DNA from: Paenibacillus tuaregi
Lineage (GTDB): Bacteria > Bacillota > Bacilli > Paenibacillales > Paenibacillaceae
Reading direction: 5' to 3'
Length of the DNA stretch: 64,000 nt
Assembly (NCBI RefSeq): GCF_900086655.1
Contig: NZ_LT575476.1
Span: 1,778,503 to 1,842,502 of the forward strand
Of this stretch, positions 1-64,000 are shown in pieces. How positions within the stretch are numbered: position 1 is the first letter of the stretch; every line of letters begins with the position of its first letter. The notes under the pieces were generated by a model. It was not told the origin of the DNA and did not search any database. It saw only the letters and a program-made list of their open reading frames with translations. The position numbers and the translations under genes are program-made.

Positions 1-1
1 T

Positions 2-577
2 GAACTCAAGGTTTCATTCGATAGCTTGAAGCAGGAATGCAATCAGCTCCGCACCGATATGCAAAAAAAGCAGCAGGACGGGGATAATAACCCCAAAACG
101 TGGAATAATGGTAGGCATAAAAAAGGGCAGGTACAGGCTCCTGTACTGCTACCGGCTTATCATGCCGCTGAGCGCAGGCTGTTGTCATTTATGCTTCAGA
201 ATGATGAGGTTGCCACTTATGTTAACCAGCACCTTGGTGACAGCTTTAATATTGATGATCATGCAGCGGTTGCTGCTTATCTATACGCCTATTATGCACA
301 GGGAAAGACCCCGGACGCGAGCCGTTTCATCGCTTCTTTGCATGATGACCGGCTTGAGAAGACGGTCAGCTCCATTGCCATGATGGAGACACCGCAGGAG
401 TGGACGGTTCAGGAACTTGATGACTGTATCCGGGAGATTCGTAAATACCCTATTAGGCAGGACATTGAGCGCAAGAAGGAACAGATGGTCTCTGCTGAAC
501 GCGCAGGTGACTTTATGGGTGCCGCTCAAATCGCAAGTGAGATTATAGCCCTAGAGAGACAGATGAATGAGAAGTAG
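2..577 (+). CDS. dnaG: DNA primase DnaG, C-terminal part (5' end outside window)
   Basis: The reading frame is open from base 2, so only the last 191 residues are present. DnaG makes RNA primers for replication. What remains is a charged linker followed by the helical C-terminal domain, which in this family binds the replicative helicase DnaB/DnaC. The catalytic TOPRIM core lies upstream of the window. Recognition rests on the helical content, on the ending ALERQMNEK and on the position directly before the vegetative sigma factor, as in B. subtilis dnaG-sigA. The stop lies 34 bases before the rpoD start, so the two genes are probably co-transcribed. Confidence 0.88.
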
Positions 578-611
578 CAGGCATGTTTCTAGGGAGGAGG
601 GAGTCAAGGGT

Positions 612-1748
612 ATGGCAAAGGATCAGCATGCTGAACTAGAAACAGAACTTACGCTGGATCAGGCAAAGGATCAGCTAATTGAGAAAGGCAAAAAGAGGTC
701 GTCTTTGTCCTATAAGGAGATTGTCGAGAAATTATCCCCGTTTGATCAAGACCCTGAGCAAATGGATGAGTTCTTCGAGCAGCTAGGAGATCTCGGCATT
801 GATGTAACGAACGAGAGTGATGAGGAATTGATCTCCCGGCCTGGTGATGATCATGATCGTGAACGCGAAGATAAGGACGATTTTAACTTTGATGATGATT
901 TGTCCCTGCCTCCAGGCATTAAGATTAATGACCCGGTCCGTATGTATCTGAAAGAAATCGGTCGGGTTCCTCTTCTGTCAGGAGACGATGAGATTGAGCT
1001 TGCCAAGCGTATTGAAGAAGGGGACGAGGAGGCTAAACGCCGGCTGGCCGAGGCTAATCTTCGTCTGGTCGTAAGTATAGCCAAACGTTATGTGGGGCGC
1101 GGAATGCTCTTCCTGGATTTGATCCAGGAGGGAAACATGGGACTCATCAAAGCCGTCGAGAAGTTCGATTTCAAGAAAGGCTTTAAATTCAGCACGTATG
1201 CGACATGGTGGATCAGACAAGCCATTACCCGGGCAATAGCGGACCAGGCAAGGACGATCCGGATCCCGGTACACATGGTTGAGACTATCAACAAACTGAT
1301 TCGGGTCTCCAGGCAACTGCTGCAGGAGCTTGGACGTGAGCCTTCGCCTGAAGAGATCGCAGCTGAGATGGAGCTTAGTGTGGAGAAGGTTCGGGAGATT
1401 ATGAAGATTGCCCAAGAACCTGTGTCCTTGGAGACGCCGATCGGGGAAGAGGATGATTCTCATCTGGGGGACTTCATTGAAGATCAGGAAGCCTTGGCTC
1501 CTGCTGACGCAGCTGCGTATGAACTGCTGAAGGAGCAGCTTGAGGACGTACTGGATACGCTCACAGAGCGGGAAGAGAACGTGCTTCGTCTCCGCTTTGG
1601 GCTTGATGACGGACGAACCCGGACACTGGAGGAAGTCGGGAAGGTGTTCGGTGTAACCCGGGAGAGAATCCGCCAGATTGAGGCCAAGGCGCTCCGGAAG
1701 CTGCGCCATCCAAGCCGGAGTAAGCGGCTGAAGGATTTCCTGGAATAA
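612..1748 (+). CDS. rpoD: RNA polymerase principal sigma factor RpoD/SigA
   Basis: Vegetative sigma-70 factor of 378 residues. It directs RNA polymerase to housekeeping promoters. The ATG at 612 is chosen over the upstream in-frame start at 567 because AGGGAGGAGG lies just before it and the product then begins [10 protein letters not shown], as SigA proteins do. Region 1.2 starts near residue 102 ([16 protein letters not shown]). Region 2 follows, with [12 protein letters not shown] at 149-160 and the -10 recognition segment [13 protein letters not shown] at 196-208. Region 3 is near 216-290. The region 4.2 helix-turn-helix is at about 338-360 ([14 protein letters not shown]). Region 1.1 is short and acidic, typical of Firmicutes. 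A hairpin terminator follows. Confidence 0.98.
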
Positions 1749-1762
1749 GCGGCTTAAGACTG

Positions 1763-1797
1763 AGACCTTTCTGCAACAGCAGACAGGTCTTTTTTTC
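1763..1797 (+). terminator. Intrinsic terminator after rpoD
   Basis: AGACCT at 1763-1768 pairs with AGGTCT at 1785-1790, with an inner CTG/CAG pairing, followed by seven T residues. It ends the dnaG-rpoD unit. Confidence 0.75.
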
Positions 1798-1862
1798 TTG
1801 GTCAGGGTCAACTATAATTAGGGCAGTATCTTATTCGCTGTGTATGTGGAGGTTAGGGACTT

Positions 1863-2687
1863 TTGAATTCGGAAAGACGCGAGATCATATTAAATGAAAT
1901 CGAGTACTGGCGGACAAGCCGACTGCTGCCAGAGCAGTACTGTGATTTCCTTGAAAATCTGTACCAAGAGCAGGCCGCTCAGGCCGCGCGCAGGACCTTC
2001 TCCATTAACTCGATTCAACAAGGAAGCCTGAAGACCTGGTTTCTTGGATTTGGAATTATTTCCTTGATTTTCTTTATTGGGTTTTATTTTAGCCTTTTTC
2101 CCTGGCCATTGCAAATGGCGATCGCCTTGCTGGTAACTTCGATTTGTTATAGTTTCTCGGCCGTATTTAGACCACGTAGGAAAGTGGCTGCGCTTCTAAC
2201 AGCGTCTGGTGGCAGCGTTATCTTATTAGGGCTTGGGGCTTGGACGTTGTGGCTTCAGGATTGGCTGTCCCCTGGCGGCATTGCAGGTCTAGTTGGTGTA
2301 TGCGGTTTGATCTGGTGGCTTGCCGGATATTTCCTGAATTTAGGCATTCTTAATTACTGTGGTTTTGTATGCTTCATTCTTCTGTATGGTGTCATGTTTG
2401 GAAAAATTCATCCAGATGCCTCGTGGCCGATGATGCAGTTGTTCTGGCTTCCACTGAGTGTCGTCATGGTGTGGCTGTGCTGGTTGGCTCATCACCGGAT
2501 CAAGCGGATGGCTCCTGTGTTCTTTGCGGTGGGGATTACAGTTTGGTTCATGCCCGAAGCGGATATGCTTCTAATGAGACAAAGCTCTGTGCATGGTATG
2601 GTATTATTATGTCTGCTTAAAATTGTGATTGCCTTTATATTGCTGTTTGTTTTGCGAAAAAAATGGATTGTGTGGGTGTTTAAATGA
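1863..2687 (+). CDS. Multi-pass membrane protein, not recognised
   Basis: Predicted 274-residue protein with a soluble, charged N-terminus (residues 1-55, rich in Glu, Arg and Gln) followed by about eight hydrophobic segments from residue 57 to 270. The start is a TTG at 1863, supported by GGAGG at 1849-1853. The first transmembrane span is near 57-79 and the loop at 101-108 is basic (FRPRRKVAA), consistent with a cytoplasmic side. The stop overlaps the trmK start in an ATGA, which implies translational coupling. The N-terminal helix plus membrane bundle resembles DUF2157-type proteins, but I do not recognise it firmly and assign no function. Confidence 0.75.
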   Translation: MNSERREIILNEIEYWRTSRLLPEQYCDFLENLYQEQAAQAARRTFSINSIQQGSLKTWFLGFGIISLIFFIGFYFSLFPWPLQMAIALLVTSICYSFSAVFRPRRKVAALLTASGGSVILLGLGAWTLWLQDWLSPGGIAGLVGVCGLIWWLAGYFLNLGILNYCGFVCFILLYGVMFGKIHPDASWPMMQLFWLPLSVVMVWLCWLAHHRIKRMAPVFFAVGITVWFMPEADMLLMRQSSVHGMVLLCLLKIVIAFILLFVLRKKWIVWVFK

Positions 2688-3445
2688 AATTATCAGCAAG
2701 ATTACAACAAATTTGCGATCAGCTTCCCGAAGGGTGCCGGTTCGCAGATATCGGCTCAGACCATGCGCTGCTTCCTGTAGCCGCTCTGAAGAAAGGAAAG
2801 GCTGTGTTTGCGGTTGCCGGTGAAGTGAATGACGGACCTCTTGAAGCTGCGAAGCGTCAGGTTCATTCGTCTGGGTTGCAGGAGCGAATATCGGTACGTA
2901 AAGGCAACGGGCTGGAGGTTATCGCTCCAGGAGAAGTTGACGTCATAACCATTGCCGGAATGGGCGGGGCTCTTATTGTCTCCATCCTCTCCGAGGGGAT
3001 GTCCAAGCTGGATGGGGTTGAGCGGCTTATTCTCCAGCCGAATGTCGGCGAGGATCTGGTGCGCAGGTGGCTGCTGGAACAGGATTGGTATTTGTCATCT
3101 GAATCCATTCTTGAAGAAGACGGCAAGATCTACGAGGTGCTTACAGCTGACAGAACCGGGCAGGCGGGGGACTTGAACCGGCAGCTTTATACGGACAGGC
3201 CGCTTCCGGGGTGCGGCCAGCAGCTTACGAAAGAAAGGCTGCTGCTTATGGGTCCATGGCTTAGCGAGCGGCCTGATGCGGTATTTTTCGACAAATGGTC
3301 TTCGGAGATCGAGAAGCTTGAAAAAGTACGGCGTCAGATATCTAAGTCTGAACTTGAAGCTTCCCGCATCAAGGCAGAGGAACTTGGGCTTCAAATTGAA
3401 CAGTGGAAGGAGATTTTGGCATGTATGCAAAAGGACAAACTGTAG
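2684..3445 (+). CDS. trmK: tRNA (adenine(22)-N(1))-methyltransferase TrmK
   Basis: Class I SAM-dependent methyltransferase of 253 residues that puts the N1-methyl group on A22 of certain bacterial tRNAs. The SAM-binding motif I is ADIGSDHA at 21-28. GEVND at 46-50 is the ribose-binding acidic region. IAGMGG at 90-95 and ILQPN at 116-120 are the family's characteristic motifs (the latter replaces NPPY/DPPY). A helical C-terminal extension from about residue 195 matches the coiled-coil domain of this family. Its ATG overlaps the stop of the membrane protein, and it overlaps the next gene by 25 bases. The order sigA-trmK-Nif3-like matches the sigA-yqfN-yqfO order of B. subtilis. Confidence 0.93.
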   Translation: MKLSARLQQICDQLPEGCRFADIGSDHALLPVAALKKGKAVFAVAGEVNDGPLEAAKRQVHSSGLQERISVRKGNGLEVIAPGEVDVITIAGMGGALIVSILSEGMSKLDGVERLILQPNVGEDLVRRWLLEQDWYLSSESILEEDGKIYEVLTADRTGQAGDLNRQLYTDRPLPGCGQQLTKERLLLMGPWLSERPDAVFFDKWSSEIEKLEKVRRQISKSELEASRIKAEELGLQIEQWKEILACMQKDKL

Positions 3446-4536
3446 TTCAGATGATGGAGCAGTTAGCTCCCAAGCACGTTGCGGTACCGGACGACAAAAT
3501 CGGCCTGCAGCTCGGGACACTTCAGAAAGAGATCAAGAAGGTGCTTGTCACTCTGGATGTGACGGAAGCGGTAGTTGACGAGGCGATTGCCCTCAAGGTC
3601 GATTTGATCATTGCGCATCATGCCATTATTTTTCGTCCGCTGGCGCAGCTTCAGACGGATACACCGGCAGGCAGGCTGTATGAGAAGCTGATCAAGAACG
3701 ATATCGCCGTATATATCAGCCATACGAATCTGGATGTGACCGAGGGTGGCATGAACGATTGGATGGCTGAAGCGCTGGGGATCGAAGCTTCCGATTCTCT
3801 GGAGAATGTACATACCGACAAGCTGTATAAACTGGTTGTGTTTGTGCCAAAGTCACACCACAAGCAGGTTCTGGACGCGGTCTTGAACGCGGGTGCAGGT
3901 GCGATTGGCAACTACAGCCACTGCAGCTTCAATATTGAGGGATACGGTACGTTTGTGCCACAGGAAGGCACCGATCCTTTTATAGGTGAGCAGGGGAAGA
4001 TGGAACGTGCTGAAGAAATCCGGATCGAGACGGTGGTTCCTAACAGTATCCGCAGCAAAGTGATCCAGGCTATGCTTAAGAATCATCCCTATGAAGAAGT
4101 GGCTTATGACTTGTATCCGATGGATCTGAAAGGCAGAACTCTTGGTCTTGGGAGAACCGGCAAGCTATCAGAACCTGTTCAGCTTAGAGAGTTTGTGGAT
4201 CGGGTGAAAGCGGCCTTGAAGGTAGACCACGTGCGCGTGGTTGGAGATTTGGACCGTCTTGTCCGCAAAGCGGCTGTTCTTGGGGGTTCTGGCGGAAGAT
4301 ACTGGAAGCAGGCGCAGTTCCGCGGGGCGGATGTGCTGGTGACGGGAGACGTGGATTTCCATACTGCCCAGGATGCGCTTGCGGCAGGAATTGCACTTAT
4401 TGATCCGGGACATCATGCCGAGAAAATTATGAAGGATAAGGTGGCTGCGTGGCTTGAGGATAGGCTGGGTGAAGCCAAATATCAGACTGAGGTGCACGTG
4501 TCTGGCGTAAATACGGAGCCATTTCAATTTATGTAG
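3421..4536 (+). CDS. Nif3-like dinuclear metal centre protein (YqfO type)
   Basis: Member of the Nif3/GTP cyclohydrolase I type 2 family, 371 residues, the long form with a central insert seen in Bacillus YqfO. Members form hexameric toroids with two metals per subunit, but their cellular role is not settled. Visible metal ligands are H66-H67 (IIAHHAI), D105 (HTNLD) and the C-terminal pair H331-H332 with E334 (DPGHHAEK). The start at 3421 is preferred to 3403 because AAGGAG sits at 3408-3413. It overlaps the end of trmK, so the two are co-translated. A GTP cyclohydrolase function should not be assumed. Confidence 0.9.
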   Translation: MYAKGQTVVQMMEQLAPKHVAVPDDKIGLQLGTLQKEIKKVLVTLDVTEAVVDEAIALKVDLIIAHHAIIFRPLAQLQTDTPAGRLYEKLIKNDIAVYISHTNLDVTEGGMNDWMAEALGIEASDSLENVHTDKLYKLVVFVPKSHHKQVLDAVLNAGAGAIGNYSHCSFNIEGYGTFVPQEGTDPFIGEQGKMERAEEIRIETVVPNSIRSKVIQAMLKNHPYEEVAYDLYPMDLKGRTLGLGRTGKLSEPVQLREFVDRVKAALKVDHVRVVGDLDRLVRKAAVLGGSGGRYWKQAQFRGADVLVTGDVDFHTAQDALAAGIALIDPGHHAEKIMKDKVAAWLEDRLGEAKYQTEVHVSGVNTEPFQFM

Positions 4537-4588
4537 GCGTAAAGCTCTGAAATGCCATTTCCCGTTAAAAGAGGGATCGATTTGGGGG

Positions 4589-4617
4589 TTGTGCCGCCCC
4601 TGAAATCCTTGTATACT
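4589..4617 (+). promoter_or_regulatory. Sigma-A-type promoter for rnpB
   Basis: TTGTGC at 4589-4594 and TATACT at 4612-4617 are separated by 17 bases. Transcription would begin near 4624, just before the P1 helix of the RNase P RNA. Confidence 0.55.
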
Positions 4618-4623
4618 ATCAAG

Positions 4624-5050
4624 TGTTGCTTTGGAAAGTTTGACAGACAATCGCCGGCAAGCTTGTCTTGCGGGAGGAAAGTCCGGGCTCCATAGGGCAG
4701 GATGCTGGATAACGTCCAGTCGGCGCGAGCCGAAGGATAGTGCCACAGAAATGGACCGCCGATGGCCGTTCTATAGGAACGGATCAGGCAAGGATGGAAC
4801 CGAGGTGTAAGAGACCCCGAGGAGCGTTGGTGACTTCGTTCCTGGTAAACCCCATCTGGAGCAAGACCTAATGGGACGCAGCTTCCTCGCTTGCGAAGAG
4901 GCAGCCTTTGCCCGAGGCGCGTCTGGGTTGGTCGCTTGAGCTGTGCAGCAATGTACGGCCTAGATAGATGATTGTCGCTTGTAGTGGGAGGGTAGTTCCC
5001 GTCTGAACCACCAAAGAGCACAGAACCCGGCTTACGGAAGACTTTCCATA
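4624..5050 (+). ncRNA. rnpB: RNase P RNA, class A architecture
   Basis: RNA subunit of RNase P, which matures tRNA 5' ends. GGAAAGT at 4633-4639 pairs with ACTTTCC at 5041-5047 to form P1. The conserved core follows: GAGGAAAGTCCGGGCTCCAT near 4672, AGTGCCACAGAAA near 4739, a GGTAAACCCCATCTGGAGCA segment near 4843, TAGATAGATGATTG near 4962 and ACAGAACCCGGCTTA near 5020. The order CCGCCGATGGCC...GATCAGGCAAGG (P13/P14 region) and GGTCGCTTGAGC (P16/P17 region) follows the ancestral E. coli-like class A plan, not the class B plan of B. subtilis. The ends are set from P1 and the promoter and may be off by a few bases. Confidence 0.93.
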
Positions 5051-5071
5051 ACTACTACAGTAACACCAAAT

Positions 5072-5130
5072 AAGAAGCCCCGATCCATGAGCAGATACCC
5101 ATTTGCTTTTGGATCGGAGGCTTCTTTTGT
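5072..5130. terminator. Bidirectional terminator between rnpB and the S8 protease
   Basis: AAGAAGCCCCGATCC at 5072-5086 pairs with GGATCGGAGGCTTCTT at 5111-5126, followed by TTGTTTG. It lies between two convergent transcripts and can serve both. Confidence 0.8.
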
Positions 5131-5133
5131 TTG

Positions 5134-7020
5134 TTAATGAACTCTTTGGCCCGTAATGGTGTTCAGCCTGTTCTCCATGAACTGGGGCCACAGCTGCAGC
5201 GGGGAGGAATTAACACCTGCCGCCTGAAGCGCCGATAGAACATCGATCTGCCCAAAGCCAAAGTATTTATCACGTCCGGGGTTCCCCAGATCAATGACAT
5301 TTTTGCGGATGATGTCCATGACTTCCGTATTGCGGAGGTCTGGATTAATCGAGCGGATTAACGCAGCCAGTGCGGATACGTGCGGCGTGGCCATTGAAGT
5401 TCCGGATAAGGCGGCATACTGGTTGTTTGGATAGGTGCTTGCAATGCTCTCACCCGGCGCCATGACATCAATGTAATCCCCGTAGTTGGAGAACGATGCC
5501 CTGTTCATGCTGGCATCCGTCGCCGAAACGGACAGCACCTCGGGATATGCCGCGGGATACCCGGGTCTTTCCGTATTATCATTTCCGGTTGCTGCAATAA
5601 TGACCACGTCTTTGTTGAAAGCATATTTGATCGCTTCATGCAGGAATTGGGCATCCGCATAGTTGCCAAGACTGAGATTGATGACCTTGGCACCGTGATC
5701 CGCTGCCCAGACGATGCCTTGAGCTACAGAATAGGTGGTGCCTGAACCGGAGGAATCGAGCGCTTTAACAGGGAGAACCTTATTCCCCCAGGTCATCCCG
5801 GCAATTCCCTCGTTATTATTCACCTGTGCGGAGATAATGCCTGCCACATGGGTGCCATGACCGACGTCGTCCATAGGTTTATTGCTTGGGGAGATCACAT
5901 TGTAGCCCGGAAGTAATCTGCCTTTTAGGTCCGGATGCTTAAGGTCCACACCGGTATCCACTACGGCGACCACCACGTCACTTTTTCCTTTGGTCAGCTT
6001 CCAGCCGCGGGTTGTCTCGATAATAGGCAAGTTCCATTGATACTCCGAGTATAATAGATCATTGGGCACCTCAGGGGTATCCTCCAAGGATTCAGCCTGA
6101 GCAGCAGATGATGTATTTGTCAAATACAGATAATGGGGCTCCACATACAGCGGATTCCATTTTGAGATGAAATACGACTTGAGCTCACTCATGTTCTTTC
6201 CATCTGCATGGAAAATGTATGTGTTGTTTATTTTCTGATAAGGAATTATGCTCCTTAGGTCCTTGCGGATTTGCCTTAATTCCTCGCGGGTTGGAGGCTG
6301 TCTGAACGTCACGACGACCTCATTCTCGTAGTAATGGCTGGCTTTTTCGTTGTCTTGACCGGTTCTAACCGTGGTATCTTTCAGCGTATCGGTATTGAAG
6401 GATTCCATCTTATAACGTCCTTCTTTAGGATACGGGATTAACCTTAGGTTCTTCCGCTGATGGCTTTTTACTTTATCCAGGATATCCAGACTAAATAGGG
6501 CAATTACTCCTTGCTTCGATTCGCGTGCAGGCTCCGCGGTAACAAAATACCGGGGATTATCCGCAGGGAACGCAGGGGATTCATAAGAGCGGCCCTTATC
6601 CAGCGAATATTTGGCCAGTTGGACGTAGGACTTCAATTGATGTTCTTCTTTGCTGCCCCGGGGGAAATCTGAATGCCCAAGTTCCTGCTCCCGATTCTTT
6701 CCGATCCAAACGACGGACAACAAGTGCTTGTGATCATCCTGAAGCTTTCGGATATAGGTCCTGGCTTCCTTGGGGGTTGAATTTCCGAACTTTCTGCTCA
6801 TTTCCTTGGTATGCTGCCTTGCATCATGCCTTACAATGCGGTCTGTAGCCGTCATATCTCTCTGAAGCAGATGCTGCTTAAGGCGGTGCTCCTGATGCGG
6901 GGATGCGATCTCCGCCTGTTTGATCGGAGCTTTGTCTGTTGTTCGGGACGGAAACATTGAGATAGCGAGAATAGCCGCGGCTCCGGTAACTCCAGCAGCA
7001 ATCCATTTGCGTTTTGACAT
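5134..7020 (-). CDS. Secreted or membrane-anchored S8 (subtilisin-like) serine protease
   Basis: Protein of 628 residues. The N-terminus MSKRKWIAAG is followed by a hydrophobic stretch to about residue 22, a signal peptide or anchor. A long region up to about residue 320 holds a helical segment and, at about 233-297, a propeptide-like domain. The peptidase domain carries the triad D355 (VAVVDTGVDL), H388 (GHGTHVAG) and S542 (GTSMATPHV), with the oxyanion asparagine N480 (AATGN). All catalytic residues are intact. No sorting signal or repeat follows the catalytic domain. It is transcribed opposite to rnpB and shares its terminator. A shortened AAGGAGG lies about 12 bases before the ATG. The substrate is unknown; extracellular protein degradation is inferred from the family. 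Confidence 0.92.
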   Translation of the reverse strand: MSKRKWIAAGVTGAAAILAISMFPSRTTDKAPIKQAEIASPHQEHRLKQHLLQRDMTATDRIVRHDARQHTKEMSRKFGNSTPKEARTYIRKLQDDHKHLLSVVWIGKNREQELGHSDFPRGSKEEHQLKSYVQLAKYSLDKGRSYESPAFPADNPRYFVTAEPARESKQGVIALFSLDILDKVKSHQRKNLRLIPYPKEGRYKMESFNTDTLKDTTVRTGQDNEKASHYYENEVVVTFRQPPTREELRQIRKDLRSIIPYQKINNTYIFHADGKNMSELKSYFISKWNPLYVEPHYLYLTNTSSAAQAESLEDTPEVPNDLLYSEYQWNLPIIETTRGWKLTKGKSDVVVAVVDTGVDLKHPDLKGRLLPGYNVISPSNKPMDDVGHGTHVAGIISAQVNNNEGIAGMTWGNKVLPVKALDSSGSGTTYSVAQGIVWAADHGAKVINLSLGNYADAQFLHEAIKYAFNKDVVIIAATGNDNTERPGYPAAYPEVLSVSATDASMNRASFSNYGDYIDVMAPGESIASTYPNNQYAALSGTSMATPHVSALAALIRSINPDLRNTEVMDIIRKNVIDLGNPGRDKYFGFGQIDVLSALQAAGVNSSPLQLWPQFMENRLNTITGQRVH

Positions 7021-7273
7021 AAGGGCACAAAGCCTCCTTCTTCTTCGGGCAAAAAGTGGGTCTTCCTATAGCGTTAGGAACCTCACCATGTTTTATTCTT
7101 CCGAGCTTATCTTGGGAGGAGGAATTGCCTGGGAATCCATGAATAATTAAGAGATTCGGGACAAGAAAGGATATCGTTTTGATTGGTTTTGTGATACTAT
7201 GATTTAGACACAATTACCATTACTGTGTTGTACCCAAGCTCTTGCTTGACAGAACGGAAGGAGAACAGTTTGT

Positions 7274-7774
7274 ATGCCTGAAACCAATGTCCAACAACTT
7301 TGTGAAACCGCGAAAGAGAAACTCAAAATTGCCATTCCTACGCTGGAACAGTTTTTGAACGAACACTCACTTGCGCAGCTTGCACCCGAACAGGATGAAG
7401 AATCCATCCGTTTTGCCAAAGGATTTTTGACAGACTTGCGCCATCTTCTGGTTAACTCGGAAGTTGTTTATGAGAAATTGGGGACTGTACTTCGCCGGGC
7501 TACTTTTGACAAAGAAGCCGCTGAGAAAGTGCTATACAGCGCATATCATGATTGCGTGAACAGCTTCTTCTATCCTAAAAATGAAAGTTACTCTGAAGAT
7601 GGACGTTATGCCTACACCGGACAAGACGCTATTCGTTTCCGCAAGAAGCCGGTCCGCGCAGCACGTGATGTCGTATTGGATGTAACCAAAGTATATGAAG
7701 ACCTCCGTGATGACCTCACGTTTTATGAAAGTGATTATTTAACACAGCGCCGCATGCAGCGCAATAATGCCTAG
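7274..7774 (+). CDS. YpuI-like conserved protein (DUF3907 type)
   Basis: A 166-residue soluble, largely helical protein with no signal peptide or membrane span. The C-terminal half (AYTGQDAIRF and FYESDYLTQR) resembles B. subtilis YpuI (DUF3907), whose function is not known to me. The ATG at 7274 follows GGAAGGAGAA. It stands alone, divergent from the protease gene, and is followed by its own terminator at 7804. The family assignment is from memory of motif spacing and is moderately sure; the gene itself is clearly coding. Confidence 0.7.
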   Translation: MPETNVQQLCETAKEKLKIAIPTLEQFLNEHSLAQLAPEQDEESIRFAKGFLTDLRHLLVNSEVVYEKLGTVLRRATFDKEAAEKVLYSAYHDCVNSFFYPKNESYSEDGRYAYTGQDAIRFRKKPVRAARDVVLDVTKVYEDLRDDLTFYESDYLTQRRMQRNNA

Positions 7775-7803
7775 GGACAACTTATCTTAAGATGAACCGC
7801 CGA

Positions 7804-7830
7804 AGATACCTGCACAGGTATCTTTTTTTT
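7804..7830 (+). terminator. Intrinsic terminator
   Basis: AGATACCT (7804-7811) and AGGTATCT (7816-7823) form a perfect 8-bp stem with a GCAC loop, followed by eight T residues. Confidence 0.9.
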
Positions 7831-7903
7831 GCTTTGAATTGACAATACGCCTGCCGTATAGGGCATTCGGGCTCAGGAGAAAATGTAGTCTGAGGTGATC
7901 AAT

Positions 7904-8137
7904 ATGCCAAATGGCGAAAAGCCCATAGTGAAATGCAGTGTCTCAAACTGCCATTATTGGGGTGAAAAAAACGTTTGTAAAGCCGATTTGATTATGATTG
8001 ACATTGATCAGCATGCGGCTGCAAATTACCGTGAGGAGTATGCAGGCGAGACGTTTGACTCTGAGCACCGGGATGCGGCACGAACTTCCGCGTCCACCTG
8101 CTGTCATACGTTTAAACCGAAATCGAAGTCATCCTAA
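7904..8137 (+). CDS. DUF1540 cysteine-motif small protein
   Basis: A 77-residue protein matching the DUF1540 pattern. CSVSNCHYWGEKNVC near residues 11-25 holds three spaced cysteines and a CC pair follows near 65, before HTFKP. The arrangement suggests metal binding, but the role is unknown. ATG 7904 is chosen over the in-frame GTG at 7895 because GAGGTGAT at 7892-7899 sits at the right distance from 7904 and overlaps 7895. A TTGACA occurs at 7839 but has no -10 at normal spacing, so I do not call a promoter. The gene lies 27 bases before the next one and may be co-transcribed with it. Confidence 0.85.
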   Translation: MPNGEKPIVKCSVSNCHYWGEKNVCKADLIMIDIDQHAAANYREEYAGETFDSEHRDAARTSASTCCHTFKPKSKSS

Positions 8138-8164
8138 ATTAGGTAACTTACGGAGGTGCGTAGC

Positions 8165-8719
8165 ATGAGTGATTATCCAAAACAAATCAAAGACGATGAG
8201 CAGTCAAAGAGCACGTCAAGTACGAACCGCGTAGATTATCCGCGTCAGACACACCAAGAGGAGTATAGTTCGGATATTTCTTCGGGAACCACGTCGCGCG
8301 CCAAGGACAAGCAAGATACCACCCCCCGCAGCAAGGGGACGTTTGCAGAGTTATATAACACCCCTGGACCTACTTCCGATTATCCGCGCCGGGCTCACCG
8401 TGAGGAGTATGGTGCGGACATTGCACCAGGAACCACGTATATTCCGGCTTCGCGCACCAATGGCAAGCGGGACACCACTTCCCGCAGCCAAGGAACAACC
8501 GCACAGACTGATAATACGGCTGGACGTACAGCAGGCTATATTGGAGTGGCTCTCGGGATCGCATCCATGTTTATTTGGTCCATTATTTTGGGGCCGATCG
8601 CCGCGATCCTTGGCTTCTATGCTTACAGTCAAGGAAGAAGAACCGCGGGCGCCTGGGCTGCTGGACTTGGCATCATTGCGACACTAAGTTACTTTGTCTT
8701 GATTCCATTTACACGTTAA
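8165..8719 (+). CDS. Two-TM protein with repeated hydrophilic N-terminus (DUF4190-like C-terminus)
   Basis: A 184-residue protein. Residues 1-120 are hydrophilic and low in complexity, with an imperfect duplication: a block starting DYPRQTHQEEY recurs as DYPRRAHREEY, each followed by a GTT and a DTT-R-S-GT element; the N-terminal MSDYPKQ looks like a third, partial copy. Residues 122-184 contain two transmembrane helices with a Gly-rich turn (ILGPIAAILGFYAYSQG), typical of DUF4190 membrane hairpins. ATG 8165 follows GGAGGTG at 8152-8158. Its function is unknown. It could be a membrane-tethered scaffold, but nothing in the sequence tests this. Confidence 0.8.
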   Translation: MSDYPKQIKDDEQSKSTSSTNRVDYPRQTHQEEYSSDISSGTTSRAKDKQDTTPRSKGTFAELYNTPGPTSDYPRRAHREEYGADIAPGTTYIPASRTNGKRDTTSRSQGTTAQTDNTAGRTAGYIGVALGIASMFIWSIILGPIAAILGFYAYSQGRRTAGAWAAGLGIIATLSYFVLIPFTR

Positions 8720-8750
8720 AAGAAATCTCCGAACTGATCTCAAATATTCG

Positions 8751-8790
8751 CAGGCCCTGTCCGATATAAAGGACAGAGCCTGTTTTTTTT
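8751..8790 (+). terminator. Intrinsic terminator
   Basis: CAGGCCCTGTCC (8751-8762) pairs with GGACAGAGCCTG (8771-8782), then a run of T. Confidence 0.9.
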
Positions 8791-8875
8791 ACCAAAATAC
8801 TGGTTATGTTTCCATAGTACGTGTAAAATTAAGTTGGAATAAATATCTAATGGACAAGATGAGGAGCAAAAAGCA

Positions 8876-9655
8876 ATGCAAATAGATCCGCGTACCGCCA
8901 AACAGTTGATTGATCTGCAATTGATGAGCGGAATCGATCTGCAAGGAACCGCGTTACAGAGTACATCTACCACAGGTGGAACCGATTCCGCCTTTAATTT
9001 AGTGTTACAGCAATTAATGCAGACGGACTCCATCAGTTCTTCTGTGGATCAGTACAATTCGGCTCTGGATACCGGCGCGGTCATCTCGGTTAATGGCCAA
9101 TTGTGGCAGCTTCTTAAGACGAATACAGAGGGGCTCTCCACTGAAGAGTCGGGAAGCAGTAGCGGTACCGCTACTGCTTCCGGATCATCTCCGGTAAGTC
9201 CAAGCGCATCCAACCCGAATGTGGATCACACCTCTAAGCCCACCGCTTATAATGAGCTGATCAGCAAGGCCAGCCGGGACTATGGTGTACCGGAGTCGCT
9301 CATTAAGGCGGTGATTGATACGGAGTCTTCTTTTGATCCGAACTCGCTGTCTTCCGCGGGGGCTAAAGGGTTGATGCAGCTTATGGATGGAACTGCCCAG
9401 GGGCTTGGGGTGAGCAATTCTTTTGACCCGGCTCAGAATATCGATGGGGGAACCAAATATATTTCCTACCAGCTCAAACGGTATAACGGGAATATCAACA
9501 CAGCGATGGCCGCTTATAATGCGGGTCCGGGAACACTGAGAAAGCTGGGCATCTCTAACGATCAGGAGCTTATGGAGAAGCTTCATCTGCTGCCGACGGA
9601 GACTCAGAAATATATTACCAAGATAGAACGGGCTCGTGCCAAATATGAGGCATGA
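8876..9655 (+). CDS. Lytic transglycosylase (SLT domain)
   Basis: A 259-residue protein. Residues 1-80 are a helical, Gln-rich region; 88-122 form a Ser/Gly/Thr linker; from about 124 the SLT domain begins (YNELISKASRDYGVPESL). The catalytic glutamate is E150 in VIDTESSFDP. The family motifs GLMQLM (165-170) and AYNAGPG near 213-219 are present. SLT enzymes cleave peptidoglycan to 1,6-anhydro-muropeptides. No clear signal peptide is visible at the N-terminus, as in the similar B. subtilis YjbJ/CwlQ-type protein. The ATG at 8876 follows GATGAGGAG. The gene is monocistronic, bounded by terminators at 8751 and 9671. Confidence 0.9.
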   Translation: MQIDPRTAKQLIDLQLMSGIDLQGTALQSTSTTGGTDSAFNLVLQQLMQTDSISSSVDQYNSALDTGAVISVNGQLWQLLKTNTEGLSTEESGSSSGTATASGSSPVSPSASNPNVDHTSKPTAYNELISKASRDYGVPESLIKAVIDTESSFDPNSLSSAGAKGLMQLMDGTAQGLGVSNSFDPAQNIDGGTKYISYQLKRYNGNINTAMAAYNAGPGTLRKLGISNDQELMEKLHLLPTETQKYITKIERARAKYEA

Positions 9656-9670
9656 CGACTTATAGCAAGC

Positions 9671-9702
9671 AGGGCGTTCCAAGACTGGAGCGCTCTTTTT
9701 TG
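9671..9702 (+). terminator. Intrinsic terminator with wobble pairs
   Basis: AGGGCGTTCCA (9671-9681) pairs over 11 positions, including G-T wobbles, with TGGAGCGCTCT (9686-9696), then T residues. Confidence 0.75.
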
Positions 9703-9759
9703 TGCTTTTCCAGCAGGATTCGAAATCTGTTACAATAGAGGGATGAGGGGGGATTTCAG

Positions 9760-10911
9760 ATGTATTATTTCGATCATGCCGCAGCAACCCCGCCCAGTGA
9801 AGAGGTAATCCGTACAGTTTACGAAGTCATGAAGGCGCATTACGGTAATCCGTCCTCCCTGCATCAGCCGGGACTTGAGGGCGGGAAGCTGCTGAGAAGA
9901 GCAAGGGAAGTGTGCGCGGCCTCTCTTGGTGTACAGCCGAGAGAAGTCATCTTTACTTCAGGGGCTACAGAAAGCAACAATCTGGCTCTAAAGGGAGCTG
10001 CACTGCAATATAGAAGCCGGGGGAAACATATTATAACGACTGAGATTGAACATCCGTCCGTATATGAGAGTGCGAAGCAGCTCGAAACCCTGGGGTTTGA
10101 CGTTACTTTTCTGCCGGTCGGCCATGATGGGACAGTAACGGCTAAGCAAGTTTTGGAGGCTGTCCAGCCCGATACAATCCTGGTATCCGTCATGCATGTG
10201 AACAATGAAACCGGAAGTATCCAGCCGATTCAGGAGATCGGCAGGGCTCTCCAGAGTACCCGGCCGAAGGTGCTGTTTCATGTCGATGGCGTCCAAGGAT
10301 ACGGCAAGGTCCCGTTGTCCCTGCAATCATGCGGGATTGATCTGTACAGCCTATCTGCTCATAAGATTAGAGGGCCTAAAGGCGTAGGGCTCTTATATAT
10401 AAAAGACGGCGTGTCCTTATTTCCGCTTCTGTCCGGGGGAGGGCAGGAAAGAGGCCTGCGGGCAGGGACTGAAAATGTTCCCCTGATTGTGGGCATGGCC
10501 AAGGCCGTGCGGATGGCCGGGGAACATATCGAGGCTAGGGCAAAACAGCTTCGGCATCTGCGGGAGCAGCTGGTCAGCGGGATTCAGCAAATCCCGGAGC
10601 TGGTGCTTAATTCTCCGGTTCAAGACGGAGCACCGCATATTGTCAGCTTCTCCTATCCGGGAATGAAGGCCGAGGCTCTGCTGCATATGCTGGAAGAAGC
10701 CGGGTTCATGGTTTCCACCAAATCAGCCTGCTCTTCCAAGTCAGCAGAGCCAAGCCGTGTATTGCTGGCTATGGGCGCCGGAGAAGCAGCCGCTACCAGT
10801 GGTATTCGGATCAGCTTCGGAGAAGAACACACCGCGCATCACATCCAGCTTCTGATTGATGTACTAACCTCAGCCGTAAGCCGGCTTAAAGCTTTGAAAG
10901 GTGGATTTTGA
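9760..10911 (+). CDS. nifZ: Cysteine desulfurase partnered with ThiI (NifZ type)
   Basis: PLP-dependent class V aminotransferase of 383 residues that removes sulfur from cysteine as an enzyme persulfide. The PLP-lysine is K202 in SLSAHKIRGPKG, cofactor-contacting histidine H98 lies in EIEHPS, and the active cysteine is C324 in TKSACSSK, on a short loop. It ends 6 bases before thiI, the same pairing as B. subtilis nifZ-thiI, where the desulfurase feeds sulfur to ThiI for 4-thiouridine in tRNA. The ATG at 9760 follows GAGGGGGG. TACAAT at 9731-9736 could be a -10 element, but its -35 is poor. Confidence 0.92.
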   Translation: MYYFDHAAATPPSEEVIRTVYEVMKAHYGNPSSLHQPGLEGGKLLRRAREVCAASLGVQPREVIFTSGATESNNLALKGAALQYRSRGKHIITTEIEHPSVYESAKQLETLGFDVTFLPVGHDGTVTAKQVLEAVQPDTILVSVMHVNNETGSIQPIQEIGRALQSTRPKVLFHVDGVQGYGKVPLSLQSCGIDLYSLSAHKIRGPKGVGLLYIKDGVSLFPLLSGGGQERGLRAGTENVPLIVGMAKAVRMAGEHIEARAKQLRHLREQLVSGIQQIPELVLNSPVQDGAPHIVSFSYPGMKAEALLHMLEEAGFMVSTKSACSSKSAEPSRVLLAMGAGEAAATSGIRISFGEEHTAHHIQLLIDVLTSAVSRLKALKGGF

Positions 10912-10917
10912 CTTTTA

Positions 10918-12147
10918 ATGATGACTTATGATTTATTGCTGCTGCGTTTCGGTGAGATGGCGATTAAAGGGAAGAACCGGAGACGGTTTGAGAAAGCGGC
11001 CATGAACCATATTGAGGCACTGCTTGAATTGTATCCGGGCGCTTCACTGCGTCAGGAGTTCGGAAGGTTCTATATTTCCCTTGGAGGAGAGTCGGCGGAA
11101 AGCCTGATTAAGGAGCTTAAGAAGGTATTTGGGATCGCATCGATCAGTCCTGTAGTGGTGACCGGATCAGAACTGGATAAAATTATAGAAACCGCAAAGG
11201 ACTTTGTCACCCGTTTGAACCTGCCAGAGGGTACAACGTTTAAGGTCAATGCCAGGAGGGTGTGGAAAGGGTTTCCTCATCTCTCCAATGAAATTAACAA
11301 GCTGGTCAGCGGGCCGCTTCTGCGGGAGATAGGGACCTTAAAGGTGGATGTCCATGAACCGGAGGTTGAGCTTAGGGTCGAAGTCCGGGAGGATCAGACG
11401 TACCTCTTCAGCGAAATTATTCCTGGGGCTGGAGGATATCCCCTTGGTACAAATGGCAAAGCGATGCTGCTGCTGTCAGGAGGCATTGACAGTCCGGTAG
11501 CGGGATGGTCAGCCATGCGCCGGGGTCTGGAGATCGAGTGTGTCCATTTCCACAGCTATCCCTTTACAAGCAAGCAGGCCGAGGAGAAAGTGATCCAGCT
11601 GGCACATGTCTTGTCGACTTACTCGGGCCAGATTAAGCTGCACCTGGTTCCGTTCACAGAGGTGCAGACGCTCCTAGCCAAGTCGAAGCAGGAAGGGCTT
11701 ATGATTACTTTGATGCGCCGGGCTATGCTGCGGATTGCCACTGGACTGGCGGAGCAGCACGGGGCATTGGCGCTTGTAACCGGGGACAGTCTGGGACAAG
11801 TGGCCAGCCAGACTCTGCCAAGCATGAATGTGATCGGCCGGGCTACAGAGCTCCCTCTGTTAAGACCGCTGATCATGATGGACAAATCAGAGATTATCGA
11901 ATTGTCGCGTGAGATTGGCACCTACGATTTGTCGATTCTGCCTTACGAGGACTGCTGCACCCTGTTCGTGCCGAAATCTCCTTCCACCAATCCGAACCTG
12001 CGGATCGTAGAGAAGATTGAGTCATCCTCGCCTGATCTAGACAGGGAAATCAAAGCCGCAATCTCAGGCACGAAGACCCTTGTGCTTCATCCGGGGGAAC
12101 AGCCGGTACAGACTGGGGGCACAGGCATTCAGGAAGATTGGTTCTAG
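10918..12147 (+). CDS. thiI: tRNA 4-thiouridine sulfurtransferase ThiI
   Basis: A 409-residue enzyme that thiolates U8 of tRNA. The N-terminal ferredoxin-like and THUMP domains cover about residues 1-165. The PP-loop adenylation motif is LLSGGIDSP at 185-193, and DCCTLFVP lies near residue 342. There is no rhodanese domain after about residue 400, unlike E. coli ThiI and like B. subtilis ThiI. Sulfur relay must therefore use a cysteine in the main body, fed by the adjacent desulfurase. ATG at 10918 or 10921 are both possible; AAAGGTGG lies 14 bases before the first. Confidence 0.95.
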   Translation: MMTYDLLLLRFGEMAIKGKNRRRFEKAAMNHIEALLELYPGASLRQEFGRFYISLGGESAESLIKELKKVFGIASISPVVVTGSELDKIIETAKDFVTRLNLPEGTTFKVNARRVWKGFPHLSNEINKLVSGPLLREIGTLKVDVHEPEVELRVEVREDQTYLFSEIIPGAGGYPLGTNGKAMLLLSGGIDSPVAGWSAMRRGLEIECVHFHSYPFTSKQAEEKVIQLAHVLSTYSGQIKLHLVPFTEVQTLLAKSKQEGLMITLMRRAMLRIATGLAEQHGALALVTGDSLGQVASQTLPSMNVIGRATELPLLRPLIMMDKSEIIELSREIGTYDLSILPYEDCCTLFVPKSPSTNPNLRIVEKIESSSPDLDREIKAAISGTKTLVLHPGEQPVQTGGTGIQEDWF

Positions 12148-12185
12148 CAGAGAATTAGTCATATTTAAGCACTGTGCAAATAACA

Positions 12186-12234
12186 AGAGGCTGTCCCAAA
12201 ATCATCCTAAGATGATCCCGGGACAGCCTCTTTC
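12186..12234. terminator. Bidirectional terminator between thiI and terC
   Basis: AGAGGCTGTCCC pairs with GGGACAGCCTCT, with an inner ATCATC/GATGAT stem. It separates convergent genes and ends in T residues on the plus strand. Confidence 0.8.
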
Positions 12235-12247
12235 CGATGGCCTGCTG

Positions 12248-12955
12248 TTATGAATGGGTCGCTGGATCAGAATGCGGTTTTTTGCCGCTGGAGCGTTGTT
12301 GTTTCTTCCTCCAATGCCCGATAACCAGGACGGCGGCTACGATGAGGATAATAAATGCGAAGCTGATCACGGGCTTGTCCACAAATACTGCGGCCAGCTT
12401 AGGCTCGGTGGTGATCATATGAGCCGCGGTATAAGCCAGGACTGCTGCACCCAAATAAGCGATCCATGGAAATAAGTTGAGCAGTTTAATGAATAGAGTG
12501 CTGCCCCAAACCACGATAGGCACGCTAATAAGCAGCCCGATAACCACAAGAACCATGTGCTGACCGGAAGCACCGGCTACGGCAATAACATTGTCCAGCC
12601 CCATGGCGGCATCTGCGATAACAATGGTTCGAACCGCTGGCCACAGGGAAGTCTGGGCCTTTACAGAATCGTGATCGCCTTCGTCCGTCAGCACTTTGTA
12701 GGAGATATATATTAGCAGTAATCCCCCAACTGCAAGAAGCCAAGGGATGTTAAGCAGCCATACCACCACTAAAGTAGCAGCAATCCGCAGAATTACAGCC
12801 CCTGCCGTCCCGTATAGGATGGCCTTCTTCTGAACGGAATGGGGCAGCTTCCTTGCAGCCATTCCAATGACAATCGCGTTATCCCCTGCGAGAATCAAAT
12901 CGATAAAAATAATATTGATTAATGAGATGAAAAATGCCGCACTGAACAATTCCAA
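12248..12955 (-). CDS. TerC family integral membrane protein (YjbE type), copy 1
   Basis: A 235-residue protein with about seven hydrophobic helices and a basic, hydrophilic tail from residue 213. It carries the two conserved acidic membrane motifs of TerC proteins, AGDNAIVI near 22-29 and GLDNVIAVA near 118-126. Bacillus relatives of this superfamily are linked to metal (manganese) export. The substrate here is not determined. I looked in the reverse strand upstream for the yybP-ykoY manganese riboswitch often found with such genes and did not recognise it. A paralogue lies at 18802 on the other side of the large surface-protein gene. Confidence 0.88.
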   Translation of the reverse strand: MELFSAAFFISLINIIFIDLILAGDNAIVIGMAARKLPHSVQKKAILYGTAGAVILRIAATLVVVWLLNIPWLLAVGGLLLIYISYKVLTDEGDHDSVKAQTSLWPAVRTIVIADAAMGLDNVIAVAGASGQHMVLVVIGLLISVPIVVWGSTLFIKLLNLFPWIAYLGAAVLAYTAAHMITTEPKLAAVFVDKPVISFAFIILIVAAVLVIGHWRKKQQRSSGKKPHSDPATHS

Positions 12956-13190
12956 CTTAAGTCACTTCCTTCGATGTTATATACGCTATACTTAACCAAA
13001 AAGATTCAAAACGTGGGGATTACACGAAATAATCTTGGTATGACTAGGCGGGGGAAAGTGAATCCCGCTTATTTTGCCTTTAACTCAATTATTTTATCGT
13101 TTACCTGATCAAATTGGAAGCAGATAAAGAATGAAGAAATTTAATTTTCTAAATTGACAAAAAGATATAGGCTGAAGTAAGGTATAAATG

Positions 13191-13204
13191 TGTAAGCGCT
13201 TTAA
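13191..13204. promoter_or_regulatory. cre-like operator, copy 1
   Basis: TGTAAGCGCTTTAA matches the CcpA catabolite-responsive element consensus (TGWNANCGNTNWCA) except at the thirteenth base. It is followed by TTTTGTTAATT, which is repeated after the second copy 72 bases downstream. Another LacI-family repressor could use the same palindrome. Confidence 0.5.
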
Positions 13205-13262
13205 TTTTGTTAATTCAGTGTCAAGTTACTGTAAAATTTATAGGGGTGATGTGGACAAAATG

Positions 13263-13276
13263 TAAAAGCGCTTTAA
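13263..13276. promoter_or_regulatory. cre-like operator, copy 2
   Basis: TAAAAGCGCTTTAA, the second copy of the palindrome, is followed by CTTTTGTTAATT. The AAGCGCTTTAA plus TTTTGTTAATT block is shared with the first copy over about 21 bases. Confidence 0.45.
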
Positions 13277-13438
13277 CTTTTGTTAATTTGAACGTCTTGG
13301 CAGCAGCTATTTATCTGCCAGATCCTCGCCTTGCACCTTTTGGTTTCTCACATGACTCAGTCTCTGTGCAGGTGTAAGAAGAGGAAGATTCAAGCAGTCA
13401 TTATGGGGGACATTCTGTATAAGAAGAGAGGGAAATGG

Positions 13439-16400
13439 ATGGCTATGAGGTCTATGAACAAATGGAAACGAAACAGAGTGCTCTGTGCGCTTATGGCGCT
13501 TGTGCTGGTTATGTCGAGCATGGCAGGCGTTGTACGCGCTGAAGAAGACAGAAGTACAGCAGTTGCCGCAACTCCGGGAGAGCAGTCAATTGTTGCGGCA
13601 TGGCAGTTCAAGGATGAGGGAGAACATGGCGTGTTCCCCGCAACTTCCGGGGAGTATGGACCTTCAGCGTACTTCACCAATGTAGGGGGTACCTTCGAGT
13701 ATTATGATAAGAGTGAGAAATCGCTCAGTTACCAGAGCTGGCGGGATTCCAAGGATACGAAGTATTGGTTAGCCGTGCTGTCAACCAAAGGTTTCCGCAA
13801 TCTAACCTTGTCCTCCGTTCAGAATTCCTCGGGCTCCGGTCCAAGGGACTTCAAGGTACAGACGAGTACGGATCAGAAGAATTGGCAGGACGTTCCTAAC
13901 AGCACACTGAAGATGGTTAAGTCCAGTTTTAATTGTCCTGATGACACATGCAAGCTTAACAATCTTCCTCTTCCAGGTATTGAAGACCAGAATCTGATCT
14001 ACATCCGCTGGGTTGTTGCATCAGATGCAAGCACCAGTGAGGAAGAAGACGGGATTGGAGGGTCAGGTTCCAGTCGGATCAAGGATATCCGCATTAGCGG
14101 TGAACGTATCCCGGATGTTGAGCTCTTTCATCCTACCCTGAATCTGTGGCAGCTTCCGAAGGCTGGGAGCACCCATGCGAGTATACAAGGTCCAATTCAG
14201 GTCAAGTTCAATAAATCTATTGCGGTCAGCGAAGACGCCAAGGTTAAAATTACAGACGAGCAGGATAAAACAGTCCAAGAACTCAAGCCGTCGGTAATCA
14301 ATCAGCATACTTTGGAAAGTGCCGAGCCGAAATTGGCTTATGGCCGGTCCTATACTGTGCAAATTTCTAAAGATGCTGTTAAAGGCACAGATGGTGTGGC
14401 TTTGGAAAAAGATATCACTTGGACGTTCAAGGTTCAGGATTCTCCGCTTATGCCGAAGTCGGTGAATATGACTCTGAACGGCGATCCGAAGACCAGCATG
14501 GCGTTTGCCTGGTATACCGACAAGATGACAGGTACGACCGTTCAAGTCGTTGAAGCAGATCAAATGAAGGGGGAAAGCTTCCCTGAGAAGGCTTCATCTT
14601 ATACTGGCACGGCGGAAGAAATTGAAACCTTCATGTCCAAGAAGGACAGGGAAGAGGATAAGAAAGTTAAATTTATCAGCCACAAGGCCGTTGCCGACAA
14701 GTTGAAGCCGGGTACCTCTTACCGGTTCAGAGTTGGTGACGGGAAAGAATGGAGTGAAGTTGGCTCCTTCAAGACAGATACCCAGGAGAACCAGTCTTAC
14801 CGGTTCATTGCTGGGTCAGACTCCCAAGCCTCCAGTGAAGAGGATTTCCAGCCGTGGGGCGATACGTTCAGGAAAGCCAGGGAGTTCATCGGCGATCCTA
14901 AATTCCTGATTAATGCCGGAGATTTGGTGGACAACGGGGATCTTGAAGAGCAGTGGCAGTGGATGCTGGGCGCCGCCCAGAAAGAGCTGCTCAACGTGCC
15001 ATTTGTCCCGGTGCTTGGCGGACACGAAATCCAGGATTATGACGGGGATGAGACGACGCCAAACGATAACTTTTACCATCACTTCAATGTTCCTAAACAA
15101 GTTGTTAAGGGAACCCATAAAGGGTCCGTATACTCATTTGAATATGGGGATGCGCTTTATATGGTCTTTAATTCCCAATACGCTGGACAGTTGAATGAGG
15201 ACGGCAAAAGCATCAAGTGGGCCGATAATGAATTCTGGGACCAGGTAGCGTGGATGAAGAATACGGTGGCCCGCAGTGATAAGAAATGGAAGTTTGTCGC
15301 ATTTCATAAGAGCCCTTATGCGGCCGGAGACAACTCGGCCCAGTGGGAAGACGACCGGATTCAGTTCTACAAGAAATATCTGATTCCTGCTTTTGATGAG
15401 ATGGGCATTGATATGGTGTTTGAAGCCCATGACCACATGTACATGAGATCGTTCCAAATGTATAACGACCAGGTTATTCCTAAAGACCAGTTGGAGTTCG
15501 ACAACGAGGGCAACGCGGTTAACCCTAAGGGAACCATTTACCTGATGTCGAATGCGTTCGGTAACAAATTCTACTATAAGAATAATCAGTATAAGCCAGG
15601 GGAAGACGGTGAACCGGAAGAAGTTAAGGGTCCAGACGGCAAGCCAATTCCTTATAACGACTATTTTGCCGCTATTGACGAGCAGCCGGAGAAGAAAATG
15701 TTCACGGATGTGTCCATTTCCCCGGAAGTGCTCAAATTTACCGCTTATACCGCAGCGGTAGAGGACGAAGGCAAGGCGGATACTGTGGGTAACGGCTTGT
15801 CTGCTTACGACAAGTATGGTGTCAAGAGAACAGATGTGAAGCCGGATCGGGTAGCGGAAGCCAAGGTTCAAGTAAAAGGCAATGAGGCCGTGCTGACCTG
15901 GAAGATGCCTGCGGACAGCAAGGAACCCGTGCGAGGCTTTAGGGTTTATGAGAAGTCTGATAAAGTCAAGACACATTGGAGCGAATATATTCCTGCTGCT
16001 GCCGGGAAGAGTGAGTATATTTTGACGGTGAAGGATATTAACCCGGATAAGAAGTATGATTTCAACATCAAAGCGGTAGGCACGAGAATGAACTCGGATG
16101 CGACTGAGGTTAGTACTAAGGAAGGGCCTGTGGAACAGGAGCCTCCTTCAGCTCCAACCAATCTGAACGGTACTGCGGTATCCCCGTACCAGATTGATCT
16201 GAAGTGGACGGCATCCGCGGGAGTGAATGCGCCAGTTGGCTATCATATATACCGGAACGACGAGAAGGTGGGTTCGTCCCAGACAACTTCCTTCAATGAT
16301 TATGGACTCAGCCCAAATACGGAATATGCCTATACGGTCAAAGCTTACAGCGCGGAAGGCATTGAATCGCTGGCAAGCAACAGTGTTAAAGTTACAACCA

Positions 16401-18625
16401 AACAGCTTCCTTCTGGTCAAGGACCAAATAAGGCGTTCCCGCAGCATACGGATTATGCGGGAGGCGCAATCAAGCCGAATCACCAGTCTCAGCAACAGCT
16501 GGATGCGACGGTCTCCAGGCTGTATGACGAATGGAAGAAGAAATATCTCAAAGCCAATCCTTATGAACCAAATCAGTATTATGTTTGGTACAGTGACGGG
16601 GATTGGTTCGAAGAGGACGATATTTCCATTACCGTCTCGGAGGCTCACGGTTATGGCATGCTGATTACGGCCATTATGGCGGGACACGATCCGGAGGCGA
16701 AGAAGTATTTTGACGGAATGTACCGCTATTTCCGGGCTCACCCAAGCAGCATTAACAAAGACTTGATGGCCTGGAAGCAGGGAGATGACAAGGCAGCGGG
16801 GAAGATTGTCGATATCGAAGGGGCTGATTCAGCCACTGACGGGGACATGGACATTGCTTATTCGCTGCTGCTTGCCCATGAGCAGTGGGGCAGTAAGGGA
16901 GAGATCAATTACCTGGAAGAGGCCAAGAAGGTAATTAACGCGATTATGGAAAGTGATGTGAACCATACCGAATGGACACTGAAGCTGGCCGATTGGGTGG
17001 ACGACAACGATCCGATCTATGGCAATGCCACACGCCCGTCTGACTTCATGCTTCAGCATATGAAGGATTTCCGCATCGTGACAGGGGACGAACGCTGGGA
17101 TAAGGTCATTGACAAGACCTATAGCGTGATTAACAGTCTCCATAAGGGATACAGTTCTTCAACCGGACTTCTGCCGGATTTTGCTTTCAAAGACACGGTG
17201 GACGGCAAATACAAGCCGGTTAGCGAGAAGAAATGGGATACTGAAAGCGGGTTTTTCCTTGAGTCGGAGCATGACGGGGATTACAGCTATAATGCTTCCC
17301 GGACTCCTTGGCGTATCGGCACTGATTACTTGATTTCAGGAGACAAACGGGCCAAGGATCAGCTTGGCAAGATGAACAGCTGGATACGCGGGCAGACCAA
17401 CAATGATCCGGCTAAGATTATGGCGGGGTATAAGCTGAATGGCACCCCAGTCGATGACTCGACTGATCTTACTTTCAGTGCGCCGCTGTTGGTCAGCGCG
17501 ATGACCGACTCCTCGACCTCGAACCAGGCATGGCTGAATAAGCTGTGGGATTTCAATGCTGCAGCATCGACAGAGGAGAATGTATACTTCGGCAATAACC
17601 TTCGTCTGCTGAGCATGATTGTGGCCTCAGGAAACTGGTGGACACCGTCTATCAAGGATACGGAGGCTCCTACCGCTCCTACTTTGGAACGTGCTGAAGC
17701 GATTTCCCAGACGGAGATTGAGCTGAAATGGATTCCATCCACCGATAACTTTGGAATCAAGGGATACAAAGTATACCGTAACGACACGGTGATTACCGAT
17801 ACATCAAAGACGAACTTCCGGGATAGCGGCCTCCAGGCAGGAGCAACTTACAAGTATTACGTGATCGCTTATGATGCCGCCGGCAATTCGTCCAGAATCA
17901 GCAACGTCAAGATTGTGTACACACCAAGGCATTCAAGCACGGATAGCGGTTCAGGCGGTAACGGCAGCAGCGGAAGTGGAAGCACATCGGGACAGAAGCC
18001 GGATACCCCAACGCCATCTGTTCCAGATCCGGTTGTTACACAGCCAACAGAACAGAATCAGAGTAAGTTTAAAGATGTTGGCAGCAGACATGCATGGGCA
18101 AGCGAAGCGATCAAGGAGCTGACATCCAAAGGGATTATCCAGGGCACTTCAGCTACCACCTTCGAGCCTGACAGCCGGATTACCCGGGCCGATTTCGTCC
18201 TGCTGCTCGTCCGTATGCTGGGCATAAAGGCGCAGGCTGAATCGAACTTTACGGACGTGAGCAAAGGTGCTTATTATTATGAAGCTTTGGGAACAGCCAA
18301 GACGCTGGGTATTACTACTGGAACAGGAAATCAGAAGTTCCTTCCGAATGCGCCGATATCCAGGCAGGATATGATGGTTTTGGCAGCCAGAGCATTGAAA
18401 ATCACGAATGAGTTAAAGGTTTCAGCTGGCGGTGCATCCAACCTGAAGAGCTTTAAGGATGCTCCAAGCGTAGCGGCTTATGCCGTGGATAGTATTGCGG
18501 CTCTAGTTAAGGAAGGCCTTGTACAGGGAGACGGCAAGACCCTTCGTCCAGCAGCTCTATCTACGCGGGCTGAAGCAGCAGTAATTGTCTACCGGATTTA
18601 TAAGCAGATTAATAAATTGGATTAA
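13439..18625 (+). CDS. SLH-anchored multidomain surface enzyme: metallophosphoesterase plus GH8
   Basis: A 1728-residue exported protein. The start at 13439 (MAMRSMNKWK) follows AGAGAGGGA and gives a clean signal peptide to about residue 34; in-frame starts upstream give a poor leader. Order: unrecognised beta-type domain (40-215), SbsA-type Ig-like (about 225-330), purple-acid-phosphatase-type FN3 (341-450), calcineurin-like phosphoesterase (454-770), two FN3 (802-890, 902-990), glycoside hydrolase family 8 (994-1404), FN3 (1407-1498), Ser/Gly/Pro linker, and three SLH repeats (1543-1728). GH8 shows E1068 in SEAHGYGM and D1134 in ATDGDMDIA, matching the family signature. The phosphoesterase has GD at 494-495 and AHDH at 663-666, but GGHE at 527-530 where GNHE is normal. 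SLH motifs read TRAD, SRQD and TRAE. A surface polysaccharide hydrolase is inferred; the phosphoesterase substrate is unknown. Confidence 0.9.
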   Translation: MAMRSMNKWKRNRVLCALMALVLVMSSMAGVVRAEEDRSTAVAATPGEQSIVAAWQFKDEGEHGVFPATSGEYGPSAYFTNVGGTFEYYDKSEKSLSYQSWRDSKDTKYWLAVLSTKGFRNLTLSSVQNSSGSGPRDFKVQTSTDQKNWQDVPNSTLKMVKSSFNCPDDTCKLNNLPLPGIEDQNLIYIRWVVASDASTSEEEDGIGGSGSSRIKDIRISGERIPDVELFHPTLNLWQLPKAGSTHASIQGPIQVKFNKSIAVSEDAKVKITDEQDKTVQELKPSVINQHTLESAEPKLAYGRSYTVQISKDAVKGTDGVALEKDITWTFKVQDSPLMPKSVNMTLNGDPKTSMAFAWYTDKMTGTTVQVVEADQMKGESFPEKASSYTGTAEEIETFMSKKDREEDKKVKFISHKAVADKLKPGTSYRFRVGDGKEWSEVGSFKTDTQENQSYRFIAGSDSQASSEEDFQPWGDTFRKAREFIGDPKFLINAGDLVDNGDLEEQWQWMLGAAQKELLNVPFVPVLGGHEIQDYDGDETTPNDNFYHHFNVPKQVVKGTHKGSVYSFEYGDALYMVFNSQYAGQLNEDGKSIKWADNEFWDQVAWMKNTVARSDKKWKFVAFHKSPYAAGDNSAQWEDDRIQFYKKYLIPAFDEMGIDMVFEAHDHMYMRSFQMYNDQVIPKDQLEFDNEGNAVNPKGTIYLMSNAFGNKFYYKNNQYKPGEDGEPEEVKGPDGKPIPYNDYFAAIDEQPEKKMFTDVSISPEVLKFTAYTAAVEDEGKADTVGNGLSAYDKYGVKRTDVKPDRVAEAKVQVKGNEAVLTWKMPADSKEPVRGFRVYEKSDKVKTHWSEYIPAAAGKSEYILTVKDINPDKKYDFNIKAVGTRMNSDATEVSTKEGPVEQEPPSAPTNLNGTAVSPYQIDLKWTASAGVNAPVGYHIYRNDEKVGSSQTTSFNDYGLSPNTEYAYTVKAYSAEGIESLASNSVKVTTKQLPSGQGPNKAFPQHTDYAGGAIKPNHQSQQQLDATVSRLYDEWKKKYLKANPYEPNQYYVWYSDGDWFEEDDISITVSEAHGYGMLITAIMAGHDPEAKKYFDGMYRYFRAHPSSINKDLMAWKQGDDKAAGKIVDIEGADSATDGDMDIAYSLLLAHEQWGSKGEINYLEEAKKVINAIMESDVNHTEWTLKLADWVDDNDPIYGNATRPSDFMLQHMKDFRIVTGDERWDKVIDKTYSVINSLHKGYSSSTGLLPDFAFKDTVDGKYKPVSEKKWDTESGFFLESEHDGDYSYNASRTPWRIGTDYLISGDKRAKDQLGKMNSWIRGQTNNDPAKIMAGYKLNGTPVDDSTDLTFSAPLLVSAMTDSSTSNQAWLNKLWDFNAAASTEENVYFGNNLRLLSMIVASGNWWTPSIKDTEAPTAPTLERAEAISQTEIELKWIPSTDNFGIKGYKVYRNDTVITDTSKTNFRDSGLQAGATYKYYVIAYDAAGNSSRISNVKIVYTPRHSSTDSGSGGNGSSGSGSTSGQKPDTPTPSVPDPVVTQPTEQNQSKFKDVGSRHAWASEAIKELTSKGIIQGTSATTFEPDSRITRADFVLLLVRMLGIKAQAESNFTDVSKGAYYYEALGTAKTLGITTGTGNQKFLPNAPISRQDMMVLAARALKITNELKVSAGGASNLKSFKDAPSVAAYAVDSIAALVKEGLVQGDGKTLRPAALSTRAEAAVIVYRIYKQINKLD

Positions 18626-18631
18626 AATAGC

Positions 18632-18668
18632 AGCAGGAGGCCGGATTTGTCCGGTCCCCTGCTTTTTT
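18632..18668 (+). terminator. Intrinsic terminator after the surface enzyme
   Basis: AGCAGG...CCGG pairs with CCGG...CCTGCT around an ATTTGT loop, followed by TTTTTT. Confidence 0.85.
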
Positions 18669-18801
18669 CTTTAAGGAGTTCTGTTTTCTTTATGGAGTGC
18701 TTTTTTCAGCGGGAACAGGAAAACCTGCACATACGCAAGGGACAACATCAAGGAATAGCTTGGGCTTATCCCTCATACATAAATAAGGGAGGGATGTTCG
18801 T

Positions 18802-19461
18802 GTGGAACCGCTTGTGTTGCTAGGAGAAATTCTGATGGTGAACCTGGTATTAAGCGGCGATAATGCCGTAGTCATTGCATTGGCGAGCAAGAACCTGCCG
18901 CTCCGGCAGAGGAAGCAGGCGGTATGGCTCGGCGCACTGGGAGCCGTTGTGCTGAGGATTATTTTAACATGGGTGGCTGTTGTTCTGCTGCAAATTCCGC
19001 TGCTTCAAGCGACTGGGGGTTTGCTGCTGCTGTATATCGCCTTTAAGCTCCTTCTGGAGCAGGAAGATGAATCCAGAGTTGCTGGAGCGTCGACACTGTG
19101 GAAGTCTATTCAGACGATTCTAGCCGCTGACTTCATTATGAGTCTGGACAACGTGCTGGCGATCGCGGCGCTTGCGGAAGGCGACCTGGCGATCCTCGTT
19201 ATTGGTATCGCACTCAGCATCCCGATTGTGGTATGGGGCAGCAACCTTATTGCCGGATGGCTTCACCGCTTTCCGCTGCTGGTATATGCCGGAGCGGGCA
19301 TTCTGGCCTACACAGCAGGAAAAATGGTGCTTCATGATCCCAAGCTGGGACCAGTGCTCGGATCATTGCTGCCAGCCGTTATGCCTATGCTGCCGATGGC
19401 CATGGCCTTATTGGTCATAGGAATCGGATGGCTGAAGAAGCAAAAGCATCAGCGGGCTTGA
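18802..19461 (+). CDS. TerC family integral membrane protein (YjbE type), copy 2
   Basis: A 219-residue membrane protein starting at GTG 18802 after GGGAGGGA. It has about seven helices and the paired acidic motifs SGDNAVVI near 17-24 and SLDNVLAIA near 112-120. It is shorter at the C-terminus than the copy at 12248 but collinear with it. A GAATAGC-N14-CATACATA arrangement ending near 18783 resembles a sigma-E promoter weakly; I do not call it. Metal export is a family-level inference only. Confidence 0.87.
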   Translation: MEPLVLLGEILMVNLVLSGDNAVVIALASKNLPLRQRKQAVWLGALGAVVLRIILTWVAVVLLQIPLLQATGGLLLLYIAFKLLLEQEDESRVAGASTLWKSIQTILAADFIMSLDNVLAIAALAEGDLAILVIGIALSIPIVVWGSNLIAGWLHRFPLLVYAGAGILAYTAGKMVLHDPKLGPVLGSLLPAVMPMLPMAMALLVIGIGWLKKQKHQRA

Positions 19462-19480
19462 CCCGATGATTACAACGAAG

Positions 19481-19505
19481 GACCGGTGGACACCGGTCTT
19501 TTTTG
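19481..19505 (+). terminator. Intrinsic terminator
   Basis: GACCGGTG and CACCGGTC form a perfect 8-bp stem with a GA loop, followed by six T residues. Confidence 0.92.
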
Positions 19506-19645
19506 CTGTGTTCGCAGAAATGTTCCGCATGAAGGGGGAGAGTGGAATTTTTTACAATATTCTATTACACTAAGAGTAGAGACATTGTCGCTTTTTGCTG
19601 CGGCTTGTCCTTACTTCGGACTTTTTTGGAAAGGTGTGTGGTGGG

Positions 19646-20140
19646 ATGTCAGAGAACAACAAGCTGGTTACCGGAATTTTCATTCTTGCTGCCGGTATCG
19701 TCATTCTTCTGGGGAAATGGGGAGTCTTCAGCTTTCTTGGTTTTACGCTCTGGCCGCTAATCATTCTTGTCCCGGGTATCCTGCTGCACCTGCTGTACTT
19801 CGCAAGAAGAGGCTCCGCCGTTCTGCTTGTTCCTGGGGGCATATTGACTGTGTACGGTATTCTGTTCTTCATTCTCAACTTCTCGGGAGGCAATACAGTG
19901 GCTTATGTATGGCCTTTGTTTATTCTCGGGATTGCTGTCGGACTGTTTGAATATGATCTGCTGTCATCTCCAAGACCTGCGGGAGTCTTTCTTATTGCGG
20001 TTATTCTTACGGCCATTACGGTTGTGATTTATGGAATCACGCTGCTGTCGCTGTCTGTGATTTATCTGCTTGCCCTCGTTCTGATTATCGGCGGAATCTG
20101 GCTGATTGCCGGACGTGGAAGAAGCCGCCGGGGCTGGTGA
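19646..20140 (+). CDS. Small membrane protein, LiaF-TM/DUF5668-like
   Basis: A 164-residue protein with five or six hydrophobic segments. The first repeat-like block (GIFILAAGIVILLGKWGVF, then LWPLIILVPGILL) resembles the transmembrane part of LiaI/LiaF proteins (DUF5668), which in Bacillus sit beside cell-envelope stress sensors. No sensor kinase or soluble LiaF domain is adjacent, so an envelope-stress role is only a guess. ATG 19646 is preferred to the upstream in-frame start at 19595 because AAGGTGTG precedes it and the extra residues look untranslated. It ends with a basic tail (GRGRSRRGW). Confidence 0.7.
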   Translation: MSENNKLVTGIFILAAGIVILLGKWGVFSFLGFTLWPLIILVPGILLHLLYFARRGSAVLLVPGGILTVYGILFFILNFSGGNTVAYVWPLFILGIAVGLFEYDLLSSPRPAGVFLIAVILTAITVVIYGITLLSLSVIYLLALVLIIGGIWLIAGRGRSRRGW

Positions 20141-20154
20141 CTGAGTGGAAGTTC

Positions 20155-20182
20155 TTGAATTCTCCGTGATATTGCGTATAAT
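20155..20182 (+). promoter_or_regulatory. Sigma-A promoter for typA
   Basis: TTGAAT (20155-20160) and a perfect TATAAT (20177-20182) are spaced 16 bases apart, about 118 bases before the typA start. Confidence 0.75.
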
Positions 20183-20196
20183 ATAAGGGATATGTC

Positions 20197-20261
20197 AAGC
20201 GTCGGCCTTCATAGATCCGGCGCTTATTTTGATGATGATTAACTTTCTCCACAGGAGAAAG
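20197..20261 (+). promoter_or_regulatory. Two leader hairpins upstream of typA
   Basis: AAGCGTCGG (20197-20205) pairs with CCGGCGCTT (20217-20225, one G-T) and is followed by ATTTT. A second hairpin, CTTTCTCC-ACA-GGAGAAAG, occupies 20243-20261. Both lie in the predicted typA 5' leader. The first could be a weak attenuator; the second contains GGAG but is too far from the start to act as its ribosome site. Confidence 0.5.
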
Positions 20262-20299
20262 AACATTAAATAGAACCAGAAGGGATATGGAGAACAACC

Positions 20300-22141
20300 A
20301 TGCAATCTAGAGATCAGATCCGAAATATCGCAATTATTGCCCACGTCGACCACGGCAAAACAACACTAGTCGATAAACTGCTGCAGCAGTCCGGTATATT
20401 CCGGGAGCATGAATCTGTGCAGGAGCGCGCTATGGATTCCAACGATATAGAGAGAGAACGCGGAATTACCATTTTGGCGAAAAACACTGCAATTACGTAC
20501 AAGGACTATCTGATTAACATTGTGGATACTCCGGGTCACGCCGATTTCGGTGGTGAAGTTGAACGTATTATGAAAATGGTTGACGGCGTGCTGTTGGTTG
20601 TTGACGCCTATGAAGGCTGCATGCCGCAAACGAAGTTCGTTCTCCGCAAAGCACTCGAGTCCAATCTGACTCCGATTGTAGTAGTGAACAAGATTGACCG
20701 TCCTGCCGCACGTCCTGCTGAAGTTATTGATGAAGTACTGGACCTGTTCATTGAGCTTGGAGCCAATGACGATCAGCTTGAATTCCCGGTTGTATATGCT
20801 TCCGCTCTGAATGGAACATCCAGCTTGGATCCGGAGAAACAGGATGACAACATGCTGGCCCTGTATGAAACGATTATTGAACACATTCCGTCTCCGACTG
20901 AGAACGTGGAGCAGCCGCTTCAGTTCCTCGTTACACTGATGGATTATAACGAGTATCTTGGCCGTATTGCGATCGGCCGTGTAAACCGCGGGATTATCCG
21001 TCAAGGCCAGCCTGTAGCAGTCATGACCCGGGATGGCAGCAAGAAGTCCGCGCGGATTGAGAAGCTGTTCGGCTTCCAGGGCCTTCGCCGTGTGGAAATC
21101 GAAGAAGCAGGCGCTGGGGATATTGTAGCGATTGCCGGTATTAAGGATATCAATATCGGAGAGACAATTGCCGATCCGAACAATCCGGAAGCTCTGCCGG
21201 TTCTCAAGATTGACGAGCCTACCCTTCAAATGACGTTCCTCGTAAACAACAGTCCATTTGCCGGACGTGAAGGGAAATGGGTCACTTCCCGTAAGCTGCG
21301 TGAACGCCTGCTCAAAGAGCTGGAGACCGATGTGAGCTTGCGTGTAGATGAAACAGACAGCCCTGATGCATTTATCGTATCCGGACGTGGCGAGCTTCAC
21401 CTGGGTATTCTGATCGAGAATATGCGCCGTGAAGGTTATGAGCTTCAAGTGTCCAAGCCTGAGGTTATCGTCAGAGAAATTGACGGTGTCAAAATGGAAC
21501 CGATCGAACGTCTGTTGATTGATGTGCCTGAAGAGAGCATGGGAGCTGTTATGGAGAGCCTGGGTTCACGCAAAGCTGAAATGGTGAACATGATCAATAC
21601 AGGCAGTGGACAAATTCGCTTGGAATTCCTGATTCCGGCTCGCGGCCTGATTGGTTACCGTACACACTTCTTGACACTGACCCGTGGTTACGGGGTTATG
21701 AACCATGCTTTTGACAGCTACGGACCGCTTCATGGCGGACAAGTGGGCGGACGTCATGAAGGTGTACTTGTATCGAGTGAGAATGGGGTCTCCAGTCTTT
21801 ATGGTATTTTGTCGATCGAGGATCGCGGAATTCTGTTCGTTGAGCCAGGTGCGGAAATTTACGAAGGTATGATTGTTGGTGAACATACCCGTGATAACGA
21901 CATTGTCGTGAACATCTGTAAAGAAAAAGCGGTTAATAACATTCGTTCCGCTAACAAAGAAGAGACAGTTAAAATGAAGACACCACGCTTGATGTCATTG
22001 GAGCAAGCGTTGGAGTACCTAAATGACGATGAATATTGTGAGATCACACCGAAGTCGGTTCGTCTTCGTAAGAAAATTCTGAACAAGAGTGAGCGTGAAC
22101 GTGCGGAGAAACACCGCAAGAACGCTGAAGCTAACCTGTAA
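20300..22141 (+). CDS. typA: Ribosome-associated GTPase TypA/BipA
   Basis: Translational GTPase of 613 residues, an EF-G relative that binds the ribosome and affects stress adaptation and ribosome assembly. G1 is AHVDHGKTT (14-22), the switch I region contains ERERGITI, G3 is DTPGHAD near 75, G4 is NKID near 130 and the G5-like segment is YASALNG. Domain II, an EF-G domain V-like fold and the BipA-specific C-terminal domain follow ([10 protein letters not shown] and later [11 protein letters not shown]). Length fits the family. GATATGGAGA lies before the ATG. The downstream order ylaH...ylaJ-phoH matches B. subtilis ylaG-ylaK. Confidence 0.97.
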
Positions 22142-22177
22142 TTTCGATACCGGATCAACCACGCGAGGAGGGTTCTC

Positions 22178-22474
22178 ATGCAGGACTGGTTTTCACACCA
22201 TTGGTACATTTCATATTTGATTATCTTTGTACTTGTGGCCTACGTGTACAATAAAGTGTTCCGTGCGCAGCATAAGCTGCCTCTCTGGAAAGAGGCAATA
22301 CTCTATGTATTGATGGCGGTCGGCTGTGTCTTGCTGCTGATCTTCCAGATCTTCAGACTACCGATTATCCAGTGCCTGTTTGTAGCTGTGGTCCTGATGC
22401 TTATGGTGCGGATCCGGTATCTTGTTGAAGGACGTCAGAAGAAGAAACAAACCCAAGTCCCGCCCGCTGAATAA
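22178..22474 (+). CDS. ylaH: YlaH-like small membrane protein
   Basis: A 98-residue protein with three hydrophobic segments (about 9-27, 38-60 and 61-80) and a charged, Lys-rich tail. It follows typA by 36 bases, as ylaH follows ylaG (typA) in B. subtilis, and its length and WFSHHWYISY N-terminus fit that family. The function is unknown. GCGAGGAGGG precedes the ATG. It is probably co-transcribed with typA and possibly with the LCP gene 43 bases further on. Confidence 0.8.
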   Translation: MQDWFSHHWYISYLIIFVLVAYVYNKVFRAQHKLPLWKEAILYVLMAVGCVLLLIFQIFRLPIIQCLFVAVVLMLMVRIRYLVEGRQKKKQTQVPPAE

Positions 22475-22517
22475 AGCGGGCAGGCTATAACAGATCAGGA
22501 AAAAGGTGTTTTGATTC

Positions 22518-23567
22518 ATGAATCCTAGAACCAGCGGTCTTCCCCCTAGAGAGGGAAGCCAAAGAACGGCTAAAGGCCGCCCGCAAAATAAAAGGAAAAA
22601 AAGCAAAGGCCGCAAATGGCTTAGGGTCCTGCTTATCCTTGTCATTGTGGCTGTACTGGCTGTCGGTGCATATCTTGGTAATTTGTATTTGACCTTGAAT
22701 CGAGTGATCGATGATGCGGGAACCTCCAACACAGTGCCTGCCGAGAAGTCGGCCAAAGTCAAGCCGCTGACTGTGCTTCTCATGGGTACGGATTACCGTC
22801 CTGAAACAAAGACTCATCTGACTGACGTCATCATGGTGGTCGCATTCAATCCAGAGACGAAATCAGCCACCATTGTATCGCTGCCAAGGGATACCCGTTT
22901 TAAGGCCAAGGGTTATGGAACTGGCAAAATCAATTCGTTCTACCCGAATATTCTGGCGGATACGAAGGACCCGATAAAGGCTGGGGATACGATGAAAAAG
23001 CTGATGGGGGACTACTTTGATCTGCCTATCGATTATGTGACCATTCTGAATTTCCAGGGATTCAGGGATGTGGTTGACGCGCTTAACGGTGTGGACGTGA
23101 ACGTGGATATGAACATGTGTTACCGAGATCGGGCGGATGGTACCGACATTAACCTGAAGAAGGGACCGGCCCACTTGAACGGGAAGGATGCGCTGGACTA
23201 CGTCCGCTACCGCAAATCCAACTGTAAGCCGAAGACGAAAGGCTCCGATGATTTCGACCGGAACCGCCGCCAGAATGAGGTGCTTCATGCTTTAATCGAC
23301 CAAGCGAAGTCGATCAATGGAGTCATGGGAGCTGCTGATGTTATTAAGGCGGTAGGCAAGAATATGGAGACAGATTTTGAGTCCCAGCAATTGAAGGATA
23401 TGATTGCGACGTACTGGAACATTTCCAAGGATAATGTTCATTTCATGCCTGTAACCGGGGAGTGGAAGAGCCCTTATGTCTATATCAACGACGATCAGTT
23501 GGAGAAGGCCAAGAAAGCTCTTCAAGATGAAATGGCGGGCAAGGTTACACAGGCAGTTACCAATTGA
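22518..23567 (+). CDS. LytR-CpsA-Psr (LCP) family cell-wall polymer ligase
   Basis: A 349-residue type II membrane protein. It has a very basic cytoplasmic N-terminus (residues 1-34), one transmembrane helix (about 35-58) and an extracellular LCP domain. LCP hallmarks are TVLLMGTDYR near 85-93, LTDVIMV near 101, SLPRDTR at 121-127, and later DYVRYRKSN and RNRRQNEVL. LCP enzymes move undecaprenyl-linked anionic polymers such as teichoic acids or teichuronic acids onto peptidoglycan. The polymer here is not shown by the sequence. AAAAAGGTG lies before the ATG. Regulatory (LytR-type) function is an older idea and less likely. Confidence 0.93.
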   Translation: MNPRTSGLPPREGSQRTAKGRPQNKRKKSKGRKWLRVLLILVIVAVLAVGAYLGNLYLTLNRVIDDAGTSNTVPAEKSAKVKPLTVLLMGTDYRPETKTHLTDVIMVVAFNPETKSATIVSLPRDTRFKAKGYGTGKINSFYPNILADTKDPIKAGDTMKKLMGDYFDLPIDYVTILNFQGFRDVVDALNGVDVNVDMNMCYRDRADGTDINLKKGPAHLNGKDALDYVRYRKSNCKPKTKGSDDFDRNRRQNEVLHALIDQAKSINGVMGAADVIKAVGKNMETDFESQQLKDMIATYWNISKDNVHFMPVTGEWKSPYVYINDDQLEKAKKALQDEMAGKVTQAVTN

Positions 23568-23593
23568 ATGCAAGTTTTGGCGCATGTTATAAT
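23564..23593 (+). promoter_or_regulatory. Sigma-A-type promoter for the 73-residue gene
   Basis: TTGAAT (23564-23569) and TATAAT (23588-23593) are separated by 18 bases. The -35 overlaps the stop of the LCP gene. A GGATAAC/GTTATCC inverted repeat (23609-23615, 23637-23643) follows in the leader. Confidence 0.6.
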
Positions 23594-23680
23594 ATAATAG
23601 GATAGACGGGATAACCAAGCTTTAATAAGATATTAAGTTATCCTATGAAGATCGATTCAACTGTACGGGAGGCTGGCCGA

Positions 23681-23902
23681 ATGTCAGAAGCTGTCGCGCA
23701 ATGGTATGAATCCTTAATTCAATTCTTCTGTTCCCGTGCCGGGGTACTTTTGAATTCGGTCATTTCTATTGTCATTGGTGCAAAGATGAAAGCCCTGATG
23801 AAGGTGCAGAAATCTGTGCAGCAGATTTGGTTCGTGAATTTGAATAATGCTGTGCATATGCTTGAAGGACAAGTGTTTGCTGCCGTAAGAAAAGCCCAGT
23901 GA
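23681..23902 (+). CDS. Small protein of unknown function
   Basis: A 73-residue protein I do not recognise. ATG 23681 is chosen because GGGAGG lies at 23669-23674; the in-frame ATG at 23645 has no ribosome site. The product has one moderately hydrophobic segment (about 11-32, with a Cys and GVLLNSVISIVIGAK) followed by a basic amphipathic helix, suggesting membrane association. Its stop codon lies inside the 5' arm of the downstream terminator. A good promoter, ribosome site and terminator support a real gene rather than a chance frame. Confidence 0.65.
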   Translation: MSEAVAQWYESLIQFFCSRAGVLLNSVISIVIGAKMKALMKVQKSVQQIWFVNLNNAVHMLEGQVFAAVRKAQ

Positions 23903-23928
23903 GCTTAAGCTCACCGGGCTTTTCTGTT
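23888..23928. terminator. Bidirectional terminator
   Basis: AGAAAAGCCC-A-GTGAGC pairs with GCTCAC-C-GGGCTTTTCT around TTAA. A and T tracts on both sides serve the convergent small gene and the YlaJ-like gene. Confidence 0.88.
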
Positions 23929-23941
23929 CATTTGGGACAAT

Positions 23942-24637
23942 CTATGGACGCTCTGCCGGGGTATATTCCGTGGTCCCTGTTTGATGTTTCATCTTTGGAG
24001 TCTGCCGATGCCGAGGAGTAACGTGGTCTCCTGTAGGTGTATTCTGCTTCCTCGGAGTCACGTTACCCGGCGGAACGGAGCTTGAGTTGCCCTTCGTCCG
24101 GAGGTCTCCTTCCGGTGGCTTGGCAGGGGCAACGTCACGGGGCAGCTGAGGAACGATACGGCCGATAATGTCAGACAGCTCATTGCCGAAGCCGGAGAGG
24201 GGATGACCCTGCTGGACACTCTTGTTGATGTCTGCGATCCGGTGTGACAAGTCAACATCGGCTGTCACAATGGCATTCGCCCCGTGAGGGTCCTTCCGAA
24301 GAGCTTGGGCTACGGAATATTTAATGGTTCCGACCTTGGACCGGTCCAGGTTCCCGTCCACATCGAGGCCCACTACAGCGGTATTTCCAAATAGGACACA
24401 GTGGGCGCTTTTCACCCCTGGAACCCGGTTGGCAATGGACTCAAGATGTGCCTGAAGCGGTAATCCGCTTTGAGTTTGGTTAGATTGTATGTTGTTTCTT
24501 CCGGTCTGCTCATTGCTAAGTGTACGCGGCTTATTTCCCTTTTGACTCTGAGGAGAGGGTGATGCATTCTTATTAGCTGGTGTTCCGCAGCTTGAAAGCA
24601 GTAGTGCCGTTAATAGTAGACACAGCCATGTTCGCAT
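23942..24637 (-). CDS. YhcN/YlaJ family sporulation lipoprotein
   Basis: A 231-residue lipoprotein. The start at 24637 (MRTWLCLLLTALLLSSC) is preceded on the minus strand by AAGGAAGGAA; the longer frame to 24727 lacks this. The lipobox LLSSC predicts lipidation of C17. A Ser/Lys/Gln-rich linker leads to the YhcN/YlaJ domain at about 70-150 (PGVKSAHCVLFGNTAVVGLDV). The tail from about 185 is rich in Pro, Thr, Lys and Arg with TPR/TPK repeats. In B. subtilis the relatives are spore-cortex or germination-associated lipoproteins. Its position next to phoH matches ylaJ-ylaK, though here it points the opposite way. Confidence 0.82.
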   Translation of the reverse strand: MRTWLCLLLTALLLSSCGTPANKNASPSPQSQKGNKPRTLSNEQTGRNNIQSNQTQSGLPLQAHLESIANRVPGVKSAHCVLFGNTAVVGLDVDGNLDRSKVGTIKYSVAQALRKDPHGANAIVTADVDLSHRIADINKSVQQGHPLSGFGNELSDIIGRIVPQLPRDVAPAKPPEGDLRTKGNSSSVPPGNVTPRKQNTPTGDHVTPRHRQTPKMKHQTGTTEYTPAERP

Positions 24638-24750
24638 GAATGTTCCTTCCTTTCGGGTAATCTCTGATTGTAGGTTTAGGCTACCCGAGCCGAAAGAAAA
24701 ATATGTATGTGAATGAACAGGCTGCAAAGACCGCGGTGGAGGGGATAAAG

Positions 24751-26082
24751 ATGAAAAAAATATTTGTCCTGGATACGAATGTATTGCTGCACGACCCCAA
24801 TGCGATTTTTGCCTTTGAAGAGCATGAAGTGGTTATACCTGCTGTAGTTCTGGAAGAGATTGATTCCAAGAAACGCAACCCGGAAGAGATCGGGAGGAAC
24901 GCCCGGGTGGTATCCAGATTGCTGGATGGACTAAGGGAGAAAGGGCAGCTTCATAGCGGAGTAACCTTGGATCAAGGTGGAACTTTGAAGGTGGAGCTGA
25001 ATCACAAGAGCTTTGTTAAAGTACAGGAAATGTTCGGGGAGGTCACGAATGATAACCGCATTCTTGCGGTTGCGCTGAACTATCATCTAGAGGAGCAGCA
25101 GTCGTTGAATCCCAGAGCTGTGATCCTGGTTAGCAAGGATGTGCTTGTCCGTATCAAAGCGGATGTGCTTGGGGTTCCTACGCAGGACTATCTAACCGAC
25201 CGGACTGCAGGTCCTGGTGATCTCTATTCAGGGTATTCACATATTAAGGTTCATCCTTCTATTATCGATAACTTCTACACGTACCGTTCTTTGCAGATTC
25301 ACACGCTGGGTCTGAATTTCGCCCTATACCCGCATGAGTTCGTCATTTTGAAGGATGAAATGGGAACCGGGAAATCGGCTCTGCTGAAGGTGAACGAGGA
25401 TGTTACCCAACTGGAGCCGTTGTATATGAGCAATGAGCCGGTCTGGGGCATCAGTGCCAGAAATGCACAGCAGCGCATGGCGCTTGAGCTTCTTCTAAAT
25501 GATGATATTCCTCTTGTGACGATCACAGGCAAGGCGGGAACAGGTAAGACTCTGCTCACCCTTGCCGCTGGGTTGCTCAAAATCGAGGATGAGCACAAAT
25601 ATAAAAAGCTCTTGATCGCCCGCCCGGTCGTGCCTATGGGCAAGGATATCGGTTATCTGCCAGGCGAGAAGGAAGAGAAGCTGCGGCCTTGGATGCAGCC
25701 GATTTATGACAATCTGGAGTATCTGTTCGATACCAAGAAAGCGGGTGATATTGATAAAATTCTGATGGGACTCGGCAGTATTCAGGTGGAGGCGTTAACC
25801 TACATCCGTGGCCGGTCGATCCCGGGCCAGTTCATCATTATAGATGAGGCCCAGAACTTAACCCGTCATGAAGTGAAGACGATTGTCTCGAGAGTGGGTG
25901 AGGGCAGCAAGATCGTATTGGTAGGTGATCCGGAGCAGATCGACCATCCTTACTTGGATTCGTCAAGCAATGGACTAACCTATCTGGTTGAGCGGTTCCA
26001 GAAGGAAGGCATCAGCGGACATATTACCCTTGAGAAAGGGGAACGTTCTAAGCTCGCGCAGGTGGCGGCGGATTTGCTGTAG
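24751..26082 (+). CDS. PIN-PhoH fusion ATPase (YlaK, PhoH2 type)
   Basis: A 443-residue protein. An N-terminal PIN nuclease-like domain begins MKKIFVLDTNVLLHD, with acidic residues D8, E35-E36 and a later ND and SKD. The PhoH ATPase domain follows, with Walker A GKAGTGKT at 260-267 and Walker B IIIDEAQN at 362-369. PhoH2 proteins are reported as RNA helicase/RNases. The start at 24751 follows GGTGGAGGGG; the frame runs further upstream but lacks a site. A second P-loop-like string, MGTGKSAL at about 204-211, precedes the true Walker A. Orthologue of B. subtilis YlaK by synteny. Confidence 0.92.
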   Translation: MKKIFVLDTNVLLHDPNAIFAFEEHEVVIPAVVLEEIDSKKRNPEEIGRNARVVSRLLDGLREKGQLHSGVTLDQGGTLKVELNHKSFVKVQEMFGEVTNDNRILAVALNYHLEEQQSLNPRAVILVSKDVLVRIKADVLGVPTQDYLTDRTAGPGDLYSGYSHIKVHPSIIDNFYTYRSLQIHTLGLNFALYPHEFVILKDEMGTGKSALLKVNEDVTQLEPLYMSNEPVWGISARNAQQRMALELLLNDDIPLVTITGKAGTGKTLLTLAAGLLKIEDEHKYKKLLIARPVVPMGKDIGYLPGEKEEKLRPWMQPIYDNLEYLFDTKKAGDIDKILMGLGSIQVEALTYIRGRSIPGQFIIIDEAQNLTRHEVKTIVSRVGEGSKIVLVGDPEQIDHPYLDSSSNGLTYLVERFQKEGISGHITLEKGERSKLAQVAADLL

Positions 26083-26499
26083 CGATAAGAAATTCTTGAT
26101 AACCGTTATGACCAGGATGATCCGGTTCATTGTGTGAATAGGAAGACTGAACAGCACCTTCGCTTAACGAGATGGTGCTGTTTGGGCTTGAATTTTTTGC
26201 TAAGGAAGACTGTTTTACATTAATAGGGACAAAGACGCAGGGAATTTGTTACAATACAACTATATAAAATTAACTTTAGAATTTAACCGATCTCAGCTTC
26301 GATCCCGAGTGATTCTGAAGAAGCGGAGCGTCCGCCTTGGTCTCCGAAATGTCCCTACTTTGATATCTAGTTCAAGCATTTTGGAGACAACAGGGTTGTA
26401 AGAACACTCGGCATCATCGCAGCTCCACAAAAGGGTAACCTTCACAAGTTCATTTTATATAGGAATGCAAACTTAAGGGCACGAGAGGAAGATCAGGTT
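26083..26499. other. 417-base gap between phoH and the solute-binding protein
   Basis: No coding region. It holds an imperfect terminator for phoH (AACAGCACC 26150-26158 with GGTGCTGTT 26174-26182, weak T tail), a possible promoter (GGGACA 26226, TACAAT 26250, 18-base spacer), and the folded element at 26301-26415 listed separately. The last 80 bases show only a small AAGG/CCTT hairpin and the ribosome site GAGAGGAAG before the GTG at 26500. Confidence 0.6.
26301..26415 (+). ncRNA. Candidate structured RNA or leader element (three-way junction)
   Basis: Three nested pairings are visible. The closing stem joins GATCCCGAGTGATTCT (26301-26316) to AGAACACTCGGCATC (26401-26415), about 14 pairs with one mismatch and one bulge. 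Hairpin 2 is GCGGA-GCG-TCCGC (26323-26335). Hairpin 3 joins GTCTCCGAAATG (26340-26351) to CATTTTGGAGAC (26377-26388), 12 pairs with one G-U and a 25-base loop. The strand is inferred from the downstream gene and upstream promoter. It could be a cis-regulatory leader, a small RNA or an intergenic repeat. It resembles no riboswitch class I can name. Confidence 0.45.
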
Positions 26500-27777
26500 G
26501 TGAAGCTAAGAAACCAATGGGTGCTTTTTGCTGTTCTGCTGCTTGCCTTGATCAGCTTGTCACCGGGTGAGGAGTCTGCACTGACCCAGCAAGAGCGGCA
26601 GGGGGGAACTGGCTTTGTGCCTCAGCCTAAGCAGAAGGCGGAGAAGGATACGGGGAGCATCCGGGTTGCGGTCTCGATGGAGCCTGAGGAATTCGACCGG
26701 CTGAATAAGTTGAATGAGCAGTTTATGATAAAGCACCAGTTGGAAGTGGAGCTTGTAAATATCGAAGAGAAAGAGGCTTATCAGACTTATAAAACCAGCC
26801 TGGAGCTGGGAGAGGCCCCGGATGTCCTGCTGCTGGATAATGCCTGGGTCAGGGAATTTGCCTCCAGAGGATATCTTCTGCCGGTGGAATCTTATTATTC
26901 TGGCCAGGCAGGAGTAGATTCGCTGAGTACTTCACTTAATCAGAATACGTGGAACGGGTACCTTTGGGGTGTTCCCAAGGATCACGATCCTTACGTGATC
27001 ATTTATTCGCCAGGCCGGCTTCAGGAACTGGGATTCAAACAGCTTCCCCAGACTCAGGCTGAGTGGGCCGAGCTTGCAAGCAGGTTCAAGAAGCGTAATC
27101 AGACCGCGGATTGGGTAGCGCTGAATATGAGTGATCCCTATGCGGATCTCTCTCTTTTGTGGCGTATGGGTCTGAGTATGAACTCCAAGAAGGATGAGGA
27201 TTTTCATCTAACACCTGGCATGAAAAGCGCCTTCTCCCATGTGGCCGAGTTCCGAAACCGCTTTTTTCCAGCAGCGGACAACCAGGCGGCCAGAGATCAG
27301 ATTTGGGACAAAATGGAGCGCGGGGAAATCTTGCTGTATGTAACCCCGGCTTCCACTTTTGATGCGGACGACAATCCTTCGCTCAAGCTTGAGTTCCCCT
27401 CGTCAGCTGATGGAGTCCGAATGCTCTGGCTGAAAGGCAGGAGTTATAGCTTGACCGCCCAAAGCCAGCACATTAAGACCGCAGGGGCATGGATTACTGT
27501 GATGACCTCCCCGGAGCAGCAAATCTCATCTTATAAAGAAGGAAACAAGCTTCCTGCAATGAAGGAGCTGTATCAGGATACCAGATTAAAGGAGCTGCAG
27601 GCATGGCTTAATGCTATTCAGAACCGGGGCAAATCCGGCGCGCTGCCGGTTGATGCGAAGCTTCCTGAACTTTTATCACAGTTCTCGGCTGAGGCTTCGG
27701 CTTATTTAAATGGTACGGGAAAGATGGAGTCTTTCATGGCTTCATTTACAAAATTGAACCATGCAGCTCGCCCTTAA
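26500..27777 (+). CDS. Orphan extracellular solute-binding protein (family 1)
   Basis: A 425-residue protein starting at GTG 26500. The N-terminus MKLRNQWVLFAVLLLALISL is a signal or anchor sequence without a lipobox cysteine, unusual for Gram-positive binding proteins. The mature part has the family 1 fold: SIRVAVSMEPEEF near 53, APDVLLLDN near 106, YLWGVPKDHDPYVIIYS near 148-164, and TAGAWITVMTSPEQQ near 326. Related proteins bind sugars for ABC importers. No permease or ATPase lies nearby, so the partner is elsewhere or the protein has another role, for example in sensing. It ends convergently with the next gene inside a shared terminator. Confidence 0.85.
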   Translation: MKLRNQWVLFAVLLLALISLSPGEESALTQQERQGGTGFVPQPKQKAEKDTGSIRVAVSMEPEEFDRLNKLNEQFMIKHQLEVELVNIEEKEAYQTYKTSLELGEAPDVLLLDNAWVREFASRGYLLPVESYYSGQAGVDSLSTSLNQNTWNGYLWGVPKDHDPYVIIYSPGRLQELGFKQLPQTQAEWAELASRFKKRNQTADWVALNMSDPYADLSLLWRMGLSMNSKKDEDFHLTPGMKSAFSHVAEFRNRFFPAADNQAARDQIWDKMERGEILLYVTPASTFDADDNPSLKLEFPSSADGVRMLWLKGRSYSLTAQSQHIKTAGAWITVMTSPEQQISSYKEGNKLPAMKELYQDTRLKELQAWLNAIQNRGKSGALPVDAKLPELLSQFSAEASAYLNGTGKMESFMASFTKLNHAARP

Positions 27778-27790
27778 AGGGCGAGCTTTA
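27764..27790. terminator. Shared bidirectional terminator holding two stop codons
   Basis: AGCTCGCCCTT (27765-27775) and AAGGGCGAGCT (27777-27787) form an 11-bp stem. The plus-strand stop (27775-27777) and the minus-strand stop (27774-27776) both lie in the TTAA at its centre. Confidence 0.8.
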
Positions 27791-28850
27791 ATTTTATAGT
27801 CATGACCCCAGGCTTCAGGGAGACTTCGGTTGCCTCAACAAGCGGAATGATCAGCTTCGGATAGAAGCCAAGGTCAAAATCCTCTTCAAGCTCACGGCAG
27901 GTTGTATCCGGCAGCACAAGGCCATTGAATACAAGCTTGTCCACATGGAACTGGATAGAATTCTGAGGTTCATTCTCTATGGTATAGTGGCCTTCCACCC
28001 GCAGCTGCAGCGAGTCGCGCTTCCCTTCGGCAATAATCTTCCCGTCCTCAAATGAAAAGGCAAACTGATTGAATAGCTCATCTTTGGATCTCAGGAAAGT
28101 ATTCAAATCTTCCTGCTTAATCGTAATCGTATAGTTGGTCCCCGAGGCAGTGATTTGGTTTCCGTTCTCCTTTAGAAAATCCGGAAGGTCTGTCATAGCA
28201 GAGGCTAGAGCTTTGAAATGACGCCTCACTTCATATAAGCCCACGTTGTTCCAATAGGCACTCATTTCGGCAATCAGAGCTTTCAATCTCTCGGCATCCG
28301 AACGGCCCTTAAGCGATCCGTCAATGCTGGCCTGAAGCTTCTGGACACGTTCACGCTGGGTTAGAAGATTAGCCTTCAGCTCGGCCAGCTCAGCAAGCGC
28401 CTGGTCTTTCTGGGTTCTGGTCTGAGCAAGGCTGCGGTAGGCATTCTGATAGTCGGTTAGAATGTCGTGGTCCCTTTCAAATATCATATCCATATAATCA
28501 AGAATAGAAATAAAATGGCTGATGCTTTCCGCGGAGAGCAGGGCTGCGAACAAATCTTCTCTTTCCCCCATATAATAGGCGCGAATACGCTCGTCAGTCT
28601 GGGACTGGCTTTCTGTGATCTGAAGCTGTTTGGACTGAAGCTCCTGATCGAGGACTTGCAGATCCAGCTCAGTCTGATGCTGCTGCTCCTCAGTCTTGCT
28701 GATTTCCCGGTCAATTTCCACGATCGAAAGACTTTTCTCCAGAATCTTCTGAGTTTCTTCAGACAAAGGCTCGGCAAGGACAGGATAGGAAAGGATGACA
28801 GCGGAGAAGAACACAGCCAGGCTGCTGCAGATAATAAAACGGCGTAACAA
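27774..28850 (-). CDS. Exported coiled-coil protein, PcsB/CwlO-like N-terminus
   Basis: A 358-residue protein. I place the start at a TTG (28850), because AAGGAGAGG lies 6 bases before it on the minus strand and the product then begins with a compact signal peptide ending near VLA-EPL. The frame extends to an ATG at 28886 that has no site. Residues about 30-200 form a long coiled coil with a segment (YMGEREDLFAALLSAESISH) like the CwlO/PcsB coiled-coil domain. There is no NlpC/P60 or CHAP hydrolase domain; the C-terminal 160 residues are beta-rich and unrecognised. It may regulate wall hydrolases, but that is inference. Confidence 0.78.
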   Translation of the reverse strand: MLRRFIICSSLAVFFSAVILSYPVLAEPLSEETQKILEKSLSIVEIDREISKTEEQQHQTELDLQVLDQELQSKQLQITESQSQTDERIRAYYMGEREDLFAALLSAESISHFISILDYMDMIFERDHDILTDYQNAYRSLAQTRTQKDQALAELAELKANLLTQRERVQKLQASIDGSLKGRSDAERLKALIAEMSAYWNNVGLYEVRRHFKALASAMTDLPDFLKENGNQITASGTNYTITIKQEDLNTFLRSKDELFNQFAFSFEDGKIIAEGKRDSLQLRVEGHYTIENEPQNSIQFHVDKLVFNGLVLPDTTCRELEEDFDLGFYPKLIIPLVEATEVSLKPGVMTIKLKLAL

Positions 28851-28963
28851 TGGGATCCTCTCCTTAGTATACTGTATCAAGGTCATTTCATTGGTTCAGA
28901 ATCTATATGTAAAAGCATATAAGATTATATGTCTGAGCACCCTGAAATAGGCTTGGTAGGGCT

Positions 28964-29000
28964 AAAAAAAGGTGACCCGGCCGCAGCCGAATCACCTTTA
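28964..29000 (-). terminator. Terminator for the DUF2626 gene
   Basis: Read on the minus strand, AAAGGTGA pairs with TCACCTTT and a run of T follows. Confidence 0.8.
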
Positions 29001-29024
29001 GATGATCTTAGAGGCATAGCCGAT

Positions 29025-29261
29025 TTACAGCGGCAAGCCCATTTTAAATACCGTCCAATAGCTGAAGCCGGTAAATGTGACGATCATGTATCCCCAGAAC
29101 AGCAGGATATACGTTCTTTCCGTAAATTTCAAATATCCGAAAATGACGAAAAAAGCAGTCTGCAAGAAGAATAGCAGGGCCATTTCGATCAAGTTCCCGG
29201 CGTAAGCCATAAGCCCGATGGCTAATGTGAAGAAACCAAGCACCCGGAACATGCGTGCCAT
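29025..29261 (-). CDS. DUF2626 small membrane protein (YqgY-like)
   Basis: A 78-residue protein with three hydrophobic segments. MARMFRVLGF, then FLQTAFFVIFGYLKFTERTY, matches B. subtilis YqgY (DUF2626) as I remember it, in length and in the FTERTYI turn. The function is unknown. GAGAGGGGGA lies just before the ATG on the minus strand. It has its own strong promoter (29312-29340) and terminator, so it is monocistronic. Confidence 0.78.
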   Translation of the reverse strand: MARMFRVLGFFTLAIGLMAYAGNLIEMALLFFLQTAFFVIFGYLKFTERTYILLFWGYMIVTFTGFSYWTVFKMGLPL

Positions 29262-29311
29262 GATTAATCCCCCTCTCGTATGTATGTAAGCGACCTCATT
29301 TTTCTAAATAC

Positions 29312-29340
29312 ATTATAACGAAATTGGTGGGGTGTGTAAA
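29312..29340 (-). promoter_or_regulatory. Sigma-A promoter for the DUF2626 gene
   Basis: On the minus strand TTTACA (29340-29335) and a perfect TATAAT (29317-29312) are 17 bases apart. Confidence 0.8.
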
Positions 29341-29381
29341 CGAGAAACCAGAAATAAGAGGATCGTTTTCGGAGCTTAGAG

Positions 29382-29411
29382 GTATGACGAGCTAGATTTT
29401 TGGAAATACAT
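29382..29411 (+). promoter_or_regulatory. Candidate sigma-F-type promoter for rsfA
   Basis: GTATG (29382-29386), 15 bases, then GGAAATACAT (29402-29411). Compared with the recalled sigma-F consensus (GYWTA-N15-GGNRANANTW) there is one mismatch in each element. B. subtilis rsfA is a forespore gene, which fits. Confidence 0.35.
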
Positions 29412-29550
29412 TTTAGTATCAAATAGATTCTATGAACTCTAAGAGAGGCATAGGAATGGATTAAGCAGCTTTTTTACCTTATTCAGGCCGCCGGACTACC
29501 GGTTTATGAAGACGGTTATATTAGGATGTCGTTAGGAGGGTTTGTATCGC

Positions 29551-30204
29551 ATGACAGCAGTAAGACAAGACGCATGGAGTGCAGAGGATGACCTAATATT
29601 GGCTGAGGTCACACTACGCCATATCCGTGAAGGAAGCACACAGCTGACTGCTTTTGAAGAAGTTGGGGAGAAAATCTCGAGAACACCGGCTGCTTGCGGG
29701 TTTAGATGGAACAGCTGCGTCCGCAAGAAATACGAGGCCGCTATTCAGATTGCCAAAGCCCAGCGCCAGAAGAGAAACTATCTTAAGAAACAAGCTCCGC
29801 TGGTAGGCTCAGGCACTATGGCATCGCTTGCTTCCGTAGATTTGGAAGAGGGATTGTACAAAAATGAAGGGGTTTCCGAAGAAACGATATCCATTGATGC
29901 GGTAATCCGCTTTTTGCGCCAATGGAAAAATACGATTCAGGACAGCGGTCGTCATTTAAGATCCTTAGAAAAGAAAATCAGGGATAAGGAAGAAGAGATT
30001 TCTGCATTAAGAGAAGAGAACCGCAGATTATCCATGCAGGTGAATGAGGTCCAAACCGACTACAGAGTTGTAAATGATGATTACAAAGCGCTAATTCAGA
30101 TTATGGACCGGGCACGCCGGCTTGCCTTCTTGAACGAAGAGGATGAGGAGTCAAAATCCCGGTTTAAGATGGATGCTAACGGAAACCTGGAACGAATTGA
30201 ATAG
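29551..30204 (+). CDS. rsfA: Prespore-specific transcription regulator RsfA
   Basis: A 217-residue protein. Residues 1-60 form a Myb/SANT-like DNA-binding domain (QDAWSAEDDLILAEV, TPAACGFRWNSCVRK). The middle is basic and flexible. Residues about 125-190 form a coiled coil (LRSLEKKIRDKEEEISALRE). This is the plan of B. subtilis RsfA, which tunes part of the sigma-F regulon in the forespore. ATG 29551 is preceded by GTTAGGAGGG; the frame's earlier TTG at 29542 abuts that site and is rejected. A terminator follows. Confidence 0.9.
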   Translation: MTAVRQDAWSAEDDLILAEVTLRHIREGSTQLTAFEEVGEKISRTPAACGFRWNSCVRKKYEAAIQIAKAQRQKRNYLKKQAPLVGSGTMASLASVDLEEGLYKNEGVSEETISIDAVIRFLRQWKNTIQDSGRHLRSLEKKIRDKEEEISALREENRRLSMQVNEVQTDYRVVNDDYKALIQIMDRARRLAFLNEEDEESKSRFKMDANGNLERIE

Positions 30205-30221
30205 GATTTGTACAAAACAAG

Positions 30222-30250
30222 ATTCCCGTCCAGAAGGACGGGGATTTTTT
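30222..30250 (+). terminator. Intrinsic terminator after rsfA
   Basis: ATTCCCGTCC pairs with GGACGGGGAT around AGAA, followed by a T run. Confidence 0.88.
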
Positions 30251-30323
30251 GTGATGCGGTGTAATGTCCTGATTTGGTATAAAGAGTATAGGAGAAAATA
30301 AGGGCGAAAGGAGCTTGAGGAGC

Positions 30324-31274
30324 ATGAGAGTTGACATTATAGGAACAGGGGCGTTAGGGATGTTGTTTGGGGCTGCGCTGTGCTCGGCCGGGGTACAGGT
30401 TCGCTTCTGGACACGGGGAGAAGGACAGGCAGAGGCTTTGCGCAGAGAGGGTGTGAGACTTCAAACGGCTGAGGGTGCGGAGACCTTGATCCCGCCTGGC
30501 CGGTTTCATGTGGGTGTCAGCAGCTCAATGGAATTATATGATCCAGATGAGGGCGGCTGGCCGGATTGGCTGTTTGTCACAACCAAACAGAGGCATATGA
30601 ATGAGCAGCTCTTCGCACGAATTAAAGCACTGAAAGGGCCAAAGACGGGCATTATTTGTTTCCAAAATGGAGTCGGGCACGTACAGCAGCTAAGTGAGGC
30701 GCTTGGGGGAGAGCAGGTACTGGCTGCCTTGACGACGGAAGGGGCATGCCGAACCGGTTATGGCACCGTCGTCCGTGCGGGGAAAGGGCAGACACGGATC
30801 GGGCTTCCTGGTGGACAACCTATGTCAGATTGCCTGCGGGAATCGGCTGAAATTTTGGTTGGAAGGCTGACCGCGGCAGGAATTCCTGCGGTATTGTCGA
30901 ATGACATCGATAAGGAAATTTTTCGCAAGCTGCTGATTAATGCTGCTATTAATCCGCTTACCGCAATTTGGAGAGTTCCTAATGGGGAGCTTCTCGCTAC
31001 GGAGATGAGGAGAGGCCTCCTTCTGAGCCTGGTTCGTGAGACCTTGAGAATATATGACGAATATGGGATTCAATATGATCCAGACATGGAGGAGCAGGTG
31101 CTGGGGGTGTGCAGGTCCACATCAAGCAATACGTCTTCCATGCTTAAGGACGTTCTGTCCGGGGAGATTACGGAGATTGATCAGATCAACGGCTATCTGG
31201 TGAAGCTGGCACAAGCGAGGGGAATACAGGCTCCAACGCTTGAGCTTGTCTGGCGGTTGGTCTCGGCAATGTAA
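30324..31274 (+). CDS. panE: 2-dehydropantoate 2-reductase (PanE/ApbA family)
   Basis: A 316-residue NADPH-dependent reductase. It begins MRVDIIGTGALGMLFG with the dinucleotide motif GTGALG at 7-12. TTKQRH near 87, FQNGVGH near 114 and FRKLLINAAINPLTAIW near 204-220 are the family motifs, the last holding the catalytic lysine. The known reaction is ketopantoate to pantoate in coenzyme A synthesis. B. subtilis carries a paralogue (ylbQ) in this same position before the division cluster, so the physiological substrate could differ. ATG 30324 follows GAGGAG. Confidence 0.87.
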   Translation: MRVDIIGTGALGMLFGAALCSAGVQVRFWTRGEGQAEALRREGVRLQTAEGAETLIPPGRFHVGVSSSMELYDPDEGGWPDWLFVTTKQRHMNEQLFARIKALKGPKTGIICFQNGVGHVQQLSEALGGEQVLAALTTEGACRTGYGTVVRAGKGQTRIGLPGGQPMSDCLRESAEILVGRLTAAGIPAVLSNDIDKEIFRKLLINAAINPLTAIWRVPNGELLATEMRRGLLLSLVRETLRIYDEYGIQYDPDMEEQVLGVCRSTSSNTSSMLKDVLSGEITEIDQINGYLVKLAQARGIQAPTLELVWRLVSAM

Positions 31275-31348
31275 TTGTAATTGTAATTGACAGCTGCGCC
31301 GGACCTTCCTCCATAAAGCCTGGCTAAATTATCCGGGAGGTGTAAAGC

Positions 31349-31738
31349 ATGAACATTCTGCTTGCTCCGTTTATATTTTTTAGTGTGATGCCGGTGATTC
31401 CATTTCTGCTGGTATTCTTTATTCACTATTTAAGCAGTGGTAAGAGAAACAAGAAGAAGTCCCTGCTTCTTGCGGTGGATGTGACCACCGTGTTTTTGAT
31501 TTTCTCCGTATCCGCGTTGTTTAACCAGATATTTGCCTCCGGATTCGGCTTTTACCTGATCGTTCTTGTTCTGCTCATTGTCGGTGGACTTATTGGAGGG
31601 GCCCAGAACCGGATGAAGGGTCAGGTGGATATGAGAAGGCTGCTGAGGGCGGTCTGGCGGTTGGCTTTTCTTGGTACAGGCTTGAGTTATGTTGTTTTTA
31701 TGATTGTTGGTTTTTTTCCATACATATTAGGTGTGTAA
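31349..31738 (+). CDS. DUF3397 membrane protein (YllA-like)
   Basis: A 129-residue protein with four transmembrane helices and a positively charged loop (SSGKRNKKKS) after the first pair. Position before bshC and mraZ and length fit B. subtilis YllA (DUF3397). Its role is unknown. CGGGAGGTG precedes the ATG at 31349. A TAATTG triplet repeat occurs in the gap after panE and spans that gene's stop. A terminator at 31827 separates it from the opp operon. Confidence 0.8.
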   Translation: MNILLAPFIFFSVMPVIPFLLVFFIHYLSSGKRNKKKSLLLAVDVTTVFLIFSVSALFNQIFASGFGFYLIVLVLLIVGGLIGGAQNRMKGQVDMRRLLRAVWRLAFLGTGLSYVVFMIVGFFPYILGV

Positions 31739-31826
31739 GTAAGACATAATCTATATAGGTGTAAATGCAAAACTGGAAGTAAAGTCCATTTTTTACAATT
31801 CAAAAATGAATAAAATTACCTAAATT

Positions 31827-31859
31827 AAAGCATATCCAAATCGATATGCTTTTTTTGTT
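31827..31859 (+). terminator. Intrinsic terminator before oppA
   Basis: AAAGCATATC (31827-31836) pairs with GATATGCTTT (31843-31852), followed by T residues. Confidence 0.88.
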
Positions 31860-31962
31860 TTCTTTAAACCCCAATTCTCAAGAAGCAATTACCAATATGA
31901 TTTTTTGACCTGTGGTTGTATAATCGAGAACACAACACCAACGAAGTAAGGGAGACAGCTAG

Positions 31963-33636
31963 ATGAACAGAAAGAGACTGCTTATTGTTGTAACACTTAT
32001 ACTTGCTTTCAGTACCGTGCTGGCAGCCTGTGGGAATGGTAATTCTGGAAACTCATCCCAAGGTAATGCTGGTAGTCAAAATACCACGCTTGCCGCAGAT
32101 CAAACTTTCCATATCAACCTGGCTTCGGAACCGCCTACATTGGATCCGGCCCAGTCCCAGGATAATGTATCCAGTGCTGTGCTCAGAACTCTGTTTGAGG
32201 GCTTGACCCGAAAGGATAAGGACGGAAACGTTGTTCCAGGCGTTGCAGAGAAGTGGGAGCAGAATGGGAAGGAATATACATTCCACATTCGTAGCGATGC
32301 GAAATGGAGCAATGGTGATCCGGTAACCGCCAAGGATTTTGAATTCGCATGGAAACGGGTGCTCGACCCTGCGACAGTGCCAGCTCCTCCTTATGCATAC
32401 CAGCTATACTATATCAAGAATGCTCAGGCTTACAATGAGAAGAAGATTACGGATGCGAACCAAGTTGGTGTAAAAGCGATTGATGATAAAACACTGAAGG
32501 TTACTTTGGAGAATGAAACCCCGTATTTCCTGGGTTTAACCTCTTTCACAACGTATTATCCTGTTCATCAGTCTGTTAAGAACAACCCGAAATGGGCAAC
32601 TGACCCTAGTACTTTAGTTTCTAACGGACCGTTTAAATTAACAAACTGGACTACAGGACAGTCCTTGGAAGTAGATAAGAGTGACAAGTACTGGGATGCC
32701 AAGGATATTACTCTGAATAAAATCACCGCTTCTATCGTTGACCAAGCGGCAACGGAAGTAAGCAGCTATAAGAGCGGACAGCTTGATCTTGCGGGACAAC
32801 CTATCGGTGAGATTCCTACAGATCAAATTGCTTCCTTGAAATCCGAGACGCCTAATGAACTGACGATCAAGGGAATTGCATCAACGTACTATTATCTGTT
32901 CAATACAACTGCCAAGCCTTTTGATAATGTGAAAATCCGCCAGGCCTTCACTAAAGCCATCAACCGTAAGGCGTTGATTGAGAATGTGACGCTAGCCAAT
33001 CAAATTCCAGCATTTGGACTGGTGCCACCAGGAATCAAAGGCGTGGATAAAGAATATCGCGCTGAGAATCCGGATTCCGTACTTGGCAATGAAGATGTTA
33101 ATCAAGCCAAGACCCTGCTTGCGGAAGGTCTGAAGGAATCTGGACTTACGAAGCTGCCTAAAATCACATTGATTTACAACACAAATGACAATCACAAGAA
33201 GCTGGCCTTGGCCATTGCTGACATGTGGAAACAGAATCTTGGCGCAGAAGTTACGATTCAGAATCAAGAGTGGGGCGTCTTCCTGCAGAACCGTAGAAAC
33301 TTGAACTATCAAGTGGCACGTGCCGGATTCGGTGCTGACTACGATGATCCGATGACCTTTATTGACCTGTTTACATCAACTAGCGGCAATAACGATACCG
33401 GCTTCAAGAATGCGGAGTATGACAAACTTGTCAAAGAAGCTTACGCAAACAGCGACAACAAAGCGCGTAATGAAGCGATGAAGAAAGCGGAGAACATCCT
33501 TATCAAGGACAATCAGGTTATTCTTCCGATTTACTACTATACCAATATTCAGTTGGTAAAACCTTACGTGAAGGATGTTATTGTAGACTACGCCGGTCAG
33601 CTCGACATCACTCGTGTTAAGCTGATGGAACATTAA
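31963..33636 (+). CDS. oppA: Oligopeptide ABC transporter substrate-binding lipoprotein OppA
   Basis: A 557-residue family 5 binding protein. Lipobox LAAC gives lipidation at C23 (FSTVLAACGN). A Gly/Asn/Ser linker follows, then the binding domain with FHINLASEPPTLDPAQSQ near 47-64 and FEGLTRKDKDGNVVPG near 76. It captures peptides outside the membrane for import by OppBCDF. TATAAT at 31919-31924 is a likely -10, but the only TTGACC nearby is 8 bases upstream of it, too close for a normal sigma-A promoter. AAGGGAGA precedes the ATG. A strong hairpin at 33668 separates it from oppB. Confidence 0.95.
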   Translation: MNRKRLLIVVTLILAFSTVLAACGNGNSGNSSQGNAGSQNTTLAADQTFHINLASEPPTLDPAQSQDNVSSAVLRTLFEGLTRKDKDGNVVPGVAEKWEQNGKEYTFHIRSDAKWSNGDPVTAKDFEFAWKRVLDPATVPAPPYAYQLYYIKNAQAYNEKKITDANQVGVKAIDDKTLKVTLENETPYFLGLTSFTTYYPVHQSVKNNPKWATDPSTLVSNGPFKLTNWTTGQSLEVDKSDKYWDAKDITLNKITASIVDQAATEVSSYKSGQLDLAGQPIGEIPTDQIASLKSETPNELTIKGIASTYYYLFNTTAKPFDNVKIRQAFTKAINRKALIENVTLANQIPAFGLVPPGIKGVDKEYRAENPDSVLGNEDVNQAKTLLAEGLKESGLTKLPKITLIYNTNDNHKKLALAIADMWKQNLGAEVTIQNQEWGVFLQNRRNLNYQVARAGFGADYDDPMTFIDLFTSTSGNNDTGFKNAEYDKLVKEAYANSDNKARNEAMKKAENILIKDNQVILPIYYYTNIQLVKPYVKDVIVDYAGQLDITRVKLMEH

Positions 33637-33667
33637 TTGTAATCCTGTCATAACTAAATGATGGCTT

Positions 33668-33715
33668 CGGGGTGTATATGGAGGAACTGATCCTCTATAT
33701 ATATCCCGATTTTTT
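33668..33715 (+). terminator. Intra-operon terminator or attenuator between oppA and oppB
   Basis: An 18-bp stem with three G-U pairs joins 33668-33685 (CGGGGTGTATATGGAGGA) to 33691-33708 around ACTGA, followed by ATTTTTT. It probably stops most transcripts after oppA and lets a fraction through to the permease genes. Confidence 0.8.
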
Positions 33716-33799
33716 GTGTCAAGGAGTCTTTTCCATATCTTGTTTCAGTTGGAGAACTTTTTTAGAACTATACAAGGAAGATTGGGGTGAACAGCTGTT

Positions 33800-34732
33800 A
33801 TGGCCCGGTATATTGCCAGTAAGTTTCTATATATGTTGGTATCTCTGCTTATTCTAATTACAGCCACCTTCTTCTTAATGAAGGCTATCCCGGGAAATCC
33901 GTTTATGTCTGAGAAGCAGGTGCCTCCTCAAATCCGGGAACGTCTAATGGAGCAGTATGGCCTCAACAAGCCGCTTATCGTTCAGTACGGACAGTATCTG
34001 AAGAATATCGCCCAAGGCGACTTTGGGATTTCCATGAAAATGCAGAACAAAGAAGTGACCGGTCTGATTACGGATACCTTCGGTGCTTCCCTGAAGCTCG
34101 GTCTCGTAGCGATTGTAGTCTCTGTAATCGTGGGCGTCCTTCTGGGACTTCTTGCAGCTCTCTATCACCGCAAGCTGATTGATAATGTGGCGATGGTACT
34201 GGCCGTACTTGGAATCGCGGTGCCAAGTTTTGTAGTTGCTTCCATGCTTCAGTTCGTGTTTGCGCAGAAGGCAGGAATCTTCAATGTCATGGGCTTCAAT
34301 GGACCACTCGACTATGTTCTGCCAGTTGCGGCGCTTGCCGCGCAGCCGATTGCATTCATTGCCCGTCTGACCCGCTCCAGCATGCTGGAAGTGCTGCATG
34401 CCGACTACATTAAGACGGCCAGAGCCAAAGGGCTGAACTGGGCAGCCATTCTGTTCAGGCATGTTGTCCGCAACGGGATTCTGCCGGTTATCACCTATTT
34501 GGGACCGATGACGGCGAACATCATCACCGGCTCGGTTGTTATTGAGCAGATCTTCGGAATCGGCGGCCTTGGGAAAGTGTTTGTATCCAGTATCAGCAAC
34601 CGTGATTACACACTGATTATGGGTGTGACCATATTCTATGGCGTGATTCTGATGCTTGCCCGTTTCTTAACGGATATCGCCTATGTATTCGTAGATCCTC
34701 GTATTAAATTGTCGAACAGAAAGGAGGGCTAA
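33800..34732 (+). CDS. oppB: Oligopeptide ABC transporter permease OppB
   Basis: A 310-residue inner permease with six transmembrane helices. The N-terminal helix and extracytoplasmic loop (IPGNPFMSEKQVPPQIRERL) are typical of OppB/DppB. The EAA loop that contacts the ATPases is at about 195-215 (DYIKTARAKGLNWAAILFRH). It pairs with OppC to form the channel. The ATG at 33800 follows TTGGGGTG at a slightly long distance. It is separated from oppA by 163 bases holding the hairpin, and from oppC by only 3 bases. Confidence 0.95.
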   Translation: MARYIASKFLYMLVSLLILITATFFLMKAIPGNPFMSEKQVPPQIRERLMEQYGLNKPLIVQYGQYLKNIAQGDFGISMKMQNKEVTGLITDTFGASLKLGLVAIVVSVIVGVLLGLLAALYHRKLIDNVAMVLAVLGIAVPSFVVASMLQFVFAQKAGIFNVMGFNGPLDYVLPVAALAAQPIAFIARLTRSSMLEVLHADYIKTARAKGLNWAAILFRHVVRNGILPVITYLGPMTANIITGSVVIEQIFGIGGLGKVFVSSISNRDYTLIMGVTIFYGVILMLARFLTDIAYVFVDPRIKLSNRKEG

Positions 34733-34735
34733 CCG

Positions 34736-35689
34736 TTGGAAATGAAGAATGAGCTAATTCCGCAAGCCTCCGCCGCAAATTTGACAGCTGAGGATTTCCA
34801 GAAGATGGGGGAAGATGAGAAGCAGTCAGAAGTGATTCAGCGCGAGAGTCTCTCCGCTTGGCGGGATTCATGGGAGCGCCTGCGTTCCAACAAGCTGGCG
34901 ATGACCGGGCTGATTGTAATGGCACTCGTTGTTCTTATGGCTATCGTTGGCCCGATGATCTCCAAGTTTGATTACCAGACGAACGATCTCATGAATACGA
35001 ACAAACCGCCATCCTCACTTCACTGGTTCGGTACAGACGATCTGGGAAGGGACATGTTCGTGCGGACTTGGATGGGAGCCCGAATTTCCCTGATTGTTGG
35101 ACTGGCCGCCGCATTGATTGATCTTATGATCGGGGTAATCTACGGAGGCATTATGGGTTACTTCGGCGGACGTGTAGATGAGGTTATGAACAAATTCGCA
35201 GAAATTTTATATGCGATTCCTTATCTGCTCGTCACCATCCTGCTGTTGGTTGTTTTTGAACCGTCCCTTGGCACCATTATTCTGGCCCTGACGATAACCG
35301 GTTGGATCAACATGTCGTGGATCGTTCGCGGGGAGATTATGCAGCTCAAGAGCAGAGAATATGTGCTGGCTTCCCGATCCATGGGGGCAGGTTCAGGAAG
35401 ATTGCTGTTCCGTCATCTGCTCCCGAATGCTATGGGTCCGATTATTGTAACCCTGACCCTGTCGGTACCGAATGCCATCTTCTCCGAAGCATTTCTAAGC
35501 TACTTGGGGCTTGGTGTGCAGGAGCCTGTTGCTTCCCTGGGATCTATGATCAGCGCTTCCTTGTCAGGCTGGATGCTGTACCCTTGGCGCATGGTGTTTC
35601 CTGCTCTCTTAATCAGCTTGACGATGCTTGCATTTAATATATTTGGAGACGGTCTGCGCGATGCGCTTGACCCTAAATTGAAGAAGTAG
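34736..35689 (+). CDS. oppC: Oligopeptide ABC transporter permease OppC
   Basis: A 317-residue permease. A cytoplasmic N-terminal region of about 50 residues (ending SWERLRSNKLAMTG) is followed by six helices. FGTDDLGRDMF near 102 and the EAA loop REYVLASRSMGAGSGRLLFR near 204-223 are characteristic. The TTG at 34736 is taken as start because AAAGGAGGG (34720-34728) is 7 bases away; the ATG at 34742 would be too far. It ends a few bases before the ribosome site of oppD. Confidence 0.95.
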   Translation: MEMKNELIPQASAANLTAEDFQKMGEDEKQSEVIQRESLSAWRDSWERLRSNKLAMTGLIVMALVVLMAIVGPMISKFDYQTNDLMNTNKPPSSLHWFGTDDLGRDMFVRTWMGARISLIVGLAAALIDLMIGVIYGGIMGYFGGRVDEVMNKFAEILYAIPYLLVTILLLVVFEPSLGTIILALTITGWINMSWIVRGEIMQLKSREYVLASRSMGAGSGRLLFRHLLPNAMGPIIVTLTLSVPNAIFSEAFLSYLGLGVQEPVASLGSMISASLSGWMLYPWRMVFPALLISLTMLAFNIFGDGLRDALDPKLKK

Positions 35690-35704
35690 GAGGTGACCTT
35701 AGGA

Positions 35705-36700
35705 ATGGAACCGATCTTAGAAGTTAAAGATCTTCATGTGTCTTTCTCTGTCCGCGGTGGAGAGGTGAAAGCGGTAAGAGGAGTGAATTTCGCGGTAGGC
35801 AAGGGGGAGACGGTTGCCATAGTAGGTGAATCCGGGAGTGGTAAGAGTGTAACCGCTCAGACGATTATGCGCCTGATTCCTTCACCGCCCTCGAAGATTA
35901 AGTCAGGTCAGGTTATATTTAACGGCCAGGATCTGCTGGCCAAGACGAATAAACAAATGGAAGCAATCCGTGGCAAGGATATCGGAATGATTTTTCAGGA
36001 CCCTATGACCTCGCTCAATCCTACAATTAAAGTAGGCAAGCAAATTACTGAAGGATTGATCAAGCACCAGAACCTTGCACAGGCCGAGGCGAAGCAAAGA
36101 GGAATAGAAATGCTCAAATTGGTTGGCATTAAGAATGCGGAAGCCCGCTTTAACCAATATCCCCATGAATTCTCCGGAGGCATGCGTCAACGGGTGATGA
36201 TCGCGATTGCGTTGGCCTGCCGGCCAGCGCTCCTGATCGCGGATGAACCAACGACCGCGCTGGACGTTACTATACAAGCTCAAATTGTTGGTGTGATGAA
36301 GGACATGCAGAAGCGTTTTGGCACCTCGATTATCATGATTACGCATGATCTCGGTGTGGTGGCCGGCATGGCTGACCGGGTCATCGTTATGTACGCGGGG
36401 GAAGTAGTGGAGACCGGAACAAGTATGGAGATCTTCAAAAATCCCCAGCACCCGTATACCCGGGGCTTGCTCCGCTCCCTGCCCAGAATTGATCAGCGCA
36501 AGGATGAACCGCTTATTCCGATTGTTGGAACACCTCCCGATCTGATCAAACCGCCTGTGGGCTGCCCGTTTGCAGCCCGCTGCGAGCATGCGATGAAGGT
36601 GTGTCAGAATATCGACCCGGCTCCAACACATGAGAGTGACACCCATATGTCCCGCTGCTGGCTGCACCATCCTATGGCGCAGGAGGTGAAATCATCATGA
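35705..36700 (+). CDS. oppD: Oligopeptide ABC transporter ATPase OppD
   Basis: A 331-residue ABC ATPase. Walker A is GESGSGKS near 41, signature FSGGMRQR near 156 and Walker B LLIADEPTTALD near 175. The C-terminal Opp-type extension has the conserved cysteine cluster (VGCPFAARCEH...VCQ...SRC). The start is placed at ATG 35705, because AGGAGGTG at 35688-35695 serves it and overlaps the in-frame GTG at 35693. Its end overlaps oppF by 4 bases (ATGA). Confidence 0.95.
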   Translation: MEPILEVKDLHVSFSVRGGEVKAVRGVNFAVGKGETVAIVGESGSGKSVTAQTIMRLIPSPPSKIKSGQVIFNGQDLLAKTNKQMEAIRGKDIGMIFQDPMTSLNPTIKVGKQITEGLIKHQNLAQAEAKQRGIEMLKLVGIKNAEARFNQYPHEFSGGMRQRVMIAIALACRPALLIADEPTTALDVTIQAQIVGVMKDMQKRFGTSIIMITHDLGVVAGMADRVIVMYAGEVVETGTSMEIFKNPQHPYTRGLLRSLPRIDQRKDEPLIPIVGTPPDLIKPPVGCPFAARCEHAMKVCQNIDPAPTHESDTHMSRCWLHHPMAQEVKSS

Positions 36701-37632
36701 GTCAACCTTTAATTGAAGTCCAAGGGCTTAAGAAGTATTTCAACCTGGGTAAAGGCAATGTGCTGAAGGCTGTTAATGATATCAGCTTCTCTATTCAAGA
36801 AGGCGAGACACTGGGGGTTGTAGGGGAGTCTGGCTGCGGTAAATCCACAGCAGGCCGTACGATCCTCAGGCTGTATGAGCCTACGGCGGGAAGCGTAAAA
36901 TTTAATGGAACAGATATTTACAAGCTGTCTCCCGGTAAAATGAAAGCGATGCGCCGCGACATGCAGATGATCTTCCAGGACCCTTATGCCTCCCTTAATC
37001 CGAGATTCACGGTTACGGATATCATCGGCGAGGCCCTGGATATCCATAACCTGGCCGGAAGCCGTAAGGAGCGTAAGAAACGGGTTGAGGAGCTGCTTGA
37101 TATGGTGGGTCTTAATCCTGACCATGCCACACGGTACCCTCACGAATTCTCCGGGGGTCAACGCCAGCGGATCGGGATTGCACGGGCGCTTGCGGTGAAC
37201 CCGAAATTTATTATCTGTGATGAACCTATTTCGGCCTTGGATGTGTCCATTCAGGCCCAGGTAGTTAACCTGCTCCAGGATCTGCAGAGGAAGCTTGGTC
37301 TTACCTATCTGTTCATTGCCCATGATCTATCCATGGTCAAACACATCAGTAACCGGGTGGCGGTCATGTACCTGGGCAGAGTGGTCGAGCTTGCGGAGAG
37401 CGAGGAGCTCTACGCGAATCCTCTGCATCCGTACACGAAGACGCTGCTCTCGGCGATCCCGGTACCCGATCCGGAGATTGAAGCGAACAAGCAGCGGATT
37501 CTGCTGGAGGATCATGGTTCAGGGCCGATACACTCGGCCAAGGAAGGGTCTGCTGCCGGAGACATCTTTAATCTGGAAAATTCCCGTCTTGTTGAAGTGA
37601 ATCCAGGCCACTGGGTCGCTATGCCTTCATAA
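36697..37632 (+). CDS. oppF: Oligopeptide ABC transporter ATPase OppF
   Basis: A 311-residue ABC ATPase with Walker A GESGCGKS near 45, signature FSGGQRQR near 150 and Walker [13 protein letters not shown] near 169. It would form a heterodimer with OppD. The C-terminal tail differs from the usual family: after [10 protein letters not shown] it reads [17 protein letters not shown] and lacks the GCxFxxRC cysteine cluster present in OppD and in typical OppF proteins. The nucleotide-binding core is intact, so import is probably retained. A large terminator follows. Confidence 0.94.
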
Positions 37633-37634
37633 TA

Positions 37635-37702
37635 AAAAAACCGCCACACCATCATTCCACCCAAGGTTATAGAGTGGTATGATTAGTGTCGGCGGTTTTT
37701 CC
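37635..37702 (+). terminator. Terminator of the opp operon
   Basis: AAAAAACCGCC pairs with GGCGGTTTTT, with inner CAC/GTG, ATCAT/ATGAT and CCAC/GTGG pairings, in a long hairpin ending in a T run. Confidence 0.9.
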
Positions 37703-37783
37703 GTTTTCTTTTGACGGAGATCATCAAAGTTGAGTACAATCAAGTAGGGCTGGAATGGGCTACAGACAGGAGGATTATATCCC

Positions 37784-39415
37784 ATGAATGTGATATCTGA
37801 ACCGCTGCCATCGCAGCAGCCGCTGGCTGAAGCGCTGGTAACGGACTATGCTGCCGTTCGGCAGTTATATACAAATGATGCAAGACAGGATGCAAGTTGG
37901 ACAGAGCGGGCGGCATGGCTTGACCGTTCAGGGGAGACCCGGGTGGATCGCAAGGCAGTTGTGGAGGTCCTGCGGGAATTTAACCGCCGGCATAATCCTT
38001 CTCCCGAAGTGGCTGCTGCGCTGGATTTGCTGGAGCGGCCGGAAACTTTGGTTATCACGGGAGGCCAGCAGGCCGGGTTGTTCACTGGGCCGGTGCTTGT
38101 AATATATAAGGCGATCACCATTATACAAGCAGCGGAACAGGCTGCGAAGCGGCTTGACCGGCCAGTTGTGCCTATCTTCTGGATTGCGGGCGAGGATCAT
38201 GACTGGGAAGAGGCGAATCATGCTTATGTGCTGACCGGGGAGCTTGAGGTGAACCGAATTCGCATTACCAAAGGAGACGAGAAGCGGACTCAGGTAGGCC
38301 AGACAAAGGTGAATCCGGGTACCTGGAACGAAGCAATCCGGGAGTTGGCGGAGCTGCTGCCGGACAGCGAGCATAAAGCGGATCTCTTGGAAGAGGTAAG
38401 AGGGGTAGCCTCGCGTTCAGCCACGCTGTCTGAATTTTTTGCGAAGCTGCTGGGATTGTGGTTCGGCAGGTACGGACTGATCCTGTTGGACTCCTCGGAC
38501 CCCGGACTCAGGAAAGCCGAGCAGGCTGTGTTTGAACGGCTCATTATAAATAACGATGAGCTCGGGCAGGCTTATCAGGAGGCGGCGGAGCTGTCCGGGA
38601 AACTGGGCTTTGCTGCACAGGCGGAGGTTGCCGAGGATGGCGCGAACCTGTTTTACATACATGAAGAGGAGCGGCTTCTGTTGTTCAAGAGGGAGGGGAG
38701 GTACGAGGACCGCAAAGGCCTCGTTTCTTTCTCCAGAACCGATCTGCTGGAGCAGCTGCGGCTTTATCCCGAACGCTTCAGCAACAATGTGCTGACCCGT
38801 CCTTTGATGCAGGACTCTCTTTTTCCGGTGCTCGGTACGGTGCTGGGTGCCGGGGAGATCGCTTACTGGGCGCTTACCGGGGCAGCCTTTAAGGTGTTGG
38901 GACTGCAGATGCCGCTGCTTCTGCCAAGGATGTCCTTTACGGTGACGGATGGTACGGTTCAGAAGTACATGGACAAATACGGATTGACCTTTACCGACGT
39001 AAAGGACCGTTTAGCTGAGAAGCGGGAAGCTTGGCTGGCCGCTCAGATCAAGATTGATGTGGACACCCGCTTTGATGAGGTCAAGAAGTCTTTTGAGGCT
39101 CTATATGAGCCCTTTATTGAGGAGCTTGGCGCCATTCAGCGCGGACTTGTGCGGTTAGGTGCAGCTAACCAGGATAAGATTGCGGAGCAGATCGAGTTCC
39201 TCCGCCGGCGGACCAAGCTTGCAGTAGAGGAAGCTAACGATGCGGCATTGAGGCAGTGGGATTGTATCGGACAGACCCTGTTCCCTCTGGGAAAGCTGCA
39301 AGAGCGTGTGTTTAATGTATACTACTATTTAAATAAATACGGTAAAGATTGGATTCATGAGCTCATACAGGTTCCGTATGAGATTTCAGGCGGGCATCGC
39401 TTAATTCAGCTGTAA
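37784..39415 (+). CDS. bshC: Putative cysteine ligase BshC (bacillithiol synthesis)
   Basis: A 543-residue protein, near the usual 540. BshC is thought to add cysteine to glucosaminyl-malate in the last step of bacillithiol synthesis. Family motifs are LVITGGQQAGLFTGP near 88-102, FWIAGEDHDWEEAN near 130-143, and a long helical C-terminal region (LGAIQRGLVRLGAAN). It lies just before the division cluster, as in B. subtilis. ACAGGAGGATT precedes the ATG at 37784. The gap to the next gene is 30 bases, so they are likely co-transcribed. Confidence 0.93.
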   Translation: MNVISEPLPSQQPLAEALVTDYAAVRQLYTNDARQDASWTERAAWLDRSGETRVDRKAVVEVLREFNRRHNPSPEVAAALDLLERPETLVITGGQQAGLFTGPVLVIYKAITIIQAAEQAAKRLDRPVVPIFWIAGEDHDWEEANHAYVLTGELEVNRIRITKGDEKRTQVGQTKVNPGTWNEAIRELAELLPDSEHKADLLEEVRGVASRSATLSEFFAKLLGLWFGRYGLILLDSSDPGLRKAEQAVFERLIINNDELGQAYQEAAELSGKLGFAAQAEVAEDGANLFYIHEEERLLLFKREGRYEDRKGLVSFSRTDLLEQLRLYPERFSNNVLTRPLMQDSLFPVLGTVLGAGEIAYWALTGAAFKVLGLQMPLLLPRMSFTVTDGTVQKYMDKYGLTFTDVKDRLAEKREAWLAAQIKIDVDTRFDEVKKSFEALYEPFIEELGAIQRGLVRLGAANQDKIAEQIEFLRRRTKLAVEEANDAALRQWDCIGQTLFPLGKLQERVFNVYYYLNKYGKDWIHELIQVPYEISGGHRLIQL

Positions 39416-39445
39416 CCAACTCAATAGACGTGGAGGTAACCCATA

Positions 39446-40708
39446 GTGACGACTAAAGCCATTCAGAACAGCATCATCACCGATCTCTCCCTGGCTCCGG
39501 AGGGCCATCTGAAAATTGATTGGGTGGAAGCCCACATGCCGGTACTAAACCGTGTACGTAAGCAATTTGAAGAGGAGCAGCCATTTAAGGGGCTTAAAGT
39601 TTCGATCTGTCTTCATCTTGAAGCGAAAACGGCTTATCTGGCGAAGGTGGTTCAAGCCGGGGGTGCCGAAGTAACGATTACCGGAAGCAACCCGCTGTCC
39701 ACCCAAGATGACGTGTGTGCAGCACTAGTCGAAGACGGAATCACGGTGTTCGCCAAGTATAATCCGGACCCGGCCGAGTTCAAACAGCTGATTATCAAAG
39801 CGCTTGAGACCAAGCCGGATCTTATTATTGATGACGGCAGTGATTTTGCGTCGGTGCTTCACTCTGAGCGCCCGGACCTGCTTGAGACGATTCGCGGGGG
39901 TGCGGAAGAGACAACAACCGGCATTATCCGCCTGAAGGCGCTTGAGAAAGAGGGGACGCTTAAGTTCCCGATGGTTGCGGTGAATGATGCTTACTGCAAA
40001 TACCTGTTCGATAACCGGTATGGAACCGGGCAATCGGCATGGGACGGCTTGATTCGCACCACGAACCTTGTGGTAGCCGGTAAAACCGTAGTCGTTGTCG
40101 GATACGGCTGGTGTGGCAAGGGTGTAGCTATGCGGGCCAAGGGGCTTGGCGCGAAGGTTGTGGTTACGGAAGTGGACGCGATCCGTGCGGTTGAAGCCCA
40201 TATGGATGGATTTGAGGTTCTGCCGATGCTGGAAGCAGCCAAGGTAGGCGATTTCTTCATTACCGTAACCGGCAATCATTCTGTAATCCGCGGCGAGCAT
40301 TATGACGTGATCAAGGACGGGGCGATTCTGTCTAATGCGGGCCATTTCGATGTGGAAGTGAACAAGCCGGAGCTTGCCGAGAGAGCGGTATCGGTGCGCA
40401 CGGTCCGTAAGAATATTGAAGAATATAAGCTTAAGGACGGACGCAAAGTCTATTTGATTGCCGAAGGCAGACTGGTAAATCTAGGGGCTGCGGACGGCCA
40501 TCCAGCCGAAATTATGGATACAACCTTTGCCCTGCAGGCACTATCTCTGAAATATGTTAATGATCATTACAAGGAGATGGGCAGCTCAGTAATTAATGTT
40601 CCGTACGAGATTGATGAACAAGTGGCCAGATATAAGCTGGAAAGCCTCGGGATCACGATTGACACGCTCAGCGAGGAGCAGAAGGCGTACCTGGATAGCT
40701 GGAAATAA
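39446..40708 (+). CDS. Adenosylhomocysteinase-like enzyme with altered purine pocket
   Basis: A 420-residue NAD-dependent SAHH-superfamily protein; GTG 39446 follows TGGAGGTAA. Conserved: D130 (IIDDGSD), E154-E155 (GAEETTTG), N180-D181 and K185...D189 (AVNDAYCKYLFDN), NAD-binding GYGWCGKG at 219-226 and H300 (SNAGHFD). It lacks the insert and the C-terminal KPDHYRY of classical SAHH. The adenine-contacting segment HMTxET of human SAHH reads HLEAKT here (57-62), so Thr becomes Glu and Glu becomes Lys. This resembles the Thermotoga/methanogen branch, some of which act on S-inosylhomocysteine. Substrate is therefore uncertain; a role in methyl-cycle recycling is likely. Confidence 0.85.
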   Translation: MTTKAIQNSIITDLSLAPEGHLKIDWVEAHMPVLNRVRKQFEEEQPFKGLKVSICLHLEAKTAYLAKVVQAGGAEVTITGSNPLSTQDDVCAALVEDGITVFAKYNPDPAEFKQLIIKALETKPDLIIDDGSDFASVLHSERPDLLETIRGGAEETTTGIIRLKALEKEGTLKFPMVAVNDAYCKYLFDNRYGTGQSAWDGLIRTTNLVVAGKTVVVVGYGWCGKGVAMRAKGLGAKVVVTEVDAIRAVEAHMDGFEVLPMLEAAKVGDFFITVTGNHSVIRGEHYDVIKDGAILSNAGHFDVEVNKPELAERAVSVRTVRKNIEEYKLKDGRKVYLIAEGRLVNLGAADGHPAEIMDTTFALQALSLKYVNDHYKEMGSSVINVPYEIDEQVARYKLESLGITIDTLSEEQKAYLDSWK

Positions 40709-40779
40709 ACGTAGATGAATATTTGAAAAATGGGTTTGAGATGCCGCCGAGGCGTGGGCCCATTTACAAAAGTGGATAT

Positions 40780-40825
40780 GAACTCCCTTCCTGTTGAATG
40801 CAGGAAGGGAGTTCATTCATTTTCA
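40780..40825 (+). terminator. Strong hairpin terminator before mraZ
   Basis: GAACTCCCTTCCTG (40780-40793) and GAACTCCCTTCCTG's complement at 40801-40814 form a perfect 14-bp stem with a 7-base loop, followed by ATTCATTTT. Confidence 0.82.
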
Positions 40826-40877
40826 AGGTCTTTGTGCCGCAATTTACCATTATTTTTTTGCATCAGCTCAGAAGGAG

Positions 40878-40906
40878 TTTACAAGCAAGTAGAGAATAAG
40901 TATTAT
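40878..40906 (+). promoter_or_regulatory. Sigma-A promoter of the division/cell-wall cluster
   Basis: TTTACA (40878-40883) and TATTAT (40901-40906) are spaced 17 bases apart. Transcription would start near 40913, within the MraZ operator. Confidence 0.75.
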
Positions 40907-40910
40907 TTAT

Positions 40911-40950
40911 AAGTGGTGGAAAGTGGTGCAAAGTGGGGGAAAGAGGTAAG
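40911..40950 (+). promoter_or_regulatory. MraZ operator: four 10-bp tandem repeats
   Basis: Four contiguous decamers read AAGTGGTGGA, AAGTGGTGCA, AAGTGGGGGA and AAGAGGTAAG. Known MraZ sites are TGGG-type boxes repeated every 10 bases in front of mraZ. The position directly after the -10 suits autorepression. Confidence 0.8.
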
Positions 40951-40965
40951 GAGTGAGCGGAACCA

Positions 40966-41403
40966 ATGTTTATGGGGGAATATCAACATAGCATTGATGA
41001 TAAGGGCCGAATTATCATTCCGGCCAAATTTCGTGAACTTCTTGGCACTTCTTTCGTGGTTACCCGCGGACTGGACCAGTGTTTATTCGTGTACCCCCAG
41101 GAAGAATGGGGGATCATGGAACAGAAGCTTAAAGCACTGCCGCTCATGAAATCTGATGCCCGCGCCTTCACCCGGTTCTTTTTCTCAGGGGCTACTGAAT
41201 GTGAATGGGATAAGCAGGGAAGGGTAAATTTACCGGCTACCCTAAGACAGTATGCGAAGCTGGAGAAGGATTGCGTTGTAATTGGTGTATCTAACCGGGT
41301 AGAAATTTGGAGCCGCGATACGTGGGAAATGTACTGTCAGCAATCGGAGGACACATTCAACGAAATCGCGGAGAAGTTGGTTGACTTTAATTTCGAACTA
41401 TAG
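40966..41403 (+). CDS. mraZ: Transcriptional regulator MraZ
   Basis: A 145-residue protein with two SpoVT/AbrB-like halves. Each half holds the DxxxR-type motif: [14 protein letters not shown] near 11-24 and [14 protein letters not shown] near 83-96. MraZ forms ring oligomers and binds tandem repeats upstream of its own gene to control the cluster. It begins [11 protein letters not shown], the usual start; AAGGAG lies 13 bases before. Directly upstream are its promoter and probable operator. Confidence 0.96.
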
Positions 41404-41487
41404 AGAGAACAAGGAAACAAATGTGGACGGAAACCATCCATATGAAGAGCTGAATCTGTGTATATTTAAAGTTTGGGGGGCTGCAGC

Positions 41488-42462
41488 TTGTTTCATCACA
41501 TCACGGTACTCAAGGAAGAGGCGACAGAAGGGCTGCGCATCAAGCCGGACGGCATTTATGTGGACTGCACCTTAGGTGGCGGAGGCCATAGCTCGGTGAT
41601 CCTGTCCCAGCTCGGCTCAGGTGGCCGGCTGATCGCTTTTGATCAGGACGATTGGGCTCACGAGAATGCCAAAGACAGATTGGCGGCGTATGGAGACAGA
41701 TTAACCTTGGTGAAGAGCAACTTTCGCCATTTGGAAGACAAGCTCAGAGAGATTGACGGAGTACCGCAAGTAGACGGAATACCTCAAGTTGATGGTATCC
41801 TCTATGACCTTGGGGTATCTTCGCCGCAATTTGACGAGGGGGAACGCGGATTTAGCTATAATGCGGACGCACCACTCGATATGCGGATGGACCGCTCGTC
41901 CGATTTGACGGCTAGGGAAATCGTGAATGAGTGGCCGGAGAAGGAAATTGCCCGTGTGCTGTTTCAATACGGGGAAGAGAAGTTCTCCAGACGTATCGCA
42001 AAGGTGATTGTCGATACCCGGCAGACGACCCCTGTGGAGACTACAGGCCAGCTTGTGGAGCTGATCAAGCAGGGGATACCGGCCGCAGCCCGCAGAACGG
42101 GTGGGCATCCGGCGAAGCGAAGCTTTCAGGCGCTGCGGATTGCAGTGAATGATGAGCTTGGCGTATTCGAGGACAGTCTGCACCAGGCCGTACGCTGTGC
42201 GGCACCAGGTGGACGAATCTCCGTAATTACGTTTCACTCGCTGGAAGACCGGATTTGCAAGCAGATTTTTGCCCAGTATGTAGAGAAATGCACTTGTCCA
42301 CCGGACTTTCCAATGTGTGTATGCGGCGGAAAGGGTACGCTCAAATTGGTTAACCGGAAACCGCTGGTTCCTACCGAAGAGGAATTGGCTCAGAATCCCC
42401 GGGCACGCTCAGCCAAACTGCGTGTGGCGGAGAAATTGCAATCATTAGCGGAGGAAATCTGA
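41488..42462 (+). CDS. rsmH: 16S rRNA (cytosine(1402)-N(4))-methyltransferase RsmH
   Basis: A 324-residue SAM-dependent methyltransferase for N4 of C1402. I start at TTG 41488, giving [13 protein letters not shown] as in the family; GGGGGG lies 8 bases before. SAM motif [10 protein letters not shown] is near 31-40, [10 protein letters not shown] near 109 and [12 protein letters not shown] near 214; a cysteine-rich loop follows ([15 protein letters not shown]). A short in-frame duplication ([12 protein letters not shown]) at 41758-41793 lengthens the loop before LYDLGVSS; both copies keep the frame. Confidence 0.95.
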
Positions 42463-42463
42463 T

Positions 42464-42832
42464 ATGGCATATACACGGGGGAACCTGGCAGTTAAAGAGA
42501 AGACGTCCGCACGTGGACAGGCTTTACCGAAATACAAAGAGACCACCAAGGTTGTAACGAGACGTGCGCCGCTGCCGGTAGCGGAGAAGCTCTTGTATTT
42601 ACTTACAGTTGTCTTCTGTGTGGCGGTGGCCAGTGTGCTGGTTTGGCAGAATGCTCATGTGTATGATTTGAAATATAAGATTCACAGGGCGGACAACGAC
42701 GTAAAGAATTTGAACAAGCAAATGTCAGTGTTGGAAGTGAAGAAGCAGCAGCTGGAGGAAGAGATTCCTAAAGCGGCCAAGGCTTTGGGAGCATCAGAAT
42801 TGAAAGATGAGGCTGCCAATTCGAAACCATAG
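42464..42832 (+). CDS. ftsL: Cell division protein FtsL
   Basis: A 122-residue single-pass protein: basic cytoplasmic N-terminus (1-40), transmembrane helix at about 43-62 (LLYLLTVVFCVAVASVLVW), then an extracytoplasmic coiled coil (residues 70-105). FtsL works with DivIC and DivIB to activate the septal synthase. Sequence conservation is low in this family, so the identification relies on topology and on position between rsmH and pbpB. It begins one base after rsmH ends. Confidence 0.88.
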   Translation: MAYTRGNLAVKEKTSARGQALPKYKETTKVVTRRAPLPVAEKLLYLLTVVFCVAVASVLVWQNAHVYDLKYKIHRADNDVKNLNKQMSVLEVKKQQLEEEIPKAAKALGASELKDEAANSKP

Positions 42833-42905
42833 AGAAACTTAAGCCTGATGTGGATGCTCCGTAACTTGGAACTAAACAATTTTTTGAAATAAAGAGGGCT
42901 TATAG

Positions 42906-45164
42906 ATGAACAAGAGAATAAAACTTCGGACTTTACTTATAGGGGGACTTGTTACCCTCTTTTTTATTGTAATTATAGGCAAAGTGTTCTGGCTGCAAAT
43001 CGTGGAGGGTTCCTTCTGGGAGAATTATGCCCAAAGCAATTATTGGTCCCGTGAACAGACGATTCAAGCGGTCCGCGGTGAAATCACCGACCGTAAGGGC
43101 GATAAGCTTGCCACCAATGCTCCCGCATATACGGTGGCGGTAAACCCTAAAGTTATTTTGAAATACAATCTTGAGGATGAAGTGGCTGAAGGGCTTCATT
43201 CTCTCTTGAACAAGCCGGTAAGTGAAATTAAGGACTTGATCAACTCCAAGGATGAAAAAGGTCAATACTTTGATCAGCGGGAAGTGCGAAACGAGGGTTG
43301 GATGATCAGCCAGGATCTAAGAGATAAGGTGAAGGCCTTATCAGACAAGATCATAAGTGAGCACAAGCCAAAGATCAGAGAATCGGGCATCACCTTGATG
43401 GAGGAGCAGAAGAGATATTATCCCCGCAAGACTCTCGCTGCGCAGGTTCTAGGTTATATGGATCGGCAGGGAAATGCGGTCATCGGGCTGGAGAAGAAGT
43501 ATGACGATCTGCTGAAGGGCACGAACGGATACATCAAATATGAAAGTGACCGCAAGGGAGTCAAGCTGTCCAAAGATGATGAAGTTTACAAGGCTCCCAA
43601 GAATGGAAGTAATATCAAGCTGACGATTGACGATACAATACAGTATTATATCGAAGATGCGATGAAAGAGGCGTATGATCGCCTTAAACCTAAAAGTATG
43701 ACGATCATTGCTGCCGATCCGAACACAATGGATATTCTGGGTATGGCGAATATGCCTACATTTGACCCGAATGAGTACTGGAAGCCGGAATATCAGAATG
43801 GCTTTAGAAATCTTGCCCTTGAGGCAACCTATGAGCCAGGATCAACCTTTAAGATCGTGACTCTGGCGGGTGCGGTCCAGGAAGGTTTATTTAATCCGAA
43901 TGATCATTATATGTCGGGACATATCAAGATTCCCGGGTATAAGACTCCCTTATATGACGTGAAGCGGGATGGCTGGGGGTCGATCAGTTATCTGGACGGG
44001 GTTAAGCACTCCAGTAACGTGGCCTTTGTCAAGCTGGGTTATGAGAAGTTGGGCAAGGACAAGCTGCTGAATTATATTCGGAACTTTGGGTTTGGTACCA
44101 AAACAGGGATTGAGCTTCCAAAGGAGTTGAAGGGTAGGGTTAATCCGCAGCGTGATATTGAGATTGCTACCACCACTTATGGTCACGGGATTACGGTAAC
44201 CCCAATCCAGCAGGTTGCGGCTGTAGCTGCAGTCGCCAATGGCGGTAAGCTGCTTAAACCGCATATCATCAAGGAGATCACAGATCCCGCAACAGGCAAG
44301 CCGGCCATTGATCCGGAAACGGGTAAACCAATGGCATTTGGGCCGGAATTAGTCCGACAGGTGATTTCTCCGGATAAGGCCAAAGAAGTTGGCAGTTATC
44401 TTGAACAGGTGGTCTCGGACCAGAAGATCGGTACCGGCCGTCACGCCTATATTCCAGGTTACCGGATTGCAGGTAAGACAGGTACAGCGGTAAAGCCAAA
44501 GACTAACGGCGAGGCTGGATATGATTATACGAAGCAGGTCGTATCCTTCATCGGTTATGCTCCGGTTAATGATCCTAAGATCCTTGTTCTGGTTGTCATT
44601 GACGAGCCGCAGGATTCGGACCTTGGTGGCGGTACAGCCGCAGCGCCGGTGTTTAAGAAAATCGTGGGTGAAGCGTTGGAATACATGGGTATTCCCAAAT
44701 CTAATGTGGCGTCAGCCGACCAGAACGACACAGCGGTAGCCGCTCCTGATCTTAAAGAAATGTCGCTCAAGAATGCCAAAAGTACCTTAACGAAGAAGGG
44801 AATACCTTTTGAGACTTTGGGTAAGGGCAGCAAAGTGATCAGCCAATATCCAAAAGCAGGAACGATGCTCTCTTCTGCCCAGCGGGTATTCCTGCTTACT
44901 GAAGACAGCAAGACGATGGATATTCCTGATCTTACAGGGGTGTCGCTTCGGGATGCAATGGAAATTCTGACGATTATGCAGGTGAGCGTCTCAGCTCAGG
45001 GTGAGGGTTATGTGGTGAGCCAGAAAGTCACCAAGTCCGGAGGAAAGAGAAGTGTGGCCCTGACCCTGCAGCCTCCGGGTGCCGGATCTTCGGACAAGGG
45101 CAAGACCCAGCAAGGGGACTCCAAGAGTAAGGGGCAGGATAAAGATCAAAAGGATTCCGGATAG
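42906..45164 (+). CDS. pbpB: Penicillin-binding protein 2B-like transpeptidase (PASTA)
   Basis: A 752-residue class B PBP. A membrane anchor is at about 9-28, followed by a dimerisation domain (RGEITDRKGDKLATN near 57). The transpeptidase domain has the S313-K316 motif (PGSTFK), SSN at 369-371 and KTGTA from 524. Two PASTA domains cover about 610-735, then a charged Ser/Lys/Gln tail. Class B PBPs of this position cross-link septal peptidoglycan. It is larger than B. subtilis PbpB, mainly through the tail. AAAGAGGGC precedes the ATG. Confidence 0.95.
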   Translation: MNKRIKLRTLLIGGLVTLFFIVIIGKVFWLQIVEGSFWENYAQSNYWSREQTIQAVRGEITDRKGDKLATNAPAYTVAVNPKVILKYNLEDEVAEGLHSLLNKPVSEIKDLINSKDEKGQYFDQREVRNEGWMISQDLRDKVKALSDKIISEHKPKIRESGITLMEEQKRYYPRKTLAAQVLGYMDRQGNAVIGLEKKYDDLLKGTNGYIKYESDRKGVKLSKDDEVYKAPKNGSNIKLTIDDTIQYYIEDAMKEAYDRLKPKSMTIIAADPNTMDILGMANMPTFDPNEYWKPEYQNGFRNLALEATYEPGSTFKIVTLAGAVQEGLFNPNDHYMSGHIKIPGYKTPLYDVKRDGWGSISYLDGVKHSSNVAFVKLGYEKLGKDKLLNYIRNFGFGTKTGIELPKELKGRVNPQRDIEIATTTYGHGITVTPIQQVAAVAAVANGGKLLKPHIIKEITDPATGKPAIDPETGKPMAFGPELVRQVISPDKAKEVGSYLEQVVSDQKIGTGRHAYIPGYRIAGKTGTAVKPKTNGEAGYDYTKQVVSFIGYAPVNDPKILVLVVIDEPQDSDLGGGTAAAPVFKKIVGEALEYMGIPKSNVASADQNDTAVAAPDLKEMSLKNAKSTLTKKGIPFETLGKGSKVISQYPKAGTMLSSAQRVFLLTEDSKTMDIPDLTGVSLRDAMEILTIMQVSVSAQGEGYVVSQKVTKSGGKRSVALTLQPPGAGSSDKGKTQQGDSKSKGQDKDQKDSG

Positions 45165-45242
45165 CTTGTTCTAACCCCTGTTTGTCCTGAATATTCATGA
45201 TATCAAAGCCATCATGGACAAGGATGAACAGGAGGTCGGCCC

Positions 45243-47189
45243 ATGAAGATTTCCAGAATGATGATAAGACGCAGGCTGTTCTGGCTGCTCTTGATACTTT
45301 GTATGCTTTTTGCAGCATTGGTTATCCGGCTTGCTTACGTGCAGCTCAGCAGGGGGAGTGAACTGTCGGAGCAGGCCGAGGACTTATGGCGCAGAAATAT
45401 TCCCTTCTCCGCCAAACGCGGGGAGATTCTGGACCGCAACGGGGTTTCGCTGGCTTATAACATTACAACACCGACGGTTATGGCAATTCCGGCACAGATC
45501 AAATCTCCCGAGACCACGGCTCATAAGCTGGCACCCCTTCTTGGAATGAATGAGGAAGCTGTACTGAAGGCAATTAAGACCAGACAGTTGATTGTAAAAT
45601 TACGACCCGGCGGGCGCAAAATTACGATGGAGAAGGCTCAGAAAATTCGTGATTTGGGTCTGCCGGGTATTGTCATTGCCGAGGACAACAAAAGGTATTA
45701 TCCTTATGAAGGGCTCGGTGCGCATATTCTTGGCTTCACAGGCATCGACAACCAAGGCTTGACCGGTGTGGAGAAGAAATATGATGAGAAGCTGAATGGC
45801 ATGAACGGCAGCATTTCATTCCTGTCCGATGCCGGAGGCCGGATTATGCCGGGCTCATCGGAGAAATATGTGGAGCCGAGAGACGGCCTCAATCTGCAGC
45901 TGACGATCGATAAGAATGTTCAGAGCATTATGGAACGTGAACTGGATCAGGCCATGACCAAGTTCCAGGCGAATGGGGCCTGGTCGATTGCGATGAATCC
46001 CAAGAACGGTGAGATTCTGGCTATGGCCAGCCGGCCCGGGTATAAACCTGGAGAGTATCAGGAATATCCCTCTTCGGTGTATAACCGGAATTTGCCGATT
46101 TGGATGACCTACGAGCCGGGTTCGACCTTCAAGATCATTACGCTTGCAGCCGCCCTGGAGGAGAAGAAGGTGGATCTTGTAAATGAACACTTCTTTGATT
46201 CGGGTTATGTGAAGGTCGGGGGTGCCCGTCTCCGCTGCTGGAAGAAGGGCGGACACGGCAGTCAGACGTTCCTGCAAGTCGTTCAGAATTCGTGCAACCC
46301 GGGCTTTGTCGCCTTGGGGCAGCGGCTGGGCAAAGAGTCGTTGTTCAGTTACATAAGGAACTTTGGATTCGGAAGCAAGACAGGGATCGACTTGGGCGGG
46401 GAAGAGAACGGAATCCTGTTCAAGCTTCCCCAGGTTGGCCCTGTTGAGCTAGCTACGACTGCATTTGGCCAAGGGGTATCGGTGACCCCGATCCAGCAGG
46501 TTGCGGCCGTATCAGCTGCCATCAACGGCGGGAAGCTGTTTAAGCCCCATGTGGCTAAGGCCTGGGTGAACCCGGAGAACGGCCAGGTTGTAGAGCAGGT
46601 GCAGCCTGAATTCGTAAGGCAGGTTGTGTCCGAAGCAACCTCCAAGCAGGTGCGCAGCGCTCTGGAGAGTGTGGTTGCGCTTGGCACTGGACGCCCGGCC
46701 TTCATCGATGGCTACCGGGTCGGCGGCAAGACAGGGACCGCACAGAAGGTAATTAACGGCCGCTACTCGGCGAGTGAGCACATTGTTTCGTTCATCGGAT
46801 TTGCCCCCGCCGATGATCCCCAGATCGTGGTCTATACGGCGGTGGATAATCCTCAAGGGATCCAGGTCGGGGGCGTGGTCGCCGCGCCGATTGTCAAGAA
46901 TATTCTTGAGGATTCACTTCATTATTTGAAGATTCCTCCAAGAAAGGACCAGCTTGCGAAAAATTATAAGCTGGGCGAGCAGCCTATTGTCGAGGTTCCC
47001 GACCTGGTAGGGGCATCGGTTCAGGATCTTTATGAGGATTTGAATATGAATTTCAATCTGGCCCGCTCGGGGTCCGGCAGCTTTGTCATTAATCAGGCGC
47101 CGAAGCCTGGTGCAAGGGTGGAGCGGGGATCAACTATTCGTATTTATATGGGGGAAGACCCTGAGGCGAATCATAATCACCAGGAATAA
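45243..47189 (+). CDS. spoVD: Stage V sporulation protein D (class B PBP)
   Basis: A 648-residue class B PBP paralogous to the preceding gene. The anchor helix is at about 11-30. Motifs are S294-K297 (PGSTFK), S350-C351-N352 and KTGTA from 496. One PASTA domain covers about 577-637. In B. subtilis SpoVD makes spore-cortex peptidoglycan with SpoVE. Identity as SpoVD rather than a second PbpB rests on its place after pbpB, the single PASTA domain and the SCN variant. AACAGGAGG lies before the ATG. GAATATT at 45190 looks like a sigma-E -35, but no matching -10 follows at proper spacing. Confidence 0.93.
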   Translation: MKISRMMIRRRLFWLLLILCMLFAALVIRLAYVQLSRGSELSEQAEDLWRRNIPFSAKRGEILDRNGVSLAYNITTPTVMAIPAQIKSPETTAHKLAPLLGMNEEAVLKAIKTRQLIVKLRPGGRKITMEKAQKIRDLGLPGIVIAEDNKRYYPYEGLGAHILGFTGIDNQGLTGVEKKYDEKLNGMNGSISFLSDAGGRIMPGSSEKYVEPRDGLNLQLTIDKNVQSIMERELDQAMTKFQANGAWSIAMNPKNGEILAMASRPGYKPGEYQEYPSSVYNRNLPIWMTYEPGSTFKIITLAAALEEKKVDLVNEHFFDSGYVKVGGARLRCWKKGGHGSQTFLQVVQNSCNPGFVALGQRLGKESLFSYIRNFGFGSKTGIDLGGEENGILFKLPQVGPVELATTAFGQGVSVTPIQQVAAVSAAINGGKLFKPHVAKAWVNPENGQVVEQVQPEFVRQVVSEATSKQVRSALESVVALGTGRPAFIDGYRVGGKTGTAQKVINGRYSASEHIVSFIGFAPADDPQIVVYTAVDNPQGIQVGGVVAAPIVKNILEDSLHYLKIPPRKDQLAKNYKLGEQPIVEVPDLVGASVQDLYEDLNMNFNLARSGSGSFVINQAPKPGARVERGSTIRIYMGEDPEANHNHQE

Positions 47190-47266
47190 GATGCCTGAGA
47201 TGGTGTGATTTTGACGATACTAGATATAGTGGTTTTGCTACAGTAAGGATAGATGGAGGTATAATC

Positions 47267-48757
47267 ATGTTACTTAATCAATTGGTGTCTTATCTCACGG
47301 CTTCACAGCTTCACGGGGACGGAGAAGTTTCCATAACAGGTATCCAAATCGATTCACGAAAAGTAAATCCGGGCGATCTCTTCATTTGCCTTCCCGGACA
47401 TACGGTGGATGGGCATGACTTCGCCCGCCAGGCTGCAGATCGCGGGGCGGCAGCTCTTGTAGTTGAGCGGGTGCTTGAGGAAGTAAATCTTCCTCAGTTG
47501 AAGGTGAAGGACTGCAGATTGGCTATGGCTGTGCTGGGCAACGCTTTTTATCAAGAGCCTAGTTCAAAGCTCAGCGTGATTGGTGTGACGGGTACGAACG
47601 GCAAGACGACTACCACTTATCTCATCGAGCAAATTCTGCATGATCACGGGAATAAACCCGGGCTGATTGGCACGATCCAGCGTAAATACGATGGGAACAG
47701 TTATCCGATGTCAGGGACTACGCCGGAGTCGCTTGATCTGCAGCGTTATCTTCATGAAATGGCTGAGGCTGATTGTGATTATTGTGTCATGGAGGTATCT
47801 TCTCACGCCTTGGAACAGGGACGGGTAAAGGGGACACATTTCCGCACAGCTATATTCACAAACTTAACGCAGGACCACCTGGATTATCACAAGACCATGG
47901 AAGAGTACCGTGCGGCCAAAGGGCTGTTCTTTTCCCGTCTGGGCAACCGTTACTTTGAGGATCCGCAGGAACGCAGCTATGCTGTCTTGAATGTGGACGA
48001 TGAAGCATCGGAATATTTCGCTAGGCAGACGGCCGCCGAAGTGATTACATATGGCGTGGAGAAGGAAGCGGATGTAAGGGCATCTGACATTTCCATCACC
48101 GCTAGAGGAACGGCCTTCCATGTGGAGACATTCGCAGGTGCAGCCGATATTTCACTGCGGATGGTCGGCAAGTTCAATGTCTATAATGCGCTTGCCGCAA
48201 TCAGCGCAGCCTTGCTGGAAGGCATCACACTGGAGCAGATTAAATCGAGCCTGGAGTCGCTGCAGGGTGTTGAAGGACGGGTGGAAGCTGTAGATGAGGG
48301 CCAGGATTTTGCGGTTATTGTGGATTATGCCCATACACCTGACGGCTTGGAGAATGTGCTCCGCACCGTGGATGAATTTGCGGTTGGCCGGGTGATTTGT
48401 GTGTTCGGCTGCGGCGGGGACCGGGACAGAACGAAACGGCCGATTATGGGCCGGATTGCCGCGAAGTATTCCGACTTTGTGTTTGTGACCTCCGATAATC
48501 CAAGAACTGAGAACCCGGATGCGATTCTGAAGGATATTGAACAGGGGCTTGTGGACGATGGTGTGCCTTCGGACCGTTATGTGCTTGTGGTGGACCGGAA
48601 GGAGGCCATTCAAAAGGCTATTGAAATGGCAAGCTCTGAAGATGTAGTATTGATTGCGGGGAAAGGCCATGAGACCTACCAGATTGTGGGTACAGAGGTC
48701 CATGACTTTGATGATCGTGTTGTAGCAAAAGAAGCCATAAGGGGTACTCGAAAGTGA
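47267..48757 (+). CDS. murE: UDP-MurNAc-L-Ala-D-Glu:meso-diaminopimelate ligase MurE
   Basis: A 496-residue Mur ligase. The ATP loop is TGTNGKTTT at 108-116. The motif SDNPRTENP near 408 contains DNPR, which marks meso-diaminopimelate-adding rather than lysine-adding enzymes. The wall peptide is therefore predicted to carry meso-DAP. ATGGAGG precedes the ATG. The stop overlaps the murF start in GTGATAA, so the two are coupled. Confidence 0.96.
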   Translation: MLLNQLVSYLTASQLHGDGEVSITGIQIDSRKVNPGDLFICLPGHTVDGHDFARQAADRGAAALVVERVLEEVNLPQLKVKDCRLAMAVLGNAFYQEPSSKLSVIGVTGTNGKTTTTYLIEQILHDHGNKPGLIGTIQRKYDGNSYPMSGTTPESLDLQRYLHEMAEADCDYCVMEVSSHALEQGRVKGTHFRTAIFTNLTQDHLDYHKTMEEYRAAKGLFFSRLGNRYFEDPQERSYAVLNVDDEASEYFARQTAAEVITYGVEKEADVRASDISITARGTAFHVETFAGAADISLRMVGKFNVYNALAAISAALLEGITLEQIKSSLESLQGVEGRVEAVDEGQDFAVIVDYAHTPDGLENVLRTVDEFAVGRVICVFGCGGDRDRTKRPIMGRIAAKYSDFVFVTSDNPRTENPDAILKDIEQGLVDDGVPSDRYVLVVDRKEAIQKAIEMASSEDVVLIAGKGHETYQIVGTEVHDFDDRVVAKEAIRGTRK

Positions 48758-50169
48758 TAATTAGAAACCTATCTCAAATTGCGGAAATGTGTGGCGGCAC
48801 TCTTGGCCGTGAGGAGCATTCCGGGGTTACTGCCCAAGGTGTTGTGACAGATTCCAGGAAAATATCTGCGGGCTGTCTGTTCGTGCCGCTTGCCGGAGAG
48901 AATTTCGACGGACATGCGTTTGCCGCGGAAGCTCTCCGCCAGGGAGCGGCGGGCTGTCTATGGCAGAGGGACCATGGGACTCCTCCGGAAACGGAAGGCC
49001 CGGTTATTTTTGTGGAGGATACTCTGGAGGCTCTACAGCGCCTGTCCAAGTCCTATTTAAAAGAGACAAAGGCCAAGGTAATCGGAATTACCGGCAGCAA
49101 CGGAAAGACCACAACCAAAGATATTGCCTTCTCGCTGCTTGCGACGACCTTTAAGGTTCATAAAACAAATGGTAATTTCAATAATCATATTGGAGTTCCT
49201 CTGACCATTCTGGCCATGCCGGAAGACTCTGAAATCGCCATTTTGGAGATGGGGATGAGTGCCCGCTATGAAATTGAGTTGCTTTCAAAGCTGGCTGAAC
49301 CCGAGACTGTGCTGATCACCAACATTGGTGAGTCGCATCTGCTTCAGCTGGGGTCCCGCGAGGAAATCGCACGGGCCAAGGTAGAGATTCTTGCCGGTGT
49401 AAAGCGTGGGGGCCTGCTGGTATACAACGGGGATGAGCCTTTGATTCCCCAAGTTCTTCAAGAATCGGGAACCTATAAGCCTGAGGACCTGAAGACATTA
49501 ACCTTTGGAATGAATGCGGATAACGATGATTATCCGACAGGTATGATGTTTCAAAGTGCGGGGACTGTATTCACAGCTCACTCGGGACAGGAAGCCTCAG
49601 CATACCGGATTCCGCTGCTAGGGGAGCATAACGTCATTAATGCGCTTGGCGCTATGCTGGTGGCCAGGCATTATGGTGTGACTGAAGAGAATATTATCAA
49701 AGGGCTGGACCAGCTTGAGCTTACAAGCATGAGAATTGAAGTGGTTGAAGGCGTAAGCGGGATTACGATCCTTAATGACGCGTATAACGCAAGTCCGACT
49801 TCAATGAAAGCCGCCATTGGGGTGTTGGAGAAAATGAAAGGCTACCGCAGGAAGGTTGCGGTCCTTGGGGATATGCTTGAGCTGGGTGAGCATGAGGGGC
49901 GGTATCACGAAGAGACCGGCCGCTATATTACCCCGGAGAAGGTGGATATCCTGTTTACCTACGGGGCGCTGGGTGCAAAAATCGCCCAGGGTGCGGGAGA
50001 ACATCTTCCCGCCGAGCGTATTTATGCATATACTGACAAAACCGAGCTCGTTCATAGACTTATGCAGGAGTTGACCCCGAAAGATGTGGTGCTGGTTAAG
50101 GCCTCGCGGGGGATGAAATTGGAAGAGGTGGCCCAGGCCATTAAGATAAATCGGCTTCAACAACCTTAA
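48754..50169 (+). CDS. murF: UDP-MurNAc-tripeptide:D-Ala-D-Ala ligase MurF
   Basis: A 471-residue Mur ligase that adds D-Ala-D-Ala, completing the pentapeptide. The ATP loop is TGSNGKTTTKD at 113-123; LNDAYNASPTSM near 331 is a MurF signature. It begins with GTG overlapping the murE stop. In B. subtilis murF lies elsewhere (with ddl); its presence here between murE and mraY follows the more general dcw order. Confidence 0.96.
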   Translation: MIIRNLSQIAEMCGGTLGREEHSGVTAQGVVTDSRKISAGCLFVPLAGENFDGHAFAAEALRQGAAGCLWQRDHGTPPETEGPVIFVEDTLEALQRLSKSYLKETKAKVIGITGSNGKTTTKDIAFSLLATTFKVHKTNGNFNNHIGVPLTILAMPEDSEIAILEMGMSARYEIELLSKLAEPETVLITNIGESHLLQLGSREEIARAKVEILAGVKRGGLLVYNGDEPLIPQVLQESGTYKPEDLKTLTFGMNADNDDYPTGMMFQSAGTVFTAHSGQEASAYRIPLLGEHNVINALGAMLVARHYGVTEENIIKGLDQLELTSMRIEVVEGVSGITILNDAYNASPTSMKAAIGVLEKMKGYRRKVAVLGDMLELGEHEGRYHEETGRYITPEKVDILFTYGALGAKIAQGAGEHLPAERIYAYTDKTELVHRLMQELTPKDVVLVKASRGMKLEEVAQAIKINRLQQP

Positions 50170-50194
50170 ATGATAGCGAAAGGAGGGAGATCCC

Positions 50195-51160
50195 GTGGAT
50201 TTCTCACTTGTACTTCTCACCATAGGCGTTTCCTTCATACTCGCCGTCATTGCGGCTCCTCTCTGCATCCCTGTTCTGCGCAGGCTGAAATTCGGACAGC
50301 AGGTCCGGACGGAAGGGCCGCAATCCCATTTGAAAAAAGCAGGCACGCCGACGATGGGCGGCATTATCATTATGATTGCTTTTACACTTGCTTTTATGAA
50401 ATTCTCAGTGATCAACACGGACTTTTACGTTATGCTTGTAGCCACGCTTGGCTTCGGCCTTGTCGGCTTCCTGGATGATTATATCAAGATCGTATTTAAA
50501 CGCTCCCTAGGACTTACAGCTAAGCAAAAGCTGATCGGGCAGCTTGTGTTCTCTGCGATCATATGTATCCTGCTGATCTCGAACGGCCACAGCACAGCCC
50601 TTGGTATTCCGGGCACAAATATTTCTTTTGATTGGGGCGGCATATTCTATTATCCCTTTATCACCATCATGATGCTGGCCGTGACCAATGCGGTAAATTT
50701 TACCGATGGCGTTGATGGGCTGCTCTCCGGGGTCAGCGCGATTGCGCTCGGTGCCTACGCGGTTGTGGCAATGCAGGCAACGTCCCTGTCAGCAGCGGTG
50801 TGTGCCGGAGCCATGATCGGAGCCGTTCTGGGCTTTCTGGTGTTTAATGCCCACCCGGCGCGGGTATTCATGGGGGATGCAGGTTCACTTGGCATTGGCG
50901 GTGCGATTTCCGCTATTGCGATTGTAACCAAGAGCGAGCTGCTGTTCCTGGTTATTGGAGGAATCTTTGTCATCGAACTCCTGTCGGTTGTCCTTCAAGT
51001 GGCCTCATTTAAGACACGTGGGAAGCGCATCTTCAAAATGAGTCCGATTCACCATCACTTTGAACTGTCGGGCTGGTCCGAATGGAGAGTAGTGATCTCG
51101 TTCTGGGCGGCTGGGCTCGTACTTGCCTTTATTGGACTTTATCTCAACAAGGGGTTGTAA
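50195..51160 (+). CDS. mraY: Phospho-MurNAc-pentapeptide transferase MraY
   Basis: A 321-residue polytopic membrane enzyme that makes lipid I from UDP-MurNAc-pentapeptide and undecaprenyl phosphate. Signatures are AGTPTMGGI near 50, FLDDYIK near 91, NFTDGVDGL near 168 and MGDAGSLGIGG near 226. It has about ten helices. The start is GTG 50195 with AAAGGAGGG at 50179-50187. Its stop shares a base with the murD start (TAATG). Confidence 0.97.
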   Translation: MDFSLVLLTIGVSFILAVIAAPLCIPVLRRLKFGQQVRTEGPQSHLKKAGTPTMGGIIIMIAFTLAFMKFSVINTDFYVMLVATLGFGLVGFLDDYIKIVFKRSLGLTAKQKLIGQLVFSAIICILLISNGHSTALGIPGTNISFDWGGIFYYPFITIMMLAVTNAVNFTDGVDGLLSGVSAIALGAYAVVAMQATSLSAAVCAGAMIGAVLGFLVFNAHPARVFMGDAGSLGIGGAISAIAIVTKSELLFLVIGGIFVIELLSVVLQVASFKTRGKRIFKMSPIHHHFELSGWSEWRVVISFWAAGLVLAFIGLYLNKGL

Positions 51161-52587
51161 TGACAATGAAACATCCAGAAACGTACAAAGGTCAGGAAGT
51201 TGTAGTTCTTGGCCTGGCCAAGAGTGGGGTTCAGGTAGCCAAAACCTTGCATGCCTTTGGAGCGAAGGTCATTGTAAATGATAAAAAGGATAGAGATCAG
51301 TGTCCCGAGGCATCCGAATTGGAGGCTTTGGGAATTTCTGTTCTATGCGGGGGTCACCCGGAAGGACTCATCCATCCGGGTGTCTCTCTTTTGGTTAAAA
51401 ACCCGGGTATACCTTATACCGTAGGGCCAGTTCAGAAAGCGATGGAGCTTGGCATTGAGGTCGTGACCGAGGTTGAGGTCGCTTATCATATTTGCTCAGC
51501 CCCTATCATTGGGATTACAGGATCTAATGGCAAGACAACGACGACTACCTGGGTAGGGAAAATGCTTGAGGCTGCGGGACTGCGACCCATTGTGGCCGGG
51601 AACATCGGGACACCGCTGTCTGAGGCGGCAGCGTCCGCTACATCTGACAACTGGATGGTTGTGGAGCTAAGCAGCTTTCAGCTGAAGGGGACGACCGATT
51701 TCCGGCCTACTGTCGGATGTCTGCTTAATGTGGCCGAGACCCATCTGGACTATCATGGGGATATGGAAGATTACGTGAATTCCAAAGCCAAGCTGTTCGC
51801 TAATCAGCTCGAAAGTGACACGGCGGTCTTGAACTGGGACGACCCGGTGTGCCGGAAGCTGGTCCCTTACGTTAAGTCAAAGCTGCTCCCGTTCTCCATT
51901 ACCGAGAAGCTTGTAGAAGGCGTGTATTTGGACCCGCCATATATACCTGAAGTTCAGGATGAGCTCAGCCGAATGGTGGTTTACCGGGATGCGCAGGGAG
52001 CAGCCCATGAGATTGTGAATGTTAGTGAAATCGGCCTGCCCGGCCGCTTCAATGTGGAGAATGCGCTGGCAGCAGCTGCCATTGCTATTGCTGCAGGGGC
52101 GCAGCCGAATCAATTAGCTGAGCCGCTGATGTCGTTCCGGGGTGTGGAGCACCGGCTTGAATTCGTAGAGAAGAAGAACGGGGTAACCTACTACAACAAC
52201 TCCAAAGCTACCAACTCCAAGGCGACAACGATGGCCCTTCGTGCTCTTAATGCACCTATTGTCCTGATCGCTGGAGGTCTGGACCGCGGCTCCGATTATA
52301 TGGAGCTCCTGCCGGTGTTCAAGGATAAGGTCAAAGCGGTGGTCGCCTTGGGGGAGACTCGGGAGAAAATCGGCCGCGTGGCCGGGCTTGCGGGATTAAC
52401 CCGCGTCGTGCTCGTCGATACTGTGGAGGATTCCGCCTCTGCCTTGAACACCGCGATTCGGGAAGCAACGGGGCTTGCCCAGCCTGGGGATATTGTGCTG
52501 CTGTCCCCGGCATGTGCCAGCTGGGACATGTTTGCTTCCTATGAAGAGCGTGGACGCATTTTTAAAGAGGCGGTGCATAACCTTTAG
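51160..52587 (+). CDS. murD: UDP-MurNAc-L-Ala:D-glutamate ligase MurD
   Basis: A 475-residue Mur ligase adding D-Glu. The N-terminal Rossmann-like part begins GQEVVVLGLAKSG. The ATP loop GSNGKTTT is at 121-128, and YYNNSKATNSKATTMAL near 347 is the MurD motif. ATG 51160 is preferred over the frame's upstream extension because AAGGGG lies 5 bases before it; 51166 is a possible alternative. The last part (LSPACASWDMFASYEERG) is complete. Confidence 0.95.
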   Translation: MTMKHPETYKGQEVVVLGLAKSGVQVAKTLHAFGAKVIVNDKKDRDQCPEASELEALGISVLCGGHPEGLIHPGVSLLVKNPGIPYTVGPVQKAMELGIEVVTEVEVAYHICSAPIIGITGSNGKTTTTTWVGKMLEAAGLRPIVAGNIGTPLSEAAASATSDNWMVVELSSFQLKGTTDFRPTVGCLLNVAETHLDYHGDMEDYVNSKAKLFANQLESDTAVLNWDDPVCRKLVPYVKSKLLPFSITEKLVEGVYLDPPYIPEVQDELSRMVVYRDAQGAAHEIVNVSEIGLPGRFNVENALAAAAIAIAAGAQPNQLAEPLMSFRGVEHRLEFVEKKNGVTYYNNSKATNSKATTMALRALNAPIVLIAGGLDRGSDYMELLPVFKDKVKAVVALGETREKIGRVAGLAGLTRVVLVDTVEDSASALNTAIREATGLAQPGDIVLLSPACASWDMFASYEERGRIFKEAVHNL

Positions 52588-52636
52588 TAGAGGGGTGGAA
52601 AAGCCCCTACTATACTAGTTAGAGGTGGCTTCCGCT

Positions 52637-53734
52637 ATGAGCAAGACGCGCCATGCGCCGGATATTTGGCTATTAATCTGCATTCTGGCTTTGCTGTTAA
52701 TCGGCATGGTTATGGTATACAGTGCGGGCTCGGTGCTTGCTTTTCACGATTATGGAGACTCTTTTTATTTTGTGAAAAGACAGCTGCTGTTTGCCGTGCT
52801 AGGTTTGATTGCAATGTTCTTTACCATGAACCTGGATTACCGGAACTTACGTAAATATTCGAGAACGCTGCTTATACTCTGCTTTTTTCTTCTCGTGATT
52901 GTGTTAATTCCCGGAGTTGGTGTTGTGCGCGGGGGAGCGCGAAGCTGGCTCGGGATCAGTTCTTTCGGCATTCAGCCCTCCGAGTTCATGAAGCTGGGCA
53001 TGATCCTGTTCTTGTCAGACTGGCTGAGCCGGGAGACAATGGACATTACCCGTTTTGCAAAAGGACTTCTTAGGCCGCTCGGCCTGATTGCCCTCGCCTT
53101 CGGCCTGATCATGATGCAGCCCGATCTGGGTACGGGCACGGTGATGCTGGGGGCATCGCTGCTCATTGTGTTTACAGCGGGAGCACGGCTTAAGCATTTA
53201 TTTGGACTGGCACTGGCAGGGGTCGCCGGCTTTGTGGGGCTGATTCTGGCAGCGCCTTACCGTCTTCAGCGGATTACCGCTTTTCTGGACCCTTGGTCCG
53301 ATCCGCTTGGGGCGGGTTATCAGATCATTCAATCGCTTTATGCCATCGGCCCAGGGGGTCTTGCCGGTCTCGGACTTGGCATGAGCCGGCAGAAGTACAG
53401 CTATATGCCTGAGCCGCAGACGGACTTTATATTTTCTATTTTGGCCGAAGAGCTCGGCTTTATCGGTGGTTGTCTGGTGCTCCTTCTCTTTACTATTCTG
53501 GTATGGAGGGGAATGAGGGTGGCCATGACGGTACAGGACACCTTCGGCAGTCTGCTCGCCGTTGGAATTATCGGCATGGTTGCCGTCCAGGTGGTCATTA
53601 ATATTGGAGTTGTCATTGGCTTGATGCCGGTTACCGGCATAACCCTGCCTCTCATCAGTTACGGCGGCTCCTCGCTGACGCTGATGCTGACGGCATTGGG
53701 TATTTTACTTAATTTATCCCGTCATTCGAGGTGA
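52637..53734 (+). CDS. spoVE: FtsW/RodA/SpoVE family glycosyltransferase, probably SpoVE
   Basis: A 365-residue SEDS polymerase with about ten helices. SEDS motifs are VRGGARSWLGI near 100-110, QPSEFMKLG near 116, QPDLGTG near 158, and PVTGITLPLISYGGSS near 336. SEDS proteins polymerise lipid II together with a class B PBP. Position between murD and murG is that of B. subtilis spoVE, and spoVD is in the same cluster; a vegetative FtsW role cannot be excluded. ATG 52637 suits TAGAGGTGG; the in-frame GTG at 52625 lies within that site. Confidence 0.9.
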   Translation: MSKTRHAPDIWLLICILALLLIGMVMVYSAGSVLAFHDYGDSFYFVKRQLLFAVLGLIAMFFTMNLDYRNLRKYSRTLLILCFFLLVIVLIPGVGVVRGGARSWLGISSFGIQPSEFMKLGMILFLSDWLSRETMDITRFAKGLLRPLGLIALAFGLIMMQPDLGTGTVMLGASLLIVFTAGARLKHLFGLALAGVAGFVGLILAAPYRLQRITAFLDPWSDPLGAGYQIIQSLYAIGPGGLAGLGLGMSRQKYSYMPEPQTDFIFSILAEELGFIGGCLVLLLFTILVWRGMRVAMTVQDTFGSLLAVGIIGMVAVQVVINIGVVIGLMPVTGITLPLISYGGSSLTLMLTALGILLNLSRHSR

Positions 53735-53739
53735 ACCTA

Positions 53740-54852
53740 ATGCGAGTTGTACTTAGCGGAGGGGGCACAGGAGGTCACATCTATCCTGCGCTCGCGATCG
53801 CGAAGCAGTGTGCTGTTGAATTTCCGAATACGAAATTCTTATACATCGGAGGACAGAAGGGGCTGGAGAGCTCCATTGTTCCCAAAGAGAATATTCCTTT
53901 TGAAGCCATTAATATCACCGGGTTCCGGCGTAAGCTGTCTGCGGAGAATTTGAAAACCGTGGTCCGCTTCCTCCGGGGTGTCAGCACTTCGAAGAAGCTG
54001 CTGAAGGAGTTCAAGCCTGATGTGGTTGTCGGAACGGGTGGATACGTGTGCGGGCCGGTGGTGTATGCGGCTGCAAAATTGGGAATTCCGAGCATCATTC
54101 ATGAACAGAATGCGGTTGCTGGCTTAACCAACCGGTTCTTAAGCAAATATGCAAGTACTGTTGCTCTTAGCTTCGAAGGTATGGAAGACGCTTTTCCTGG
54201 GGCTAAAAATATCATTTATACCGGGAATCCCCGGGCAACGACGGTATACGAGGCGGACAAGACCAAGGGATATACCACGCTCGGTCTTATTCCGGGAACT
54301 CCGATCGTGCTCGTTGTTGGCGGCAGCCGGGGAGCCAAGGCGATTAATGACGCCATGATAGAAATGGCGCCTTATCTGCACACACTTGACCAGGTCCGCT
54401 TTGTGTATGTGACAGGCGAGAACTACTATGAACCCACGCTGAGGGCGATTAAAGCCAAGACGGGCAATCTGCCGCGCGGTCTTCAGGTGCTGCCTTATGT
54501 GCACAACATGCCAGAGGTTCTAGCCAGCACCACACTTATCGTCAACCGGGCCGGGGCCTCATTCCTGGCGGAGATTACCTCCCTGGGTATCCCGTCTATC
54601 CTGATCCCTTCTCCTAACGTTACGAATAATCACCAGGAGAAGAACGCACGCACCTTGGAGAAAGCTGGAGCCGCGGAGGTTATACTGGAATCGGCATTAA
54701 CGGGAGAGACCCTGTTTGGTGCTATTCAGAAAATCATGAGAGATGTCGCCATACAGGTCTCCATGTCCAACGCTTCGCGCAGGCTGGGCAAGCCGGATTC
54801 CGCTCAGCTGTTAGTGGAAGAGATGCGCCGTCTTATGCAGAAGCGAAGATAA
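53740..54852 (+). CDS. murG: UDP-GlcNAc transferase MurG (lipid II synthesis)
   Basis: A 370-residue GT-B glycosyltransferase that adds GlcNAc to lipid I. The N-terminal loop is SGGGTGGHIYPALA at 6-19, a second glycine loop is VVGGSRGAKAIND near 190, and the donor site is NRAGASFLAEI near 269. Starting at ATG 53740 gives the standard MRVVLSGGG. The in-frame GTG at 53731 overlaps the spoVE stop and sits in the ribosome site GAGGTGA. Confidence 0.96.
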   Translation: MRVVLSGGGTGGHIYPALAIAKQCAVEFPNTKFLYIGGQKGLESSIVPKENIPFEAINITGFRRKLSAENLKTVVRFLRGVSTSKKLLKEFKPDVVVGTGGYVCGPVVYAAAKLGIPSIIHEQNAVAGLTNRFLSKYASTVALSFEGMEDAFPGAKNIIYTGNPRATTVYEADKTKGYTTLGLIPGTPIVLVVGGSRGAKAINDAMIEMAPYLHTLDQVRFVYVTGENYYEPTLRAIKAKTGNLPRGLQVLPYVHNMPEVLASTTLIVNRAGASFLAEITSLGIPSILIPSPNVTNNHQEKNARTLEKAGAAEVILESALTGETLFGAIQKIMRDVAIQVSMSNASRRLGKPDSAQLLVEEMRRLMQKRR

Positions 54853-55015
54853 ATCCAGGCTCTGGGCGGGTGTCACACTCCTCGGGAGGCTGACATAAGA
54901 TACTCTATAATCGTGACAATCTAACCCAGGGTGCCGGTGTGAAGCTTTAGCATTGATTTGATTCATCCAAGTTTTCATTGGCTGTAAAGGTAACGAACCA
55001 GGGGGGGAATTTAAG

Positions 55016-55921
55016 ATGCAGCAGTGGATTTCAAAACTTTCCGAGGCAAAAGTCGGCAGCGTGCTGCCGAATGAGCCGATGGCCAAATATACAACATGGA
55101 AGATCGGGGGTCCCGCCGACGCGGTGATTGTGCCTGAGAATGTGCAGCAGCTTCAGCATTTAATCCGCTACCTGCATGAAGAGAAAATTCCATGGATGCC
55201 CGTGGGCAAGGGCTCCAACATGCTGGTATCCGACAAAGGCATCCGTGGTGCTGTGATCCGGTTCGGCAAGGGGCTGGAGCAGGTGCAGTTCTCGGGAACT
55301 GAAGTGGAGGCTGGCGGAGGAGCGAGCTTTGTCAGTCTCAGCATCATGGCCGGAAAGAAGGGCCTGACCGGAATGGAATTCGCTTCAGGTATACCCGGCA
55401 CAGTGGGGGGTGCGGTGTATATGAACGCTGGAGCACATGGGTCTGATGTGTCACGCATATTCAAATCCGCTGAGATTGTTCTGGATACAGGGGAATTGGT
55501 TAACTACAATGCGGATCAGATGGAATTCGCCTATCGGCATTCGGTTCTTCATGAACGAAGCGGAATTGTGGTCAATGCGGTCTTTCAGCTGATCGAAGGG
55601 GACCGTTCAGCTATTGCAGCCTCGATGGCAGCGTACAAAGACCGCAGAAGACAGACCCAGCCGCTTCAGCAGCCTTGTGCAGGAAGCGTGTTCCGCAACC
55701 CGCCGGGAGATCACGCGGCAAGGCTTATTGAAGCCGCAGGCCTCAAAGGCTATAGACAGGGCGGCGCCCAGGTATCTGAAATGCACGCCAATTTCATTGT
55801 AAACACCGGGCAAGCGACAGCAGAGGACGTTCTCACCCTAATGCACCATATCCAAACCGTGGTTGCCTCTAAGTTCGAGGTGAAGTTGATTCCGGAAGTG
55901 TTCTGCGTGGGTGAGCGGTAA
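55016..55921 (+). CDS. murB: UDP-N-acetylenolpyruvoylglucosamine reductase MurB
   Basis: A 301-residue FAD enzyme that reduces the MurA product to UDP-MurNAc. FAD-binding segments are TTWKIGGPADAV near 24, VGKGSNMLVSDKGI near 62 and EFASGIPGTVGGAVYMNAGA near 120. The proton-donor serine lies in CAGSVFRNP near 221. The 163-base gap before it contains TATAAT at 54906 without a clear -35. A run of seven G gives its ribosome site. Confidence 0.95.
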   Translation: MQQWISKLSEAKVGSVLPNEPMAKYTTWKIGGPADAVIVPENVQQLQHLIRYLHEEKIPWMPVGKGSNMLVSDKGIRGAVIRFGKGLEQVQFSGTEVEAGGGASFVSLSIMAGKKGLTGMEFASGIPGTVGGAVYMNAGAHGSDVSRIFKSAEIVLDTGELVNYNADQMEFAYRHSVLHERSGIVVNAVFQLIEGDRSAIAASMAAYKDRRRQTQPLQQPCAGSVFRNPPGDHAARLIEAAGLKGYRQGGAQVSEMHANFIVNTGQATAEDVLTLMHHIQTVVASKFEVKLIPEVFCVGER

Positions 55922-55937
55922 ACTCGGAGGTGATACA

Positions 55938-57218
55938 TTGGACAAATTGGTGATTGAAGGCGGGAAACCCCTATCAGGAGCCATTCGTATCCATGGAGCG
56001 AAGAATGCCGCACTGCCGATTCTGGCGGCAAGCCTGCTGTCCGGAGGCAAGGTTCAGCTCCGAAATGTGCCGCGGCTGCTTGATATTGATGTTATGCTGC
56101 GCATATTGAACCGGTTGGGCTGCAGTACGATTCACAAAGGGGACACCGTGGTGGTCGATTCAAGCGGGACAGACTCCTGCCAAGTGCCGGAAGACTTAAT
56201 GAAGCTGATGAGATCTTCCATATTCCTGATGGGGCCGCTTCTGGCTAAGTTCGGTGAGGTATGTGTGTACCAGCCCGGGGGATGTGCCATTGGAGAGCGT
56301 AAGATCGATCTTCATCTGAACGGCCTCAAGGCGCTTGGTGCGGAGATTGAAGAGAGCGATGAGCAAATCTGGTGCCGGGCCAGCAAGCTGGTGGGTGCAG
56401 ACATTCATCTGGACTTCCCAAGCGTTGGGGCGACCGAGAATATTATGATGGCTGCCGTTCTTGCAGAAGGAACCACGATCATTACGAACGCGGCGCGCGA
56501 ACCGGAGATTCAGGATCTGCAGAATTTCCTTAATCAGATGGGAGCAAGCATCATGGGGGCGGGAACGGATACGATCAAGATTCGCGGAGTTCAGCAGCTG
56601 TTCCCGTGCGAATACGAGATCATCCCTGACCGGATCGTAGCGGGTACTGCTCTGATTGCCGCAGCCGCTACCCGTGGGACTGTAACTCTCACCCATTGCA
56701 ATCCTTCCCATTTGGTCTCTCTGATCCATGTGCTGAGGCGTGCTGGTGTTCAAATAGGGGCTTGCAATGATATAATAAATGTCAGCAGCCTTGGCAGACC
56801 TAAAGCCGTTGAAAGTATCGTGACTTCACCCTACCCGGCCTTCCCTACGGATCTTCAGTCCCAAGTTATGGTGCTGTTGTCTCTGGCCGACGGGGCGAGT
56901 ATGATGCGGGAGACCGTATTCGAAGGCAGGTTCAAACATGTGGATGAGCTTGTACGGATGGGTGCGGATATCTCGGTCAACCATACCTCCGCTTATATCC
57001 GGGGCGTATCGAGGCTTTATGGAGCCACTGTGGAAGCCACTGACCTTAGAGCTGGCGCCGCGCTTGTGATTGCTGGTCTTGCGGCGCACGGGAAGACCGT
57101 GGTTGAGCAGGTTCATCACATTGACCGTGGTTATGACCGCATAGAGAATATGTTTCAGCGCCTGGGGGCGAGTATGCACAGAGAGAGCCCGGCGCTGAAG
57201 CAGCTTGATTTTGCCTGA
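55938..57218 (+). CDS. murA: UDP-GlcNAc 1-carboxyvinyltransferase MurA
   Basis: A 426-residue enzyme of the first committed step of peptidoglycan synthesis. I start at TTG 55938 (MDKLVIEGGKPLSG), because CGGAGGTGAT at 55925-55934 serves it and the longer frame from 55911 runs into murB. K22-N23 lie in GAKNAALP, the catalytic cysteine is C116 in PGGCAIGE (so fosfomycin would be expected to bind), and the D-containing GRFKHVDEL loop is near 330. Its location in the cluster differs from B. subtilis. Confidence 0.95.
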   Translation: MDKLVIEGGKPLSGAIRIHGAKNAALPILAASLLSGGKVQLRNVPRLLDIDVMLRILNRLGCSTIHKGDTVVVDSSGTDSCQVPEDLMKLMRSSIFLMGPLLAKFGEVCVYQPGGCAIGERKIDLHLNGLKALGAEIEESDEQIWCRASKLVGADIHLDFPSVGATENIMMAAVLAEGTTIITNAAREPEIQDLQNFLNQMGASIMGAGTDTIKIRGVQQLFPCEYEIIPDRIVAGTALIAAAATRGTVTLTHCNPSHLVSLIHVLRRAGVQIGACNDIINVSSLGRPKAVESIVTSPYPAFPTDLQSQVMVLLSLADGASMMRETVFEGRFKHVDELVRMGADISVNHTSAYIRGVSRLYGATVEATDLRAGAALVIAGLAAHGKTVVEQVHHIDRGYDRIENMFQRLGASMHRESPALKQLDFA

Positions 57219-57234
57219 TTAACGCCTAGGTCGT

Positions 57235-57253
57235 CCCCTCCGATCCGGAGGGG
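57235..57253 (+). other. Hairpin between murA and divIB
   Basis: CCCCTCCG and CGGAGGGG form a perfect 8-bp stem with a 3-base loop. No T run follows, so it is more likely an RNA stability or pausing element than a terminator. Confidence 0.5.
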
Positions 57254-57279
57254 CTATCAGGCTTTATGGAGAAGTGACG

Positions 57280-58047
57280 ATGCCAAAAGCAAATGTACCT
57301 GTCCTGAAGAACGCTAAACCTAAAATGAAGACAAGCCGTAAGGTGGTTGCCATTCTGCTTCTGCTGTTTGTTGTCCTGGCAGGGGTGTTGTTCTTCCGGT
57401 CACAAATCAGTAAAATTTCAGAAATTCGTTTCTCCGGCAATACGTACACGACGAACCCCGAATTGCTGAAGCAGGCTGGGATTCAGATCGGTGCCTCTTA
57501 TTTCGGAATTAGCGAGAGCGAGGTACAGCAGCGTTTGTCTTTAATCCCTTCTATCGAAAAGGTGACGGTGGAGAAGCAGTTCCCCGGTCTTGTGCTGATT
57601 AAGATCAAGGAATACCGCGCTGTGGGATATACGTTGAACAAAGACGGCAGTCTCCTTGCTTATTTGGCGAGCGGCGCGGAAGTGCCCGCCAAGACAGGCA
57701 GTATTGCCGTGGAGAAGCCTCTCCTTTCCGGATGGAAGCGGGGGGATGCCAACCTGAAGAGTCTGTGTCTTGTACTGGGCAAGATTCCGGATAATCTGAC
57801 TACGGATATCTCGGAGATCGTTCCGTCACCAACGGCGGCTTACCCGGACCGGATCAAAATGTATACAAGCTCCCACTTTGAGGTCATTACCGCGATCTCT
57901 CTTTTACCCGAGAAAATAGAGTATCTGGGGTCTGTTATTGATTCCCAGCAGCCGGGTACACTCACCATGCTGGAGGCTAATTCATACTCAGCCTTTCCGT
58001 CTTCGGGTGATAAGGACGAGCAGCAAAAAGACACTACTAATCAGTGA
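57280..58047 (+). CDS. divIB: Cell division protein DivIB/FtsQ
   Basis: A 255-residue bitopic protein: basic cytoplasmic N-terminus, helix at about 22-40 (VVAILLLLFVVLAGVLFF), a POTRA domain (about 47-118, ISEIRFSGNTYTTN then VEKQFPGLVLIKIKEY) and a C-terminal beta domain, ending in a charged Asp/Gln tail. It forms the trimer with FtsL and DivIC. ATG 57280 is preferred to GTG 57274 by distance from GGAG. Unlike B. subtilis, no ylxW, ylxX or sbp gene lies between it and ftsA. Confidence 0.9.
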   Translation: MPKANVPVLKNAKPKMKTSRKVVAILLLLFVVLAGVLFFRSQISKISEIRFSGNTYTTNPELLKQAGIQIGASYFGISESEVQQRLSLIPSIEKVTVEKQFPGLVLIKIKEYRAVGYTLNKDGSLLAYLASGAEVPAKTGSIAVEKPLLSGWKRGDANLKSLCLVLGKIPDNLTTDISEIVPSPTAAYPDRIKMYTSSHFEVITAISLLPEKIEYLGSVIDSQQPGTLTMLEANSYSAFPSSGDKDEQQKDTTNQ

Positions 58048-58200
58048 CAAACAATGATAAAATATAATTTATGAGCTTGTTAACAACCTCCCTCTTTTTT
58101 CTTATTATTTTTGCGAGAGTCTGCTCTGAGAAAAACCTGGAAAAACCTTGTCGGATCAGGCTATAAGTAAATGTTGGCAATTAAAAAATTTGTAGAAAAA

Positions 58201-58229
58201 AGAGGGAAAGTATAAAACACGTTGAATAA
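58201..58229 (+). promoter_or_regulatory. Candidate sigma-H promoter for ftsAZ
   Basis: AGAGGGAAA (58201-58209), 11 bases, GTTGAATAA (58221-58229). Against the recalled consensus RNAGGAWWW-N11/12-RNNGAATWW only one base deviates. The B. subtilis ftsAZ operon has a sigma-H promoter active at sporulation onset. TATAAA at 58211 with TTGTAG at 58190 (15-base spacer) is a weaker sigma-A alternative in the same place. Confidence 0.5.
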
Positions 58230-58288
58230 GTAGAGAGTTGTATATCGCTCTCATATTAATTTTCAGGAAAACAGGAGGTGCCAGGGGC

Positions 58289-59542
58289 TTGAGCAACAAT
58301 GACATCATTGTTAGTTTGGACATCGGTACATCCAAAGTTCGTGCTATTATTGGGGAAATCTCGAATGGAACCTTTAATATTATTGGGGTTGGATCTGCCG
58401 ATTCGGAAGGAATCCGTAAAGGCGCAATTGTAGATATTGACCAGACTGTGCAGTCGATCAAGAGTGCGGTCGATCATGCTGAGCGCATGGTGGGAATTCA
58501 AATATCGGAAGTGTACGTCGGTATTTCGGGGAATCATATCGGACTTCAATCAAGTCACGGTGTCGTGGCTGTATCGAACGAGGATCGTGAAATCGGGGAA
58601 GAGGACATTGAGCGGGTCATGAAGGCCGCGGAAGTGATTGCTCTTCCACCGGAACGGGAAATTATTGATGTGGTGGCTAAGCAGTATGTAGTTGATGGTT
58701 TGGAGGGAATTCAAGATCCGCGCGGTATGATCGGAGTCCGCCTTGAGGTGGAGGCTACGATTATTACTGGCGCTAAGACAGCGATACATAATCTTCTTCG
58801 TTGTGTAGAGAAGGCGGGACTTAAGGTTACCGATCTGGTGCTTCTGTCACTCGGAGCCGGACAGCTGGCTTTATCTAAGGATGAGAAGACTATGGGCTCC
58901 GTGCTTGTGGATATCGGGGCTGGATCAACCACAATTGCTGTGTATCAGGAGGGCACAATTGCCGCAACTTCCACGCTTCCTATAGGCGGGGAGTTCATTA
59001 CCAATGATATTGCCTACGGGCTTAGAACCTTGACTGATCAGGCTGAGAAAGTGAAGCTGAAATATGGATGCGCGCTTATGGAAGATGCCGAGGAAGATGT
59101 AAGGTTCAAAGTAACCCGCATTGGAAGCAATGTGGACAAGGAATTTACTCAAGTAGATTTGGCTGCTATTGCAGAGCCGAGAGTACAGGAAATCTTCCAT
59201 CTGATCCGTCAGGAAGTGAAACGGCTCGGTTACACTGAGCTTCCGGGGGGTTATATACTAACGGGGGGGACGGTCTCCATGCCTGGGCTGCTGCAGGTGG
59301 CGCAGAATGAATTGGCCGCTTCGGTTAGAATTGCTGTACCGGACTATATCGGGGTGAGAGACCCGGGTTTCACAAGCGGCGTAGGAATCCTGTATAATGT
59401 GATTCGTAACTTCCGAATCCGCAGTACCGGCAACAAGAAGCCGGCGAAGGCTCCCAAATCCGCACCGGCTGCTCAAGAATCCGCACCGAAGAGCGGGGGC
59501 ATTTGGGGAAGCATCAAAAATATCTTTAAGGAATTTATATAA
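58289..59542 (+). CDS. ftsA: Cell division protein FtsA
   Basis: A 417-residue actin-like ATPase that tethers FtsZ to the membrane. The start is TTG 58289 (MSNNDIIVSLDIGTS), with AGGAGGTG at 58273-58280; the frame continues upstream without a site. Phosphate-1 loop SLDIGTSKV is at 9-17 and phosphate-2 LVDIGAGSTT is near 208. After an Ala/Pro/Lys linker the protein ends in an amphipathic helix (GIWGSIKNIFKEFI), the membrane-targeting sequence. Confidence 0.95.
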   Translation: MSNNDIIVSLDIGTSKVRAIIGEISNGTFNIIGVGSADSEGIRKGAIVDIDQTVQSIKSAVDHAERMVGIQISEVYVGISGNHIGLQSSHGVVAVSNEDREIGEEDIERVMKAAEVIALPPEREIIDVVAKQYVVDGLEGIQDPRGMIGVRLEVEATIITGAKTAIHNLLRCVEKAGLKVTDLVLLSLGAGQLALSKDEKTMGSVLVDIGAGSTTIAVYQEGTIAATSTLPIGGEFITNDIAYGLRTLTDQAEKVKLKYGCALMEDAEEDVRFKVTRIGSNVDKEFTQVDLAAIAEPRVQEIFHLIRQEVKRLGYTELPGGYILTGGTVSMPGLLQVAQNELAASVRIAVPDYIGVRDPGFTSGVGILYNVIRNFRIRSTGNKKPAKAPKSAPAAQESAPKSGGIWGSIKNIFKEFI

Positions 59543-59597
59543 CTGGACCTAGTGATGGACGGGCCATCCACGCACACTGAGGGGGAGATGGAAGAGT

Positions 59598-60707
59598 ATG
59601 TTGGAATTTGATTTTGAAATGGAGAGTATGGCAAAAATAAAAGTCATCGGTGTAGGCGGCGGCGGAAGCAATGCCGTGAACCGTATGATCGAGAATGGAG
59701 TGCAGGGTGTTGAGTTCATCACGGTGAACACAGACGCTCAGGCGCTGCATCTGGCTAAGTCCGAACACAGACTTCAGATCGGGGACAAGCTGACCCGTGG
59801 TCTTGGGGCCGGAGCTAATCCGGAAGTCGGTAAGAAGGCTGCTGAGGAGTCCAGAGAATTGATTGCTAACACCCTGAAGGGTGCAGATATGGTGTTTGTC
59901 ACCGCTGGAATGGGCGGGGGAACAGGAACAGGTGCTGCACCTGTTATTGCTGAAATCGCCAGAGAATGTGGAGCGTTGACTGTCGGCGTGGTTACACGGC
60001 CGTTCACCTTCGAGGGACGCAAGCGTTCATCACATGCCGAGCTCGGTATCGAAGGCTTGAAAGAGAAAGTGGATACACTGATCGTGATTCCGAATGACCG
60101 CCTGCTTGAGATGGTGGACAAGAAGACTCCGATGCTTGAAGCTTTCCGGGAGGCAGATAATGTTCTCCGTCAGGCCGTTCAAGGTATTTCCGACCTTATC
60201 GCTGTACCGGGATTGATTAACCTTGACTTTGCGGATGTCAAGACGATCATGACGGAACGCGGATCGGCCCTGATGGGTATTGGTCTGGCTACCGGCGAGA
60301 ACCGTGCTGCCGAGGCTGCACGCAAGGCGATTATGAGCCCACTGCTGGAAACTACGATTGAGGGGGCCCGCGGTGTAATTATGAATATTACCGGCGGATC
60401 TAATCTATCGCTATATGAAGTCAATGAAGCTGCTGAAATTGTCATCTCCGCTTCAGATCCTGAAGTGAATATGATTTTCGGTGCGATTATTGATGAGAAT
60501 ATGAAAGAAGAAATCAAAGTTACCGTAATTGCGACGGGCTTCGAACATAAGGCTGCTCCGTCCCAACCTGTTCGCAAGCCTCCCGTATCGGCTCCTGAAT
60601 CCCAAGAGAGCCGTACGAATAACCTGAGACCGTTCGGGAACCAACCAAGCGGGGATCAGCTGGATATTCCAACATTTTTGCGGAATCGCCGTAATAACAA
60701 CGACTAA
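59598..60707 (+). CDS. ftsZ: Cell division GTPase FtsZ
   Basis: A 369-residue tubulin homologue forming the Z ring. The nucleotide loop is VGGGGSNAV at 19-27, the tubulin signature GMGGGTGTG is at 104-112 and the T7 loop NLDFADVK is near 207. A short linker leads to the conserved C-terminal peptide DIPTFLRNR (357-365), which binds FtsA and other partners. GAGGGGGAGATGG precedes the ATG. It is followed by a strong terminator. Confidence 0.98.
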
Positions 60708-60733
60708 TTCAGAAATTGCTTTCCCCCGATACT

Positions 60734-60773
60734 AAAGCCTGTTCACCGTTTCCGCGGTGGGCGGGCTTTTTTA
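60734..60773 (+). terminator. Terminator after ftsZ
   Basis: AAAGCCTG...CACCG pairs with CGGTG...CGGGCTTT, followed by TTT. It separates the division cluster from the spoIIG operon. Confidence 0.88.
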
Positions 60774-60794
60774 TATAGAGATTTTCCCCGCAAG

Positions 60795-60805
60795 GTCGAC
60801 AAAAA
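60795..60805 (-). promoter_or_regulatory. Candidate Spo0A box
   Basis: The minus strand reads TTTTTGTCGAC, matching the 0A box core TGTCGAA except the last base. It lies about 50 bases before the -10 of the spoIIG promoter. A weaker AGTTGAA at 60808 could be a second box. Confidence 0.5.
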
Positions 60806-60827
60806 AAGTTGAACTCCGCGCGCATTA

Positions 60828-60861
60828 TTAGACAGACTTCATATCTTGATCTCTTTATACT
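60828..60861 (+). promoter_or_regulatory. Candidate long-spacer spoIIG promoter
   Basis: TTAGACA (60828-60834) and TATACT (60856-60861) are 21-22 bases apart. The B. subtilis spoIIG promoter is also a sigma-A promoter with an abnormally long spacer that needs Spo0A. Confidence 0.5.
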
Positions 60862-60960
60862 GGTAGCATCTCCCCCGCGTTTAAGAGACTATGCTCTGTA
60901 GTATTTCCATAAGGTTACAAATGATATTCACTAAACCTATGGAAATTGGCAGGTGAAGCT

Positions 60961-61917
60961 GTGGTTGTTTATATTGATCTTATTTTTCTGATGAACCTGA
61001 TCATCGATGCAGCCCTGCTTGGGGTTACAGCGTGGATGAGGAAGCTGAGGATAAGGGTATGGCGGCTGGCGGCTGCGGCTGGAATTGGTGCAGCCTATGT
61101 GCTTATGATGTTTCTGCCTCAGCTTTCTTTTTTGTATACATTCCTGACAAAGTTTCTATTCTCTGTTGTGATGTTGTTTGTGGCATTCGGTTTTGGAAGT
61201 CTGCAAACCTATCTGCGGAATATGGGCGCCTTTTATATCGTTAACTTCGTGGCTGCCGGGGGGATTCTGGGTGTTCACTATCTGCTGCAGACTTCAGGGG
61301 AAGTATGGAACGGGATGTGGTATTCGGCTACCGGTGGAGCCAGCTTCGAGCTGAAGATAGGAGCTGTGTTCATCCTGGTTGTCTTCTTTGGTGTTCTGAT
61401 TGGGTTCAGGCTGGTGCAAGCCTCCAGGCAAAGACAGCTTCAGCTCAGCTCCTATCTGGGGGAAGTAACCGTCCGCATCGGGGAGCAAAGTGTAACCTGC
61501 ACGGGGCTGGTTGATACCGGCAATCAGCTGACAGATCCTTTGACACGCATGCCTGTAATGGTCATGGAGACCTCGCTGTGGGATGAGTATCTTCCGGAAG
61601 GCTGGGCGGCCAAAATCCGCAGCGGAGGAGCGGACAACCTTATTATGGAGCTTAGCGAGGATGACCGGTTCCTATGGAGAGAGAGGCTCAGGCTGGTGCC
61701 CTACCGGGGGATTAACAAGGGATCACAGTTTATGATTGCCTTGAAACCCGATGAAGTCCAAGTTAAGGTGGCAGGCCAATTGACTTCGACACACAGGGTG
61801 CTGGTAGGGTTTGATGCAGGAAAACTGTCGTCAGAAGGCGCCTATCAGGCAATTATTCACCCGGCACTGACAGAACATGGGAGTGACGGAGATAAAGCAA
61901 CGGTTAACGTGATATAG
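60961..61917 (+). CDS. spoIIGA: Sporulation sigma-E factor-processing peptidase SpoIIGA
   Basis: A 318-residue membrane protease that matures pro-sigma-E in the mother cell. Five hydrophobic helices cover residues 4-150. The C-terminal domain has the aspartic protease motif LVDTGNQL with D185, and PLTRMPV follows. The start is placed at GTG 60961, as AGGTGA lies just before and the product begins MVVYIDLIFLMN like the family. It is followed by sigE after 12 bases. Confidence 0.93.
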   Translation: MVVYIDLIFLMNLIIDAALLGVTAWMRKLRIRVWRLAAAAGIGAAYVLMMFLPQLSFLYTFLTKFLFSVVMLFVAFGFGSLQTYLRNMGAFYIVNFVAAGGILGVHYLLQTSGEVWNGMWYSATGGASFELKIGAVFILVVFFGVLIGFRLVQASRQRQLQLSSYLGEVTVRIGEQSVTCTGLVDTGNQLTDPLTRMPVMVMETSLWDEYLPEGWAAKIRSGGADNLIMELSEDDRFLWRERLRLVPYRGINKGSQFMIALKPDEVQVKVAGQLTSTHRVLVGFDAGKLSSEGAYQAIIHPALTEHGSDGDKATVNVI

Positions 61918-61929
61918 GAGGGTTCAATC

Positions 61930-62652
61930 ATGCTTGTAAAGTGGAAATTGACGCTGCAGCTGCAGTACTACCGGTTCTTGTTCCTGCTCGGGATGAAAAG
62001 TGAAGAAATCTATTATATTGGCGGCAGCGAGGCCCTGCCTCCACCGCTAACCCGGGAGGAAGAGGAGTTCCTGCTGCAGAAGCTCTCAACAGGTGATGCG
62101 GCCATCCGCGCCATGCTGATTGAACGTAATCTCAGACTGGTTGTCTATATCGCCCGCAAATTCGAGAATACGGGGATTAACATCGAGGATTTGGTGTCGA
62201 TCGGAGCCATTGGACTCATCAAGGCGGTCAACACATTCGATCCTGAGAAAAAGATTAAGCTGGCCACCTATGCGTCCCGCTGTATTGAGAACGAAATATT
62301 AATGTACTTGCGGCGTAACAGCAAAATCCGCTCAGAAGTGTCTTTTGATGAACCCTTGAACATTGATTGGGATGGGAATGAGCTTCTGCTCTCGGATGTT
62401 CTGGGCACCGAGAATGACACCATTTACCGGAATATTGAAGAGCAGGTTGACCGCAAGCTTCTTCATAAGGCGCTTGATAAATTAAGCGAACGGGAACGTA
62501 TGATCATGGAGCTTCGTTTTGGCTTGACCGATGGAGAAGAGAAGACCCAGAAAGACGTTGCAGACCTGCTTGGAATCTCCCAATCCTATATTTCCAGACT
62601 TGAGAAGCGGATTATCAAACGTCTTCGCAAGGAGTTTAATAAAATGGTATAG
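61930..62652 (+). CDS. sigE: RNA polymerase sigma-E factor (pro-form)
   Basis: A 240-residue early mother-cell sigma factor made as an inactive precursor. The N-terminal pro-sequence (about residues 1-28, amphipathic, [20 protein letters not shown]) precedes [13 protein letters not shown], where SpoIIGA cuts. Region 2 is [16 protein letters not shown] and [20 protein letters not shown]; region 4 ends [29 protein letters not shown] precedes the ATG. It is co-transcribed with spoIIGA. Confidence 0.97.
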
Positions 62653-62665
62653 ATCAGAGCAGCAG

Positions 62666-62694
62666 GAATAAAAATACATCCCTCGGAGATAATG
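62666..62694 (+). promoter_or_regulatory. Candidate sigma-F/sigma-G promoter for sigG
   Basis: GAATA (62666-62670), 14 bases, GGAGATAATG (62685-62694). The -10 fits the recalled sigma-F consensus GGNRANANTW except the last base. The site lies in the 124-base gap after sigE. Confidence 0.45.
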
Positions 62695-62776
62695 AACATT
62701 AGTTTCACGGCAGATCAGCTTCAGGCGCGAAGAGCCGGAAGGCAGCAAGATCTGTATCCTTGGGAGGTAAGACACG

Positions 62777-63559
62777 ATGACACGAAACAAAGTCGAGATT
62801 TGCGGTGTTGACACTGCAAAGCTGCCTGTTCTAACGAATGCGGAAATGCGTGAATTATTCCACTCTTTACAACAAGACCACGTGCGAGCAGCAAGAGAAA
62901 AGTTAGTGAATGGGAATTTAAGACTCGTGCTTAGCGTCATCCAACGGTTTAACAATCGGGGAGAGTATGTGGACGATTTGTTCCAAGTCGGTTGTATTGG
63001 ACTAATGAAAGCTATTGATAATTTTGATCTGTCGCAAAATGTGAAGTTCTCGACCTATGCGGTCCCGATGATCATCGGTGAGATCCGCCGTTATCTTCGT
63101 GATAACAATCCGATTCGGGTCTCCAGGTCTCTGCGGGATATCGCATATAAGGCGCTTCAGATGAGGGACAGCTTGACGAACCGGAATTCCAGGGAACCGA
63201 CTGTGCTTGAGATTTCCGAAGCGCTGAATATCCCGAAGGAGGATGTGGTATTCGCCTTGGATGCGATTCAGGACCCGGTGTCCCTCTTCGAGCCGATTTA
63301 TCACGACGGCGGGGACCCGATCTATGTAATGGATCAGATCAGCGACGACAAGAACAAAGATGTGTCCTGGATTGAGGAGATTGCTCTCAGGGAGGCGATG
63401 CACAAGCTGAACCGGCGGGAGAAAATGATCCTTTCGATGCGTTTCTTTGAAGGCAAGACCCAAATGGAGGTTGCCGATGAGATTGGTATTTCTCAGGCCC
63501 AGGTGTCCAGACTGGAGAAGTCCGCTATCCTACAGATGCAAAAGCATGTGAAATCATGA
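62777..63559 (+). CDS. sigG: RNA polymerase sigma-G factor
   Basis: A 260-residue late forespore sigma factor. It begins MTRNKVEICGVDTAKLPVL as SigG does. Region 2 reads NLRLVLSVIQRFNNRGEYVDDL and KFSTYAVPMIIGEIRRYLRD; region 4 ends ISQAQVSRLEKSAILQM. There is no pro-sequence. TTGGGAGG precedes the ATG. Its stop lies at the 5' edge of the following terminator stem. Confidence 0.97.
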   Translation: MTRNKVEICGVDTAKLPVLTNAEMRELFHSLQQDHVRAAREKLVNGNLRLVLSVIQRFNNRGEYVDDLFQVGCIGLMKAIDNFDLSQNVKFSTYAVPMIIGEIRRYLRDNNPIRVSRSLRDIAYKALQMRDSLTNRNSREPTVLEISEALNIPKEDVVFALDAIQDPVSLFEPIYHDGGDPIYVMDQISDDKNKDVSWIEEIALREAMHKLNRREKMILSMRFFEGKTQMEVADEIGISQAQVSRLEKSAILQMQKHVKS

Positions 63560-63586
63560 CGGCCCGAAAGGGACCGTCTTTTTTTG
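63558..63586 (+). terminator. Terminator after sigG
   Basis: GACGGCCC and GGGACCGTC pair around GAAA, followed by a T run. Confidence 0.88.
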
Positions 63587-63596
63587 TGATATGGCC

Positions 63597-63625
63597 TTAT
63601 TTTTTGCTGACCGCCCTCATATAAT
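63597..63625 (+). promoter_or_regulatory. Candidate sigma-E promoter for the YlmC-like gene
   Basis: CATATAAT (63618-63625) matches the recalled sigma-E -10 (CATAYANT). TTATTTT (63597-63603), 14 bases upstream, matches five of seven bases of the -35 (KMATATT). Confidence 0.4.
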
Positions 63626-63700
63626 TATTGAACAGACAAGGATGGATGAGCCGCCTGGCAGTGGACTACAGCGAACTTTAATGATGAGGAGGAGAGAAGA

Positions 63701-64000
63701 TTGGTGAAGATCTCCGATTTCCAGACGAAAGACGTGATCAATGTGATAGACGGCAAAAGGCTCGGTCAGATCAGCGATCTTGAGCTAGACCTGCGGCAGG
63801 GGCTCATTGAAGCTATTGTCGTTCCGGGCTACAGCAAGTTTATGGGCTTATTTGGAGGCGGAAATGATATGGTTATCCCGTGGCGGAACATTGTCAAGAT
63901 CGGCTCTGATGTAGTACTTGTGAAGCTGGATGAGAACAGGATCAAGACCCCGGAGCAGGATAACACGATATATATCGAACATGATCGGCATGAGGGCCGC
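63701..64000 (+). CDS. YlmC/YmxH family PRC-barrel sporulation protein (3' end outside window)
   Basis: An open frame of 100 codons runs off the right edge. It begins MVKISDFQTKDVINV (TTG 63701 or GTG 63704) after GAGGAGGAGAG. The sequence GKRLGQISDLELDLRQGLIEAIVVPG and then MVIPWRNIVKIGSDVVLV is a PRC-barrel fold as in B. subtilis YlmC and YmxH, which are about 85 residues long and linked to sporulation. Here at least 15 more residues follow (charged, ending HDRHEGR), so the C-terminus is extended. The position after sigG matches B. subtilis ylmC. Confidence 0.85.
   Translation, partial: MVKISDFQTKDVINVIDGKRLGQISDLELDLRQGLIEAIVVPGYSKFMGLFGGGNDMVIPWRNIVKIGSDVVLVKLDENRIKTPEQDNTIYIEHDRHEGR

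Follow-up and report, generated by a model that had tools for sequence, protein, structure and literature searches.

RUP of pneumococcus is a non-coding repeat of 107 bp present in about 100 copies, and its description proposes mobilisation by IS630-Spn1 (PMC2229807). BOX, also of pneumococcus, is modular and highly folded; its description judges it parasitic and able to affect co-transcribed genes (PMC3049150). The Bacillus cereus group carries bcr1-bcr3, described as MITE-like intergenic repeats that often lie in UTRs or within operons (PMC3446304), and Bcr1 is listed with a conserved fold in a further study (PMC2267715). For REPIN/RAYT and IS200/IS605, subterminal folds and targeting of the lagging-strand template are described (PMC6006769). 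IS630-family elements insert into TA and duplicate it (PMC2170065).

We analysed a window of 64,000 nucleotides from Paenibacillus tuaregi (contig C4:1778503-1842502 of genome G000, which comprises 5.67 Mb and is 95.67% complete). A gap of 417 bases there separates a PhoH/PIN gene, ending at 26082, from a solute-binding-protein gene with a GTG start at 26500. An initial annotation of this DNA had outlined a 115-base fold in the gap, at 26301-26415, and considered it too complete to be chance. This held: at -43.0 kcal/mol, against a mean of -28.0 (s.d. 3.2) for 200 dinucleotide shuffles (z -4.75), the fold was matched in stability by 0 of the 200, and its closing stem, GCGGA/GCG/TCCGC hairpin and long hairpin were all recovered. 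The complement was nearly as stable (-40.3 kcal/mol, z -4.03). The proposed boundaries, in contrast, had to be redrawn. The unit spans 26263-26459 and folds as a whole, inverted ends included, at -58.4 kcal/mol (z -4.90). Its features are as follows.

26261..26262: left target-site duplication TA, with C at 26260, target CTAG (sequence; two-ended copies; nested insertions)
26263..26459, + strand: whole mobile element, probable MITE of type A, 197 bp (alignment of 30 copies with unrelated flanks; fold)
26263..26276, + strand: left terminal inverted repeat TATAAAATTAACTT, 1 mismatch to the consensus TATAAAATGAACTT (IS630-family ends are similar)
26298..26419, + strand: conserved structured core (match to covariance model R1, 104.5 bits)
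26305..26316, + strand: 5' strand of closing helix P1, partner 26401-26411 (both-side changes in 8 of 11 pairs)
26317..26328, + strand: conserved asymmetric internal loop GAAGAAGCGGAG (near-invariant columns; 2.6% shared divergence among 79 own copies)
26323..26335, + strand: 5-bp hairpin GCGGA/GCG/TCCGC, alternative to helix P2 (fold; pair counts)
26338..26390, + strand: long apical hairpin P3, with CTAG (26367-26370) in its loop (fold; covariation)
26446..26459, - strand: right terminal inverted repeat, AAGTTCATTTTATA on the + strand (sequence, alignment, end scan)
26460..26461: right target-site duplication TA, with G at 26462 (sequence; two-ended copies)

The boundaries come from an alignment of 30 copies with their flanks, in which homology starts and stops sharply at the inverted repeats TATAAAATGAACTT and AAGTTCATTTTATA; one of the 30, L024, has lost its left end. 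A pattern scan of 26050-26530 reported no terminator, in agreement with the earlier opinion that the fold is not one. The scan was also silent on a hairpin, AACAGCACC...GGTGCTGTT at 26150-26182, which lies on the 3' side of PhoH together with a T run (26193-26198) and is probably that gene's terminator. Elsewhere in the window, a class A RNase P RNA occupies 4635-5049.

Searching the genome with 26281-26440 returned, from 40 scored of 141 candidates, the window copy and at least 39 others, 86-92% identical along most of the query. The covariance model raised the number of core copies to at least 143, a lower bound, as 150 of 2474 candidates were scored. An exact 29-base core pattern was found in 69 stretches, all in Paenibacillus records. 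An intergenic repeat family had been one of the options offered in the initial annotation, along with a suggested recurrence in Paenibacillus, and these counts bear out both.

The end motif, at one mismatch or fewer, matched 206 times in the genome, compared with 5 times for a reversed control. Both ends (four mismatches or fewer) were present in 90 of the 143 core copies, 79 of which measure 189-198 bp. Among these 90, TA is present to the left of 74, to the right of 78 and on both sides of 68, the commonest flank pair being CTA..TAG (28/90). Two copies have TG on both sides, which is what a true target duplication predicts. Two elements of a sister type, type B (ends TATAAGTTGAACT), have inserted into type A copies, both at the apical-loop CTAG and with TA duplicated; the P3-loop CTAG of the window element is this same spot.

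The presence of two ends, a TA duplication and ends that match those of an IS630-family element argue for a MITE and against a cis-regulatory leader of the solute-binding-protein gene, as had been suggested for this locus. A leader would be well placed, as the element ends 40 bases before the GTG and one promoter-like site precedes it at 26226-26255, with 0.8 expected by chance. Set against this are at least 142 further core copies and the structure of the element itself, an insertion with target duplication. Copies also occupy every gene arrangement (++ 79, +- 29, -- 17, -+ 14, and 4 with one side unknown; neighbour genes were simple ORFs of at least 100 aa). No steady placement before related genes was seen: when the genes downstream of two-ended copies were sampled (10 of the 51 eligible, taken from 20 drawn at random minus those cut by the locus end), all ten fell into different Pfam families. 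We regard the leader as scarcely credible.

One or both type A ends are missing from 53 of the 143 own copies, which have one end, sister-like ends or none, and some end-less cores stand in short tandem groups. L242 (G000:C4:4428251-4428803) and L209 are such tandem arrays, with periods of 213 and about 280 bp, and core spacings of 211-213 bp recur in G010, G013 and G031. Conversely, 32 of the 100 end matches listed, of 206, lie more than 160 bases from any core. Read 150 bases inward, with facing ends sought within 2.45 kb, these appear to be shortened or internally deleted copies, nested copies or single ends. The few facing ends at 1.2-2.4 kb all carry 3 mismatches except two, one of which is a known intact copy. 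Several two-ended derivatives measure 56-135 bp and have lost most or all of the core.

L304, L308, L299-L301 and L310 are internally deleted derivatives that measure 70-113 bp and keep both ends. Three of about 70 bp (L300, L301 and L308) have, by eye, an apparent common junction at a CAGC repeat at the hairpin base, which would seem to reflect recurrent slippage or a second mobile form. At G000:C4:2184252-2185516, two full copies (L019 and L023) stand in opposite orientation about 0.9 kb apart and could act as a composite unit. A blastn search of the element against phages and plasmids gave no match.

Similar ends on a larger element were found around L342, where an IS630-family element of 1134 or 1221 bp (two right ends are possible) encodes a protein with Pfam DDE_3 and HTH_33. 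Its ends are TATAAGTTGAACTTTAAATC and TATAAGTTGAACTCTC; the left one agrees with type B at 14/14 positions and with the type A consensus at 12/14, the right one at 13/14 and 11/14, respectively. Elsewhere in the family, IS630-family elements carry other ends, and the search yielded no autonomous element with exact type A ends. PF13358 transposases were present in 16 of 39 genomes of the genus sample, and relatives of one IS630-family transposase in 78 of 295 family genomes, the own genome not among them. In G000, as far as its 95.67% complete assembly goes, neither an IS630-type transposase (PF13358) nor a match to the L319 protein was detected; this enzyme may have been lost. The title of a 1991 study by Tenzen and Ohtsubo names 5'-CTAG-3' for IS630. 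The locus thus has the terminal inverted repeats in common with an IS630-family element, the TA duplication and the CTAG preference of an IS630/Tc1-mariner-type MITE, and the mobilising transposase that is usual, though not obligatory, in the same genome was not detected in G000. Our preferred reading, which we consider reasonably probable, is a non-autonomous MITE of this type that is mobilised in trans and whose core aids its spread.

The core was then compared across 31 chosen sequences (the window copy, four own copies and 26 relatives). The three-way junction of the initial annotation proved to be one of two exclusive pairings and is the minimum-energy one in the window; across relatives it is the less supported. 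An extended hairpin (CG.UCGC with GCGA.CG) competes with the 5-bp hairpin, all other helices being common to both. The column pair 36-107 of the extended hairpin is UA in 21 sequences, CG in 9 and unpaired in 1, compared with AU 11, GU 8, GC 6 and 6 unpaired for the column pair 30-36 of the variant. In the alignment, the window copy is short of one C of the extended helix, and the 5-bp hairpin is its minimum-energy fold. On these sequence comparisons, the extended hairpin with the asymmetric loop is the favoured pairing across relatives.

The initial annotation had staked its fold on homologues with compensatory changes, and these exist. With the extended hairpin, 93.0% of cells are paired and both-side changes occur in 15 pairs, for a total of 112 cells. 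Its covariation score was 0.331 versus 0.154 in shuffles and was reached by 0 of 500 shuffles; the compensatory-cell count was likewise reached by 0 of 500, and the number of further pair types by 24 of 500. Sliding the structure along the alignment gave scores of at most 0.137, and the 5-bp-hairpin variant, which has most helices in common with the extended form, scored 0.319. Judged by compensatory changes across genera, the core, to which the conserved 12-base loop GAAGAAGCGNAG belongs, is a structured family. It corresponds to no family in Rfam 15: RNase P was the sole match in the whole window, and within 26090-26510 the sole match was MicC (E 2.4), which lies on the opposite strand, beyond the core. 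A CUGANGA motif, which we take to be hammerhead-like, was considered and then dropped. On the canonical strand G-U outnumbers A-C by 29 to 11, and C>T is more frequent per site than G>A in the stems and loops of the 79 own copies, but not in their subterminal parts. Strand-biased mutation could yield such a G-U excess, so it does not decide between RNA and DNA.

Querying with the consensus gave matches in 46 of 117 genomes, G000 included. Among the matches listed, alignments over positions 1-194 occurred in G000 only, one copy in G009 aligned as two segments (1-71 and 76-158), and the remainder covered mainly the inner part, about 47-144. Model R1, with at most 8 candidates scored per genome, was positive in 38 of 398 Bacilli genomes, each of them a member of the same family or of its order, Paenibacillales, and gave none in the other 360; from this we infer that every sampled member of the order is positive. 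Eight chosen genomes held from 5 to 139 copies each. By eye, most inspected copies in other genera lack one or both type A ends; many lie within locus-specific inverted repeats and a few have TATATAAGTT-like ends. Type A ends therefore do not explain the whole family, given that most of these copies and 53 of the 143 own ones lack both ends or one of them. In the open-access literature on Paenibacillus repeats, MITEs and structured RNAs, the family was absent among the matches listed, subscription journals being largely outside this scope.

One orthologous place was compared in 16 genomes of another genus: as judged by model and eye, 6 have a complete core, 6 another copy in its stead, 1 a core short of its long arm and 3 no core; R1 matched in 13 of the 16, in agreement with the calls by eye. 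This one place provided no clean empty site for end-less copies. Six of the genomes (L376-L381) have an old core that is cut at the conserved internal loop and continues into another copy, confirmed by the model, as if the loop were a recombination point. In the four genomes L372-L375, where the core is complete, about 40 extra bases between P2 and P3 are hairpin-capable by eye and would give a branched form.

Divergence was followed in 79 type A copies, namely the 86 of 143 within end and length limits minus 7 outliers. Shared divergence was 4.5% in the ends, 5.0% in the core and 2.6% in the core loop; the subterminal parts reached 13.1% and the apical loop 11.8%. Per 1000 letters, private changes numbered 12.2, 6.2, 7.4, 6.1 and 8.4 in the same order. 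Shared variation thus avoids the core and ends, and private changes are not depleted in the core, although the counts are small (43 in the core) and leave room for weak constraint on residents. This suggests that constraint acts on the spreading lineages rather than on resident copies, which seem free to decay.

These data bear on the idea that the core acts as a host transcript, in UTR processing, stability or as a small RNA, and that the mobile ends merely spread it. The strong covariation would fit, as would the cores without type A ends, partly in tandem, and the occurrence of the core in other genera. Gene context leans the same way: of 37 copies sampled in three other genera, 27 have genes of their own direction on both sides and 4 have opposite ones on both sides, and the own genome has 79 versus 17. 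A host function is, however, difficult to reconcile with private mutations undepleted in the core, or with one orthologous place at which 10 of 16 genomes have no core, a broken one or another copy in its stead. That all ten sampled downstream genes belong to different Pfam families further weakens a host regulator, and we think a host RNA quite improbable.

The copies are strongly oriented. Left of 2.6 Mb, 62 of 72 are on the plus strand, and to the right 56 of 71 are on the minus strand, so that 118 of 143 lie along replication (leading). The same holds for 78 of the 90 two-ended type A copies and for 22 of the 25 assignable shortened derivatives, 4 of 29 being ambiguous. GC skew, computed on the retrieved DNA, stays positive as far as the 2.4-Mb bin and is negative from 2.8 Mb onward, apart from a last small positive bin, and its flip coincides with that of copy orientation. 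With GC skew marking the origin, the favoured orientation makes the canonical strand the lagging-strand template. Neighbour genes are themselves mostly leading (176 of 223), and where both lag, 4 copies follow the genes and 3 follow replication; the two causes can thus be separated only in convergent or divergent contexts. There, leading copies number 36 of 43, or 31 of 37 once near neighbours are merged (p 4e-5).

For four genomes of a different genus, 123 of the 443 matches were listed, and 99 of these agree with replichore halves, taken as contig halves. Only 2 of 16 contexts there are convergent or divergent, one each way, which leaves genes and replication unseparated. In G030, strand bias is weak by eye.

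A simpler version of events would be a plain MITE, in which the core is a passenger hairpin from the founder, conservation reflects descent from few masters, and the orientation bias arises because copies facing transcription or replication are selected against. Ends and a TA duplication are enough for mobility, the 56-135 bp derivatives keep both ends with most or all of the core gone, and most neighbour genes are leading. A passenger would nevertheless not be expected to show compensatory changes across genera, a leading bias where genes set no direction, or shared variation that is low in the core and not in the apical loop. We hold this version to be unlikely. The polarity could also mark a chromosome-organising motif kept by orientation selection, for which KOPS and Chi are the comparison. 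The element is multicopy and replication-polar in its own genome and in four genomes of another genus, and all 38 positive genomes belong to one order. However, copy number ranges from 5 to 139 among 8 genomes, copies get shortened or lost, and polarity is about 80-83%, not near 100%; such a motif appears very improbable.

We return to the preferred reading, a MITE whose core aids its spread. An IS630/Tc1-mariner-type transposase, since lost from this genome, would act in trans by recognising the 14-bp inverted ends, and the element would be inserted by cut and paste into the TA of CTAG. As the two 14-bp ends are alike, a transposase that reads nothing else would be blind to orientation, and the bias should come from the interior, that is, from the core or the subterminal parts. 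The subterminal parts differ between the two ends and could also be its source. As its most likely role, the core would help the element to spread: the canonical strand or its RNA would fold into the hairpin with the conserved asymmetric loop and bias or assist transposition, or survival at the replication fork. Since the canonical strand is the lagging-strand template, a folded single strand is the natural candidate and RNA the alternative. Resident copies would drift and decay afterwards.

A bolder version makes the structured module itself a propagation device, whose one-strand fold couples insertion to fork direction and which has combined with, or captured, the ends of DDE transposons such as IS630. 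We put this forward tentatively, as less than probable. If true, mobility would depend on an internal fold as well as on ends, and a single-strand-structure logic would be joined to cut-and-paste transposition.

MITEs are usually seen as two ends around an expendable interior. In this family the interior is what is shared most widely: it covaries across genera, is tied to replication direction and reaches up to about 140 detected copies per genome. Should the core be needed for spread, the family would allow structure-dependent mobility to be tested in a DDE element. It is numerous in Paenibacillus-type genomes and absent from Rfam, and its members could be mistaken for riboswitches or small RNAs.

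Among the systems introduced above, REPIN/RAYT and IS200/IS605 resemble the Paenibacillus element in their working only, as it has inverted ends and a TA duplication, and no Y1 (RAYT) transposase (PF01797), the cognate enzyme of REPIN/RAYT, was detected in G000. BOX is likewise a strongly folded repeat, and differs in having ends linked to ISSpn2. The bcr1-bcr3 repeats are also intergenic, MITE-like and from Firmicutes; bcr1 was compared by description only, and R1 was silent in the 360 sampled Bacilli genomes outside the positives, which all belong to this order. With RUP the element has in common a short non-coding repeat, IS630-family-like ends, TA targets and insertions into other mobile elements. 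RUP differs in its length of 107 bp and its pneumococcal IS partner, compared with about 195 bp, a core that covaries across genera and no partner IS detected in G000. In mechanism RUP comes nearest, in host and appearance bcr1.
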